Source: Polytrichum commune (taxonomy: Eukaryota > Streptophyta > Polytrichopsida > Polytrichales > Polytrichaceae). From it: a stretch of 64,000 bases of DNA. The stretch is taken from positions 32,640,440 through 32,704,439 of the forward strand of contig OX485807.1 in the NCBI GenBank assembly GCA_950295325.1, given 5' to 3'. Position 1 is the stretch's first letter. The number at the start of each line of letters is the position of its first letter. Of the stretch, positions 1-64,000 are shown in pieces. A model generated the notes under the pieces. That model saw only the letters and a program-made list of their open reading frames with translations. It ran no database searches and had not been told where the DNA came from. A program made the translations under genes and the position numbers.

Positions 1-150
1 GCCGTGGGCAATCATACCTGGAAAAAACAAACGATGCGTGACCAAAATAATCAAATAACCACTAAACGGATGTATGGAGTTGGACATTTGCCAAACACAC
101 CCAAGAAAATTGGATAGACTTTAAACACGTAGTTGTGATTTCATACAAAC

Positions 151-1627
151 CTGTGACAGCTACGGGCAACTTGAAGAGACCATCCGTGGCCTTTATTTTG
201 CGTGCATAACAAGGGCATGCGGTTTTGGCGTGGTCCATTTTATCATGGATGACTGTTAGAACCTCTGTGGGCCTCATTATGGATAGAGCACGATTCTTAT
301 AGTAATCTTGACGGTGTGCCTCTTGATTGTTGACATGTTCAATATATTTTTTCTGGTGTCTGGAATGAGATTCAGTGCCTATGGGGTGGGCGTCTCGAAG
401 ACCTTTGTATTTTTCACACGTCGTACATCTAGCGAACTTGTCCCCGGGTCTTTTCAGAATGTATTCCGCAAACTGCTGGTTTTTAATCACACTCAACTTG
501 GACAAAGAAATGGGCCCACATCCCGCTATGCGACCCACTTCATTGATGTCCGTTAAGATGTTCTTCCATTTTGTGCCCGTGGGCAACACCATTTGAACAA
601 CCTTCTCCCCTGACGACAATGTCCTCGTCTTGTGGGGCATTGCATCGGCCAATGGCACTATGATGGTGGATAGTGTCGCGGACGCTTGCAGTGTAGCCTC
701 CCTAGGTTTCTTTGTGCCCGAGTTGCCATGAAATCGAGAGCGGCGACCCAACGATGAATATTTTCGAAACCTATAAAAGTCAGCCTTGGAGACGGCGTGG
801 ATGGTATACCACGCTGTACAACACACATCAACATTCTCAAGTGTCACCACCTTATGCCCATGGGTATCAAGGTGCAAATTTCTGTGGACCTCGAGTTTCT
901 TAGCCGACCTCATACGAAAATCCGCAAGCCACATCTCTTGACGCAGAGATCTAATTTTCTCCCGCGGGAAAAATTGGCAACATTTCCTCGCGCAACAATC
1001 CTTGCCGGACACTAGACGGATAGATTCGTCCCCCAAAAGCCGATCCCGTCGACGCTCCTTATCTCCGCGAGGCACACAGTTTGAATCATATCTACGGAGG
1101 CCTTTGCGAGGACGTGTTGTGGCCAACAAAGCTAATTGTGTTTGCTTATGCCGCCGCTCATGATCCCACAAACTCACTTCCTCATGTAGAACTCGACGAA
1201 GTGGCCATCGACGCAAGGAAAATCTCCATGTCATCGGGAACTCTACCGGAAGCAAAGAGTTCAAGATGCACACGCCAACATCATCGAGACCTAGGGCGTT
1301 GGCATCGACACAATCACGGGGATTGGAGTTTCTACATATACCATCTGCCACCGGGACACCAACCTCGTTGAGTAGAACGACATCAAGGCCAACCCATTGC
1401 TCCCTCCCGAAACCGGCACACAACGGAATGTCATCGTGGTCATCTCCGGAATGCAGAGATTGTTCGTGGACTTCCAAAGATTCATGGGAGGATGTATCCA
1501 CAAACACCCCCCTCACGTTTGGCACACCATTACTATCTGCCGACGGGGAAGACAGTTCACATTCAACATCGGATGACGATGCATACGTCGACAACTCCAA
1601 TGAACTATCACCCACATGCAACGCCAT
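151..1627 (-). CDS. DUF7869-like transposon-associated protein, 5' exon, partial
   Basis: This leftward reading frame is open for about 490 codons. It keeps the order I know from a widespread eukaryotic, often multicopy, transposon-associated family usually labelled DUF7869: a Cys-rich CxxxCC motif followed by an arginine-rich helix, then 'CCTAWYTIHAVSK', 'RFHGNSGTKKP', 'LPTGTKWK', a paired-cysteine 'ARCTTCEKYKGLR' and 'VIHDKMDHAKT'. The last motif may be the first acidic strand of an RNase H-like fold (inference). The chosen start is the Met of MALHVGD at 1627; the frame stays open upstream to 1804, but that part looks like non-coding DNA. A donor (CACAG then GTTTGT) at 151/150 ends the exon in phase 1, so the catalytic C-terminal part lies outside the window. 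The N-terminal ~120 residues are acidic and Ser-rich. Family assignment is from memory of conserved motifs. Confidence 0.6.
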
Positions 1628-1767
1628 ACAGCCTAGACCAACCACCAGGACATGATCAACCCAACCACCACCGCAATGCATACAAGAGAGGATAGAATAT
1701 ATGTGGAGATAAATGGCCCAAAATTGACAAACAAATTTTGGTGCACCATTGGAGAACCTCACGCACA

Positions 1768-3024
1768 AAGACGAACGCGCGTCCCAAAAAAACGTTTTAA
1801 GCATACGTCTAGGTTGTTCACTAATGTAAACAATACATGGACAAAGAGGAGAACACTCGTTAGTCGTCCAAGAGGGCCCTGCTGTTCGGACCAGCGCCTG
1901 TCCACATACAACCGACGACGAAATCAGAAATCCGAGAACGCCACATGCATTTACGAACGCGCGTTCGTGACCTCAGTAACTTCTCCATGTACATCCGGCG
2001 GCCTTCGAGATCCCTCAAATGAGAGCACCCTGAGGAATATCGGTTTTGTAGGTCAAAGTACCATGTTGACTTAGGAACCTGCGCGATATACTATCACAAG
2101 AGAACACTTGTCCATACGCACAAAATTAGCAAATCTGCAGATGATGCATGAATCAACTCCAACAATATTTTGAACACTGAGCACCTCCATATTGTGAATT
2201 TTATTATGTTGACTTTTGCGTACCTACCCATTTACGAACGGACGTTCGTAAATGGGTGCGACCCCGTGTTCACATCCTTCACGGACGAGCGATGAGCATA
2301 TTTTTCTTGTTATTCTGTGTTCGTAAATTACTGCCATACTGATGTGCATGAATGAAGATGTGTTGCTGGATGCGTAGACAATAATGACATGTATTTACGA
2401 ACGAACGTTCGTAAATTCCCGACCATCAGGTAACAATAGATACGGGTCAAATAAGTATGTATGATCCTCGAAGGCATATTTACGAACGCACGTTCGTAAA
2501 TGACTGTCATGGATTAAGTGCATGTGACTAACCATATGAGTACCTCAATCCAGAACATGCTCTCATGTGGGATTTACGAACGCACGTTCATAAATTACCG
2601 ACCAACAGGTACCAATAGACAAGGGTCAAATATGTATGTATGAAACTCGAAGGCATATTTACGAACGCACGTTCGTAAATAAATGCCATGGATGATGTGC
2701 ATGTGACTATCCATGAGTAGCTCAATCCAAAACATGATCTCCTGTGGGATTTACGAACGCACGTTCGTAAATTACCGACCATCAGGTACCAATAGATAAG
2801 GGTCAAATATGTCTGCATGGTCCTCGAAGGCATATTTACGAACGCACGTTCGTAAATAACTGAGATGGATTACGTGCATGTGACTATCCATATGAGTAGC
2901 CCAATCCAGAACATGCTCTCATGTGGAATTTACGAACGCGCGTTCGTAAATCCTTGCCATGTCCAGGTCCGAATCGTTTGTCTAAACCTGAAGCTCTTCA
3001 TCTTTACGAACGTGCGTTCGTAAA
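1768..3024. repeat. Left cluster of palindromes (arm TTTACGAACG)
   Basis: Ten copies of a 22-bp palindrome lie here: arm TTTACGAACG, a 2-bp spacer, inverted arm CGTTCGTAAA. They are at 1950, 2231, 2394, 2479, 2573, 2658, 2750, 2835, 2929 and 3003. Spacers are CG, GA, AA, CA, CA, CA, CA, CA, CG and TG. Most arms are perfect; those at 1950 and 2573 carry mismatches. The copy at 2231 extends to 15-bp arms (2226-2257). Degenerate pieces occur at 1768-1785 and about 2316-2328. The cluster lies between the start of the leftward gene and the intergenic DNA. Confidence 0.9.
2394..2950. repeat. ~178-bp tandem repeat, about three copies, two palindromes per unit
   Basis: A unit of about 178 bp repeats head to tail roughly three times. 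Each unit holds two palindromes separated by two different spacer sequences, one containing 'ACCGACCATCAGGTAC' and 'GGGTCAAATA', the other 'GTGCATGTGACTA' and 'CTCAATCCAGAACATG'. Units differ by scattered substitutions and short gaps, so the array is not brand new. Palindromes are better conserved between units than the spacers. Confidence 0.85.
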
Positions 3025-3414
3025 GTTCCGGTATTTACGGCGGTATATGCGGTAGGTACAGCCTGTACTGTACCTGGGTGGTGTAGGGTTGGCGCACACG
3101 AAATGGCTTGAGCGCGTTCGGTGAGGTCTGTAGAGCGCACACTTGCATGTGCCGCTGAAAAGAGCTTTGTTGTGGGGGGAAGAGCTTTAAGTACTTCACC
3201 CCGCTGGTTCAAAATCCCTTGGATGCTCTTTAAAAAGCAGATTCCCGCCGCCTTCTTTGACCTAACAATCTCCCATTCCATCCATGCGGAATTATATAAA
3301 TAGCATTGTCATGTATGGAACATGCCTTGCATGCACGCCAACATATTGAAAATATATAAATCGGTTGCACACCTTAGTTGTGACCAAGGTCTCATCGAAA
3401 TATATGTATATACG

Positions 3415-3448
<34 letters not shown>

Positions 3449-3563
3449 ATGTCTAAATATGGAGATGGTTAACATTGAATATTTAATGATTTGCGACTAA
3501 GGTATGAAGTCCAAGTTAATTGACAATTGATGCCTAATAAAGTTATGAATGTCGAAGTCATAG

Positions 3564-3606
<43 letters not shown>

Positions 3607-4587
3607 CAATGAGGTCAGAGTGGCTAAGAAACATGTTGCGGACGCCCCTAAAATTATAGGTATCATATGTTTCACATCAAAAAATGACCGTAATATGGTC
3701 ACCAAGTGCATGAATACAACTAAAAAATCGGGTTAATCCATAATGGCTTGCACTAGGGTAGATTGAGGACACTATGAACTAATTATACCTAATAATATAT
3801 GTAAGTTAGGTCTTCTTTCAAATGGTATCTAGGTGTGAAAATAAGGAATTAAAATGGCATGAGTAGGAAGGATTAATCAATTTGTAATGCTGCATAGTAT
3901 GATAGCGTAATGATCATTGAGACTTGAAACCATACTAGTTACCGTAACGTTGAATCATAGTTACAATTATTATGTGTTTGACGTCCTATTGGAAATTGAA
4001 TTTTCGTCCACTTGTTGTAAGGGTACGGATACACATTGGTTAAATGTTTATTAGATCATTGGTGATATTTATAGTGGAATGCATTGTTCGATTGTTAGTT
4101 TAAGTTGACACATGATTAAATGAGTTGAGGTCCTATTGGAAATAGACTTTTAGGGTTTGGGGAAATGCACTATTAATTTGGAATGGTGCATACAATAGTA
4201 TGTACTTACAATTAATATATGTTTTGCATCCTATGAGAAGGATGTGCATCATCATAGCTTAAAGTGTTGATATAAATTGAAGTCTTAAGACATGCATGTT
4301 ATTATAATAAGATCGTGGATTGTGTGATGAAATTTCACTCAGAACTATTAAGGTGAAAGTGGGAATATTTGAAATTTCACTTATCACTTAAACCAAAGTT
4401 TTATCTCAAATCTATTAATTTGGAATGTGAAATTGACAATTGCCATCATTATCAATTATTATAGTTGTTATGAACGGAATTAAGCATTCTCCATCCAACC
4501 AACATTGGTAGACCAATTTGACCTGCCCTCAGAAAACAACATGGCCACATATAAGAAAGGTTGGTAAAATAAAAAGATGCAGGGATG
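3025..4587. other. Non-coding AT-rich DNA with microsatellites
   Basis: No convincing gene. A TA microsatellite lies at about 3400-3442 and a compound TA/CA microsatellite at about 3563-3612. No full palindrome of the left-cluster type was found between 3025 and 6337. Short open frames here are explained by low-complexity DNA. Confidence 0.7.
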
Positions 4588-4668
4588 TAGGGTTTAGGGT
4601 TTGCGGTTAGGGTTTAGGGTAAGGGTTTGGGGGTAGGGTTTAGGGGTTTAGGGTTTGTGAAAGTTGTG
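4588..4668 (+). repeat. Interstitial telomere-like repeat (TTTAGGG type)
   Basis: Degenerate copies of TTTAGGG, the usual plant telomere unit, repeat irregularly for about 80 bp, with variants such as GGTTAGGG and GGTTTGGGGG. A few more degenerate units follow to about 4700. Confidence 0.8.
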
Positions 4669-4699
4669 TATGTGGTATTTGGGTTTAGGTTTTAGATTG

Positions 4700-5236
4700 T
4701 TACTAGGATACATTACACACACAAACAATATTGACTCCTCAAAAACCCTTGTAATTGCATTAACTTCATTCATCGCAAGCTCGTAGTTGATGCTAGCAAA
4801 ATAGTTGACCACTCCAGAAATGCATTAGTTCAAGCTAACACCTAATATTAGAACTTGAATTGACATCCTATCGTATAGCAACTCTGCGCAATCTCATATT
4901 ATTATGAATTCTTTTTTGCATGTAATATTTATTTGAGGAACCATTGAATTAATTGAAAGATATCTAGCTCTTACATAAACTATATTTTAAAACACCATAT
5001 ATATATCTTTGGGGGTGGATTCTACATTGACAACCTAGGGAGTGACATGCATTGTTTATTACGAATTAACTGAGCATATTTTCCTAAAATATGTTTACAA
5101 GGAATCCAAATGTAGAGGTACTAAGGAAATAAAACGAGTAAAATTCATGTATTTGAACTAAGCTTGTCAAGTTAATGCCTTAAACGCGTCCATTACATAT
5201 AAATATGTCAAAGCATGAGAATAACATGAAGGGTTC
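4700..5236. other. AT-rich intergenic DNA, nothing recognised
   Basis: Low-GC sequence with no long open frame. A TATAAATA string at about 5198-5205 could be a TATA box for the rightward gene, but its distance from the GC-rich leader makes this uncertain. Confidence 0.4.
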
Positions 5237-5330
5237 CAATATACAACCATCTCCCATCTCCCATCGCATCCCATCCCATCCCATCCCTTCCCATCACCTC
5301 CCATACCATCCCATCCCATCTCTCTCCCAA
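5237..5330. repeat. CCCATC-type low-complexity repeat
   Basis: Irregular repeats of CCCAT and CCCATC units run for about 90 bp, just upstream of the putative promoter and leader of the rightward gene. Confidence 0.8.
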
Positions 5331-5480
5331 CCCTAGCCAGTGGAGTTGTGCCACGTGGCAGGTGCTGGGAAACCCTAGCGGCGCACCTACCTCCCCGCGC
5401 CCCTTCCTCTTCTCCTCATTTGTCATTTCGAGGAGAGGAGGAGCGGAGCGTTTAGAGAGCGAAGCTCTTGCTTTTTTTAG
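5331..5480 (+). promoter_or_regulatory. Candidate promoter/leader of the ParB-MTase-FCP1 gene
   Basis: This short GC-rich island in AT-rich DNA has a G-box core CACGTG at 5352-5357, a telo-box-like AAACCCTA at 5370-5377, and then a pyrimidine-rich stretch (CTACCTCCCC, CCCCTTCCTCTTCTCCTC) of the kind found around plant transcription starts. It is upstream of, and on the same strand as, the large gene. The promoter role is inference; no start site is visible. Confidence 0.4.
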
Positions 5481-5529
5481 TCTTGAAGTTTTAAATTAGT
5501 TTTGTTGCAAGTTTTGAGAGATTTCAGAT

Positions 5530-5860
5530 TGAGTGCTTGTGTGAAAGCTTTTGAGTTTGTGAAAGCTTTCATTGTGAAAGCTTGTGAGTTTGTGAAAGCT
5601 TTCAGTGTGAGAGTTTGTGAGTTTCAAAAGCTTGAGAGCTTGAGTAGGAAAGCTTCAGAGTTTCGGATTGAGAGCTTGAGGGTGATCTTTAGAAGCTTGA
5701 GAGTTTAAGGAAGCTTGAGAGTTGAAGCTTGAGAGTTTAAGGAAGCTTCAGAAGTGAAGCTTGAGAGTTTAGGGAAGCTTCAGAAGTGAAGCTTGAGAGT
5801 TTAGGGAAGCTTGAGAGTTTAGGGTTTGCTTAAGAGTTCAGAAGCTTGAGAGCTACAAGG
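5530..5860 (+). repeat. AAGCTTGAGAGTTT-rich repetitive leader
   Basis: The motif AAGCTTGAGAGTTTA and close variants (AAGCTTCAGAAGTG, GAAAGCTTTCA) occur about 15 times in ~330 bp. The result is a purine-rich, nearly stop-free tract with many AAGCTT sites. It lies between the candidate promoter and the small leader exon, so it is probably transcribed as 5' UTR or 5' intron. An open frame at 5502-5708 is explained by this repeat. Confidence 0.75.
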
Positions 5861-6222
5861 TTGTGAGTTTTGTGTACATAGGAGTATACTAGGGTTTGTA
5901 TATAAGCTGTGAAGGCTTGAGGTCTGCATTAGAGAGTTATCTGAGTGTGCATTTGAAAGGCAATTGAGTGTGCAGTTGTGAGGATTTCTGGGATTTTCAG
6001 AAAGAGAAGAAGCAGGGATTGCAGTGTGTAGCATTTCAATGTAATTTGTTATCCTTTCCAACTCCTCTCACATTCTGAAAATGTTGCTTCTTGAATTCAA
6101 TTTCTTTTGTTACATGCAATGTGAACTATCACTCTTTTCTTCATGTTTCATTCTGCATCTCATTCTGCATCTCAATTGCTTTATGATTGAAGAATTGCAT
6201 CATTCTGACCAAAATTTTGCAG

Positions 6223-6250
6223 GCACGGCTGCAAGCAGAGTAGCTAATAA
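6223..6250 (+). other. Candidate 5'-UTR exon of the ParB-MTase-FCP1 gene
   Basis: A good acceptor (AAATTTTGCAG) precedes position 6223, and a consensus-like donor (AA then GTGAGT) follows 6250. The segment itself contains stop codons, so it would be untranslated. The next acceptor, TCTGTTGCAG, ends at 6997 directly before the ATG at 6998, which would give a 747-bp intron in the leader. Confidence 0.45.
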
Positions 6251-6337
6251 GTGAGTTATATACATATACGTATATATACGTATTCGTATATACACGAATA
6301 CATATATGTACGGACAGGGGATCCCAAAACCATCACA

Positions 6338-6969
6338 TATACGAACGCTCGTTCGTAAATGGACATACACTGCATACCCACCTCCATTTACGAACGCTCG
6401 TTCGTAAATGGACATACACTGCATACCGAACCTCCATTTACGAACGTGCGTTCGTAAATACGCACTCCACGTTCTTTGAAATGATCTATATTTACGAACG
6501 CACGTTCGTAAATATATTCAAAATATCACTCAGAAGGAACCTTAACTTAAATATGAACCTCTATGAATATCTAAAGAACAAATACAATTTTGCGAACACC
6601 AATAAGACAAATCACATGTACTTACGAAAGATAAATCAACCAAATATCCGAAAAGATAGACCAAATGGACATACTTACGAACGCACGTTCGTAAATGAAT
6701 CCAAACCTATAAAACCTATATCTTTTACGAACGATCGTTCGTAAAAATAACCAAATATATTACAAACACATTCATGACGAGTAGTCTCTTTGATCTTCAT
6801 ATCTTTTACGAACGCTCGTTCGTAAACTCAATACTAAAAATTTATATGATCTTGCAACCCCTCATTTACGAGCGAACGTTCGTAAATATAATTACATCAA
6901 TTGCAAAGACGCATTAACACTGCGTAGTCTGTGGGATATGCATGTCACTTACGAACGTTCGTTCGTAAA
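6338..6969. repeat. Second palindrome cluster, in the leader intron
   Basis: Nine copies of the palindrome begin at 6338, 6387, 6437, 6491, 6674, 6724, 6805, 6865 and 6948, with spacers CT, CT, TG, CA, CA, AT, CT, AA and TT. Arms are perfect at 6387, 6437, 6491, 6724 and 6805. Copies at 6387 and 6491 have arms extended with flank-specific sequence (CCATTT/AAATGG and TATATTT/AAATATA). All lie inside the predicted leader intron (6251-6997). Confidence 0.9.
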
Positions 6970-6997
6970 GTCACTAATTGTTTATATTCTGTTGCAG

Positions 6998-8293
6998 ATG
7001 GCAAGATCAAGCAGAAGCGCCATTGAGATGTTCGCGGTGAAGGTCGATGGCCTCCCAGAGTCGGTGTTAGACGATAACGGCAACGACAACTATGTCCCCA
7101 AGGAAGACTTCATGGGGGAGTGGACGGCACTGCCAGAGAAGATCGGGGACGGCCTCTTCTGCATGCGCTTCACCTACGAGCTGGAGACAAGACCGGACCA
7201 GCCCGAATAGTGGGTTCAAATGAAGACGTGGGAGATAGAGTCCATAGAGGCCCAGGGGGAGTATGTAATTCTGGACATGAAGAACAAGAAGGATCATATC
7301 AACCTCTTGTTGCATTTCCAGAAAAATACCTTCTCCTACCAATACGCCACCAATAACGTAGCGGAAGATGCCAAGCACTTCGACCTGGACGGCCTCTTCT
7401 CCAAATATGCGTTGAGCCCATACTGGACGGCAAGGAAATTGACCGCCCTTGCATTGAACATCTCCAAATACAACAGTGTGGTCACAGAGGCAAACAAGAA
7501 GAAGAAGAGCCCCAGGAAACCATCCACATCAGGGGCAGGAGGATCTAGAAGTGCACCCAGGCCTGTGCCTTCCGCTAGCAGGGCGACGGAGGGCCCCAGT
7601 AGACACTCCACGCCATCGAAGAGGACAAGGGAGGAGATGGAGAAATCGGGAGTAACGGAGACCGCAGAGGTGACCTCGCCTGTCGTAATGCCCACCCCCT
7701 TGAAAAAGGGTGAGAACCCTGACGCTGTGAAGGCCACGAGGATCCTTCGAGACTTCAACAACTACTCGAAGGATTGCTGGCCCATGGGACGCCACTTCAC
7801 ATTCAACGTGGACTGCTTCAAGTGCGAGATGTCCCCCAACAAATGGGTGGTTCGCTCTCGCGAAAGCGGTGGTGTGAAGTGGCAGATAAATAATCTAATG
7901 AACAACGTCAAGTGGGACAGGCAGACCGTCTGCGTCATGCCGAAGGGGCTGACATCCCGTCCGACGGAGAAGGACTGGCCACGGATCCAGAATGGAGAGT
8001 TCTGGATCATAGACGGCCAACACAGCTTGGAGGCGTCCCAAATAATTCTCAAGGACGACAACTTCCAGCATGAGCTGAAGGAGGACTTGCGCTACTGGAA
8101 GGCGTTCTTGGTGTGGTCGGACGATTGGGACAAGCTGCGGAAGATATCCACCTTCCTCAACTCCGGCAACAAAATCAAGGCCTTCGAGGCGTCGTGGGCA
8201 GCCAACATAGTGGCTGCAAGGGACGTCTGGGTCGCCCACGGGTGCCCCCCTAAAGAAAGGGAGAACGCGAAGACGCCGTCTCCACAATGGAAG
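6998..8293 (+). CDS. Exon 1: N-terminal region with ParB/DGQHR-like domain
   Basis: Codons 1-432. The start ATG at 6998 directly follows a splice-like acceptor. Residues 1-75 are interrupted by TAG at 7208-7210, after which the same frame continues 'WVQMKTWE'. If the TAG is real, translation could begin at the Met at 7220. Residues ~165-225 are basic and Ser/Pro-rich. From about 250 the sequence resembles ParB/DGQHR-type domains: 'GRHFTFNVDCFKCEM', then 'GEFWIIDGQHSLEAS' with the DGQH signature at 339-342, then a helix-rich segment ending 'GNKIKAFEASWAANI'. Ordinary ParB-family members have DGQHR or similar; here the fifth residue is Ser. Confidence 0.65.
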
Positions 8294-11200
8294 GTGAGTT
8301 TACGAACGAACGTTCGTAAATATCTTTGACATTCAAATTTTCAAGTTCTTTGACATTCAAACTTACGAACGTGCGTTCGTATTTTGTGCGTTACTGATGT
8401 TTTTCTTGCTGCAGGCATTCTGCGACGCGATGGTGGACAAGTTCTCCTCCATCGACATGAAGTCTACAACAACCAAGTCTGTCCTGGAGCTCAAGGGTGA
8501 GCTCCGCCTCATCTGTTGCAACAGGGACACTTGGGAGTTGTGGACACAATTTTTTGATGCGCACAGCTCGGGCGATCTGGTCAACCCCGACACCGAGGAG
8601 AAGTACAGCGCGGAGAAGACCGGGGAGGCCCCTCCACTACTGAGGGAGTTCTTCAGGTCCCTTCAAGGGTTAACAGAGTCCGAGTTGCAGAGGTGCGCGG
8701 TGCATCTTCTTGGGAACACTGTGGGAAGAACCATCCCATACCCGAAGATATTTTTGAAGAGGCCAAGACACAAGCCCGGCACGTATTCCATCAAGGAATG
8801 GTGCGAACACCGCAAGCTGAAGACTGCTGCAATGAGGGAGTTGAGTGCCCTAATACCAGAGTACGCACTCATCCTAGCCGACGGGGACATTAATTGGGCC
8901 AGCTGGAAGATGTTCAAGGTCGACTACAACATCTCCGGACCCTCAATGCGTTGTCTTGTCAAGGAGCACGCCTCCATTTTGAAGCAGAAGGGGAACAAGA
9001 GGACAAAGAAAACCGAGACGGATCCCCAGGAGGTGGAGCAATACAGAAGCTTTTTGACGCGGAAGAGGTTGGCCACATTCGAAGGAGTGGCCAGATTTTG
9101 TCTGTTGACAAAAGGAGTGGAGAGGGTGACATTTTCCAAGTGGGACCGGACCATGAGCAGGGCCGAGGTGAGGGAGGATCGACGGGGGTGCCCATTTGCC
9201 CTGATCGATTTCAGGGGGATCCCCGGTGCGTCGAGGCAGGGGGGGAAGGACATACCTTTCTACGACCCTTTCATGGCCAAGTTCAAGGAGCACAAGTCTC
9301 CGGACATGAGGGAGCCTCACGTTTGGCTGTGGATAGTCGAGCAGGAGAAGCTCTCTGCTGTAGTCGACCTGTACGAGAAGTCGATCAAATTCGAGTACAA
9401 CATCTTCCACAGCACTTACGTGCCCGCCAAGACGGAAGGGATCGTGGCCATCAACGAGGCCAGGGGGAACAAACAGGTGGGGGCGGTCAGCCTCGTCTTC
9501 TTGACGTACAACGCGCTGCGGAATGGGCGAGCCCCTGTCAAGGCGAACACTACGTTCAAGAAGATCTACAGCATCCCCCATCCCCCTCCCAAGGATCTGC
9601 TGCAGGAGACCTTGTACACTGTCTTCCCGGCGATGGAACTCAGGTTGGAGTTCTACGTCTCCGTTTTGCAGAGCGTGGCAATAAGCGGAGAGACCGTGTA
9701 CAACGTTTGTGGCGGCAGCAAGTTCATGTACGCTGCGATGGTAAGCTCTCCAACTAATATTTACGAACGCTCGTTCGTAAAGTTCACCTCAACTTGTCTT
9801 GGGTTTGATGACATTGTTTCTCGTCGTTGATGTTTACGAACGCACGTTCGTATTTTCTAACGTATTTGCTTGAATCTCAGATGTTGGGGCTGGTCGTCAA
9901 CAGCTTCATTGAAGCCATCGACGAGGAGGACTTCCACGTGCACAGGGCGAAGGCCTCCACGATGGACCTGGAGGACATGTCCCTCCCGAGGACGGACATC
10001 AACATGCCCGTCGACGAAGGCATGCCCGCCATGGAGACGGACGACGACGAGCCCGCGCCCTCCTACAACGTCGAGGCGATCCTCCGATCCTTGGACGTCA
10101 CTCCTCTCCGCATTTTGGCGCCGTCGGGAAATCCATCCGACGTGCAAGGGACTCCGGGTGGATACACGGGGTCGTCGGCGGGGACAACCCAAGATGTCCT
10201 CCCCGCGAGAACGTCTGGAGCGGAGGCATTCGGCACTCCCGGGGGATGCTCGACATCCGTGTCGCCCAGGCCGATCGTGGTTCCCAAGATGGAGAACCTC
10301 GACCTTCTGGACCAACGGTCCCGACCGACGTTGGACCAGTACCGCAACACGAGGCGGAGGATGAAGAAGACCCCCTACGTGGAGCTGCCTCCGGGGGCAA
10401 TCATCGAGGTCTCCGATGAGGACGAGGGCGACATGGAGATCATGGTCGAGCTGGGGGTAGACTTTGACAAAAACAAGAGGGTCAAAGAGGAGGCGTTGTC
10501 CGTCGCCGAGCTTAACGCCAAGCTCGAGCAAAAGATGAAGGAGGACATGGCGAAGGCGGCAGAGGAGAATGCCAAGAAAATGTTCGCAATTCAGGAGGAG
10601 CTGAGGCAGTCGAACGAGAAGACGGACGCCATCCTCGCCATGCTCCAGCGTATGCAGAGCTTCTCGGCGCCCCCCCAGCCGGCCTACCCCTTCACTGGAG
10701 GATACCCCTCCCAATCCCCTCCACCGGGCATGTTCACCGGAGGGCCTTCCCGCCAGCAGGCGCCCCACCCCACGCCTGTTGGCACTCCTCCGCCACCAGA
10801 GGTTCCCTCGACCACCTCCCACGATGCTGTGGCGGCGGCCATCCAGGAGGACGAGGATTTACGAACGCGCGTTCATGAATCTTCAGGTCCTCCAGTCCTC
10901 ACCCCTCCCCCTTCAAGGGTAGGACTGCCCTCATACACCGATGCATCGTCTTTCACCGTCGTCCCCAGGGTAGTAGACAGACATGGCGATGACTCTGCGC
11001 GACACACTGACATGGTCATTGTGGAGGACACGCAGGGGAGCCCCAATGACGCACCAGGGGTGCATGGGATGGACGTGGAAGAAACCCATGCGGCGTGGAT
11101 GGAGGATGTCAGGATGGACGCGCTCGACCTGGGCGCCGAGGAAGAAGACGCGCTGCGCATCCAGGCGACACAGGCCTCTCAACCGGAGCGTGAGGCAGAG

Positions 11201-12700
11201 GCCATGGAGACAGAGGCGGCTGCAGCTGTGGAGGTTACGAACGCGCGTTCGTTAATCGTTGAGGAGGGACCTGCTGCTCGGTCCAGCGCCGCTACCCCTC
11301 CCCCCGATGACGAGGTAACTCTCCTCTGAGAATACCATTTTTTAACGAACGCGCGTTCGTAACCTCTCTAACATCGCGATGTTTTTCTCTTCATCGACAT
11401 CCAGTGGCCTTGCGAGAGCCCTCTTCAGCGGTCCCCCTTAGGGCCGAACAGTTTTGTAGGACACGGCATCATTTTGCCTTAGGAAAATGTGATAGACTAT
11501 CACGTGAGAAATGTAAATATTCAACGGATTAATATATGAGCCTATGTTATCTGCATCGCGTTGCTTCAAATTCTCTGCCCTCGACCCCTTCTCGTATGTT
11601 GTATATGTTGATGAGATTATGTTCATTCTTGCATACCCACCTCATTCGCGAACGCTCGTTCGTGAAAGGTTGCGACCCACTGTCCACCTCATTCGCGAAC
11701 GACCGCTCGTAAATGTACGTGTAGCCGCGCTCACGAACGAGCGCTCGTAAATGATGCGCACCGCCCCCGCAGCCTTCATTCACGAACGCTCGTTCGCAAG
11801 TGTGCCCTTGAGCACATTTTCCTTGCACTCTCCTCACTTCCTCGTCTTTCCCCATAATGCACCGTCTTCATTTTCTACGCAAAATTTCATTATTGGATCA
11901 TAGAATTAAACTAGTCGAGTTGTTCATCACAGGACCCCCCGGAGATTGGTCGCAACCCCTCTACCAGTGGACCTCCCACCCGGAACAAACCTTTCATCGT
12001 TTTTGACCTCAACGGGGTGTTGTGTCACACCCAACACATCCCAAGGGTCCCCACGCGTCCCTTCCGTCACCCCGACGAAAGGGACTACGACGGCGAGCTC
12101 GACACCCTCATTAACCGCAAGGCTGTCCGCGCCCGTCCCGGCTTGCGTGACTTCCTTCGCGAGGTGGTCGAGTTCGCTCACGTCATTGTGTGGAGCTCCA
12201 TGGTCATGGAGAACACCGAGCCCATCGTGCACTTCTTGTTCCGCGATCTCCCGAGCCCTTGCCTCGTCCTCGGCCAAGAGGACTGCGACGAGCTGCTCGA
12301 TGAGAAAGGTCAACCGGTGCCCAAGTTTGGCGGTCGGGGCGGAGGACAACAGTTCCTCAAGGTCCTCCGCTCGAGACTCTGGCGAGGCGTCCCCCGTCTG
12401 CAAGGGACGCCGCACGGGTGGTGGCCGACTCCAGAGAACACCGTCCTCATCGACGACAGCCCCACCAAGAGTGTCTTGAACCCCCCGGGCAACGTCATCT
12501 TCCCGGACACTTGGACCGGCGATAGGCAAGACACATTTTTGGTCGATAGGCTAGCCCCCTACCTTAGAAGGCTCATGCTCCACGCCGGTAGCATCCCATT
12601 TTTTGTTAGGTCCAACCCCTTCGGCAATGCGGCGCTAAGCCCCCGCGATAATGTATTCAAGAGCATCATGAGGCTCGCCAAACTCAATAAATTGATTTGA
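6998..12700 (+). CDS. ParB-like / DNA methyltransferase-like / FCP1-like fusion protein (four exons)
   Basis: Predicted coding exons are 6998-8293, 8415-9740, 9881-11314 and 11933-12700. Every junction is phase 0 with GT-AG ends (GTGAGT, GTAAGC and GTAACT donors; CTGCAG, TCTCAG and CACAG acceptors). The joined frame gives about 1607 residues, interrupted only by TAG at codon 71. In order it shows a ParB/DGQHR-like domain (DGQHS at 339-343), a DNA-methyltransferase-like domain (about 690-890), a coiled coil (about 1075-1133), a long Pro/acidic disordered linker, and an FCP1-like HAD domain (about 1370-1600). Codons are much more GC-rich than the flanking DNA. ParB plus methyltransferase fusions are known in bacterial and phage mobile DNA; adding an FCP1 domain in a plant gene is unfamiliar to me. 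The whole gene sits among palindromic repeats, suggesting a mobile element gene rather than a host gene. Confidence 0.65.
7208..7210 (+). other. In-frame TAG at codon 71 of the fusion gene
   Basis: The frame before (from 6998) and after (from 7211) is the same, and both sides read as plausible protein (ends 'RPDQPE', resumes 'WVQMKTWE'). The triplet is one C-to-T change from CAG (Gln). In plants CAG is a CHG methylation context, where deamination gives exactly this change. This may mark a decaying copy. Confidence 0.7.
8294..8414 (+). repeat. Intron 1 (121 bp) carrying two palindromes
   Basis: GTGAGT donor and CTGCAG acceptor. One perfect palindrome (8299-8320, spacer AA) starts on the last base of the donor consensus. 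A second, imperfect one (8362-8383, spacer TG) ends about 30 bp before the acceptor. A short direct repeat (TCTTTGACATTCAAA) separates them. The palindromes make up over a third of the intron. Confidence 0.75.
8415..9740 (+). CDS. Exon 2: DNA methyltransferase-like domain
   Basis: Codons 433-874. After a helical region (433-690) the order resembles an N6/N4 amino-methyltransferase of the beta or MT-A70-like arrangement. 'FALIDFRGIP' (DFRG at 697-700) stands where a (D/N)PP(Y/W) catalytic motif is expected. 'HVWLWIVEQEKLSAVVDLYEKS' (from 734) resembles the following 'HxFLW...AxxxxxxWGF' segment. 'LLQETLYTVFP...SGETVYNVCGGSKFMYAAM' (motif at 862-869) matches the SAM-binding 'GDxVLDxFGGSGS' region. 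Both catalytic and SAM motifs are degenerate, so activity is doubtful. The domain continues across the exon junction into 'MLGLVVNSFIEAI'. Confidence 0.55.
9741..9880 (+). repeat. Intron 2 (140 bp) carrying two palindromes
   Basis: GTAAGC donor and TCTCAG acceptor. A perfect-arm palindrome lies at 9760-9781 (spacer CT), 19 bp after the donor. An imperfect one at 9833-9854 (spacer CA, last arm bases ATT) ends 26 bp before the acceptor. Placement mirrors intron 1. Confidence 0.75.
9881..11314 (+). CDS. Exon 3: end of MTase-like fold, coiled coil and disordered linker
   Basis: Codons 875-1352. It opens with 'MLGLVVNSFIEAIDEEDF', which fits the helix and acidic strand after a SAM-binding motif I. 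The rest is acidic and Pro/Ser-rich. A Lys/Glu/Ala-rich segment at about 1075-1133 ('VAELNAKLEQKMKEDMAKAA' and on) should form a coiled coil. It is followed by Pro/Gly-rich sequence ('QPAYPFTGGYPSQSPPPGMF'). Two degenerate palindromes lie inside the exon at 10858-10879 and 11234-11255 and are translated ('LRTRVHE', 'VTNARSL'). The donor GAG/GTAACT is at 11314/11315. No known domain recognised in the linker. Confidence 0.55.
11315..11932 (+). repeat. Intron 3 (618 bp) with five diverged palindromes
   Basis: Palindromes begin at 11342 (spacer CG), 11645 (CT), 11692 (AC), 11730 (AG) and 11779 (CT). They are more diverged than those on the left: arms start TTCGCG, CTCACG or TTCACG instead of TTTACG. 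Four lie close together (11645-11800). Splice ends are GTAACT and CATCACAG, and phase 0 is kept on both sides. Confidence 0.7.
11933..12700 (+). CDS. Exon 4: FCP1-like HAD phosphatase domain
   Basis: Codons 1353-1607, ending with TGA at 12698-12700. It carries the three HAD/FCP1 (NIF) signatures: motif I 'FIVFDLNGVL' (Asp 1377; the usual second Asp, the general acid, is Asn 1379), motif II 'VIVWSSM' (about 1436-1442), and motif III 'VLIDDSPTKS' (Asp 1526 and Asp 1527). FCP1-like enzymes classically remove phosphate from the RNA polymerase II C-terminal tail or related substrates. With Asn at the second motif I position, catalysis may be weak or lost. The domain is of usual size, and the frame is clean and GC-rich. 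Confidence 0.75.
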   Translation, partial: DPPEIGRNPSTSGPPTRNKPFIVFDLNGVLCHTQHIPRVPTRPFRHPDERDYDGELDTLINRKAVRARPGLRDFLREVVEFAHVIVWSSMVMENTEPIVHFLFRDLPSPCLVLGQEDCDELLDEKGQPVPKFGGRGGGQQFLKVLRSRLWRGVPRLQGTPHGWWPTPENTVLIDDSPTKSVLNPPGNVIFPDTWTGDRQDTFLVDRLAPYLRRLMLHAGSIPFFVRSNPFGNAALSPRDNVFKSIMRLAKLNKLI

Positions 12701-12811
12701 AATGCCTCCATGTCTTTGCTTGTATCATGTGGTTCACATTTACTAATGTTTGCTTCGTTTTTGGATGTCTTTTGTTGTTGTGATTGTTGTTGTTGTTGTT
12801 CTTGCCCATAG

Positions 12812-13339
12812 TCTGCCCCCATATGCGACGCCCCTGTGGTCGACGGCCCTTCCCGTCCCCTCTCGCCCCCTGCCTCCCCTTCCCGCGACGTCACGGGCTT
12901 CCAAATGCCATCCCTCTACCAGTTCTCGGCGGTCGACTCGGCCTCGGCCGTGGATTACTCCCGCGACGTCGGCATCGACGACGGCGTCGTCAACAGCCCG
13001 CCCCCACCACTTGTCGCCCGCGCCTACGCCCCGTCGCCCTCCCCCCTCTCCAAGGAGAAACGGACGCTCGTTCGTTTGGGACACCTCTCGCCCTCGAGGG
13101 ACGACGCCGTCGCTCGTCGCGGGCCAAGCCGGCGTCTCCGCATGGAAGGCCCCCGTTGCCACACCTCCCCCGCCGACTCCGTTCCTCCCCCCGCAACGTC
13201 CTCCGCGATCGTGGGCCCTCCACGCCTCGACTCCCCCCCGCCATCCAACATAATTGCAATAGTTCCATCGGCTCCGGATGCTCCCGTCGACGCCCCCCTC
13301 GTTCCCACCGTTCCCCGCATGGACGTCCCCAAAGCCAAG
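12812..13339 (+). CDS. Candidate extra or alternative exon, Pro/Ser-rich
   Basis: An acceptor-like CTTGCCCATAG after a T/G-rich tract precedes position 12812, and the following frame is open, GC-rich and phase 0 ('SAPICDAPVVDGPSRPL'). It could be an alternative last part of the preceding gene (same splice phase as exon 4) or the start of another one. A donor-like AAG/GTGCCC follows 13339. No known domain; composition resembles the disordered linker of exon 3. A degenerate palindrome lies inside (about 13057-13078). Confidence 0.3.
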
Positions 13340-13491
13340 GTGCCCTCCTCAACCCTGAACCCCTTTCTCGCTTTTGCTTTCCTTGTCTTCCGTTTGCGTG
13401 CCGTTCTCTTTACGAGCGCCCATCCCAAACCGCCCTCATTATTTTCCCCACTCCATTCCTATTCTTATCTTCCTATGACGTTGTTTCGCAG

Positions 13492-13782
13492 GTGGTTACC
13501 CGCTCGCTTGGTGCCCGGCCCTCCTCCACGTCCTCCTTGGATAGGCACGCCTCAAGGCCGCATCTTCCGAGTCCGATCGTTGTCTGGCCCTCCGGAGAAG
13601 CGCAAGACGTTCCCTTTCGCAAACACCCTCGCATTCTACTTATAATACCACCTCTTACAATTCGGGAGCGCGTCCTGAAACATGCAAGAACGACACATAT
13701 TCCTGTCCAGGCAACACACAAGGATACAGTCGTGGGCCTGAGATTTTTAGAGCCATGGAGGCCGCCAAAAAAAAGGGCTTAG
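13492..13782 (+). CDS. Candidate terminal exon following the Pro/Ser-rich exon
   Basis: A T-rich stretch ending TTTCGCAG at 13491 looks like an acceptor, and the intron it would close (13340-13491) contains half a palindrome (TTTACGAGCG at about 13410). The frame 'VVTRSLGARPSSTSSLDRH' runs 96 codons to TAG at 13780-13782. No domain recognised. Confidence 0.25.
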   Translation: MVTRSLGARPSSTSSLDRHASRPHLPSPIVVWPSGEAQDVPFRKHPRILLIIPPLTIRERVLKHARTTHIPVQATHKDTVVGLRFLEPWRPPKKRA

Positions 13783-14405
13783 CCGCAAAAAAAAATAATG
13801 GGTCGGACTAGTGTGACGTCTAGAAGCGTACTAGTGGGACGGACTCCCTAAATGGGCTTAGGTGTAGAACATATTTAAGTGCTTACTTTCTATGCTATTC
13901 CAAGTTACTCAAGACATTGATGGTATTTCCATTATAATTGTATTTCAATCCCAATTAATTCATTCAACTTCCATTCATTCTTCGCACCTTCCCTTCCATT
14001 CATAACGAGTTGTGATTTCATACGCAACTATTTTCATGTATGCCTCACATTTTTGTTCACTTCCATGCCTTTATGTATAATAATAGTAGCATACCATTAT
14101 ACATATGGAATTTTTAGTCGTCATTACTGGTCCAATTTTGAAAGGTGCATCCTTATATAGTCTCATAATCAACAAAAAGTCTCCAAATACCGAATATAGT
14201 GTTATGTGCATTAACTTCTTCTTTGACATATGTGTCTCCTTCTTGATCCATGAAATCTTATTTGCTTCTCGTCATCCTTAAAATTATATTTCTTCCCTTA
14301 GTTTTTGAAAAGGAATTATTACAATAATATTGGTAACACATTCTTCATTAAGATCACATTGATCATTGTGTTCTTTGATATCACTTCTATTCTATTGCGA
14401 CTTTT
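13783..14405. other. AT-rich DNA, nothing recognised
   Basis: Composition falls sharply from the GC-rich coding region to AT-rich DNA at about 13.8 kb. No palindromes and no open frame of interest. This may be where the left mobile unit ends, but no terminal repeat was identified. Confidence 0.4.
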
Positions 14406-14465
14406 ATATTGGATGGATGAGAGGTACACTCACATGCAATAATTCCCTCTCTCCAAAGTCCCAGG
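14406..14465 (-). repeat. Solo terminus of inverted-repeat family X
   Basis: 'GGATGGATGAGAGGTACACT' followed by 'CATGCAATAATTCCCTCTCT' matches, in inverted form, the ends of the elements at 44523-44766 and 57773-58531. Its partner terminus was not found nearby. Confidence 0.45.
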
Positions 14466-14527
14466 TTGATAATCCAAACTTGGAAGGCGGGAGGGCGGTC
14501 AAATTAACTTCACTTATGTAAGGAGTG

Positions 14528-14720
14528 TCCAAGGAGGATTTTGGACATAATCAATCGATATCCTAGTGTTTCCAAGTCCAACCAGTTACATGTTGACATC
14601 TTTCGGTATTTCATTATGAATTTGAGGTGTATTCGATAGATTCCTCTAATATGATCGGTAATCTTCTTGACGTCTTGAACTTCAACCAGTTCATCTGTAA
14701 CTACACAAAATTTTCATGTT
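14528..14720 (+). repeat. Dispersed repeat R, copy 1
   Basis: Shares 'ATCCTAGTGTTTCCAAGTCC', 'TACATGTTGACATC', 'ATGATCGGTAAT' and 'GTCTTGAACTTCAACC' in order with copies near 23970, 24305/25455, 42026, 47240 and 57955. The family is about 200-240 bp, is rich in AACCGGTT-like words, and may have short GGGGAGAA-type inverted ends. Confidence 0.7.
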
Positions 14721-15018
14721 AGAATGGGTCACCATTGGGAGTCATCTGCTGCTATGACTTTTTAACTCAAGCTACATAAATAGTTAATATGCGCATCAAA
14801 GAGCATGATATAAGTTACTTGGTAAAGAAAACGATAATGCGAGTAAGAAGTTATAGCAACACGTAACTTCAAATGGTAAGCCACACTAATAGGACAATGC
14901 AGTGTACATAGTAAGAAGGGTGAAGACCTAGGGAGCGAAATGCTGAGAAGCCAGGATGCCCGGAGCTTGGGAGGCATCACTGCACTCAGGAGGCAAGGAC
15001 ACAGACACAGTGACACAA

Positions 15019-15054
15019 ATTCTATATACTTACCATCTAGTAAGTATATAGAAT
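15019..15054. repeat. Perfect short hairpin
   Basis: Arms ATTCTATATACTTAC and its exact inverse are separated by 6 bp. It is a single occurrence in the window; it may be the end of an older foldback element. Confidence 0.7.
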
Positions 15055-15519
15055 ATCACCACGTTCTATAGGTATGTATTTGTTTTGAATTTCAACATAT
15101 TTTTGGTGCTTGTACCCGTACTTGCTCACATGCGTTTCCATTTATTGGTTCGTCGATTTTGCAAAGACCATCGTCATGTGTCTCCCGGTGCACCGTGTTG
15201 GCGAGTTGAAATTGTATAATATGCAACCGCGAGTATGAGTTTGTGCTAATGATGGTGATGAGGAGATCGCTTTTTGCCGGTTTGGGTTCTTCGCAAATTT
15301 CATCGATCTACTGAAACGAAATTGCTTTTGACGTTTGGAAATTCAGAAGACTTATGGAACAAAGAGTACATCACACAAAAATAAAAGGTTGTTTCTTTAG
15401 AATAACAAAGTGCAGTGGTGTCCGTGAGATAAAAGGCTAATTTCAATTTGGTGGTCGAGTGGGAAGAAAGACTTGAGATTATCTAGTGCTTCATTCTGAA
15501 GTAAGGAATGAAACCTATA

Positions 15520-15750
15520 TCAAATGGAGTTGTAGAGGGGACATTCCATCATAAAGTGCGTCTTGTTTTCAACTACATTGTAAGAGCATAAGTGGGTTAA
15601 TTCGTTGTCTTCATGGATTGGGATAGTTGACCATTGGCCAGTTTCAATGGCGAGGCTATGATTTAAGGTGCGAAAAGCTACAATGATTTTGTGTTGGGGT
15701 TGTGAAAATGGTTGCTTCAAGTACAATTCAAGTACAATGAATAGATTCAT
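15520..15750 (-). pseudogene. LINE-like polyprotein 3' remnant
   Basis: The leftward frame reads 'AFRTLNHSLAIETGQWSTIP' then 'LTHLCSYNVVENKTHFMMEC' and 'PLYNSI'. This matches the Cys/His-containing C-terminal segment following the reverse transcriptase in many plant LINE-like proteins ('CxxC...ExHFxxxCPxY'). No reverse-transcriptase core is present, so it is a short relic. Family call from memory. Confidence 0.5.
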
Positions 15751-16477
15751 AATTGAGAAAGTCCTTGAAGTGAAGAGTAATCCAGTTTGTGAGTGCTAAT
15801 CAAATAACCCTCCACATTCAACGTCCCCTACTCGAAATGACTTCGTTTTTGTCATGGACACTACTACTATTCACCATCATAACTGGTTAGTCATCCATGT
15901 GCATGTGCACATGACATGGCTCTCCAATTTTTGTAACTCAAATGCATGAGCATTATTGTGTTCTAAGAGTCGTCCATTGTAAGTGTATATATGCTCCAAG
16001 TCGATCACTTCTTTGAGGAGAAAATTTCAGAATAAGTGTGCCTTAAGTTAGTCCATAGAAGCATAGGGGTACACTAAGATGTGTTTCAAGGTTGTTTGAA
16101 GTCCTATTTTGGAATGTAAGTTCAAATAGGATCCCGGATTAGATACAATGGGTCACATTCATACCATGATCCTATCATTATATTATTTGATGAGTTTTGG
16201 AAACTATATAGAAGCAAATAAGTGACCTAAAAAATTACACCATGTTACATTTATTATGACAAGGAACTTGATATAATAGAAAGATACATTGTTTGACAAG
16301 GAATTTGACATGAAGATATTTTAAGGTGGGTTATTCTTTTATTAGATGGTAAAAGAAACCCTATTATTCATCATTGAATTCCACCATGTGAACTACAGGC
16401 AGGATGTATCGCTTGCAAATGAACTTCAACCATCATGTGGATAGTTGTTCGTAGTCAATAGGGGAAATGACTTCTAA

Positions 16478-17851
16478 GGGCCACTTTATACACGGCCTGG
16501 GGCCGGCCGGAGCACCGGCCCAATTGAGGCCTCAATCCGGCCCCAGTTTATGAACTTTTTTCCAGCCCAACCTTGTCACATGTAAAGTGGTGAGGCCCGA
16601 TTTTAGGGCCCGATGGTCTTGAGGGTTAAGTTTCATGGAACTTACCGTGGTCAATGCGTGGTGTTCTCGACAATTTATACTATGAGGGATGACGTCTATA
16701 GGGTTGTGGTTAGCGAATTGAAATTGGGTCCCACTAGACTACATTGGGGCCTTTGAATCTATTCCGGCGTCAAAATGCTCCTATAAATTTATCTACCATG
16801 TTCAATGGATTGACCAATGGGTGTGGTTTAGAAGGCACACCATATTCTTGATTAACGGCTTAAATGTTTCATTTTTGTCTTAAGTGCATAATTAACACCT
16901 TAATTGTTGTTTTATTAGCCTAATGTTGTCATATTTACACTAATTATTATCTTGTTAGACTAATCCATAGCCTAAGCCATACCATATGCTTGATTAAATG
17001 CTTAAATGCTTCATTACTATCTTAAGTGTATGATTAGCACCCTAATTGTTGTGTTATTAGCCCAATGCTACCATATTTGTGCTAATTATTGTGTTAGTGG
17101 ACTAACCCATTGAATAATGCACGTCAAATTCTTGATTGACAACTTAAAATGTTTCATTTTTATCTTAAGTGTATGATTAGCGTCTTAATTGTTGTGTTAT
17201 TACCCTATTGTTAACATACTTATACTATTTGTTGCCTTATTAGACTAACTCATAGCCTAAGTCATACCATGTGATTGATTAAATGCTTCAATGTTTCATT
17301 TTTATCTTAAGTGTGTGATTAGCACCCTAATTGTTGTATTATTAGCCTAATGCTATCATATTTTAGCCAGTTGATGCGTTATTAAACTAACTTATAGCCT
17401 AAGCCATACTACATGCTTGATTAAATGCTTGAATGTTTCACTTTTATCTTAAGTGTGTGATTAACGACCTAATTGTTGCCTTATTAGTCTAATGCAATCA
17501 TACTTATGCTAATTATTGTGCTATTAGAAGAGTGGAGTGAAGAGGAGAGGAAAATAATTTACCCCGGTAGTGATTGACGGACAAGATGAGCTCAATCTAA
17601 CGGAGGAGCCCAATCGGGCCCTAGATGGGAGTTCGGGACGAGGAAAAGCTCGTCCCGAACTCTCATATAGGGCCCGATGGTTTGGCGCCAAAATTGTGCC
17701 ACCTAGGACGCCACATGGGATGAGTGAGTGTTCCGGCCGGCCCCAAGTATAAAGCCCTTGGGCCCGATTTGATGAAATCGAGCGATCCTATTGGCCCAAA
17801 TTCTGAGAGTTCCGGCCGGCCCTCAATGCGGCCCCAAGTATAAAGTGGCCC
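16478..17851. mobile_element. PIF/Harbinger-like non-autonomous element, 1374 bp
   Basis: The ends are inverted repeats (GGGCCACTTTATAC at 16478; its inverse at 17838-17851), with further inverted GGCCGGCCGG-rich sequence inside. A 3-bp TAA duplication flanks it (16475-16477 and 17852-17854). GGGCC ends plus a TAA/TTA duplication are typical of PIF/Harbinger and Tourist elements. No transposase is encoded; the interior is GC-rich at the edges and AT-rich with tandem repeats in the middle. Confidence 0.75.
16835..17530 (+). repeat. 142-bp tandem repeat, about five copies
   Basis: The landmark 'CTTGATTAA' recurs at about 16847, 16989, 17131, 17274 (mutated) and 17416, i.e. every 142-143 bp. 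Each unit also contains 'TTAAATGTTTCATTTTTATC', 'TTAAGTGTATGATTAGCACC' and 'TAATTGTTGTGTTATTAGCC'. The array is wholly inside the Harbinger-like element. Confidence 0.85.
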
Positions 17852-18059
17852 TAAGTAGGTTAGTGGCTGCAACCCTGAGAAGTTTGAAAAGCCGCAGCAG
17901 GCAGGCAGGCGCTCAGCAGCAGTAGGGACCCACTCGGCCTGAATCCGTGGCCACCTTTCCCCAGCAACCAGAGACTTGGCGTCACTGGATTACCTTGGTT
18001 TCAAGTTCACTTTTTACATGCATGCGATTGCAGCCCACACTCAAATAAAACCCCATGAT

Positions 18060-19157
18060 CAGGGCTGTTTTTTCACAAAGTTTTTACCCGTCCACGTCCC
18101 AAAACCTCGAATTGAAAGGCAAAAAAAATTGCAACCCGTCCCAAAACCGGTAATATTAAAACTAACCCGTCCATGGAAAGGTTGAAGAAAAAACAACCCG
18201 TCCCAAAACCGGTAATTTCTAAACCAACCCGTCCATGAAAAGGTTAAAGGAAAAAATAAATCGATAAAGATAACCCAATGCATGCAAGCTCTTCAGTCCC
18301 AATCTCTATCCAGCAAATGATGATGAGGGAACTCGTATTACTGAAGAGTGGTTGGAAAGGTTGTTTGTGAAGTTTCGGACTTCTGAAGAAGAACAAGATC
18401 GGTGTCGGGGTGAGTGTTTGGAGATGGTGGAGACCATGAGAGAGATGATCCCAAATAAGTCTTTATTTGAAGCTTGGGAGTTTGCATGTACCACTCCAGA
18501 GTGGTCAATTAATTGGCCTGGTTTGAGTAACTTGTGGAGGAGAGTTATGGTGATTCCAGTGAGCACTGCAATATGTGAGAGGGGTTTTTCTAAACAAAAC
18601 CTAATCAAAAGTCATCTACGTACCTGTTTGAAGTTGGAAACTTTGGATGCTTTGATGCGCATTTCATGTGCAAATATTCCAGTTGAAAACATCGATCGGA
18701 ATGCAGTGATGCTTGTTTGGAGAAACATGAAGGATAGGAGAATTCATCCACTTCTTTGAAGGGTAAGTAGCTCTTTATTTTAAATATACTAATTCTTATT
18801 CAATTACTAAGTTTACCTTCAATTGTAATCTTTGACATTATGTTAAAAAGGTTCTAAATTTTGTGGTTGATGAATTTATGTATGCAGGTGAATCAAGCAC
18901 TTCAAGATTGATAGTTTGATTGGGTATTAGTGGTTTGATTGCATTATGCTTATATTCACATGTCATATATGACATAACGTAATTGATATTTCTACCATTT
19001 TTTTTAATTTAAAAAATGTTATTTTTAGAACCCGTCCAAAGTGAATTTGACACGTCCCAAAACCGGTTCATTTTCTAAGAACCCGTCCACTGGAAATGTT
19101 TTTTTTTTATGAACATGTCCCTAGACATGTTAGGGTCCTTGTGAAAAAACACCCCTG
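18060..19157 (+). mobile_element. hAT-derived element, 1098 bp, with 8-bp target duplication
   Basis: The terminal inverted repeat CAGGGCTGTTTTTTCACAA (right end inverse CAGGGGTGTTTTTTCACAA) is flanked by a perfect 8-bp direct repeat CCCATGAT (18052-18059 and 19158-19165). CAG-starting ends and 8-bp duplications are hallmarks of hAT elements. Subterminal 'AACCCGTCC' and 'CCCAAAACCGG' motifs repeat on both sides, as expected for transposase binding sites. It encodes only a C-terminal transposase fragment. Confidence 0.88.
18301..18759 (+). pseudogene. hAT transposase C-terminal fragment
   Basis: The frame runs from about 18301 ('NLYPANDDEGTRITEEWLER') to TGA at 18759. It holds the conserved hAT dimerisation-region signature 'LWRRVMVIPVSTAICERGFS' followed by 'LRTCLKLETLDALMRI'. 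The zinc finger and the catalytic N-terminal two thirds are missing. It is inside the element 18060-19157 and in the same orientation. The frame is intact, so the deletion may be relatively recent or the domain could still be expressed. Confidence 0.75.
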
Positions 19158-19165
19158 CCCATGAT

Positions 19166-21097
19166 GCTCCTAGTTCTCTCCACCAACTTGCCTCTCGCCA
19201 GCATCACTCCCTGTCGTAAGGAGGCACCAGGCTGATCCGACCTTTTGCGTTTGGGTCGATTCATTGCTGCTGTGGCTGCTGGATGCATGCTAAGCTTCTT
19301 ACTCCATCCTCGGCCGCAATAATCAAGCTTGCGACATCCCAGTAACCTCGAGTTCATTTGCAGGTATTCCTCTGCTTCCGCTGCCGCTTCATTGCTCTTC
19401 CAACCAATTCCTTCTGGTCTAATAGATAGTTAATAGCATGAAGCTTAGTTGTAGAAATCTTCAATTCTCCCATTTACACTTCTTTCATCTCGGCACTTTG
19501 AATGCGTGGACTCAATGAACGACTGTGGAAGTGTTGATAGAGCTAGGTGCTTGAGCTTGTTGTCGACATCTGCAAATCTTCTCCTTGGTTTGTATGGTTA
19601 TAACTGAGTGGGAACTGGTCTTGGGTTCAAAATTCAATCCTCTCCCAAACTATGTGGAGAATCCAGCTAATTCTGACAACTTTGCAATCTCTTCTAATGT
19701 GATATCTGACATGCGATTGGATGGGGACTGTTTTTTCGATGTTTTTCGATGTGTATTTATACCTGTATGTTATTGTATGTTTTAATGACTGAGAAATTAT
19801 CCCGTTGCCTATTTCTCCCGTTCGAATGGAACTAAGGTATATGGTCCTCTTGTAGATTCCATATCTATATATCTATATGCAACACTTAGATTGGCTTGAA
19901 AATAGTCTAATTCAAATAGTACTTGCACAAGCCAAAGGGGAGCCAAATATTTCTATTTTAAGTTTCAGGTTGAAGTTGAGATGCATATTGCACAGTAGAG
20001 CGAATTGAAGATTCTCTTTCTCTTCTCGTGATCACGTATGCCCTCCCAATTATGTTAATCATCGGACCTTGTATGACTAATATGTATACTTTGAGCACAC
20101 AGTGACACGTGTCTTTTTGGTGTCCGTTCTTAACTACAAGTCACGTCATGTATTCCACTCAAATATCAAGGTAGACATATGTTTATACACGTTTTTGCGC
20201 CATGTGTTTGATTAAGGAGAGTGACCATAAAAGGCACATACTTTAGGAGCTAAGATAGGCAAGTCTATTATGGTTACCTCCACAAAGCTTGACCTTTTCT
20301 AATGTGCAATAAATGTTTTAAAAAAAAATCGGTCAAGGAACAAATCTAGGACGTATGCAATGCTATAAGATTGACATTAAGGTGACTAAATCTCAATCAC
20401 AAAAAATTTATGCAATCTTCTTAAGTGATGACATTGGTGTGCCTAGATTAGCTAATCCTAAGTGGGTGTCGAGTTATTGACTTTTTTGGCTAACATGAAT
20501 AATAAGTTTTTGTATTAATCCTTGAATAATATTTAAAATGAATATTTTAGCAAGACATTGAACCATTTTGCTCTCAAAAGTAGGTGTTTCAATAAGTTGG
20601 TGTTTCAATAAGACATGTCTACTTTAAGAGCTTTATTTTTTTCTATTGTTTGTCCTAAGTTCTGAATAATAATTCTAGATGCTTGAGCTAAGCATAATAT
20701 GAATTTATTGGCTCAACCCTATGGAAGAGACGTAGGGGTGGTCTCTAAAATGTGCCAAACTTTGGCAACCACAACCAATGTGTTAGTAATGTGGATAGAA
20801 GATGTGTGGACCACATTAGAATGAATCCATGCAAATTAGAGAGGTAAATTGTGAAGTCTTTGGAAGTTATCAAGTAATCTTTAAGGGACATTGTTGTGGA
20901 ACATCATAGCTTATATTTTTTATTTATAGTTTACCTTGAAATGGCTAAATAATCCAAGATAATTCCCAAAGCAAAGAATTACGTTGAGCTACAACATATG
21001 TCTAGAAGTCAAAGTTGTAGATTACAAGGAATGCTTCAAAGTTAATATGGCCCCCGGTAATTATACATTTTAGCACTTGTAGAAGCATTGCCATACA
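19166..21097. other. Non-coding DNA, mostly unremarkable
   Basis: No gene recognised. A segment at about 20085-20200 ('TTTGAGCACACAGTGACACG', 'TGTCTTTTTGGTGTCCGTTC') has a diverged relative at 43830-43985, so it is a dispersed repeat. Short open frames (for example 19585-19785) have no recognisable content. Confidence 0.5.
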
Positions 21098-21532
21098 TTG
21101 TGCATCATCTTAATGGGATTCATGCTCTCTTGTAGAGGGGGTTGTTGGTTCAAGATCAAAAACTCAATCACCTCCTGCGCCAACATGATTCACATCATGA
21201 AGATTGCACAAGTTCTCACAACATTAGCTGGAGAGTTACGAGATGGGAGGAATGCCACTACTACAGGTGCTCACAAGGTGAAGGATGCTTCCACAAAAGG
21301 GAACTATTTATTGCAGGTGGCGAATGTAATCGAAAATGCCACCCAAAATACTCCACATTCCCTTCCATCAATTGTTATTGGTCATGACATCATGAACCCC
21401 ATGTTGTATCCTGAGTCTTTGGAAGTCGTGGCCAAAGCCCTTCAACAAGGTTCCCTAGGCAAGGAAAACATGTCTCAGCTCGTTCATTTCTTACATCTTT
21501 TGGGAGGTGACTTGTTGGACATTGCAACATGA
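21098..21532 (+). CDS. Unrecognised open frame, 144 codons
   Basis: The frame reads plausibly as protein from about residue 55 ('HKVKDASTKGNYLLQVANVI' and 'QQGSLGKENMSQLVHFLHLL') to its stop. I do not recognise a domain. It stands alone in AT-rich DNA between transposon relics, so it is more likely a relic or chance frame than a host gene. Confidence 0.2.
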   Translation: MCIILMGFMLSCRGGCWFKIKNSITSCANMIHIMKIAQVLTTLAGELRDGRNATTTGAHKVKDASTKGNYLLQVANVIENATQNTPHSLPSIVIGHDIMNPMLYPESLEVVAKALQQGSLGKENMSQLVHFLHLLGGDLLDIAT

Positions 21533-22439
21533 AGATGCAATAGGTTGTGTATATCATAGTAGCTTGGGTATGGGCACCCTATAGTGGTTTAGGTCCCCAA
21601 CCCCCAATATTGGGTTAGAAGCCTTGAGCAATACAAAACTATTTGAAATCATAGGTGAATATGAGGAAGCTTCTTTTGTAGTTAAATGTTTGGTCAAATG
21701 TGTGAGGAAAAAACCTTGATTGTAAATTAAATAATAAACCAACAACCTGCACGGTTTAAATCTAGTACTTAGACAAATCTAGATTTGGGCAATTCCACAC
21801 TAAACCATCATTGCTCGCCCACTTCAATATCTTTGCTATGATGTCAAATGTTTGTGCCACACATCGTGTCCATGAAGTTTTCATGTATAATCATGCAAAT
21901 GGCTATATGGCAAGTACAAATAACGGCACTTGAAGGACAAGTGTTTACATTTCCTCAAAAAAAACTTGCTTATTTTCAAACCCATCAAATGTCCAAAATT
22001 ACCTAAATACTAGTTCTAAATTTGCAAAGGCTAGGTTGCACACATCTAGTACTTTTTGGAAGGGTTTTATGTTGAAATAGTATGAGAAAGAAAGAAGGAA
22101 AAAATAAATGTCAATGTTCCCCCATCAATGTGAATGAGATCCCGTTATCCTTAAAAAACAATGTGAAATAACTAATGGACTAATTAGGCATAATTAGGCT
22201 TGATTACGTTGAAACATGCTTAATTATTTTGAATGTGTAAGAATAAGTCTTTGAAAGGAGAGGGCATTAATTAAACTAGTAAATAAACCAGCTAAAATTA
22301 GCACATTATTTCAAGTTTAATTTCTAAATGACATACGTCTCTTCAAATGAGTAAGTCTCAAAAATTGTCACCTCATTGCTAATGAGAATTTTTTTCATAT
22401 TTCTCACTTTCAAGTTGATTACATGCTTTATTTATGGTA

Positions 22440-22930
22440 TTTAGTGTCATATGCATAATAGTGTTACTTACCCTGTTTTGAGGAGTACGTTAGGTTACAC
22501 TATTGATCAACAATGTCATCATAAGTGTCACGTCATGACACTTGACATTCAAGTGCGCTTAGTAAGATCTTAACATGAGTATGTTCAATAATGTTATGAG
22601 ATGCATGCCTACATTACACAATGGTGTACAAGTTGACTAAAGTGTACACCAATGACACTTGCCATTAGTATGTTCAAGAATATCTTCCCCTTGCATACAA
22701 AAATATAATCACGTGACACTTGCCATTAATATGCTAAAAATTTATCTCCCCTTGCACATTAAAACGGAAGACTATCATTTGAAGTATCCCGATGTGCTAC
22801 TCTGTATATCATAATGTAGATATTTCTTCACTTAAAGAAGTCACTTGTGTTGATGAATGGAATCATATTGGCAATTAGCAGGCGTGACACTTTGAGACCT
22901 GTAGGCATCTAGTTTTAGGCACTTTGCAAA
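22440..22930 (+). repeat. Dispersed repeat Y, copy 1
   Basis: About 490 bp align by eye with 53745-54270 in the same orientation (shared words include 'GTTGACTAAAGTGTACAC', 'AATGACACTTG', 'TTGGCAATTAGCAG', 'GTGACACTTTGAGACCT'). No protein content or terminal repeats identified. Confidence 0.7.
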
Positions 22931-23969
22931 TAGTGTATGTGACACTAATTAGAATCAATGGTGTAGTTCCTTCTAAGTTCTCATGATTCATCATTGGATG
23001 TCTCTAGAATATTGCATAGAATTATCAAAGACCTAATAATCATGACCTGGCAAGTTGTGTTAACAACAACTCAATATTATATAGAACATCCCTATTGAAC
23101 TATTTACAAGCTGCCCTTTCAAAATGGTTCGGATTCGGATTTTAAGCAAACATGTATATGCAACTTATTTGTTGTGGCCATAAAAGTACATTCTAAACTC
23201 CGTAGTTTTACACCTGTGGCAGCCAAAGTGCACGTGATATTTTGGAGTTTTGTAGTGTTAACATGGATGCGTGATACTATAGATTTTAGTGTAGGATGTA
23301 ACATTATGGAATGACACAAAGGAGATGTGAGGACAATTTGAATCCGTTCTCCTGTAACCTATGCCTATGTGGTCCACTCCAGTTGGCCTTCCTGGGTGAT
23401 GTGGCGGACGCATGCACCAACATTCAACAAGAGGCATAAGAAGAAGAAGAAGAAGAAGAAGAAACTCCACATGTTGACACATGGCATAATGTGAGGGTGT
23501 GGGTTGACTTCTTTGGTGGTTTGCATTAATGACAAATTTTGTGATATAAGGGAGAGAAATGCGACAATAAGGAGTGAGATTTGAACTACGAACATCCGTT
23601 CCCTAGGGTTTCTGAATACTAAAGAGTGTGATAACATTATGGAGGTTGATACTACGGAGTTTAGGGTGTATAATGTTTTTTAAAAGCAACTTCTAATATG
23701 TAGGAGAGGTGGGCCTCCACATGTCGATGTCGTTCGAGGTACTTCGTGTTAGATTGGTGTGTCGTGTAGACCCACCTTTCTAACATGGCCTCATATCAAA
23801 GGCTGCACAATATATAGGTACCCAAAATTGTGGCCGCAATGAAGGGGGTGCATGTGAAGACACAAAATGACCACAACACTGGGTGTTTATCCACTACAGT
23901 GCATGTTGTGTATGCGAAATGGTGCTGGTATGATGGTCAGCAGCATGACATGCACTTTTATGGATGAAC

Positions 23970-24215
23970 ACCAGTGACGGGGGAGGTGATTGGGCATAAT
24001 CGGTTGAGATCCTAGTGTTTGCAAGTCCAACCGGTTCCATGTTGTTGACATCCTCTGGTTTTCTTTTACTAAAATGGGCATATTCTTCTATAGATTCCTC
24101 TAAAATGATGGGTAGTTCTCCTGCAGTCTTGAACTTCAGCCGGTTATTTTTCAAACTCAACCAGTTCATATATTCTAACTAAGTGCCCGTTCTCCCCGAT
24201 TATAGGACTTGACAC
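23970..24215 (+). repeat. Dispersed repeat R, copy 2
   Basis: Contains 'GGGCATAATCGGTTGAGATC', 'CCTAGTGTTTGCAAGTCC' and 'TCTTGAACTTCAGCCGGTTA' in family order. A GAA microsatellite lies upstream at about 23440-23463. Confidence 0.75.
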
Positions 24216-24344
24216 ACTGTAGGACCTATACACCCTTAATTATACAACAGGAGAATCTGCACAAATTTTGATGATGTGAATATATTATGTTAGCAAGAGA
24301 AGGACGAGTGATTGGGGATATTTTTGGGCATAACCGGTTGAGAT

Positions 24345-25454
24345 CAGGGCATAAAATTGACACCCTGGGGGGTGTATTTTGCTTCCTAGAGTGTCCTAGG
24401 ACACCCAAAATCTCAAACAGGGTGTCCCCGAGGACACCCAAAAATCCTACAAGGGTGTCCTTTTTACACCCAAAAAAAATTCAGGGTGTCCCCTGTACTT
24501 GTAGGGCCTATCAGCGGATACCAAATTCGTGGCACAATTTTTGGACATTTCTAGAGGTGGTGAGATCCATTTTCAAGACTCTACAGGAGTGGTGCATTCA
24601 CATATATTGCATTATGCACCATTGCCTCATGCAATTGAGTTTGGTGGTGATGGTACCCTCCATGGGTGCAAGGTGATTGCACATGCCTATGTGGTTAAGG
24701 TGATAGAATCATTGCAGCAATGATTTCCTGATTTGAAGCTCTTCAATGCAACTAAGCTATTTAGCCCTGTCTGTTTTTCAACAGACTTGACACTTCTTCA
24801 TCGAAATGCTCGTTTATGGCTTCAGAGTTTCATTGACCACTTCTGCACTAATGGAGGGAATCTTTTTGATGAGCGTGGTTTAAAATCAGAGCTTCGAGGT
24901 TTTTTAGATACACTTCATATTTCATGTGGTGGTCTTAAAATGCACCAAGCTTGGATGGTTTATTCTTCCAATTTGGACTATGTTGGAAGATATCCTCATA
25001 TGACAAAGTTGTGGCAAGCTGTTCTTGTAATTCCTGCTAGTACAACTTCTTGTGAGAGAGGATTTTCTACTCAAAATCATATTAAATCTACTTTACGGTG
25101 TAGTTTGGTATTAGAGACTTTGGAAGCACAAATGAGAGTTGCAATGGCAAAAATCCCCATAGAGGCCATTGACTTTGAACAAGTATGGGTAAAGTGGTGT
25201 GCTATGAAAGGCCGCCGCTTGTAGGTTTGATTTGCATTGCAAGTTATGATATGTAGTGGTTTTTTTGATTTTTAATTGAGATTTTGAAATGATATTATAT
25301 ATTTTTCAAAATTGTACCTATTTTGACAAAAAAAAAAATTTAAGAGAAATTTATGAGGACACTCAAAAATTGGAGCAGGGTGTCCTTGGGACACCCAAAA
25401 TTTGGGACAGGGTGTCCCCTGGAAATTTGGCTAGGGTGTCAAATTTATGGCCTG
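24345..25454 (+). mobile_element. hAT-derived element, 1110 bp, nested in repeat R
   Basis: Inverted ends CAGGGCATAAAATTGACACC and CAGGCCATAAATTTGACACC (the right end read inversely) are flanked by the perfect 8-bp duplication GTTGAGAT (24337-24344 and 25455-25462). Subterminal 'GGTGTCC...ACACCC' words recur many times at both ends. Different TIR sequence from the element at 18060, so a second hAT family. Confidence 0.9.
24511..25224 (+). pseudogene. hAT transposase C-terminal fragment with in-frame TGA
   Basis: One frame runs from about 24511 ('SADTKFVAQFLDISRGGEIH') to TAG at 25224, broken by TGA at 24721-24723, probably from CGA. It includes the hAT C-terminal signature 'LWQAVLVIPASTTSCERGFS' and 'LVLETLEAQMRVAMAKIP'. 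The N-terminal catalytic part is absent. Confidence 0.75.
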
Positions 25455-25859
25455 GTTGAGATCCTAGTGTTTGCAAGTCCAACTGGTCACATGTTGACAT
25501 CTTCCGGTTTTCCTTTATTAAATTGAGATATATTCTATAGATTCTTCTTAAATGATCGGTAATTTTCGTGTAGTCTTGAACTTCAACCGGTTCATCTGTA
25601 ACTCACTGCCGGTTCTCCCTGATCATCATAGAAAAGGACCCATGAATGGGAGTGGCGTTGACACTTGATTTCACAATTTCATTTGCACACTGGCCATCCT
25701 CATTCGGCCCACAGCACATCGCTTGATTGATTGGACTGCCACTGTGCAATTGGCTCCATGTGGCTCTGCCTCAGTGCACAGTGAACTCCATAAACCAAGC
25801 TGCAAAGACCCACCATAGCTTATTGTTGTTACCAATTCACTTGAGTCTCACTATATTTA

Positions 25860-26115
25860 GTGTTTGATTATATTTAGAGTTGCTACCATCCTACCCTGCT
25901 CAACACTTATTTTCAATTTCTTCATAATTAGCGGTAGACATTAATGTGCCGTTACTTTCCCTGCTGCCACCTCCCTTATTATATCCTTTTTATATATCCT
26001 TACCAACACTAAATTCAAACATGTAACTTCCACATACTACCATAGTTGATATTTAGTGTATGCCTTTGTATTTAGTGCATCAAACACTAAATATCCTATT
26101 TAGTGTAGCATACAT
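25860..26115 (+). repeat. Dispersed repeat T, copy 1
   Basis: Matches 58110-58430 ('GTGCCGTTACTTTCCCTGCT', 'GCCACCTCCCTTATTATATC', 'CATCAAACACTAAATATCCT'). Rich in palindromic TATTTAGTGT/ACACTAAATA words at its edges, as in a MITE. Confidence 0.65.
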
Positions 26116-26381
26116 CTCTTAAACTGTATTGCTCCCTCATGGTGGGACTCAGCACCAAGCTGGTCTGCACCTTTATGTTTTTGTTTCGTATCAATTAATT
26201 GCACTGTGTAATGCCAAATCGTAAGTGCCACTAAATACCATAAACGGTGTACGACATTTGCAGATTCATTCTATCTCTCCACAATCTGGGGGTTTCGTGA
26301 TTAACAACCTCAAAGTGCAGCATTACTCGAAATGCTATACCTCATCGAAAAGCAAGGCATATATCATTGAACATCTCAATA

Positions 26382-27320
26382 CCGTAGGTTCATAGCTGGT
26401 TCGACATAAAATAATTCTAAAAATAAGTGCCAAAAAATTTGGAATATTATTGGCATTTTTTGCCGAATATAAGATTTAATATTTCTCAAAATTGCCAAAA
26501 AGTAAGAAATTTTTACTTCTCACTAGAGTTTTACTTACAATGGAAGCATATGTGAACTTTGAAAGAGAGAAGGTGCTCCTTTTGTAATCAAGCTCACTTA
26601 CATTAGTCCAAAAAGAATATGGGTTAAGAAGTAGCAAGACTCTAGGTGAGGCTTTTCAAATGTGTTGTACACAAAGTTTTGGAGTCCAATTGAGCATAGA
26701 AGATGAAGTTTTATAAAATTTTGTCCAACTAACAAAAGTTGAGAAATCAATCCTTCTTCCACCTCCAACAAGTTTTGTGTCAAAATAAGTCTTTATGCAA
26801 AAGATATGGACAAAACATTGCAGCCGTGTAAAGATCAAAAAATTAAAATGCGTTCATAACAGTTTTTCGGAGCTCATTTGTGCACAGAAGATCAACTTTT
26901 TTGGAACTTTGTTGGTCTAAGAAAAGTTTAGAAATCAAGTAATCTTTCACCTCCAACAAATTTGATGTCATTTGAAGACTCTATGCAAAAGTTATGCGTG
27001 TTATAAAAATGAAGTCTAACTCGGTGCTTCACCTCAAAGTTTACATATCCCATATGCATTGTTGAACACAACTCCACTCTACTTGCATAAAGCACAGAGC
27101 ATTCTCAACTCTTCACTCACATCTTACTTGTCATTCAATGCAAGAGATGAACAAGATATAAGCATAAATAGAAAATTAAAAATGAATTTAAGCCGAATTT
27201 TAAAAATTAAAAGAGAAAATTGCCGAAAATATTTGAATATACTAAGTTTAGGTGCCGAACCTACTTTTTGAACTTTAATTAATTATTCAGCTAACATGTG
27301 TCTAAGCTATGAACCTACGG
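26382..27320. mobile_element. Inverted-repeat element, ~939 bp, unclassified
   Basis: CCGTAGGTTCATAGCT at 26382 and its inverse ending at 27320 bound an AT-rich segment with an internal ~187-bp duplication (around 26681 and 26868). No coding content and no clear target duplication, so superfamily is not assigned. Confidence 0.5.
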
Positions 27321-28385
27321 GTACACAAGTGACCGACATTTGAAGTTTCTACATATCCTTCATTTACGCATTTCTGGTGCAAGCTTACATTCAGCTCATG
27401 TTTCACTCAACATCGATTCATCTTACGATTCTAAAATAAACTTCAACCCCATGTTTGGTAGCCATTGAGTCAATGTCATGGTTTGATGTGATTGAATCAA
27501 GATAAATCCAGTGTTGACATATGATTTTAATGGTTTGTGATGAAGCTCATAGGTTATCTCCCAAACATGATAGCAGACCCTGTTCACAAATATTTGACAC
27601 CCTTAAACAAGGATAAATCACACACTAATCAAGCCTACAATCCTATATCTTGATAGAATTTGAGGTGCATGAGTGGCGCTCACAGCACAGTCAGGTACAC
27701 TGAGTTGTTTCTGCAATCAGTGAGTCGCAAACACAAGGCACACAAGATTGAAATATGAAACACACAGCAATAAATAACCAACCCGTATGCAATTAGGAAG
27801 CCTAAAACTGAGTAGAATGTAAAGTACATAGTTGGCACTCACGACACAGCAAGGCACATTGACCTTGGCACATTATCTTAAGTTGCACTGAACCTTGTTG
27901 TGTATGACTTCCACTTCAACTGTACACTGATCACTATGGTCCCAACCCCTAACTGTTTGGACCTGCCAACTCGAGGTGTAAACTGAGGAGACCAACCATT
28001 TTGTCCTGATTCAATACTCGCACATTGCCTTCAAATTGCCTTCCGACCAGCTATAATATCCCTGGTATAGAATAGAGCGTGCATCATCAGGCCAACGACG
28101 TCATGGGGGAATATATAACTTGAAGAGACCCACAAGAGGAAAAGAGTGCCCCAGTCCTTCCTGTCTAAGACCTGGTACTCAACACTTCAGCTCATGGTAA
28201 GACTAAACTGATGAATTTCACATCTCATGCTCTCACGCGGGACGACAATGACAGTAAATGACAGCGGGACCCCAATAAATTTCAAGAGAATTGCCCTTCA
28301 GAGCATATGCTACAAGTGAGTAACCAGGGTAAGTTGGAGACTTTAGTAAAAGCCTGAGCTGATTAAATTGAGAAACTAGTTGCCA
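27321..28385. other. Intergenic DNA / 3' flank of the kinase gene
   Basis: No open frame of interest. The leftward kinase gene ends at 28386, so its 3' UTR and polyadenylation site should lie within the next few hundred bases; no single signal can be chosen. Confidence 0.4.
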
Positions 28386-31300
28386 TCATGAAGAAATCGG
28401 TTCATAGGGGAAAGAGAGCCATGGATGTTTCAGGGCCTCGTTAGCACTCGGACGTATACTTGGATTAATCTGCAGTAGGTAGCCCACAAAATCAACAAAG
28501 CCTTGATCACCCATGGGCAGACGATGGGCCAGGGATGTCTTCTTCGGCAGCAGATACTCGAGCTGGTCAGATTCCTGCAAAACCAAGCATGAAAATAAGA
28601 CAAGTGGTTGTCAGATTACAATTCATTCCTCTTATGTGTACAAACCATGCCACATTCAATGACAAGGGCTAACATATTTATCAACATTTTCGTGGCGATG
28701 CTAAGAATCAAGCACCTAACTGAAGTGATACCCATCCTTGATGGCATGATATGCTGGAAGATTAGGTGCACTTGGAAATATAAAGAAAGACCCAGGTAAA
28801 TGCCCCATTGCACTAACTATAAAATTAAACTCCAACAAGTTTCATAGACACTATAAATGTGTGCAACCCTACAGATATCAAAACCACAATCTCAGATGAG
28901 CTGTAGAGTTACCTGATTGCGCTCATAAAGCATGTGATTCTTCGTGAAGAACTTGTGGGTATCCCGTCCTTTTCCCAAGAGCTCAGGGTCAATAGGGCCT
29001 ACTATTCCTACCACCCGAGCCAGTAAAGTTGCCAGTGAATCATTCTGGAAGAGAACCTGCAAAACATTACAAAACAAAGATCACCAATGTGGCACACATA
29101 CAACTAATCTCTGAGCAATCACCTCTATATAGTGCACATATACAAGGCCAAACAGGATTTCAGGCTGAATATTGAGGATTGAAAAGAGAGCAACAACATC
29201 TCCAGAAAATGTTTACAATTGGTGGGCCATAAAAAACACAACTTTCTTTTTGTCCCCCCTAACATGTGGAGAAGCCCAAAATGAAACCGTGGCAAGTTTC
29301 AGACCTCCAGATACATCATTTCTAGGGACTCATACTACAAAAAAAAGAATCCCTTCATAAACAGCTGCTACCCAAAAACAACTAAACTTCTGAACTTGTT
29401 CCAAACAATCACATCAAATGAGACCAGATCATAAAGACAAACAGGACATATTGGAAGCTCATAGAAAGGCTTGTACACCTCAGGACATGTTCTGAAGGAC
29501 CGAGTGATAGAAACTCACGTTTCCTGAGCAAAGCTCAGCAAGGATGCAACCAAGTGACCACATGTCGATCTTCTGGTCATAGGGAAGACCAAGGATAACT
29601 TCAGGTGCCCTATAAGATCGGGACTGCACATAAGAGCAGAGGTGGTCTGTTTGAAAGCAACTGCTACCCAAATCAATCACTTTGACTTCACACCGGCTGT
29701 AACTCTTCACCAAAATATTCTCTGGTTTTAGGTCACAATGGATAAGCCCCAAACCGTGTATGAACTCCAAAGCTTCCAGGCATTGCCGAGTTATGGACTG
29801 CACCAAAAGATACTAGTAAGAAATGATGACATACTTTATAATTTAGTTTAAACACAAATTACGATTCACCCTGCCCTGGAATTAAGATCTAATGCACCTT
29901 GCTGTCTCCTCATAAAGGTCAACGACTTGTATGGATACCAAAGTAGAAAAAAGCAGAGTCAGAATATTAGAAATAATCTGTGTTTGTACAAAAATAGGTC
30001 TGAAATTGACAAACAAACTTTGCTGCCTTCACTAAATTAGGAGAGGGGTATTTCTTATATAAGAACAACTACCCTAAAGCAGAAAATAACTATATTTTCA
30101 TGAGATAATCTGGAACATGAATAAAACCTGAAGGCGGGGCATGGTGAAGTAGACTTCACCACCCGATTCCCGGTTGTACTTGTGAAATTCATAAAGGTTG
30201 GCTCGTAACAATTCGCAGACAATGAACAGGTGCTCCTGCAGACAAGTGAAGTCTTTAAACATCAAAGACATGTCTGGGCAGGAAACAAAAGACGCATAGA
30301 CTAGTTCAGAAAGAAAAAAGATTTCAATCTTTAGAAATATGACATCTTGAATGTTGCCTTTTTTTGGTCTGCAATGATTCCAAAAGAACAAATCAAAGAG
30401 TTTGACACAATGCTAGAGTCAAAGTAGTACCTACATCAAAACAGCTACACTAATCACACAACCCTCCACATAAGTGACACACAGGATTGAACATTATACA
30501 CCAGCACATACATGAGAGCAAACCGACCATCCTGACTGGAGCGCTTTCTCCACTAACTGCCGGTTTCGCCCTTTGAAGACTTAAGAATGAAGTTTGAAAT
30601 TTCACAGGCCTCTGATTTGGTTATCTTTGTTCAGCAGATACATGAAAGGTTTAGCAAAACCCCGCAATAAATGAAAGGTTCATACCCTATGATAGAAATA
30701 GTCGTAGAGCCGTAGAACATGGTGCTTGTCACCAGGGTCATGCTTGTTGATGTATTTGAGAAGCTTAATTTCATCAAGACTTTGATCAAAGAAGTCTTTA
30801 TTGTTCTTAATGATCTTCATGCATACGTCCATTCCTGTATGCAAGTCATGTGCCTGAATTGCTTTGCTGAAGGCAGCAGAACCCAGGTATTCAGTCACAT
30901 GATAGCGTCCTGCAATAACTGCATTTATCACCACAGGAAAATCCTTGTCTTCCTCAAAACCAGTCCTGCAGATTGCCCAACCAGAAATATTAGTATCAAA
31001 AATACCTACTAGAGTGTCATGCACAAGACAAGAGAGGCTTGACTTGATAGACCTTCAAAGAAAATCTAAGCTTAAGGGTACAGTCATGCCAGATATTATA
31101 GTATAGGAAAGAATCCATGAAACTGGTGCTCTAATACAGATGAACCCCAAACCATGTGCATTGGGATTAATATATTTTCAAACATACTTGGATCTTTCAA
31201 AATGAAGTCCAGACCTGTTTTTCCGATGCACAATCTTCAGATCAAAAGTCTCAAATTCCTCTTCCTCTGCTCGTATTCTGCGAATTTGCTCCTGGACTGC

Positions 31301-34300
31301 TGCAGCCTCTTCATCTTCAGCAGCTACAGCCTCAGCCTCTCTAATTTGCTGGTCAACCTCCAACTGATCTTCATCGGCTTCTTCTTGAACTTCATCATCA
31401 TTATCATCTCTATCTTCATCATCCTGGAAATCACCATCTTATATTAGAAACATTCAGTCAATCAGCAGATTATGCTTACTGCACACATTTTATGTTTGTC
31501 TGGAAGTATGTTGTTCCATGTAAACAACATAGTGACAGTAGGGATCTACCTTCCTATTCATAAGTCCATCATTGGGAAATCTAAAACCTTCTGCCAATTG
31601 AAGAAAGTAAATCCTCTTCCCAAGGATGGCATCACATTCCAATGAAATGTGTAATTGCTACACCCAACTGTTCACTTCTGCAGTAGTTGCACATGGATAC
31701 TAATTTCTAAAGAAGGTGGTTGAGTCACCTTAGCAGCACCGCTCCCATACCCATCTGATGAATTAATTGATCTAGTGGACCGTCCAGAAAGTGTTATGTC
31801 CTGATGTGCATCAGTTCGAGGACTGATGATTGGCGAGGACTCGTTGCTCTTTCGTCTCCAAGAGGCTAAGGGGTCATCTGGCCCTAAAACACCATTCCCA
31901 TACTCCTCTCCATCCTCCCCAAGTACCTGACCAGTAATATCCCTCACTGACCATAATGACTTCCCTGAGTCAACCCTGGATACGGCGGCAATATCCCCGC
32001 CACTTGTGGATGGAGAAGGAAAAGAAAATCCACCAAACCCAGTTCCACCACCTATGTCAGTCTCTTTATGACTCTGGACATCATCACCATTGCTTCCCAG
32101 GTTAGTGATAATGGACTTCTCATTTTCACGATTTTGGTAGTGTAGAATGTCCACAGCTGAAGTTTCTCTCTCGACACCCCGGCGCTTATGGCTTGCCCAT
32201 GGATTGTTGTAATATCTCAAGATAAGATCCTCTTCTTCCTCCTCTTCTTCCTGTTTCCGTCTGCTATCTGATTCCAGTACTTTTCCACTGTCACTATTGG
32301 CTACTTGGGATGATGAACTAGTTTGCCCAATACTGCACACACCAATCTCACCTATTTCCAAATCACCTTCACTGCTTTCCCCACGGACACTCTCTCGCCT
32401 TTCACTTCCAAACTCTGCCACTTCACTACTCACACCCACTCCACCAAATCGCACTGAACCCACTCTATCATCCTCCTCCACATCAAAAGTACTATCATCA
32501 GGAGGATCTCTTTCCTGATCAATTTTCCTAAACCCTCCTTCTGAGAAGATTCCTTTGGAAGCATCAAACCCATGCCACCTCACATCCCCTCCCATTAAGG
32601 GAGGTCCTTCCACATTCAAAAGCTGTCTGTCATACTCTCCTTGGTCAATAATGCGATTGGCATTGACAACCTGGACAAACAGGAATATGCTCAATGTTTG
32701 AGATACTGCATGTAAGTGAAACCCCAATACAGGAAACCCACACAGAAAAGGATTGATCAGGAACCACAAAACTTCCGTCTTAATTTCACTCTTTTCTGCA
32801 CGTAAAAAGAGCTATTAGCACCAGCCTGGAACTTCACTATCTTGGAGCAGATAGCTATGTAAGAATGATTTGCCTCAGTTTTAACCTATTTTTTATGCCT
32901 TCAAGTCCTCAGTACCAGATTATTTGAGAAATCAAGTGACCTGCCTCCTTCAGTTTAATACCCCCCCCCCCTCTCCCCTTTCACGCCCTTGATTAAACAC
33001 ACAAACAGCCTTGTCCTTTGCAGAGTTTCAGCAACACTCCTAACTCCTGCTCAGAAATACCCTCTTCCTTACAACCAAAAGTACAGGAGTCCTTGAAGTT
33101 CAGACTACACAGATTTTCACTCCCCATCTGAGAAACATTTAGAACAAAATGAGACAGAAGGACTTGGACAAAAGTGATAAGCAACTGGAAAGTGGTAACC
33201 AGCCAACTTCTAGGTGCAGGTTCTTTCACTACCAGCATCTTCAATCAATGCAGAACATTGACATCACAACTAGTGATTTTCACAAGATACTCAGTGTCCC
33301 ACCAGTCTGTACACACCAGACAAGTTTCACGTCTGGAAATAAGAGTGCCTTAAGGAATGACAGAGAAATGTCAGAAATACCTTGATATATTCCTGACAAA
33401 AAATAAACATACACTAATTTGTGGAAGCACACAAAGGAAGACATTCAAACATAGGGAGAAAATGAAAAAGGTTAGAAAGAAGCATACTTCTTCTACGAAA
33501 GAAGAATCCTCATCGTCATATTTCTCGTAGTCTTTTTCAAGTCGCGCACCTCGGGGGTTTTCAACATTAGGGCGAGCTCGTTCATCCTCACTGGGATAAT
33601 CAATTTCATGAGCCAAAAACCACTCTTCGTCTTCAATCGGTTGCCTGTGGTACCCTGGATCATCATCATCCTCATAGGTATCAGAGTCCCAATATTCATC
33701 AGGATAATCCACAGCTGATTCGCTCTGGCCATCCCCTGCAGTTGCAAATCCAGAAAGGAGCTCAGATTGGTCTTCAGTGATGCCCTGACTTACTGAAGGG
33801 CGTGCAGTTGCACTCATGCGTCGAGATCCTACAGTACAGCCAGCCACAAATCACAGTATTATTATGCAGCCATTGTGATGAACAGCTATCATTGACCAAG
33901 AGAGCTTTTTAAAGTGAGACACATGCATTTCATATAAAGCAGTACATGTAGAAAATGCTCTACATATGCAAATTAGTGTGCCCCCCACTAAGCCTGAAGA
34001 CCAAAAAGCACACCCATCCTAGCGCCCCTCAACCAATGATGACCGTATTTACAACCTTACATGCAATGAAACATGAGGCCACCCATACGTTTCTCTAAGC
34101 ACACTACATATCGCCAATCACTAAGATTGAGCTCTGGCAGAAATTGTCACTGTCTCGAGAGAAAGAGTGCTACGAAGAGATTGTAGATAACCAGAACATG
34201 TATAATGAAGACAATGAACACAAAACCCTATTCAAACCACCACGGGCAACAACAATTCAAATGCAGTTTATCAATACCCACAAGTTGTAATATGTCTTTT

Positions 34301-37300
34301 ACCTGATGAGGAGATATCCTGTCCAACTGGAACATCAAGGTAAGACCCCAGCCCAAAAGTAGTCGATTCCACAGCGGGAGCCACATTGACTGGTGTCAAA
34401 GCTTCACCATTCTTTCTAATACCACCACTAATTGTTTCCTTTGGTGCTTCAGGGACTTTTGATTCAGCTGATCGCAGACGTACAGGTGGGAGCTTTGGAA
34501 GTTCCTCTTCACTTGCATTTGGAGCCACATGCATAGATTCTGTGTCTAATTCTTGTGAGGAAGCCTCTTCAACACTCACATGGCCTACAGGATGCTTTTT
34601 TATTTCATCAAGTGGGACTTCTGCATCACTTTCACGTACAAATGACTCTTGTGATGCAAATTCTTGCTCTGCACTTGTTTGCAACCATTCGTTATCTCCA
34701 CCAGAACTCTGAGATTGGCAAGACAATACAGACCCAATGTCCTTCCCTTCCTCAGACCTCTTTTTGGCACCTTCAGTGAGAGAGACACTAGTCTTGATGG
34801 GTGGAATGATCTTAATGGGAACATCTGTCCACTCGGGACTTTTGGGAACTGATATGCTGATGCTCCCAAGGGATATTTCTTCCTCTTGTCCAGCTTTTGA
34901 CAGAGTTACTTCACCACCTTTTTTGCCATGAGGGATCAAAGTAGTCTCATCTGCAGATCCAGGCGCATCAGGATCTTTAGGAGAAATCTGAACAGGAGTA
35001 AGTGGTCCATTGTTGTCATTCTGCAAGACATCCCACTTGTGATTTCAGAGTTCAACTACGAGCATTTCAAGATATGATTCATATTATGCTCAATTGCTGG
35101 ACCCCAGCTAACACTAACAGAAGACATGAGAAAACCAATCAACCACTAAACTCTATCCTTTCTAATCACTTCTTAGACAAGAAAATTAACTTTTTAGGAA
35201 GCCATGGAGATCTAGTGAATGCTGCCACCATGAGATATAATACTCAGTGATGAGTATTATGGCAGGACGGCCTTGAACTCCCTTACTCAATGGGTATTTT
35301 GGGTTCATGAGCCATTACAGTATCTTGTTACCATCTACAGGCCAGAGCTCAATTGAGAACTATTACTACCTGAGAAACTTCTATAAAATTCTCAACACAA
35401 TCACATGTGTGTATGCCAATAGCTTCATGTACAAGCTGCTAGCTACACTTTACTTCTTGTAAGGTAGAGGGTGCTATATCCAACACCCCACCCAAAAGCA
35501 ACACATATAAACGCCTCCTAATCATGTACACAAAACACACCTTAAAACCATCCAAATGTCTCCAATGCAAAGCATAGGCAGATTCAGGTGAAAAGCAGCC
35601 TGGTTGCAGGAAAATGCGGGGTTGGTTTTGGATTTGGATTTGAGTGGGATTGGAATTGAGCAAGCATCAAAACGTAGCTAGACTTGGCTTACTTAAATAT
35701 ATTTACTAAGATCCCACATGCAAAAGTTATAAGAGCTCAACTTTTTTATTGGGTGAAAAGTTGATTTTACTACGGTTCCGGTTTGGGCAAAAAATGAAGG
35801 CGGTTTTGAGTGGAAAATGGGAACATTTGGGGTAAGTGCCAGGACGGTTATGGGAGCCATTTGCAATGGAAAAAGTCAGAGTCTAGAGACGGATTTAGGA
35901 AGTTAAGAGTAAGTGACTCTAAAAAATTCATAGTATATTCATATGGTGTGCAATTTATATTATTTTTGTTTCTACTATGTCTAAGCCAATTTATTAAGCC
36001 AATCATGCATACCACTAATCCAAACAGACTTCAAAAATAGGCTAAATTGTAAAGTGTTGGTTTAAACACCCTCTACCTTATATCAAGAAGAAATTTGATC
36101 CTATAATTATGAAAGCTTGCATGTGAAAAAGAAAGAATATTACCCCTTTCTCAACTTGACTGTCTCCTTTCTTTGACACAGCAGGTTTCTCACGCACAAA
36201 AGCAGGCTTGTCTGCAGTCTTTGGCTCCCACCTCTGGACATAAAGATCACCACCTTGTCAGACCATGACCACAAAGGAGAAACAACACCTACAGCTTACC
36301 AAGATAGATCATACCACCACCACCATTATGATATGCTTGCATTCACCCCATGGAGCATACACTAAAGGCTGAAATTGTTATTAACAAAGTTGAAATTGGT
36401 TATAAGCTGTTTACCATGTGCAGTTGTACTGTTAATATAAAAAGAAGGAGAAGAGGTGGAAAGTACATCTCTTTCTATATAATTTTCTATTTCTATATTT
36501 CTATTTCTATATAATTTTCTCTGATTACAAAAGTACAAGTAGAGGACACAGGTGTCAGACAAGAAGACTTTCCAGCTTCCAGTTCAAGGTAAATCTCAGA
36601 AATGGACGTTCTCTAGAACTTACAGCACACAAAAAGAGAGAGACAGTGCACTTTAAGGCCAGTCACATACAGAAGAAAATAAGATGCTGAATCTTCAGAA
36701 GTCTCCCCACTATCATAATGACTGGACAGTTTCTCAAGAGAGAGCAACGTATATTTTCCCCCTTCCTCCAAACTCTTCACTTCCAAGAAATTCCTTCAAA
36801 CCTAATAATTAAACAATATAGAAGTTCATACTTACTCCCTCCTCAAAAGAACCCCACCTGCTTTAGAGCACCTACTTTCCCCCTCGTTGCTTCAAATAAA
36901 GCTTGAGCAGAATTAATTTCTGGAGTTGGTGGACATCCCTTCTCCATGTAGCTCGTTGGAGTAAGTCCTCCAACATTGCCGTCATTGCTTTTCCCAGAAA
37001 TTACAGTGGACTGTTCAACCTTCTTCTGAACAGAAGTAATCTTCTCAGAAGAACTGGCTGCCACTTCTGCGTCGGTCTGTAGAACTCCCAAGCCTCCTAC
37101 TCTTGCCTGCAGTAGTGTCACAAAGATTATATTGTGAACTTACTAACTAGCAATTACTCCAGACAGTCTACCTAGCACGGTTTATTCTTTGACAGCATCA
37201 ACCCATGAAGGATAAAAGTCTTCATATAACCACCATCCTCACCGAGCAATATGCTAAGGCACCCTAATTTTGAATTCAAACTTTTGACATTGTGTACCCT

Positions 37301-38401
37301 GCTCACAGCTCAGTGTGAACCTACCAAGTATGGACCCACTTTGATGAGCACATAAAGGCATGTGATCACCTTTCATACTTCATGAAGAAGCCAAGCTATC
37401 ATGCAGAGAAATTATAGTACTGAATGTTTCAAGATAAACCCCATTCAGTGAAGATGGTCATTGATAAAGTGCAATGATTATATGAAGGATTGTTTTGAAC
37501 CTCAAAACTGAAGCACATCTTATAAGTACATAAGAATGTAAAGAACAGTGCAAATAAAACAGATTATACAGGAGAAATCTATTTCGAAATCCATACACGA
37601 CGATCGCCTACAAGAGGCTTGTACCAAAGAGACATGGGTGAGACAAACGGCATTGTTCCACCCCGAACCAAACACAGTCCTGAAGCAAGTTCAAGTTGAT
37701 AACGCGGCTGAGCATGCAATCTCTAGGCTTGTCAATCATCATCAAAAATGTATAAGACCATAACAGCTAGCATGACGTTTACAATTACATGGCACCCACT
37801 ACACTGAGCAATAACAAGAAGCAATGCGAGCCTTGTATTCAGTCCGCAATACGGGAATTCTTAAGTAGCAAAACCAGAACTTAAAATCTCTTACCGGAGA
37901 CTTTCTCGTCTCAGGCAATGTCTTCTTGGAGATTGAGGAGTCTTTGACTGGCAATGGTGAGCCCCTGACACTGTGCACAGGCTTTCCTGGGTACTCCAGT
38001 TCTCCAACCTCAAACTCCATGAACAATGGTTCGGGTTCTGATTCTGGTTCCTCCAGCTCAGCTGTGGACTGGGATTCATCTTGGCCATGCAGCTTCTCTT
38101 TGATTTCTTGCTCTTGTTTCAGCTGCTGTGCAGATGGTTTCACCTCTCTACCTGATTTGTTCTGTGTGTCAGGTTCATGTTTGTCAAGTGCGGCATCCAC
38201 TTGATGATGGTGCTCTCCTGCTTTGTCTTGCACTGACTTGAGGTATATGGCAACATCAAGGTCACGGTCATCATTTGAGGGAAGAGGAAGTAGACCATTG
38301 AGTTGCTGTCGAGCAGTGACCTCTTCCCTCAGGACAGCAGCTGCCTTGGAGAAATGATGCCGGTGCAAGAACTCCAATATAATATTGATGGTGTCAGCCA
38401 T
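28386..38401 (-). CDS. DYRK-type protein kinase, plant LisH-containing class (DYRKP-like), 12 exons
   Basis: Leftward coding exons are 38401-37895, 37106-36858, 36233-36144, 35020-34303, 33828-33488, 32670-31729, 31423-31215, 30965-30686, 30235-30128, 29797-29519, 29056-28913 and 28574-28386. All junctions are GT-AG and keep frame, giving 1351 residues, a little longer than the ~1150 I recall for Arabidopsis relatives. An N-terminal LisH motif (dimerisation) is followed by a long acidic disordered region, an acidic coiled coil (about 950-1015) and a C-terminal kinase domain from about 1040. The kinase has ATP-binding Lys 1069, catalytic Asp 1170 in HCDLKPEN, metal-binding Asp 1190 in IDLGSS and SYVQSRSYRAPEV in the activation loop. 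DYRKs autophosphorylate tyrosine while folding and then phosphorylate Ser/Thr. It appears intact and is the only clear host gene here. Confidence 0.92.
29519..29797 (-). CDS. DYRKP-like exon 10: kinase catalytic core
   Basis: Residues 1149-1241. It holds the catalytic loop HCDLKPEN (Asp 1170), IDLGSSCF (Asp 1190, the DFG equivalent) and the activation loop 'CSYVQSRSYRAPEV' followed by 'DMWSLGCILAELCSGN'. Animal and fungal DYRKs have Tyr-x-Tyr before QSR; here the first position is Cys and the second Tyr is kept, as I recall for plant members. Confidence 0.9.
31729..32670 (-). CDS. DYRKP-like exon 6: long disordered linker
   Basis: Residues 636-949, the largest exon. Ser/Gly/Asp-rich with a poly-Glu run ('RRKQEEEEEEEDLILRYYNN'). 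It contains 'NNPWASHKRRG' and 'DDPLASWRRKSNESSP', possible phosphorylation or docking segments. Phase 0 at both ends. Confidence 0.85.
35460..36080. mobile_element. Inverted-repeat insertion in DYRKP-like intron 3
   Basis: TAAGGTAGAGGGTG at 35460 and its inverse at 36067-36080 bound ~620 bp of AT-rich DNA inside the intron between 36143 and 35021. No coding content or clear target duplication. Likely a MITE or deletion derivative. Confidence 0.45.
37895..38401 (-). CDS. DYRKP-like exon 1: LisH motif
   Basis: Residues 1-169. The start is the Met of 'MADTINIILEFLHRHHFSKA', because this begins the LisH helix pair ('ILEFLHRHHFSKAAAVLREE'). The frame is open 12 codons further upstream to another Met, which is less likely. 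The exon ends CCG/GTAAGA in phase 0. LisH motifs mediate dimerisation and are characteristic of the plant DYRKP class. Confidence 0.85.
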
Positions 38402-40480
38402 TTTTACTTCAATGATATCAGCAACCAGATGGCTCACAGCTTGTGCCCCGTGAGTTGAGGCAGAAGCCTCGGCTTCTGCTAGATTTGGAGTAAACTCATC
38501 CTGATAAAGAACTTGAAATTCCTGCAGTCCACTTCAGGACCAGCGCCCTATGAGAGTTTCAAAGGCAACACACTTTGAATAGTGAGCTTCCAAGTTGCAC
38601 TGTCTTGCCCTAGTTCTACTATGCTTGTGATAATACAGATGACTTCAATAATTTCCTGTTGAGTACCTAAAGGAATGTGGTAGTGACAAGGTCAAAGCCC
38701 TCCATTCTGGGAATAAAGTTTGCCTAAAATTGTGTGCAACCGATACCATACTTGCACCTTCTAAGTGACTGGTCACTGTTCTGATAGAGGTGGCACTCAG
38801 GCCACCTTCATCTGCCATCTGTAGACCATAAAGTTTTGGCAGCTCAATTGCAACCGCAAGCCTCACGAATAGTCTCTCACCCAATCAAAAGAAGTCCCCT
38901 TTTGCTGACCGCAAGAATATATCAAGTTGCTTCAAAGTTGAAGCTGGAACACCCCTGTTCAAAAGTTGCTACTTCACTGCTGGCTTCCTCCACGACCCAT
39001 GATCCCAGCTCCTGAAAATACAAGTCCCAACTTCAGTATTCCCGCCGACAAGGATCTATGAAACCCACACCGAGGGAGACGATAAAACAACAATTCACGC
39101 AACTTCAATCATCGCACTCAATCATTCTGTAAGAAGAGCAATACAAATTTCCCATCGACACGCCTCGTGAACCAGGTCATCATCGTTACTAATTTTTTAA
39201 GTTACAGCATTGCGATGATCTCAAGATATAAAACTTTCTACAGGAATTGTTCTCCATGCTTGAAGTCATTCTCGCTCAGATGTGTGGAAGGATACTTAAA
39301 GTACACAATCTGAGCGTTCAAATTATGTTATAGTTTCCACAATCATCTCCACAAAAGAGTACAAAAGTAAGGGAGCCCATTTCCTCATTCCCCTGACAAC
39401 TTCGTGAACGCTAGGTCTCCGTCCTCGCGTGGGATGATCTGTACCCCCTCAGATAGTTTTGTACCACCAGAGTAGAAAGAAAGGGAAGTGCATCACATAT
39501 TCGAAGAAGGCTAGAGTACCGACTTTTCTAAGAAACCAAGAAACAGTTTGCAAGTGATCAAACCCCCATACGACATGTCATACGAGGATCTTGGCACATC
39601 CACCTCCACTCCCAGAACCCTAAAACTCCCTCATATTGATTCGAAAACCTCGACATGCCAACTCCACTAGAGACAGACACACATCGTCAGCAAGCAGCTT
39701 CTAAGGACCCCTTTCCCCACCCGCTGCTCAAAGAAATCCAGCGTTCTTAACAATACGCATACCCACAAGCACTTGAAATACATAACTGCAGGACATCATC
39801 ATCACACGCAGAGCAGAACTACCTACACATCCAACCCCGCTCCAAGAAACCACCACAGTCAAGAACGCATTGGCGCTCCTCTGCAACACCAATATTCTCA
39901 CATAACTTCCTATCTATTAAAAAAACAATGAACATTCTTCTCCAACCCGCAAACGCAATGCGGTCCCCTTTCTGCACTCACCTCCAGTCCAACTCCAACT
40001 CAAACGACTGATCACCGCACCACAACCAGACCACAGCAAACGATCTTCCACCTGACAAACAGCCCGAAGCTCAAACCGCTCCCACCGCTCCCACTTGTTG
40101 ACAAGTCCGAGCCCGCAACAACACGGACCGAAAGAATGCCGCCACTTCCTTCCGTCTCTCCGGCAAAAAAAAATTAATCCCTCGAAGAAGACACGGTCAA
40201 CTGAACCTAAGAAGCACCGTCGTGCCCTAAGTTAAAACCAAACAGCACCAAAACAGAGCGGAACAGAGAGAAACAGAGCATTTTCCTCTTTTTTTCCTTT
40301 TCCCGCTCCCGAGGCGACAACCACGCGTTTGGCCACAACCATCTGACAGCAATTTTGTGACCCTAAGTTAACGACTGAGCAAGGGTTTCATCATCAACCC
40401 TGCTGCTGTCAAAGCTGCTCCGTTTAAACCTGTTTTGCGAAAGGGAAAGCTCACCCGACTGCTGCACGGCTGAAGCTGAA
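38402..40480 (-). promoter_or_regulatory. Putative 5' leader, leader introns and promoter of the kinase gene
   Basis: Upstream of the start codon, leftward reading shows an acceptor-like TCTAGCAG near 38480 and several purine-rich stretches, so untranslated exons are likely. A tract near 40270-40320 (pyrimidine-rich on the + strand) is a possible promoter-proximal element. No TATA box stands out. The extent is an estimate. Confidence 0.35.
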
Positions 40481-40599
40481 GCTGATGCGAGGCCATAGCT
40501 ATGGCTTACTTACTACATCGCATTCTTGGCAACCATCATCATTATCACCATCATCGCGCATCGCATTTGCCTTGATCCCCCCGGTGCTCGTGGTTGGCT

Positions 40600-40760
40600 C
40601 GGAGGCATGGTCAGCGGGCGACGGAGTCCATGGCCGCGCGGTTTGTCAGGTTGCGTGCTTCCTTTGCTTTGCCACAACGCCGTTCGCCACGCGGTTTGTC
40701 AGGTCGCGCGCTTTCTTTGCGTTGCCACAGCGCTGTTCCCCGCGCGCTTTCGCTTGCTTG
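40600..40760 (+). repeat. Two-copy ~58-bp tandem duplication, GC-rich
   Basis: 'CGCGGTTTGTCAGGTTGCGT' and 'CGCGGTTTGTCAGGTCGCGC' begin successive copies, each followed by 'TTTGC(T/G)TTGCCACAACGC'-like sequence. Overlapping open frames in several phases are explained by this duplication. Confidence 0.65.
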
Positions 40761-40903
40761 TTGTTGCCTAGGACGATACGCATATTGCACTTTATTGGCG
40801 TCGGAATGTGGCTCCACATAGGACTCAAAAGGTCTTAACCAATGCAGGATTGACACATGTTTTCACCCTGCTGGGTGTGGAGGTGTGCAAAATGGAGTAA
40901 TAC

Positions 40904-41593
40904 GGGTGAGTTTCCACTATGCCGGTTGCATACTAGATTCTAGAAAATAGTGGGTCGGAGGTGTTCGCATTCAGTTAAACACAAGTTGTCATCCAACCAC
41001 ATTTTGGTGGCCAGCTATAATGTGGAGGGCCGTGCCCTCAAGCCACTAGACTTTCATGCATGCCCCAAAAAATCTTTAACCCACAAGCTCCAGTCACCAA
41101 CAAATTGAAGACCCGGTTTTAGGAGGAGGAGGAGGTTAGTAGATGGGCCCAGTAGATTTTTAGAAGTTGGGAGTAGCTACATTGAATAAGTAAACAAATA
41201 GTGTCATGGATGATGGATGAGTTCATCCATTGGCCAAACCTCTACCTTCTCTTGTCAGCAACTTGTGATGGAATATTGTCACGAATGAATGAAATTTGCA
41301 TGAAAAATCGTTTGGTATGTGACAGTAATTGCAACATTGTAAACCTCTAATCCCAAAAAAAATCACAAAGAATGACAAATAATGTCTGATTTACCACTTA
41401 GTGTTGGTGACACTATACCACGGTTTACAATTAGTATTGAGCAGGACAATTGAATTTGGTGACTCTAAATATCATATTTAGTGTAGTTGGCACATACGAA
41501 CACTACCCCACCAAATTCCCTCTCCATTTGGACGGGTTTGTCCTTATTCACACCAAAATATGGTGGGTGAGCGGCCTACGTGGAAACTCACCC
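40904..41593. mobile_element. Inverted-repeat element, 690 bp, containing repeat S
   Basis: GGGTGAGTTTCCAC at 40904 and its inverse at 41580-41593 form the ends. Flanks are TAC and TAA, possibly a mutated 3-bp duplication as in Harbinger-like MITEs. An inverted-orientation copy of dispersed repeat S lies inside (about 41200-41500). Confidence 0.55.
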
Positions 41594-41619
41594 TAAGCAC
41601 CAATTACCATACATAACGA

Positions 41620-41850
41620 TACGCAAATGGCACCATCATTATTTGGCATCGGAATGAAAGCTTCCACTAGGGTCCCGGATGGGTTCCACCCACTGTGTGA
41701 GTGACACGTGGTACGATTGTGGGGAGAAGTTGATTGGTTACTCCTAGGACGTTAATTTCACCATAGTTGGCAATGGAATGTAGCTAGGTTCCACAATGGA
41801 TTCGGTAGGGGTTTCTATCAGTGTTTGAATGACACGTGGTACGCTTGAAG
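41620..41850 (+). repeat. ~125-bp tandem duplication
   Basis: 'GGTTCCACCCACTGTGTGAG' with 'TGACACGTGGTACG' and then 'GGTTTCTATCAGTGTTTGAA' with 'TGACACGTGGTACG' mark two diverged copies. A third diverged relative lies near 40776-40860. Confidence 0.5.
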
Positions 41851-42003
41851 GGGAAAATAATGGTTGCTTCTTCTTTTGGAATACGGGACCCTCGGTGGTG
41901 ATAATTGTGTATAGGGTAGGGGAACAAGGGGAGGGGAACAACGAAGGGAACGTGAGGGGAGCGTGAGAACCGGCACCCCTCCATGGACAGGAAGCGACAC
42001 TAA

Positions 42004-42732
42004 GGGCCACTTCACACACAAGACCAGTAATTGGGGAGAATTTTGGGCATACTAATCGGTTGAGATCCTAGTGTTTGCAAGTCCAACCGGTTACATGTTG
42101 ACATCCTCCGGTTTTCCTTTATTAAATTGGGGTATATTTTATATATTCTTCTAGGGATGATCGGTAATTTCTCTGCAGTCTTGAACTTCAACCGGTTATT
42201 TCTCAAACTCAACCGGTTCATCTGTAACTAATTATTGGTTCACCCTGATCGTTGCACGAGACTGAGAGCCCGTGTCCATTACACTTCAAGCACTCTCATT
42301 GATGGGAAAGGTGGAGCCGGTCCAAGTTCGCTTCACACTACGCTCGAGGGACCAACAAAGTAAGTGAATGCATGATGGATGTAAAGTCTACATGGATTCC
42401 TACATGGCATCGAATGGATCATGTTTCATGGTCACTTGGATTATTTTCAAAAACCACCTGTTGGAGGTAGGCCTAACACAAAACTGGGAGACCATGGCAC
42501 TCCGAACCGTTGGTTTATTCTATTTTATCGTGTACGAGGACCCGCATGAATAGAAACTCATTGAAATAGCATTTGGTTGAGAGCCCGGTCACACATGCTC
42601 TCCACACTACACTTGAGGATCCATGACCACACTACATGATTTTGGAGGTGTCTTGAGATGGCCTTTGGCCACTTTCTTTTGGGCCCTCACAATTTCATGG
42701 TCACGGCTCTTGGCTCGTGTGTAAAGTGGCCC
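42004..42732. mobile_element. PIF/Harbinger-like MITE, 729 bp, with repeat R inside
   Basis: Ends GGGCCACTTCACACAC (left) and GGGCCACTTTACACAC (right, read inversely) are flanked by TAA (42001-42003, 42733-42735). The ends match those of the 16478 element, so both could use one transposase source. Repeat R (copy 4, about 42026-42260) is nested inside. No transposase. Confidence 0.75.
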
Positions 42733-43178
42733 TAAGCCACGCTCACTTCTTTTGTGGGGAAGCAGGGCAGCCCGTCAACTGCGAAGCCCTGAACGGTGCT
42801 TACAACCACGCTTGCCGTTCCCTCCCTATCCCACACCTCCGCAATCAAGCAGGCAACCAGGAGCAGGATTGGGTGGCAAACGGTGTTGTGTGCCAAGGCA
42901 AGGAACCGCGCTCCACTGGCAGTATTGAGTCAGTATTACAATATTTGATACTAGGTAACCCATGTTTATATGTTCGAGATTTCTTCCTTTCTTTTGATAT
43001 CATTTGTGTGCACGAATTTCAAGGGAAATAATATTTTCGATGCCAACCAGGACTGTGTATCTTATGTTGACCTTCACATAGCCACTCGTGTCAAATTGTA
43101 CATGTATATGTTATTCATCCGAGTATTAAGTACGGTATAATCCAAAAATGCATCTTACGATGTTAATTGGGTTTGAGT

Positions 43179-43322
43179 CATAACATTACTCAGTTGATGA
43201 GTTGTGTTCAATTGCCCTGCCTTTAGATTCAGTCTGAAGCATTGGGATTCTGGCACGGAGGCTTTGTTCTCGATTTTTTTACGGGGGCCATGAACATAGC
43301 TCATCAGCTGAGTAATGTTATG
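43179..43322. mobile_element. Hairpin MITE family U, copy 1
   Basis: Ends CATAACATTACTCAGTTGATG and the inverse of CATAACATTACTCAGCTGATG, 144 bp apart. Related copies are at 43379, 46043 and 52952. Confidence 0.7.
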
Positions 43323-43378
43323 GTCCAATATCGCATGGTATTATAGTGTTTTATACGAGTAGTGTTATATTATGTTTC

Positions 43379-43534
43379 CATAACATTGCTCAACACCATT
43401 GTTTGTTGAGTGAGCCCTTGGAATGTAACAATTGGTTGCTCGAAAAGTTGAGCAGGAGACTTGGCTTTCCAAACATCCGACCGTTATATTTCGAGGGCAC
43501 ATTGAACAAACAATAGATGTTGAGTAATGTTATG
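43379..43534. mobile_element. Hairpin MITE family U, copy 2 (long foldback)
   Basis: Ends CATAACATTGCTCAACA and its near inverse. Most of the 156 bp can fold back on itself: 'TGTTTGTTGAGTGAGCCCTT' and 'CCTCGAAATATAACGGTCG' on one strand have complementary partners. Such foldbacks often give rise to small RNAs. Confidence 0.7.
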
Positions 43535-43829
43535 TCTTACACAATATTGCACATATAATTGCACCATGCATACTAGGTGAGACCCCTATAAGGTATGTGA
43601 CCCTATTGTGGGCACATTTGATTCCGCACACAATTATGATTGTTGAATCGGATCGGAGTTTGTCGCATGCGGTCATCAATTGTTGCAAATCCCAAAGATT
43701 AGCATTCCAAGTTTCAAAGCTGGGGTTGGGATGCAAAATTTGTAGAAGCTCGAAGTGGACATTTTCTTTCGCTTTGAATATTCACATAAACCTTTCCAGT
43801 TGTGTTAACAATTGCACCTAAAACGGTGT

Positions 43830-43985
43830 TTATATTTTGAGCACACAGACCAATCTCATCGTAACACATGTCTTTTTGGTGATCGTTCTTGACCAAGACC
43901 TTTGCCATTGACCACCCAAATACAAGTGTGCAATTAAGAAGTGCATATACCTTACACCTAAGGTAGACATGCATGAATCCAACAC
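43830..43985 (+). repeat. Dispersed repeat W, copy 2
   Basis: Shares 'TTTGAGCACACAG', 'TGTCTTTTTGGTG' and 'AGGTAGACAT' in order with 20085-20200. Confidence 0.5.
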
Positions 43986-44522
43986 ATCAATACTTTGGAC
44001 AACTATGTTTGAGTGACATGTGATTAGATGTTGACTTAAGAACGCACACCATAAAGATATGTCTTGAAAAGAGATTGGACTACGCGTTAAAAATATGCTA
44101 ACCCATTCATGCTCAATAGTCAACATATTTGGAAGACTTAATATGAACACACAATATACACGAGAATCATTTCCTTGACAAGAAAGAAGATAAACCATAT
44201 GAGCTCCAAATCCTATGAGGCAAATGACTAGAGGAACGGTTTGGATTTGCTAACCATCCCACACTAGTCGTGTGGTTTAATATCATAAGAGAAGTGGTCT
44301 ACTTGGGAAAAGTAACCATTCTAAGACCCATCTACCTTACCATATACATACACTTACTCCATTTTTTTTCACGCTTCTGCAAAAACAAGCAAGCAAAGCA
44401 AGAGCGAATGTGGGTGTCCCAAAGCAAAGGGAGGCAGCCAAGCACATAAGTTAACAGTCTTCCTGGAAGACCGACCTACTCTTTTGCTTTTTCAGAAAAC
44501 CATGTGTTGCCCCGCTTGAAGG

Positions 44523-44766
44523 GAGAGAGGGAATTATCACATATGGGTGTACGTCTCATCCATCCAACGTAAAGACTTGCCCTTTATAAGTTTGTGGCCA
44601 ATTCATTCGAAATGACTTCGATTACACTAATTTGGAGATTTTTTTGGAAAATAATAAGTAGTGTTCACTTGAGTAAATATAGTAATGTATGAATTGTATA
44701 TTATTTCAAGGTTTTTTGTGTTGGTTGAATGAGAGGTAGGTTCGTATGCAATAATGCCCTCATTCC
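44523..44766. mobile_element. Inverted-repeat family X element, ~244 bp
   Basis: About 45-bp imperfect inverted ends: left 'GAGGGAATTATCACATATGG' then 'GTGTACGTCTCATCCATCCA', right (read inversely) 'GAGGGCATTATTGCATACGA' then 'CCTACCTCTCATTCAACCA'. Small non-coding interior, MITE-like. Confidence 0.65.
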
Positions 44767-46042
44767 CAGTTGAGGACTTTGTATTCATGACACCTTGTTG
44801 GTTCAAGCACAATCTACATGTAGCCAACATGTGCTAGAAGAAGTTGGTACGTGATGCTCTGGGGTAGCTATTTGAAGGGCCCATGATTGCTTGGGGTTTG
44901 TGGCATTTGTGTAAACTTAATTATCCATCGTGGATGAAGGGGCTCAAGAAAAAGCAAGTCCCCTGGAAGTTGAAGGTCATATCATTCCCATCGAGTCCCA
45001 TTAGACTAAATTGGGGTTTTTGATGTGAATTACATAGTCAAGCATTTAAAATCAATCATTTGCAAATTGTATAATGTTGTGTTTTCTCACCTTCCCAAAT
45101 GGATGAGTATGCATACGTAGATACCACAAATCCATAGCCACTAGTATCTAGTTCATCTTTGCTAAAAGTTGTGTGCCATGTATTGTCGTCGTATCGAATG
45201 TGACATGAAAATAATAATAATAATAAAAACAAATACTAAAAAAACATTTAGTATGTGTTCCTTGATGTGACAATAACATAGAAAAACCAAACACGGTGAA
45301 TGACCACTACCAATGCACTAGACCACGGGTAGAATGATTCTTGTGTGGACCCAAAATGGTTAATTATAAAAATGATGGCCTAAAAACATGCAGTGTTAGG
45401 TGGGATGCAGTGATTGGCCGGATGGGTCATGTTTCACACCACTTGGGATCACTTTTGCAAGCCATTGACTCAACCATTTTATGTGCATTCGTATTCAAAT
45501 TAGGATATGTTGATGCTCAATTTAGGGAAACCCTAGTGTACAAGTAGGAGTTTGACTTACTTGCCTCTATCGGAAAATGCAACTAACTATTTACATAGAA
45601 TAAAATTACAACACCCTTGCATTCCTCATCATTTCCTCTACTCTATCTCTGAAAACAATGCACAAATTTCAAGCCGCTCTTTCTAGCTGAAGCAACTTAT
45701 TTTCACCGTTTTCCGAATATCTACATTACTTAGGGATCTTGTATTCATGACAATAAGTGGGCTCTAGCGATCTACACAAGGTTGACATGCGGTGGGAAAA
45801 TTCAGTAGATGAATCTCACAATTACCTATTGGAGGCAATCCAATTAATCGTTGGAAAGGGGGTTTTGATTCATGTGGTCGGCCACATGTCACCCACTTAC
45901 TGGTTGTCACATGAAAGTATCTCATTTGGCATGGGAATCTCTTGCATATACGTTCAAGAAAGACACGCATGTCGATTTTTGATGTTTTCTCCCTTGATTC
46001 TTGGAGTTATGAAAAGAAGTTCATGCTTTTGACATTCTCAAT
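44767..46042. other. Non-coding DNA, nothing recognised
   Basis: Short frames (45341-45547, 45757-46032) have no recognisable domain. AT-rich, with a short ATA/ATT microsatellite near 45210. Confidence 0.4.
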
Positions 46043-46137
46043 CATAACATTACTCTGTTGATGAGTTGTGTTCAACTACCCTAACTTGCATCTTATGTGG
46101 GATCCATGAACATAGTTCACTGGCTGAGTAATGTTAT
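46043..46137. mobile_element. Hairpin MITE family U, copy 3 (short)
   Basis: 'CATAACATTACTCTGTTGAT' at the left and 'GGCTGAGTAATGTTAT' at the right, with the family interior 'GAGTTGTGTTCAACTACCCT', but internally deleted compared with copy 1. Confidence 0.65.
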
Positions 46138-46394
46138 AATTTTTTTGTAATCGATACCTTAAGAGAGAAAGAACAGGAGAGCCATCGGTGTTGGCATGAA
46201 ATAAGGGACACTTCACCTTCATCATAGTTGCTAGCTCATACGTGAACCCAAAGTGAATTTACTCAACAAAGTTATGGGACGAGTGCTATTGCCTCATCTG
46301 GTCAAGAGTAAATGATATAGTGAGTGGTTGAAGATTAAAGTTTAACTAGCATTGCACCCTATTTTCATGTGCGAAGGTGTATGTTGTGGATTGC

Positions 46395-46730
46395 ACTAGA
46401 AGAATGTGAAGGATAAGTCATACACTATAAGGATGCAAAGAGTTAAGTCACAATGTACATGTGCCCACACTAATTACCATAGTCAACATTGCATCTTTAT
46501 AATAGTTGGTCAACGGGACTCAAGTTGGACCACTTTCGACTTTTGTGGGTTGCACTATAAGGATGTGAAGGGTAAGTTATACACTATAAAGATGTGAAAG
46601 ATTAGGTCACAATGTACATATATGGGCACACCATTTACCATCGTCAATAGACAATGCAACCCAAAAACCCTTATCGTAGTTGGTCAACGGAAGCGGGACT
46701 TATTGACCACTTTCTACCTTTGTGACTAAA
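46395..46730 (+). repeat. ~155-bp tandem duplication
   Basis: 'GTCACAATGTACATGTGCCC' with 'ATAGTTGGTCAACGG' recurs as 'GTCACAATGTACATATATGG' with 'GTAGTTGGTCAACGG', and 'CACTATAAGGATGTGAAGG'-like words recur four times. Confidence 0.6.
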
Positions 46731-46984
46731 AGATGAGGATATATAAGCTAGGTAAGACATTTGTGTGCGGTGCCGGTTACTTACAACTCCCTACCTTTGT
46801 CCCCCATCTTCCAAGCACATCCCCTCCTCTTCTTTTTCTTTTCTAGTCACAAGCATGGATTGTGAGCCATGACAAACTATGAGTTGTGGAGAGCCTCGAG
46901 CTCGTAACCTATACCGGCATTGATTGACATGTGTGGTAGGAATGAATTCAAAACACGTGGGTAATTCTTATGGCCATGGCGGTG

Positions 46985-47235
46985 ATATCAAAAGATGTTC
47001 ACTTTCAACTTTTTGACTACCGTAGAGGGCTTTCTATTCCAACACAACTTTTTTACTTTCCCCTCAATTTTGGCACGTGTCATGCTCACACTCGCTGAGA
47101 CCCCCTTGTATCCTACTTGGAAACAACATTCCAACACGTATGAAGATGGAACAAAGATCCATCTACAATAACCACACATTGATGCGGGCGACTCATTAGC
47201 ATATCCATAGAGGAATAGGTTTTTTCCATGCTCCA
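46985..47235 (-). repeat. Dispersed repeat V, copy 1
   Basis: Read leftward, it matches 54300-54480 ('TGTGTTGGAATA' with 'AGCCCTCTA', 'TGACACGTGCCAAAA'). Frames through both copies give similar peptides ('MTRAK', 'PS' context), but no known domain. Confidence 0.5.
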
Positions 47236-47239
47236 ATAT

Positions 47240-47450
47240 CCGAGGAGAATTTTTGGGAATAATCGGTCAAAATCCTAGTGTTTCCAACTCCAATTGATTG
47301 CATGTTGTGGTATTTCATTTTTTCTTTACTAGTTTGAGGTGTATTTGAAAGATTCCTCTAAAATGATCAACAATTTTCTTGATGTCTTGAACTTAACCGG
47401 TTGTTCCTCAAAAACAAATGGTTCATCTATAACTATCACTCAGTTTTTCC
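47240..47450 (+). repeat. Dispersed repeat R, copy 5
   Basis: Diverged copy with 'GAATAATCGGTCAAAATCCT', 'AGTGTTTCCAACTCCAATTG' and 'GTCTTGAACTTAACCGGTTG'. Confidence 0.65.
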
Positions 47451-47499
47451 CCGTTCATTTGCCCATCTTTATCCAACTTAAACCATGGCCTCCTAAGGT

Positions 47500-47760
47500 A
47501 GATATGTGTTATGTGGATACTTCTCGTAGGGTAATTGTAAACCGCCCATGTAGTGTCACTAACACTAGATGTAAACCTAACACTATTTGTCATTTCTTGA
47601 TAATAATAAAATCGTGCATTCTAGATTTACAATGTTATAGTTATTGTCACTTATTAAGTGATTTTTCATCCAATTTCCAATCAGTAGTGACAATAATTCA
47701 TCACATAAATGTCATGATGTAGAATATACCAAATGTGGATGAACTAAAGTAAGTTAGGAT
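47500..47760 (+). repeat. Dispersed repeat S, copy on + strand
   Basis: Contains 'GTAGTGTCACTAACACTAGA', 'TGTAAACCTAACACTATTTG' and 'CATTCTAGATTTACAATGTT' in the same order as 61590-61865. Inverse copies lie at 41200-41500 and 53335-53695. Confidence 0.7.
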
Positions 47761-50493
47761 GACAACATTTGTGAACTTATTCATAGGAAGTGTCATTAGG
47801 ATAATTACTATAATGACATGAAATCTCACACTACATTAAAAACTAGGATTTAGGCATACTTGAATTTTATGCATGAAATTTGGCTGATTCCAACCACCAA
47901 TATGACATACACTTGATTACAAAACTACACAGATATGGTGGTTGGCAAACATGGGATACAAACGTTCGAAGTTGTGGTTGTTATGTTATTGATTTTGTTA
48001 TCATCATTTGATGTTTTTTGTCCAAGCAAATGCACATCCCTTGTTGTTTATGGACAAGTGGTTTGAATAAATATACTTGAGTGCTAGTTTAAATACTTTA
48101 TTTAGTATAATGCTTCCGAGCATGCCCTCGTAGATCCACAAAAGGATGACCATTTTCAAACAAAGTAATGGCATGTCCCTTTGGGGGGAGGGTTTCCCAC
48201 GTGTTCCTCATCTTGTATTCTTTAATGTTCTAGCCGTCTTATGTATGCAAAATAGGGCAAACTTTGGCTACAAGCTTAGAAAGCTCCCCGACCTTTGGCC
48301 CCATCATCCAAGCACGTTCCCTCCTTTTCGGTTATTATTTCAAGCTTGATAAGACCTCATCTTCATGCACATCTAGTTGGGTCTCTTTAGACGCGGAGGA
48401 GAGGGGGGTGTCCAAGACCAAGAAACTTAAGGACCAATTTAAATCAACTAGATTTCTTTGGATCGGACGCTTGAATGGGGCCCTACCTTGTTTGTTGATT
48501 CTCCAACATATTATTTGATATTTAAGTAAAGTTTGACTAGATTCAATTCCATAATCATAACATGCTAAATACTAACATAAGACCTTACAATAGAATTGTA
48601 TGATAAGACCGTCCAATAGAATGTACATAGTTGATTGTGATAGTATTATAGTAATTGTTTTGATTGTATTTTTCAATATTCAACATTCATTTTTATATAT
48701 CTAACATCAAAAGATAAAATGTTTAGTTTTTCCATCATCTTTTAGTAGCATAAAATTCAAGTGATCATTAAGGATTCACACATCTTCTATAAAATTTAGG
48801 TATATTAGAAGTTTTTCAACAACTCTGCCCATAAATTAAAGCAACCATGAAGTTCATAGTTACTTAATATGCACTCTATGAACTTCCTTTAAAGACATTT
48901 TTGGTCCATGGAAAGTGTCCTCAAAAATGATCATGTCACTAAAAATTAAGTTGTTTGTGGGTCAAATTGGTCTCACACCCTCATCAAAAGACCTTATGTA
49001 TAATTTAGAAGTTCCGATCTATGAGATTGTTTGGTTCCATTGGACCTTAGCAACAAACACCATCTAAAGTGCCGGGATTTGGGATTTGGGGGGTGGGGGT
49101 GGGGGGGGGGGGTAAAACTCTTGGATATATTTTATAGGCTTGTGCCATAAAGAGGTATTTATAGAGGGTGTAGGCATAACTTACTTAGAAACTATAGTTC
49201 ATAACATTTTTTAGTTATTATAAGCCATTGCATTCTAATAATATTCAGTGACATTGCTTCACTCATTGAATTCTCACATACTGAATCTCACTCATTTTCC
49301 AAGTTGAATCTACTTATTGACAAGCATCCGTAAGGTACAAGACAAGCACCTTATTTGACATATTCCCAACCCCGCCCAACATGGTCACTCACCTAAATGA
49401 TGTTATGTTTCAAGCACCCTAGTGTCATTTGATATTCTAACATTTGTTGGGATTTTATGCCTTGCTTTTAATTTTTCATTACATTGATCGAGCACATTGA
49501 TAGTAAATGAAAGCTTTCAAGAGCAAAATGATGCTTGGGAACTTCTAATGTAGTTCCTATATGGATGAATAAACAAAGTATTAAGTTTATGTCATTGATT
49601 TTGGCCCAAGGTCATAAGTTTGCATGGGTAAAAAGGCAACCTATTTGCATAAGCAACCCAATTGCACATATCAGTGTAGAAGGCCCACATACGATTCCAC
49701 GATGGAAACTCGATCCAATTGTATGCACACAAAACAAACAAAGCCTAAAATCCATGCATAACGCTCATGCGGCTTGTCATCGACCTATAATTAGGGATTT
49801 ACATAAACCTGGACAAAATAATTGTCCAAAATTAGTAACACACTTGAGAGTATTTTTGCACAATTGAAACATGCACAATGCAGAACATTTTTTGAGGGGA
49901 AGAAACTATGAGATTACAATGAAAACCCTACATGTACATACTTTGAGAAGCAATGTGGTCAAACAATTCCTCTGGGTATATAATTCTCTCACAAATAACA
50001 CATTGTGCACGCATTTAACACATCATGTAACAAGAGATACAATCCACTTCTAGGATTAGTTGTAGTCATCTTTATCATAGGGTCCGCAGATAGAAGTGCA
50101 CATATAAGATTTTACTATGTATGAATTTAATGCATATGTTTAGATTTACTCAAAACATAGTTCTACTCGAGTTGGTTATAAGTCATAACTAATCAACTCA
50201 TGGATAGAATGTAAGAATTATGGACGATGTTTTGCCTCCATGGATAAACAAATTGTGATAAGTTGTGGTAACTTTTTCTACTCTTGGGTGAGCAATAGGT
50301 TACGGAAGTGCATAGCTTACATTTATTTAATACCCCTTGATGTCTAAAATGAGGCCACATAAATAACTATCCTTGTGGCGATGGTTATGAAGAATGCCTT
50401 ATTGTTGAAATGCTCGGCTCGAAGTTTTTGGTCCTTTGAGGGGGGAAAACCCCCTCATTCAAGCCATGCTTCATTGATTGATACACAAGATCA
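47761..50493. other. AT-rich intergenic DNA
   Basis: No gene recognised. A G-rich tract (GGGGTGGGGGTGG and longer) lies at about 49087-49112. Frames at 48146-48518 and 49535-49867 have no recognisable content. Confidence 0.5.
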
Positions 50494-50790
50494 TTGTTGC
50501 CTATCGCATCTCAAACCATAGATTTGCCATTGAAATTGGACAGTGAACGATTATTTATATATCTAAAGATGCTAGATTATGTCACTTTTGCTCCTATAAT
50601 GGAGTTGAAACTAGACACATTTCATGTTGGATGTCTTCGATGCAACCTCATTAGAGATAAGTTTCCAACATTATTTGAGAACATAATTTCAAGGAGCCTC
50701 GAGTTTTTCTTTCAATCAAACCAACAAGTTAGCATTAGCCACTATCTCACGGAAGCTACAACATCACCGCCACTTTGGAGTTTTAACTAG
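50494..50790 (+). pseudogene. LINE-like 3' remnant
   Basis: The frame reads 'CNLIRDKFPTLFENIISRSL', 'EFFFQSNQQVSISHYLTEAT'. It follows on, in family order, from the 'CPLYNSI' end seen in the remnant at 15520-15750, so both are pieces of one LINE-like protein family. No reverse-transcriptase core. Confidence 0.4.
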
Positions 50791-52951
50791 TTTGAAACCA
50801 TCATGATGTACTTTCGGTCCCATTAGCCTTTTCAACTTCCCATACTGAAAAATCAATTTCATTTCATTCCACTTAACATGTGCCATGAATACAATGCCGG
50901 AATCAAGTTAAAATAATTCCCATAGTTGTATGGGGGTGTTTTCCTTTTCTCCTTTTTTCAATAGTGAATTACATCCACTAGTAATCTTGGAACGTATGCC
51001 AACTCCAACTTAACTTGGGTAATCGCCTAAGTGATCATTTGATATCAAGGTTGATTTGTTGATATCAAAGCGGAGATAATATTTGTATTGGTCAATCCTA
51101 TACATAACAATCCGACGTTGGTTCAATTCATTACATCTATCTATGACGACGTGGTTGTGGTTCACTTCATTTCACACATGGTTTGGTTGCAAGTGAAAAC
51201 CAAATGGGCTAATTTGACAATACTATGTTGCTTAAGAAGAAAATGAAAAAGGAACATTAATGTTCTTATGTTGACGTGTGATGTCCATTCACCACCTCCT
51301 ACCCATGGCCATCTGGTCATGGGGGGTTAAATGTTGCCCTAATACATGCAATTACACCATTCATACAAGGTTTTATTCTTTTTCTCTCTCTTAATCATGT
51401 GACACATGTTGATGTGACATACTTCATTCAAGCAAGGTTTGAGCATGAACAATTTAATCATCCATTCGTCATACTTTAGAGAAAATGCTCGACACATACA
51501 AAAGATGCCACACGACCTAAAGTTGAAGTTATGTACCGAATGTCTCTTGGAACTTTTGAATGACATCTCCTTTTTAAATGTTGAGGGATGAGAATAAAAT
51601 TGTGGTGTGCGCATGTAACTTGCATATACAATGCAAGGGCTCTAGATTCCATCTTGTCGGGCCCTCCTTGGTAGGCATCAACATCTTGGGTCTTTGTCAT
51701 AGTATTTGGAGGATGCACATGCGTCATGCTTGTTGTATGGAGAAATTGAATGATACTATATTTGTGTGTTTGGAGGAGAAACATGGGCAAACTCTTTTGC
51801 CGTATTTGCTTCACTTCATGCATTGATGTTGACATATTAATATTATTTAGCCATGTGGGTCAATTCCACTAGTCCTAGAATGAAGTAATCATGTATCGTG
51901 TGCCTCCCGAGCAAAGTCATATTATTTGGGTTGACACTTGGAAATTTGGGTGGAGTTATGTTCTCAACACTATTCACATGAAGCATTGTTCATCTTGACA
52001 CTATAATTGAAAATAATATCGGTAGCAACACTATCAACTAAAAATATTGACATCATTCAAAATATTCATATTGACACCATTCACTGTCCATATCAACGGT
52101 TGTTTCCTCCCGTTATATAAGTTATTTTCCACGAAGGTAAAATAATGGAGGCCCGTGTCGGATACTAAACATAGAAATGGAATTGTCAACCATACGGTTG
52201 AATAATGTTATGGGTTGGCAGAGGTCACAATGTATGCAAAAAACATGCAAATGAGTTTGGAATTGAGAAAATTACAAGTTTCTCGTGTCCACATAAAGGC
52301 GTTGTATGTTCTTGGGATTTGGAGGCAAGCATTATTGTTCTCATGGGAAAAAAAAGACTATGGCTATTTTATTCCTTCTCTTGGTGAAGCTCCGCCTAAT
52401 TATCGAAATCCATGCCTTGGGAGTGTGGACTCCCCGTATTTGTACGTGGCCACTTGAGTGCATGTAAGGGTACTATTTAGATGTCTCTCATACATCATGC
52501 ACACAATATGTGAGTGTTTTTAATATGAAGGTTTGTGTGTATGGGAGGGTTATCATGTAGGACTTAAAGACGGCTAGTTAACCTAACACCCCAAGAAAAA
52601 TTTGTAAACGAGTCAGTAAGTGCTCAATAACCCTGAACTCTAAAATGGTGAACATATCCCACCGGTTAAAAATTGGTCATCACCCATTTTAGACTTAGGT
52701 TGGATTGAGAAAGATATTTAAATAAAGTGTGTGACTAATGCTGAAATCTCGTGGGCTAGGTGTTGGCTCCACCAAACCCAACCCCTTTAATAAATAGTTT
52801 TATTTAAAATAAAAAATGCTTCAATGCATTGAAGTTGTGTATTGCCGTTTGCATGGGTAACATTCACCTCATGGTCCCCATCTTGTGGAACTTGTCTCAA
52901 GCACATGACTTACACTTTTAAAACATTGTCAATCTTGCACTTAATTCACAT
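50791..52951. other. Intergenic DNA, nothing recognised
   Basis: No gene or clear repeat identified; overlapping short frames on both strands at 51339-51835 look like chance. Confidence 0.4.
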
Positions 52952-53102
52952 CACATTACTCAACACATGTTGTTTGTTTTGTGGGCCTTTGGAACATAAC
53001 AATTGGATGTTCAAAAAGTTGAGTCTCATGCTTAGCTTTTTGAGCATCTAATTGTTATATATACAGAGGTCTACTAAACAAACAGTGGGTGTTGAGTTTA
53101 TG
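52952..53102. mobile_element. Hairpin MITE family U, copy 4
   Basis: 'CACATTACTCAACACATGTTG' left and 'GTGGGTGTTGAGTTTATG' right, with an interior matching copy 2 ('GGAACATAACAATTGGATGT', 'AAAAAGTTGAG'). Foldback structure retained but diverged. Confidence 0.6.
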
Positions 53103-53334
53103 CACCGAGAACATGCTTTGCATATTCTACTTGGTAAGGAGAGGAGACCTTGTTATGCCACCTCTCTTTGTTCTCCCACGATTTTTAAAAGTATTGAATC
53201 ATTTATTTCACGACGACAAGTACCCCATAGCACTAAACTTCATCCTCAAATGACAAAATGCATGCTTAATTTTTGAAAAACACCTTTCTAGCACTGATTT
53301 ATTTTTCGAAGGTATACTAAATATAAAATTTAGT

Positions 53335-53695
53335 GTCATAGTATTTTATGTCACTGTGGTAGCTTTTCGGATGACACTTCTTATGGATAAGTGAACAAAT
53401 ATTGTCTTAGATGACAGATGAATCCATCCATCGGCCAAAACAAACTTTCTATTGTCAGCAACTTGTGATGAAAAATTGTCAAGGATGATTGAAATTTGGA
53501 TGAGGAATTGCTTCATAAGTGACAGTAATCGCAACACTATAAATCCATAATCCCGCCCAAAAATTACAAGGAATGGCAAATAATGTTGGGTTAACATTTA
53601 GTGTTGGTGACACACCATCGCGGTTTCCAATTAGTATTGAGCAAGATAATTGGAATTGGTGACACTAAATATCATACTTGGTGTACTTTTCATAA
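53335..53695 (-). repeat. Dispersed repeat S, inverse copy
   Basis: Matches 41200-41500 in the same orientation ('TTGTCAGCAACTTGTGATG', 'AATTAGTATTGAGCA', 'CACTAAATATCATA'). Confidence 0.7.
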
Positions 53696-53744
53696 CCCGA
53701 AATCACATTACAATGAACTATGTTTATGGCCTTGACATACAACT

Positions 53745-54270
53745 ACACCGGTTATGGTGTTTGGTGTCACATGCGTAATAGTGTCACTACTCCTATTTTG
53801 AAGCATGTGCAAGGTTACACTAATGATCAACAAACTTCACTATGGGTGTCACCTCATGACATTTGGCATTCAAGTACACTTACTAATATTGGCACGAGCA
53901 TGTTCAATAGTGTCACGAGGTGTATGCTTATGTTGAACAATGGGTTGCAAGTTGACTAAAGTGTACACAAATGACACTTGGTATTAGTATGCTCAAGAAT
54001 ATTCTCCTCTTGCATACGAAATTGTACACACATGACACATGCCATTAGTATGCTTGATAATATTTTTCCCTCTCATACTATATTGCAAACCTATCATCTC
54101 AAGTCTTCCAACAAGCTATGCTAAGTGTCCTAATGTAAATATTTATTCACTTTTAAAAGTTACTTATGTTGACAAATAGTACCATGTTGGCAATTAGCAG
54201 ATGTGACACTTTGAGACCTCTAGGTATCTATTTAAGTCCCTTTGCAAATAGTGTGTGTGGCACTAAATAC
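53745..54270 (+). repeat. Dispersed repeat Y, copy 2
   Basis: Second copy of the ~500-bp repeat at 22440-22930, same orientation, starting at a GGTGTCACATGCGTAATAGT-like word. Confidence 0.7.
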
Positions 54271-54299
54271 CATAAACGGTGTAGAGAGAATACCGTAAG

Positions 54300-54480
54300 A
54301 AGCTCTCTATCTTATCTTTATTTGTATTGGAGTGTAGGTTTCCACGTGGGATGCAAGTGGGTCTCATTGAATCTGAACATGACACGTGCCAAAAAATTGA
54401 GGGGGGAATCATTCTTTTGTGTTGGAATAAAGAGCCCTCTAAGGAACCCTTTCAAAGTTATAGACGATCCTCTTCTTCAT
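54300..54480 (+). repeat. Dispersed repeat V, copy 2
   Basis: Inverse relative of 46985-47235; directly follows repeat Y. Confidence 0.5.
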
Positions 54481-55310
54481 ACTTGAAATCTTATTTCAAA
54501 ATACCTTGACATTACGATTCAGCATTCACACCCCCAAAATTTTCAAGCTTGGACCACTTAGTCAAATCTCAAAGTTATGCAATTTGACACTTATTTTTAA
54601 ATAGTTTGATACTTGAGCTTAAAATTTCAAAGTGTGGATTTCAAAGTCCTCATGCCTTAGAGTTAAGAATACGTGGACATTGGAGCAATGTTCAAAATTG
54701 TGGGGAGCACGCAAAAACAAGAACAAGAACAAAAAAATTTGGTCTCTCTACCTCAAACCCTATGAAGCTATAGGCCCATGTGAACCATACAATTGTGTGG
54801 GCTAACTATTAATATAAGTGTGCTCATGCTTCAACCCCCCCCCCTCAATAATGCAAATAAATCCTTGAATTGATCTATAAGAAACATAAACCTATAATAG
54901 TCATGCGACATTGACAACACCCATAGTGAAATCATGCACCTTATCATAATGTGGACTTCTTAACCCAATTATTTGTTATGTTGTCATTCTTCATATTGGC
55001 ATTTCTATTGATTGAAGAGCCCCACTCCGAAAACATTTCCAATTCCAAGCATCACAAAAACACATGTCATCTTTGTATATATCCACGTGGTTTTTATTGG
55101 ACCAAAAATATATAACAATGGGTCAACACTATCAGGGATGAGCCCAATCTCCTAATGCTCTGACTCACAAGGTAAAAGGCTAGAGGTTTGCCTCCTTCCG
55201 AGGTATAAATGATGTTGTAGCCGTGCATAAAGTTTTTCAAAATGCTACTCCTCCTCCACTGCAAATGCGAGTTGTCATGGCAGTTGTCACCATTTACACC
55301 CATAGGCCTA

Positions 55311-55874
55311 CCCACGGGTAGGTCACTCTAAGGCATTTTTGTGCACCACGTGCGGCTGGGGGTTTTTTGTTTTGGGGCTATTTACCTTCAAGGGCTGAAT
55401 TAAAGCCTCCCTGTAATTACTTAAATTTCAAAAATGGCCCATTTGTTTGCACCCTTCCATTACTTATATTGTCCAAGTCACTGCAATTTTTTGTACTCTA
55501 TATTCCTTTAAAGTAATAAAAGCTAATCTACTCCTAACACATTGACGAGTGTTAAGGGAAACCATGGAAACAAATAAGGGTGCAAACAGTAATATCATTG
55601 CAAACAAAGTTATGAAGAAAACACATAGGAGACCATAGCAAACATACTAAACATACCTTCTAGGATCCTTATCTTCAACCCCTATATTAATTTTACAAAA
55701 AAATAATGGCCCACATTTTATGTCCATCTAACTTACTTATAATGGGATTGTCTACATTTAATGGCCCCTTCATTATTTGGAATTCCTTTATAATTTTTAT
55801 TTCAAATGATTTTAATCCTCTCTATATTATGCCGCACGTCGTTTTTAAAATGCACTAAGTGACCTACCCGTGGG
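55311..55874. mobile_element. Inverted-repeat MITE, 564 bp, with ~45-bp ends
   Basis: CCCACGGGTAGGTCACT at the left and its inverse at the right (55858-55874), with the match continuing through 'GCATTTT' to 'ACGTGCGGC' for about 45 bp with gaps. A possible CCTA duplication flanks it. The interior is AT-rich with further inverted segments around 'AATGGCCC'. No coding content. Confidence 0.7.
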
Positions 55875-57772
55875 CCTACCTCCACATGAACTGCAACTAA
55901 CCCAACCCAACTGGCTCTAGAAGCCAACTTGTCACCCTCCCGTGATTAGGGACAATACCCCAACATCTAATCAAGTTTCCTGGTTCATACAAACTCCCGC
56001 AATGTCCCACTGGACAATGCATAGTGAGACACACTACTTATTGAGCGACACACTTCAACGAATCCAATTTTTATGGAAAGTACATGAATCATCGATTATT
56101 ATTTAGATGATTTGATTTGAAAACATGAACAAAAAAGAAGTCATAAACATATTTTTGTTATATTTTTATAATCAATTGATGGATAATGAACATCATTTCA
56201 AACCTATTTTTCCAAAATCATCATAACTATCTTTGCTTACACAAATCTATAGGTGGATCATAGTACTATATAAGTCAAGCATGTTGTATTTATGGATTGG
56301 GCCTTGGTTAAATATCCATTTCTAGTTGTGTCCTCTCTTGAGAAATGATTTCATATCTTAAGATCCATATTATAAAGTTTCCAAGGGGAGTGTTGCACCA
56401 CTTACCAACTCGATCGTGTATGGTATTTAGTGTCACTTAGTTGGAGTTACACATCACTGCAACCTTTTATTTATGTTGAAAGTTCCTATCAAGTGAAGTC
56501 CTTTATGTTCTTTGAGGTCCAAACTACTCATTTTGTATTGTATTTAATAGAATAGAAACTTATAGCACTGCATACAGTCTCCAAACAATAAGTCACAATT
56601 GATGTCATGAACATTCAAAATATTCCAAAAGGGTAGAATAAACATAGAATCCCATATGAATAAATAAATAAATATATATATATATACACACATGTACATA
56701 AATATAAATCTATTTATATTTAAATTAATACACTAATATAACTTGGTCTACAAAATAAAATAAAATGTTAGAAAATATTTAAGAAAAAAGAAGAAGAAAA
56801 ACGCCCGTATATGGTACCGGCATGAATGTGAGCCCGTTATCCAACTACTTAACACAACAAACCATGTTGTAGTATGAGGTTTTATGCCTCCTTGGGAGGA
56901 AAATATTTAAGAATAATACATGTATGGGGAAATAGAACCCGATCACCCCCCCCCCTCCCCGAATAATAAACCCCAAAGTTAAATTGCGTGCATGAGGAGG
57001 TAATCCACAAATTGATGTTGATAGTATCATATCAACCGTGACTATGACGTACTGATGTTTAGACCTTAACTTCCTTGAGCGTATTGTGGCTTCATTAGAT
57101 CATCTAACCAAGTAAGCTTTCTATAGCTTCTTCTTTTTGTGTACATAAAAGAAAAGTTGTTTTTAATGAATTTGAGTTCCCATCAAGATGGTACCAATGT
57201 TTAGTAATTGTCGTGCTTTGTTTATGATTGATTTAGTATTATTCAACTTCAAGAAATTGTGATATATGTTTGCAGTAAATTCATAGTCCAAGCTTTCAAT
57301 ATTATATCGAGAACAGATATGGATACCCTAAATAGTAAGTCCTTGGATGGGTGTGTGATTTCAAGAGCATAACCCACATCAAAGTCAAATGGATTTGATG
57401 TTTGTGCGAACAATGCATCATTTGTGCATTTGCAATATGTGATTCAATCATTTTTTCAATTGTTGCTTTTTGTTGACACACTTGTGTGAGATTTGTGTCA
57501 TGCTTAAAGGTCGTGTGTGAACATGTTGAGCATGTGATTCATGCAACTTTGATGTCCTCCTACTTATAACACAAATTGTTAATTCAAATAAAATATTGGA
57601 GAATTTGTATGGGTGTTAGGTGAAGGACCGTAGTGCTCAAAGTGACTGTGATAGGTGTTTCTACCTTACGAGCACGGGAAGTGGACTCACATGCAAAATC
57701 TAGAACGAATTCCAACCTACACCTGCTTAACATAACTTACATGACACGTGCATCATGAGCATGCCTAGACTG
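55875..57772. other. AT-rich intergenic DNA
   Basis: Nothing recognised apart from an AAAT/TA microsatellite near 56660-56690 and a C-rich tract near 56945-56960. Confidence 0.5.
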
Positions 57773-58531
57773 GGGAAAGAGAGGGAATTATCGTATACGA
57801 GTGTACCTCTCATTCATCCAGCATACGAAGTCCTCAAATGATATGCATACCAAAGGCTACTTTTCAAAGTTGACTCGAAGCCATTGGAGATGAATCGGCA
57901 ACAAACCTACACAAGTGAAGGTTTTATGTCAAATGGACTAGTGTACCCGACATCAAGGGAGATTTTTCAGGCATAATCGGTCAAAATCCGAGTGTTTCCA
58001 AGTCCACCTAGTTACATATCACGATCTTCCAATTTTCCTTCATTAATCTGAGGTATATTCCATAGGTTCCTCTAAAACACTCCGTGATTTCCCCGAAGCC
58101 TTGAACTCCAACTACACTAAGTAGGATAGTTAGTGTTGTTACCGCCCTACCCTGATCAACACTAATTTTCAATTCCTTGACAAGTGATGTTAGACATAAA
58201 TGTGCCGCTACCTTCCCTACTGCCACCTCCCTTATTATATCATTTTTTTTCATATCCTTACTAACACCAAATTCAACACATGCAACTTCTGCATATTACC
58301 ATAGTTGATATTAAGTGTATGAGTTTACATTTGATGTAATTTACTTTCACATGGGTATTCATATTTAGTGTATGCGTTCGTATTTAGTGTATCAAACACT
58401 AAATATCCTATTTGGTGTAGTTGTCGTTTCTTAAACTCAACTATCCATTGATATGTAACTACATAGCGGGTCGGTTGTTTCCGGTGGCATGGAGGTACGT
58501 TTGCATGCAATAATTCCCTTGCTCTTCCCGG
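57773..58531. mobile_element. Inverted-repeat family X element enclosing repeats R and T
   Basis: Left 'GAGGGAATTATCGTATACGA' with 'GTGTACCTCTCATTCATCC', right (read inversely) 'AAGGGAATTATTGCATGCAA' with 'ACGTACCTCC'. Inside are a repeat R copy (57955-58115) and a repeat T copy (58110-58430). Confidence 0.55.
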
Positions 58532-61500
58532 AAGGCTCAGACTGGTTGCATAATAATAATAATACTAATAATATTATGGAAGCTGGAAAGCGGCTGACAC
58601 CCACCGCATTTGCAAGTACCACACTTCCTCTAACTTTAGCGAGTCACGGGTTTCTCCTTGCGAAGTACCGCTAATTTCTACACCACATTTTTAGCGGGGG
58701 TGGTAAAGTCCGCTCCACCACTTTCTCACACGTTGGGACCCCTACAAAGAACTCCACTCCTTAGCCACACTACACTAAACATGTGATTTAGTGCGGCCGG
58801 CACTATCCACATTCATACCTAAAGGTCGAGAAAGACGTTTTTGTCCAAGCAATTGCCTATGATGTCCGACCGTATCAATGTACACGCTTACGTTATAATC
58901 TTCTGAATTGGGGTTTGTGGAATGTTGATGTTTTGGAACTAACAAAGATGCCATCTATATATTGTAGTTATTTACCACTTCGGCACTCAATTTCAATTTT
59001 TGGAAACTATACTTTTAAAATCTCAAAAATTTAATATGGGCAAAAGAGTTTTCCTTTACATCCAGGATTTCCGGGTTTGGAAATAGAAACCACACTAACT
59101 AATGACCTATAAATAGAAGAGCGACAAAGGTGCTATGGTAGTCATTTCCATCGTGGGAGGCACAACTTTTTTTTAATAAGATGTTGAATTGGGATAAATT
59201 GTTTAGCTGAATTTGGAGGTTTGGTTTGGACCTTTATGGGGTTAATTGCCTTGTGATCATAGAGTGGCAACTAGAGAGGGTGTTCAATGACACTAGTTGC
59301 TACAAGACATGCCACAAAGACCCCTATGATTAACATGGCACAACAATCGTATTGGCAGACTGGATCATATGTTTGGTGTAACTTAGTGCCCATTTGCAAT
59401 GCCGTATGTAGCAAAATGAAGTACTTCTTGATTAGTTGGCTCGAGCGGAAACTTAATGTTGCACTATTGCAAAGGAGAAGCCCTCTTGAAGATGATTGTT
59501 CTTGTGAAGAAACGTTCCACACAATCACTTTCCATTTCTCAAGCATCTTGGTATTACCTTCTTGACGATTTGCCTTCCATTCTCAAGCATCCAAGTGTTG
59601 TCAATATTGTTTAACCTATTCCAGGGTTATTTTCCCTATTTGTATCAGACAACTACGCTAAATATGAATTACACAATCCTATGTCTATTTACTCTATATC
59701 TTGTATTTTGACAACAAATGTCAAATTGTTTGTCTAGACAATATAGAACATTAACAAATTTACTTGGTAAAAAATTACATCCATGGTAATAAGATAGGAC
59801 AATGTGTAAATCCAAACAGTAAGTCACACTGAATATCATATTTAGTGTATCTCATTTCAAGTTGACCTTTCGAGTGGTGTGGAATCCTCCATGTAGTCCA
59901 TGTGGTGGAATGTATCAACAACCACATGGAGATACCAAAATGTCCTTGATGAATTTGACTCGACTTGGGGGGTCAAAGGTCTTGTTATGACCCAGAGTAA
60001 CTCAGTGATCACATGGAAGGTTAGACCTTGGATGGGCATTATTTCTTGATTTCCCCTTAGGTTGCGCTGGTTCTCCCGAGGTGGTTGTGTTGGGATCCTT
60101 TTCTTGCAATAGAATTCTCAGTTTGTCAAAACACACACATGCACACATTGAGAACTTGGTAGAGTGTATGGTGTTAGAGCCTACTTTTGAAAGTTGGGTG
60201 ATGTTCATTCAACCTCATTTTTAAATCCATTCTTTAAAGACAAAGATATAGGGTCTAAAATAGGGTATGCATGTGGAATCCATCACTCTAAATTCCATGT
60301 TGACCTTGACAAGGATGCCTTAGTCCACTGATCCTACTTCGCCTAGCTAGAATTTGGTTTCTTAAACCTCACTCCCATTATGTTTGTAGTTTAGTTTAAG
60401 GCTTAACCCTTAAAACCAAGAATGATTTTCCTTTATTTTTATTTTTTTCCCGGGCATCCACATATGCCCGACCAAACTAGTATACGTGTTTATCTTATAA
60501 TCTTTTGATTTAGAGTGTGTGGATGACTGACAATTTGTTTGAAAACTCATAACTCTACTTAGATGCCACCCATACAATCAAATCCACCATCAGAGGTGTA
60601 TTCCTTTAATGAGTTGTTGAAGCGAGACGTAGTTTTTAGAACGATTTTGAAAAAGAATCCCCTTGGACCATTAGGGTCATTTTACACATGTGACAAAGGG
60701 CCATGAGAGAAAATAATTTAGGATATATTAAGGTTATGGTCAAAAGGATGTTATAAAAATATCATTTACAAGACACATAACTCAATATAGGTGATACTAA
60801 AATTAGAATGGTTATCTTTTGACATAGTTCCAATTTTTTTTGTAAAGACGATCTATTTGGGTTCTCTTGCTGCAAAATTTGGGTGAAAAATGTTCCAAGA
60901 TGTGAAGAAATCCATAGCATTTCCTTATTCATTTTTTTGACATGCTCACCCGTGGTCAATTTTATTTTATTGGTCTTCTATAAAACAAATCATAACCGCC
61001 ACTCATTTCTCAATTTACGAGAGAGAATTTAAAAAGCAGCGGTCACTAATCAATAGTGTAAACAAGCCCATAGGGTTTAACAAAACTCTGATGAATTTAC
61101 ACATAAGTTAACTTGTAAGCATCTAATGAAAGGCCCTACCCGACCATGAAGATGTCATGTAGAGGGGTTTAGGATTATTTATTGATGTTCTGAGCTTTGA
61201 AAGTAAAATTATCCTCATCTATAATCACTACATGTACCATATACACTCTTCCAATTGGAGCATACACATGTATATAATGGATTATTAGCGGCATTCAATG
61301 CATATAAATGACCTAGATTCAAATACACACCACGCATATCCCAAATACCGTCATCGCATATGACTTTGTTTTCACTCCCCCTTATAAAACATTGTGCTAA
61401 TTAATACCATTTATTACACAGAGCATTATTTCAATGGTTGTTTGGGGTTCGTACAAATTGTCATGTATCCTATACAAAACATCCTTGGTCCTTTAAGGGT

Positions 61501-61589
61501 TAAGTTCTCAAACCCACTTTTAGCCAACTCACTTGGGGTTTCACCCATAGACTTTGCACATAGCTTTTGAAAGCTACACTACATATTGT
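58532..61589. other. AT-rich intergenic DNA
   Basis: No gene recognised; an ATA/ATAATA microsatellite lies near 58548-58575. Short frames at 59271-59565 on both strands have no recognisable content. Confidence 0.45.
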
Positions 61590-61865
61590 ATTTAGTGTCA
61601 CCGATTCTATTTGTCTCGCTCAATACTATTTGTAATCTGCCTGTGTCGTGTCACCAACACTAAGTGTAAACCTAACATCATTTTCCATCTTTGTAAAAAA
61701 ATTGGGCATTCTAGATTTACAATGCTACAAATATTGTCACTTACTAAGCGATGTTTCATTCAAACTTCAATCATTCGTGACACTATTTCATTACATAAAT
61801 GTTGGGATATGGAATATGCAAAAAGTGGCTGAACTAAAAGTAAATTGGGTTGACGTTGCTGTGTA
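61590..61865 (+). repeat. Dispersed repeat S, second + strand copy
   Basis: Matches 47500-47760 ('GTGTCACCAACACTAAGTGT', 'GCATTCTAGATTTACAATGC', 'TTGTCACTTACTAAG'). Confidence 0.7.
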
Positions 61866-64000
61866 AACTTATTCATAAGAAGTATCTTAAGAAAAGTTGC
61901 CACAATGACATAAAATACTATGTGACAATATGATATTTTAATGTAGTTTCCCAACTCCGATAAAGTGCTTGAGATGCATTGCCACGGTGTAACTTTAGCA
62001 AACGTGACAACCAATCACCGGCTTTGGAGCTTTGGAGTTCCTTTATCCTACTTCGCTTAAGCTATCTAAAGTTGTCCTCCACCGTCACCCACGGGTACTA
62101 CACTACAATGCAAGCAATGGGCAAAACGTGTACTAAATCGAGGTGTTCCGGAGGCTAGGCGATCATCATGACTCATGAACCTTACACCACGTTCATGTTC
62201 CTTGCCAAAATTAAACCGAAGTGTGATGATGTTGGGCTAGCCACCTATGTACTTTAACACGAAGTTTTGACCCACCGGTTTTGGCCCAATGACTTATTAA
62301 GATGCAATTGAATTTTCCATTTGTGCCCCCCAAAAAAAAGGAAAAGAAAAAGACTTAATAAGATCATTTCCCAAATGCTTTCCATTTAGGGACTACCAAC
62401 TAAACGAAGCCAAAATGTGTGAATAAACTCTCGCATGGATGTACGAAATGGGTGTTCATTGAATAATCGTTGTGCATAATTAAGTAGTGTGAGTTATGTA
62501 TGAGGTGGCCATTGCACACGGAGGAGGTAAGCTTCAAAGACATCCTAGGGTTTAAGGTAGGGGTAGCTAGTGCCATTTTATCCCAACCCCCAAAATGTTG
62601 AGTCCTACATCGAGCTCTTGCTGTCATACCCCCTTCTTTCTCAATACCGTATCTTCTTCTTTTTGTAGTTGTGGGTCTGTTGTAGGATGGCAAAAAGCAG
62701 CGATGAGCATTGTGGTGGACTACACATGCATGCTTGTAGGAGGGTCATGCATGTACCAAGAACAACATGGAACGGCCATGCAAACGTAAGGGTGTTGGTT
62801 TCAGGACCCTTTACATGTGGCGGAAGACCAAAATGTGACGCTAATGTGTGCTGAGAAGGTGTGTTGTGATTTAGTGTTGAGAGGACACGGCGATGGCTGA
62901 GATTGGTAAGGGGTGGTTCAAGGTAAGTTGGTGACATATTTAGGTGATAGGGTTGTTTCAAGAAAAAAAAGTTTGGATCTGTTGACGGAATGAATAATGT
63001 GAATACAAATGAGTAATACCCAGTAAGGTCTGGCCGTTGTACCACTGCTTATCGTGTGAATTCAATAATGTCATTAATAAGGTTGTTGTTACCTCTCAAC
63101 GGAAGACTGGTGATTTTTTCTAAATGCTTATTTGCATGCCTCTTTTTGTATTCTTGTAAAATATGTAATGTAAAACAAACACGTATTTCATTGGGGCTCC
63201 ATTAAGATTGCATATGATTATATATATAATTATAGACACACAAGCTTATTCCATGGACCCCATTTTGAGCCGATGTGATTCACCACAACAATTGCAAGGT
63301 AGGGATATCAATGTCTTACTGACCGAATGCTACAAGTAAGTGAAAGCCCACACATCAAAATTGGATGTGATTTCTAATATCATGTATTTTATCTTAAGTA
63401 GTTTTCGAAGAAATCCATTACTGGAGAAATTGTTTGAGGCAATTCGGTCTTCCATTCGAGGGTGTGTTTGCTGATTTAAGACACGTTTCTCCGTTAATCG
63501 TGAGACTCTTGATCTCATATGTAGATTTTGAAATACAACTAAATGATGTGTACACTATGTCTATGCTACAAATCTTAATGATTCATGTGTTGATTTGCAA
63601 ATTTAAAATTTCAATCTAAGACTTGTTTTCATTGCAATGTTATATGCTTTATTATATAATATATTGGAGGTCTACAAGTTGTGATTGTTATGACATACCC
63701 CACATCTTGTTCAATTTTGAGAGTGGAAGAGAATGCATAAACATGTGTGGTCATTCACATGTAAGTTATGAAACTTAGCTCTTAAAAGCAAAACCCTAAT
63801 GGACTTCAATACAAACAATGCATTCAAACACATGATGCACCGATACCGTAGCTCTCTAGCAGTTTGGCCACCTTTCTACCTAAGAATTAATTAAAGTACG
63901 AAAGTAAGTTAGGCAACTCATAAAATACTATTCTAAAATGGGGCAGATATCAAAATAAATAAATAAATAAGACATTCATCCAAGTCATTTCTATAATTCA
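61866..64000. other. Intergenic DNA to window end
   Basis: No gene or element recognised. Short overlapping frames near 62400-63045 on both strands look like chance. An AAAT microsatellite closes the window. Confidence 0.4.

Follow-up and report, generated by a model that had tools for sequence, protein, structure and literature searches.

The window, a stretch of 64,000 nucleotides of the Polytrichum commune genome, holds over positions 1-14203 part of a 16.1 kb, highly repeated DNA transposon, whose left end lies 1.9 kb to the left of the window (C5:32638532) and whose right end is at 14203. Its terminal inverted repeats are AACACTATATTCG...CGAATATAGTGTT, and this copy (copy A) is flanked by a 4-bp ATGT duplication. 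It is 99.4% identical over 16,117 bp to a copy at C4:4663324 (copy B), and the two, both mapped in full, sit at unrelated genomic places. Target duplications of 4 bp, read by eye, flank seven of ten further copies (L008, L016 and L022 have none), and copy B also lacks one. The 5' part of the transposase gene occupies positions 1-1972 on the minus strand (open frame 62-1972, start codon uncertain), and the gene extends past the left edge of the window into a part that contains the DUF7869 domain (PF25273, E=6e-35, 121 bits with a cut-off of 26, scored on L003:9404-10000). The transposon family is thus marked by a DUF7869 transposase, AACACTATATTCG termini and 4-bp target duplications. Transposases of the CMCT clade (CACTA/Chapaev and others) carry C(2)C and H(3-4)H between the second D and the last E, and the elements have CA..TG termini and 2-5 bp duplications, according to the parts of PMC12730594 available to us. 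The termini and the duplication found here agree roughly with these features; one CxxC was noticed in the transposase frame, upstream of the DUF7869 part.

On the plus strand lies the gene at 6998-12700, which the preliminary description had taken for a plant gene. That reading is wrong, because the gene is the second open reading frame (ORF2) of the transposon, and 40 near-identical genomic copies of its exon 1 were scored; the accompanying hunch of a mobile-DNA arrangement was sound, ORF2 being the accessory gene of a DNA transposon. Downstream of it, a conserved reading frame (12811-13645, plus strand) represents either a separate small gene or an alternative exon. This frame is 92-95% identical in L036, L037 and L040, 50-76% identical, in pieces, in L038 and L039, and 41-42% identical over 86 aa in the second family described below; a shift of frame near residue 247 interrupts it in copies B, L036, L037 and L040. 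The idea of a shortened 8.3 kb element was discarded: copy C (C3) halts at 5878, probably through an insertion of about 14 kb, a left terminus being present at C3:7021108 and a transposase at C3:7022115.

ORF2 has four phase-0 exons (6998-8293, 8415-9740, 9881-11314 and 11933-12700) separated by three introns (8294-8414, 9741-9880 and 11315-11932), all with GT/AG borders. This structure, as first described, is found again in diverged copies with the exons similarly arranged, and the six better-preserved ones retain the arrangement and almost every splice site. The frame of about 1607 residues proposed at the outset is real in copy B, which reads through 1,607 aa, but in the window copy codon 71 (7208-7210, in exon 1) is an in-frame TAG that had been counted as a residue; the codon is CAG in copies B (C4) and C (C3). 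When eight copies were compared by exon, copy B alone proved open throughout; in L040, exons 3 and 4 have no interruption. ORF2 is conserved and under purifying selection across diverged copies, with dN/dS of 0.03-0.26 in all but one of the 38 exon-pair comparisons, the exception being saturated. Stop codons were skipped; the copies compared, besides copy B, were L036, L037, L038 and L041 for exon 1, the same four and L039 for exon 2, L036 and L037 for exon 3, and L036-L039 for exon 4, and the decayed copies L042-L045 as well as L040 were left out throughout.

Exon 4 certainly encodes, by homology, an FCP1/NIF-type HAD domain (PF03031, E=3.2e-16, 59.8 bits against a cut-off of 21.8), and the FDLNGVL and DDSP motifs first noticed there are borne out, with DLNG at residue 1377 of the protein. 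The first Met of exon 4 is at its residue 90 and DLNG at its residue 25; with no Met ahead of DLNG, the domain needs an upstream exon. The catalytic motif I of HAD phosphatases is DxDx[TV]. This motif is absent from ORF2, where Asn replaces the second catalytic Asp (both families read DLNGVL, and L036 reads DLNRVL). The nearest relatives among the eight other NIF places read are L069-L071 (DVNGLL or DVDGLL), at about 30% identity.

The identities of the remaining regions are only suggested. Exon 1 encodes an N-terminal region and a region with a DGQH signature, which is found as described, at residue 339, and in nine of nine aligned rows (six of family 1, three of family 2). Its assignment as ParB-like drew sub-threshold profile matches, to GmrSD_N (PF03235; E=0.053, 14.1 bits against a cut-off of 33.2, two of four members) and DGQHR (TIGR03187; E=0.39, 10.4 bits against 58.85, three of four members), and leaves the fold undemonstrated; these matches are close to the noise, as marked by the unrelated Vac_ImportDeg (E=0.12, two of four of the same members) and by DUF6551 (one of four). 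Exon 2 carries a methyltransferase-like region, with IDFR in the place of motif IV, followed by a motif I-like sequence (GETVYNVCGGSKF / GDCIFNVFGGTKP). The motif I-like CGGS and the methyltransferase-like order claimed earlier find some support, with GGSK at residue 865 in an order like that of beta-class amino-methyltransferases, and the methyltransferase fold is likewise undemonstrated. No methyltransferase profile matched in Pfam and NCBIfam searches of the exons, and the catalytic [DNS]PP[YFWH] is absent from the 1,607-aa copy B and from exons 1-2 of the family-2 copy L060; IDF[RK] occupies its place in 10 of 10 rows of a two-family profile comparison. This comparison (hhalign) hints at a relationship, with a score of 23.0 (P=0.021 over 25 columns), compared with a maximum of 20.1 among 100 column shuffles, 13.4 for a reversed control and 17.1 for an FCP1 profile. 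Family 1 alone, which points weakly the same way, scored 21.4 (P=0.034) against at most 18.3 in ten shuffles, 18.6 for the FCP1 profile and 18.4 for the ParB-like part.

Exon 3 contains the end of the methyltransferase-like region, an acidic and helical stretch and a Pro-rich linker. For the coiled coil placed here, a Glu/Lys-rich stretch is visible by eye, and the match to HAUS-augmin3 (E=0.0011) is sub-threshold. The per-exon profile searches suggested in the preliminary description identified PF03031 in exon 4 and gave sub-threshold matches only in exons 1-3 (Pfam and NCBIfam), among them noise matches to N-SET (two of six members) and FecR_C (one of six) in exon 2 and to HAUS-augmin3 and DUF4230 in exon 3. 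Structure prediction, also suggested there, did not help: AlphaFold2 on single sequences failed (mean pLDDT 34.3 and 30.0). A PDB search of both parts by sequence and alignment gave at best a Fas inhibitory molecule (E=0.064). Nothing informative came from PHROGs profiles (parts of exons 1, 2 and 4), from 50,697 phage records queried by tblastn with the ParB-like part or from viral contigs searched with alignments A1 and A2 and two peptide patterns each.

Within the window the element contains 25 palindromes with a 14-bp core (CGAACGNNCGTTCG), located upstream of both genes, in all three introns of ORF2 and at one exon 3 site. Nine lie at 1954-3021, at the 5' end and upstream of the transposase frame, and eight at 6342-6966, within the 660 bp upstream of ORF2; two are in intron 1 (8303 and 8366), two in intron 2 (9764 and 9837) and three in intron 3 (11346, 11649 and 11783), and an intact palindrome at 11238 is coding. 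None was found in the window outside the element (14,207-64,000, 49.8 kb). Strict 16-mer palindromes numbered 23 in the window and 0 in 100 shuffles, and the family-1 palindrome occurs at 3,737 places genome-wide, against 0 for the reversed control. The genome-wide count covers places regardless of element, and some of those listed are solitary.

A second transposon family in the same genome has the same termini, with a target duplication of AAGT. Its transposase pieces are 58, 66 and 85% identical to those of family 1, its ORF2 is 29-44% alike by exon, and its palindrome (TTTGGGTCGNNCGACCCAAA) has only the core CGNNCG in common with that of family 1. The copies L060, L061 and L062 contain 17, 15 and 18 family-2 sites and no family-1 palindromes; four more copies carry the family-2 palindrome alone (L076, 12; L077, 9; L078, 1, degraded; L079, 19). 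This palindrome occurs at 9,731 places genome-wide (control, 0), so that a chance origin is ruled out for both families by the genome-wide controls and, in the window, by the shuffles. The palindromes occupy corresponding places in both families, exon 3 included, and some are repeated in tandem at a constant spacing, for example 17 copies roughly 78 bp apart and 16 copies 32 bp apart (L079). In the loci read, each ORF2 clade has one palindrome type, and no locus contained both. No third class was found at three other NIF places (L063, a family-1 remnant without palindromes; L064, without an ORF2 match; L065, a family-1 copy with 12 sites). Four other DGQH variants, from a listing that covered 100 of 328, likewise showed none and all belong to family 2.

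Because ORF2 and the palindrome diverge together, in contrast to the conserved transposase and termini, we infer that ORF2 rather than the transposase binds the palindromes, although two families provide a single co-divergence event, for which linkage along the element could also account. On this sequence evidence, we consider it somewhat probable that ORF2 is a sequence-specific protein recognising the palindromes of its own element, most likely acting against silencing and/or activating both genes. The protein would bind the palindromes upstream of both genes and in the ORF2 introns of its own family and, once bound, would most likely shield the element from host silencing (CG methylation) and/or switch on both of these genes. 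A DNA-bound module may be formed by the ParB-like/DGQH and methyltransferase-like regions, with the methyltransferase probably lacking normal catalysis. The FCP1/NIF domain, which has relatives among host NIF-like genes, might act on chromatin or the RNA polymerase II machinery. The anti-silencing outcome and the role of each domain are put forward more tentatively than the binding. Two further observations were counted for this reading. In L057, which has a left terminus, ORF2 exons 1-3 find no significant match, and 34 palindromes are retained. The CpG observed/expected ratio is higher in eight preserved copies (0.86-1.01) than in four decayed ones (0.51-0.86), although the ranges touch at 0.86 and the high values could also stem from recent amplification or coding constraint; the ratio is 0.47 in the window outside the element. 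Weighing against the reading are the CpG-poor spacer at 3101-6300 (0.50), the solitary palindromes elsewhere in the genome, the near-noise ParB-like matches, the lack of [DNS]PP[YFWH] and the finding of one fully open copy among eight. A bolder form of the proposal is less likely than not: a previously undescribed class of site-specific epigenome-control protein in a plant transposon, in which a ParB-like/pseudo-methyltransferase/FCP1 fusion would load on parS-like arrays of its own palindromes and spread, preventing methylation of the element and maintaining its transcription. Co-evolution of protein and palindrome would then restrict the control exerted by each family to itself.

ORF2 could instead be a catalytically active N6-adenine or N4-cytosine methyltransferase, guided by ParB to modify the palindromes of its own element, as the DGQH region, the motif-IV place and motif I in the order of beta-class amino-methyltransferases, the profile-profile score above all shuffles and a similar proposal for accessory proteins of algal transposons (in the portion of PMC12477816 available) would suggest. 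We regard this as unlikely, given the missing [DNS]PP[YFWH], with IDF[RK] in its place, a P of only 0.021 over 25 columns and the lack of a Pfam methyltransferase match. Some transposases bind internal repeats. The palindromes, which also cluster upstream of the transposase, might accordingly be transposase sites, with ORF2 serving an unrelated role such as DNA repair, replication or target choice; this is comparably improbable, since transposase pieces and termini are conserved though the palindromes share only CGNNCG, and 16 of the 25 window sites lie upstream of or inside ORF2. Still less probable is that they are plain promoter or enhancer elements, or short repeats that spread by themselves, in either case lacking a partner encoded by the element, with ORF2 as a passenger. 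The fixed-period arrays do show growth by local duplication, but the palindromes are family-exclusive in the loci read, ORF2 is under purifying selection, and the sites retained in L057 were also counted against this explanation. That a host gene was captured or overrun by repeats, the four exons being a host transcript, finds an echo in the other genomic relatives of the FCP1/NIF domain and is contradicted by the copy number and the whole-element identity at unrelated places.

Few transposon proteins are known to undo silencing sequence-specifically, and two families in one genome with the same ends, related transposases and different accessory proteins and palindromes make protein-site co-evolution testable by swapping. 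If our preferred reading of ORF2 as a palindrome-recognising protein is true, it would represent a second solution unrelated to VANC, would tie in with the ParB-methyltransferase proteins of algal transposons and might offer a tool for targeting chromatin states to a 20-bp palindrome. No precedent for the FCP1 fusion or for co-diverging palindromes was found in literature searches. The domain has significant homology to the FCP1/SCP/NIF HAD phosphatases (PF03031), in particular to their DVNG/DLNG subclass, and differs in the Asn at the second catalytic Asp and in its fusion to a transposon protein. With ParB-parS partition systems and DGQHR/GmrSD_N proteins, which we take to be kin to ParB, ORF2 shares the DGQH motif and clustered dyad-symmetric sites, whereas its profile matches are sub-threshold and its site recognition is putative. 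The TET/JBP dioxygenases of fungal DNA transposons are likewise transposon-borne and, in the parts of PMC12730594 available, are thought to counter methylation-based silencing; by domain content, ORF2 is another kind of protein.

The suspicion that the arrangement is undescribed stands, as far as the searches reached, for the FCP1 fusion only, because ParB plus methyltransferase has been reported in eukaryotic transposons: the available part of PMC12477816 describes such an accessory gene in the Ectocarpus transposon Sola1-1_Ec32, cites green and red algal cases, and proposes that the protein binds and marks its own element's DNA. As described there, both are large accessory proteins of large DNA transposons, transcribed opposite to the transposase, with a ParB-like and then an N4C/N6A methyltransferase-like region; compared by description, the moss element differs in its DUF7869 transposase, C-terminal FCP1/NIF domain, lack of [DNS]PP[YFWH], clade-specific palindromic arrays and a genome with LEAFY-type genes. 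The VANC anti-silencing proteins of Arabidopsis VANDAL elements have DUF1985/DUF287 domains (PMC5735166, as far as seen), to which ORF2 gave no Pfam match at E<=10 (exons 1-2) or E<=1 (exons 3-4). In the sections of PMC5735166 and PMC10398659 available, VANC motifs lie in introns and upstream non-coding parts, differ between related families and form tandem repeats in which units are gained and lost. The element described here likewise has element-specific motifs in introns and upstream that differ between families, and we infer that they serve as targets; its transposase is unrelated, its motifs are palindromic, and its putative anti-silencing activity is proposed by analogy with VANC.

ORF2, the four-exon gene at window positions 6998-12700, was initially taken for a plant gene but sits within a 16.1 kb DNA transposon, since a search of this genome with exon 1 gave 434 candidates, of which 40 were scored as matches of 99-100% identity, and the window copy and copy B are 99.4% identical across 16,117 bp with differing flanks. 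The element starts at C5:32638532, which lies 1.9 kb to the left of the window, and ends at window position 14203. Its termini are AACACTATATTCG...CGAATATAGTGTT, and there are 122 exact copies of the 38-bp left end. The window copy has a 4-bp target duplication (ATGT), as do 7 of 10 further copies judged by eye, and copy B has none. A DUF7869 transposase is encoded on the opposite strand from ORF2 (E=6e-35). ORF2 is a real, selected and unusual accessory gene of this transposon. LEAFY-type genes also occur in the host genome (SAM_LFY, 4 matches), pointing to a streptophyte. Elsewhere in the window, two hAT-type transposase C-terminal (Dimer_Tnp_hAT) remnants lie at 18274-18756 and 24724-25221.

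The four phase-0 exons and the frame of ~1,607 residues in the preliminary description hold as a family model. On the forward strand, GT/AG borders were read for exons 1 (6998-8293), 2 (8415-9740), 3 (9881-11314) and 4 (11933-12700), and copy B (C4:4672402) encodes 1,607 residues free of stops. However, the window frame is closed by an in-frame TAG at codon 71 (7208-7210), where copies B and C carry CAG, and this copy is a broken member of its gene family. The CAG to TAG difference replaces C by T at a CHG site, which is what a methylated cytosine would yield on deamination. Because exon 4 has no Met ahead of its first motif, its sequence supports the join to exon 3.

A search with the DGQH pattern in synonymous codons found 119 genomic places, ten of which were retrieved: loci L042-L045 are decayed copies, and L036-L041 retain the exon order of the window and are ~62-96% alike, exon 4 not being found in L041. 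When the window copy, B and L036-L041 were compared exon by exon, only B was open throughout (1 of 8). Donor GT and acceptor AG were present at intron 1 in 8/8 and 7/8 copies (the exception being L036), at intron 2 in 8/8 and 8/8, and at intron 3 in 7/7 and 7/7. dN/dS was 0.03-0.26 in 37 of 38 exon comparisons, the exon 1 values being rough because synonymous sites are near saturation. As judged from these comparisons, ORF2 is conserved and under selection. Between subfamilies (window 6998-12700 against L036-L041), exons 1-2 show more synonymous divergence (0.5-2.7) than exon 4 does (0.13-0.75), a hint that the elements have recombined or evolved as mosaics. An additional reading frame after ORF2 (12811-13645), either a separate gene or an alternative exon, shows 92-95% identity in L036, L037 and L040, and the second family described below has it at 41-42% over 86 aa; a Pfam search with it gave no matches.

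The proposed fusion of ParB-like, methyltransferase-like and FCP1-like domains was right in outline, and its FCP1/NIF match is certain, with DLNG in place of DxDx[TV]; the other two names are unproven. The domain was compared with eight further NIF places, of which the closest (L069-L071; DVNGLL or DVDGLL, ~30% identity) look like host genes, so the ORF2 domain may derive from their subclass. At C2:43149594-43151611, two adjacent NIF-like genes carry DVNGLL and DVDGLL, respectively, indicating that the motif I Asp/Asn state varies within the subclass. The DGQH region gave sub-threshold matches to GmrSD_N (E=0.053, 2/4 members) and DGQHR (E=0.39, 3/4 members), which we take to be ParB-superfamily profiles, and matched the unrelated Vac_ImportDeg at E=0.12 (2/4 members). 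No methyltransferase profile matched the methyltransferase-like region. When aligned profile to profile with 11 amino-methyltransferases of E. coli and phages, a two-family ORF2 profile scored 23.0 (P=0.021, probability only 2%, 25 aligned columns), against at most 20.1 in 100 column shuffles, 13.4 for the reversed profile and 17.1 for an unrelated one. The alignment places GETVYNVCGGS of ORF2 onto motif I (GDIVLDPFAGS); [DNS]PP[YFWH] is absent from the region, with IDF[RK] at its expected place in 10/10 aligned rows. A methyltransferase fold is thus probable though unproven, and perhaps catalytically altered. Two single-sequence structure predictions, covering the DGQH and methyltransferase-like regions, yielded no usable model.

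The most interesting feature, which the preliminary description missed, is the pairing of ORF2 with short palindromes. The window element contains 25 copies of a dyad with a 14-bp core, nearly always CGAACGNNCGTTCG inside TTTACGAACGNNCGTTCGTAAA or a near variant: nine within or ahead of the 5' end of the transposase frame, eight upstream of ORF2, two each in introns 1 and 2, three in intron 3 and one in exon 3. None occurs in the 49.8 kb of window beyond the element or in the central spacer (3101-6300), which is AT-rich and CpG-poor (0.50), resembling the DNA beyond the element. Strict 16-mers number 23 in the window and none in 100 shuffles; genome-wide, 3,737 places match the 20-bp form, with all loci pooled irrespective of element, and none matches its reversed control. 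Decayed copies L042-L044 have none and L045 three, the loss being due at least in part to CG having turned into TG or CA. L057 (C1:638500-648499), a family-1 derivative with the left terminus and transposase and FCP1 fragments, has 34 palindromes in dense arrays, in a stretch stopping short of the right end, and no significant matches to ORF2 exons 1-3.

A second family was reached through a genome NIF search (L060-L062); its ORF2 shows 33-35, 35-36, 29-30 and 43-44% identity to family-1 exons 1-4, respectively. One copy (C1:609.5-629.5 kb) has the family-1 termini, here a 29-bp perfect inverted repeat with the duplication AAGT, and its transposase is 58, 66 and 85% alike to that of family 1 in three pieces. 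L060, L061 and L062 carry a palindrome of their own, TTTGGGTCGNNCGACCCAAA (17, 15 and 18 copies, respectively), and none of the family-1 type; likewise, the family-2 type was absent from the window, L003, L057 and all 12 family-1 loci tested. When 7-bp dyads separated by 2 bp were sought blindly, L060-L062 yielded no type other than that of family 2, and the window stretch yielded the family-1 type 14 times and two others once each. Additional family-2 copies L076, L077, L078 (degraded) and L079 have 12, 9, 1 and 19 of their own type and none of the other. Genome-wide, there are 9,731 places with the family-2 type (control, 0). Its sites correspond in placement to those of family 1, upstream of the transposase (an array of 17 units, period ~78 bp) and of ORF2, in introns and in exon 3 (two), and both types share the core CGNNCG.

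The palindrome changes between families along with ORF2, while the termini are unchanged and the transposase is much less changed. Read most simply, ORF2 would bind the palindrome of its own family, and this binding would probably counteract silencing of the element. CpG observed/expected ranged over 0.86-1.01 for eight preserved copies and 0.51-0.86 for four decayed ones, against 0.47 for window sequence outside the element. Escape of the preserved copies from CG methylation would give such a difference; youth or coding constraint are alternative sources of their high CpG. The pairing that suggests palindrome binding by ORF2 is a single co-divergence event, not yet a pattern.

In the open-access literature, we found no paper on DUF7869, no FCP1 fusion in work on ParB/methyltransferase, transposons, algae or moss genomes, and no palindrome co-divergence, including in work on palindromes with anti-silencing; for the latter two, this is weak evidence of novelty. 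An accessory gene pairing ParB with a DNA methyltransferase is reported from a transposon of the alga Ectocarpus, with green and red algal cases cited there (PMC12477816), and TET/JBP genes are described from fungal transposons (PMC12730594). A parallel is offered by VANC, the anti-silencing proteins of Arabidopsis VANDAL elements: their published targets (PMC5735166, PMC10398659), like the palindromes here, lie in introns and upstream regions, have expanded in tandem and diverge between related families.
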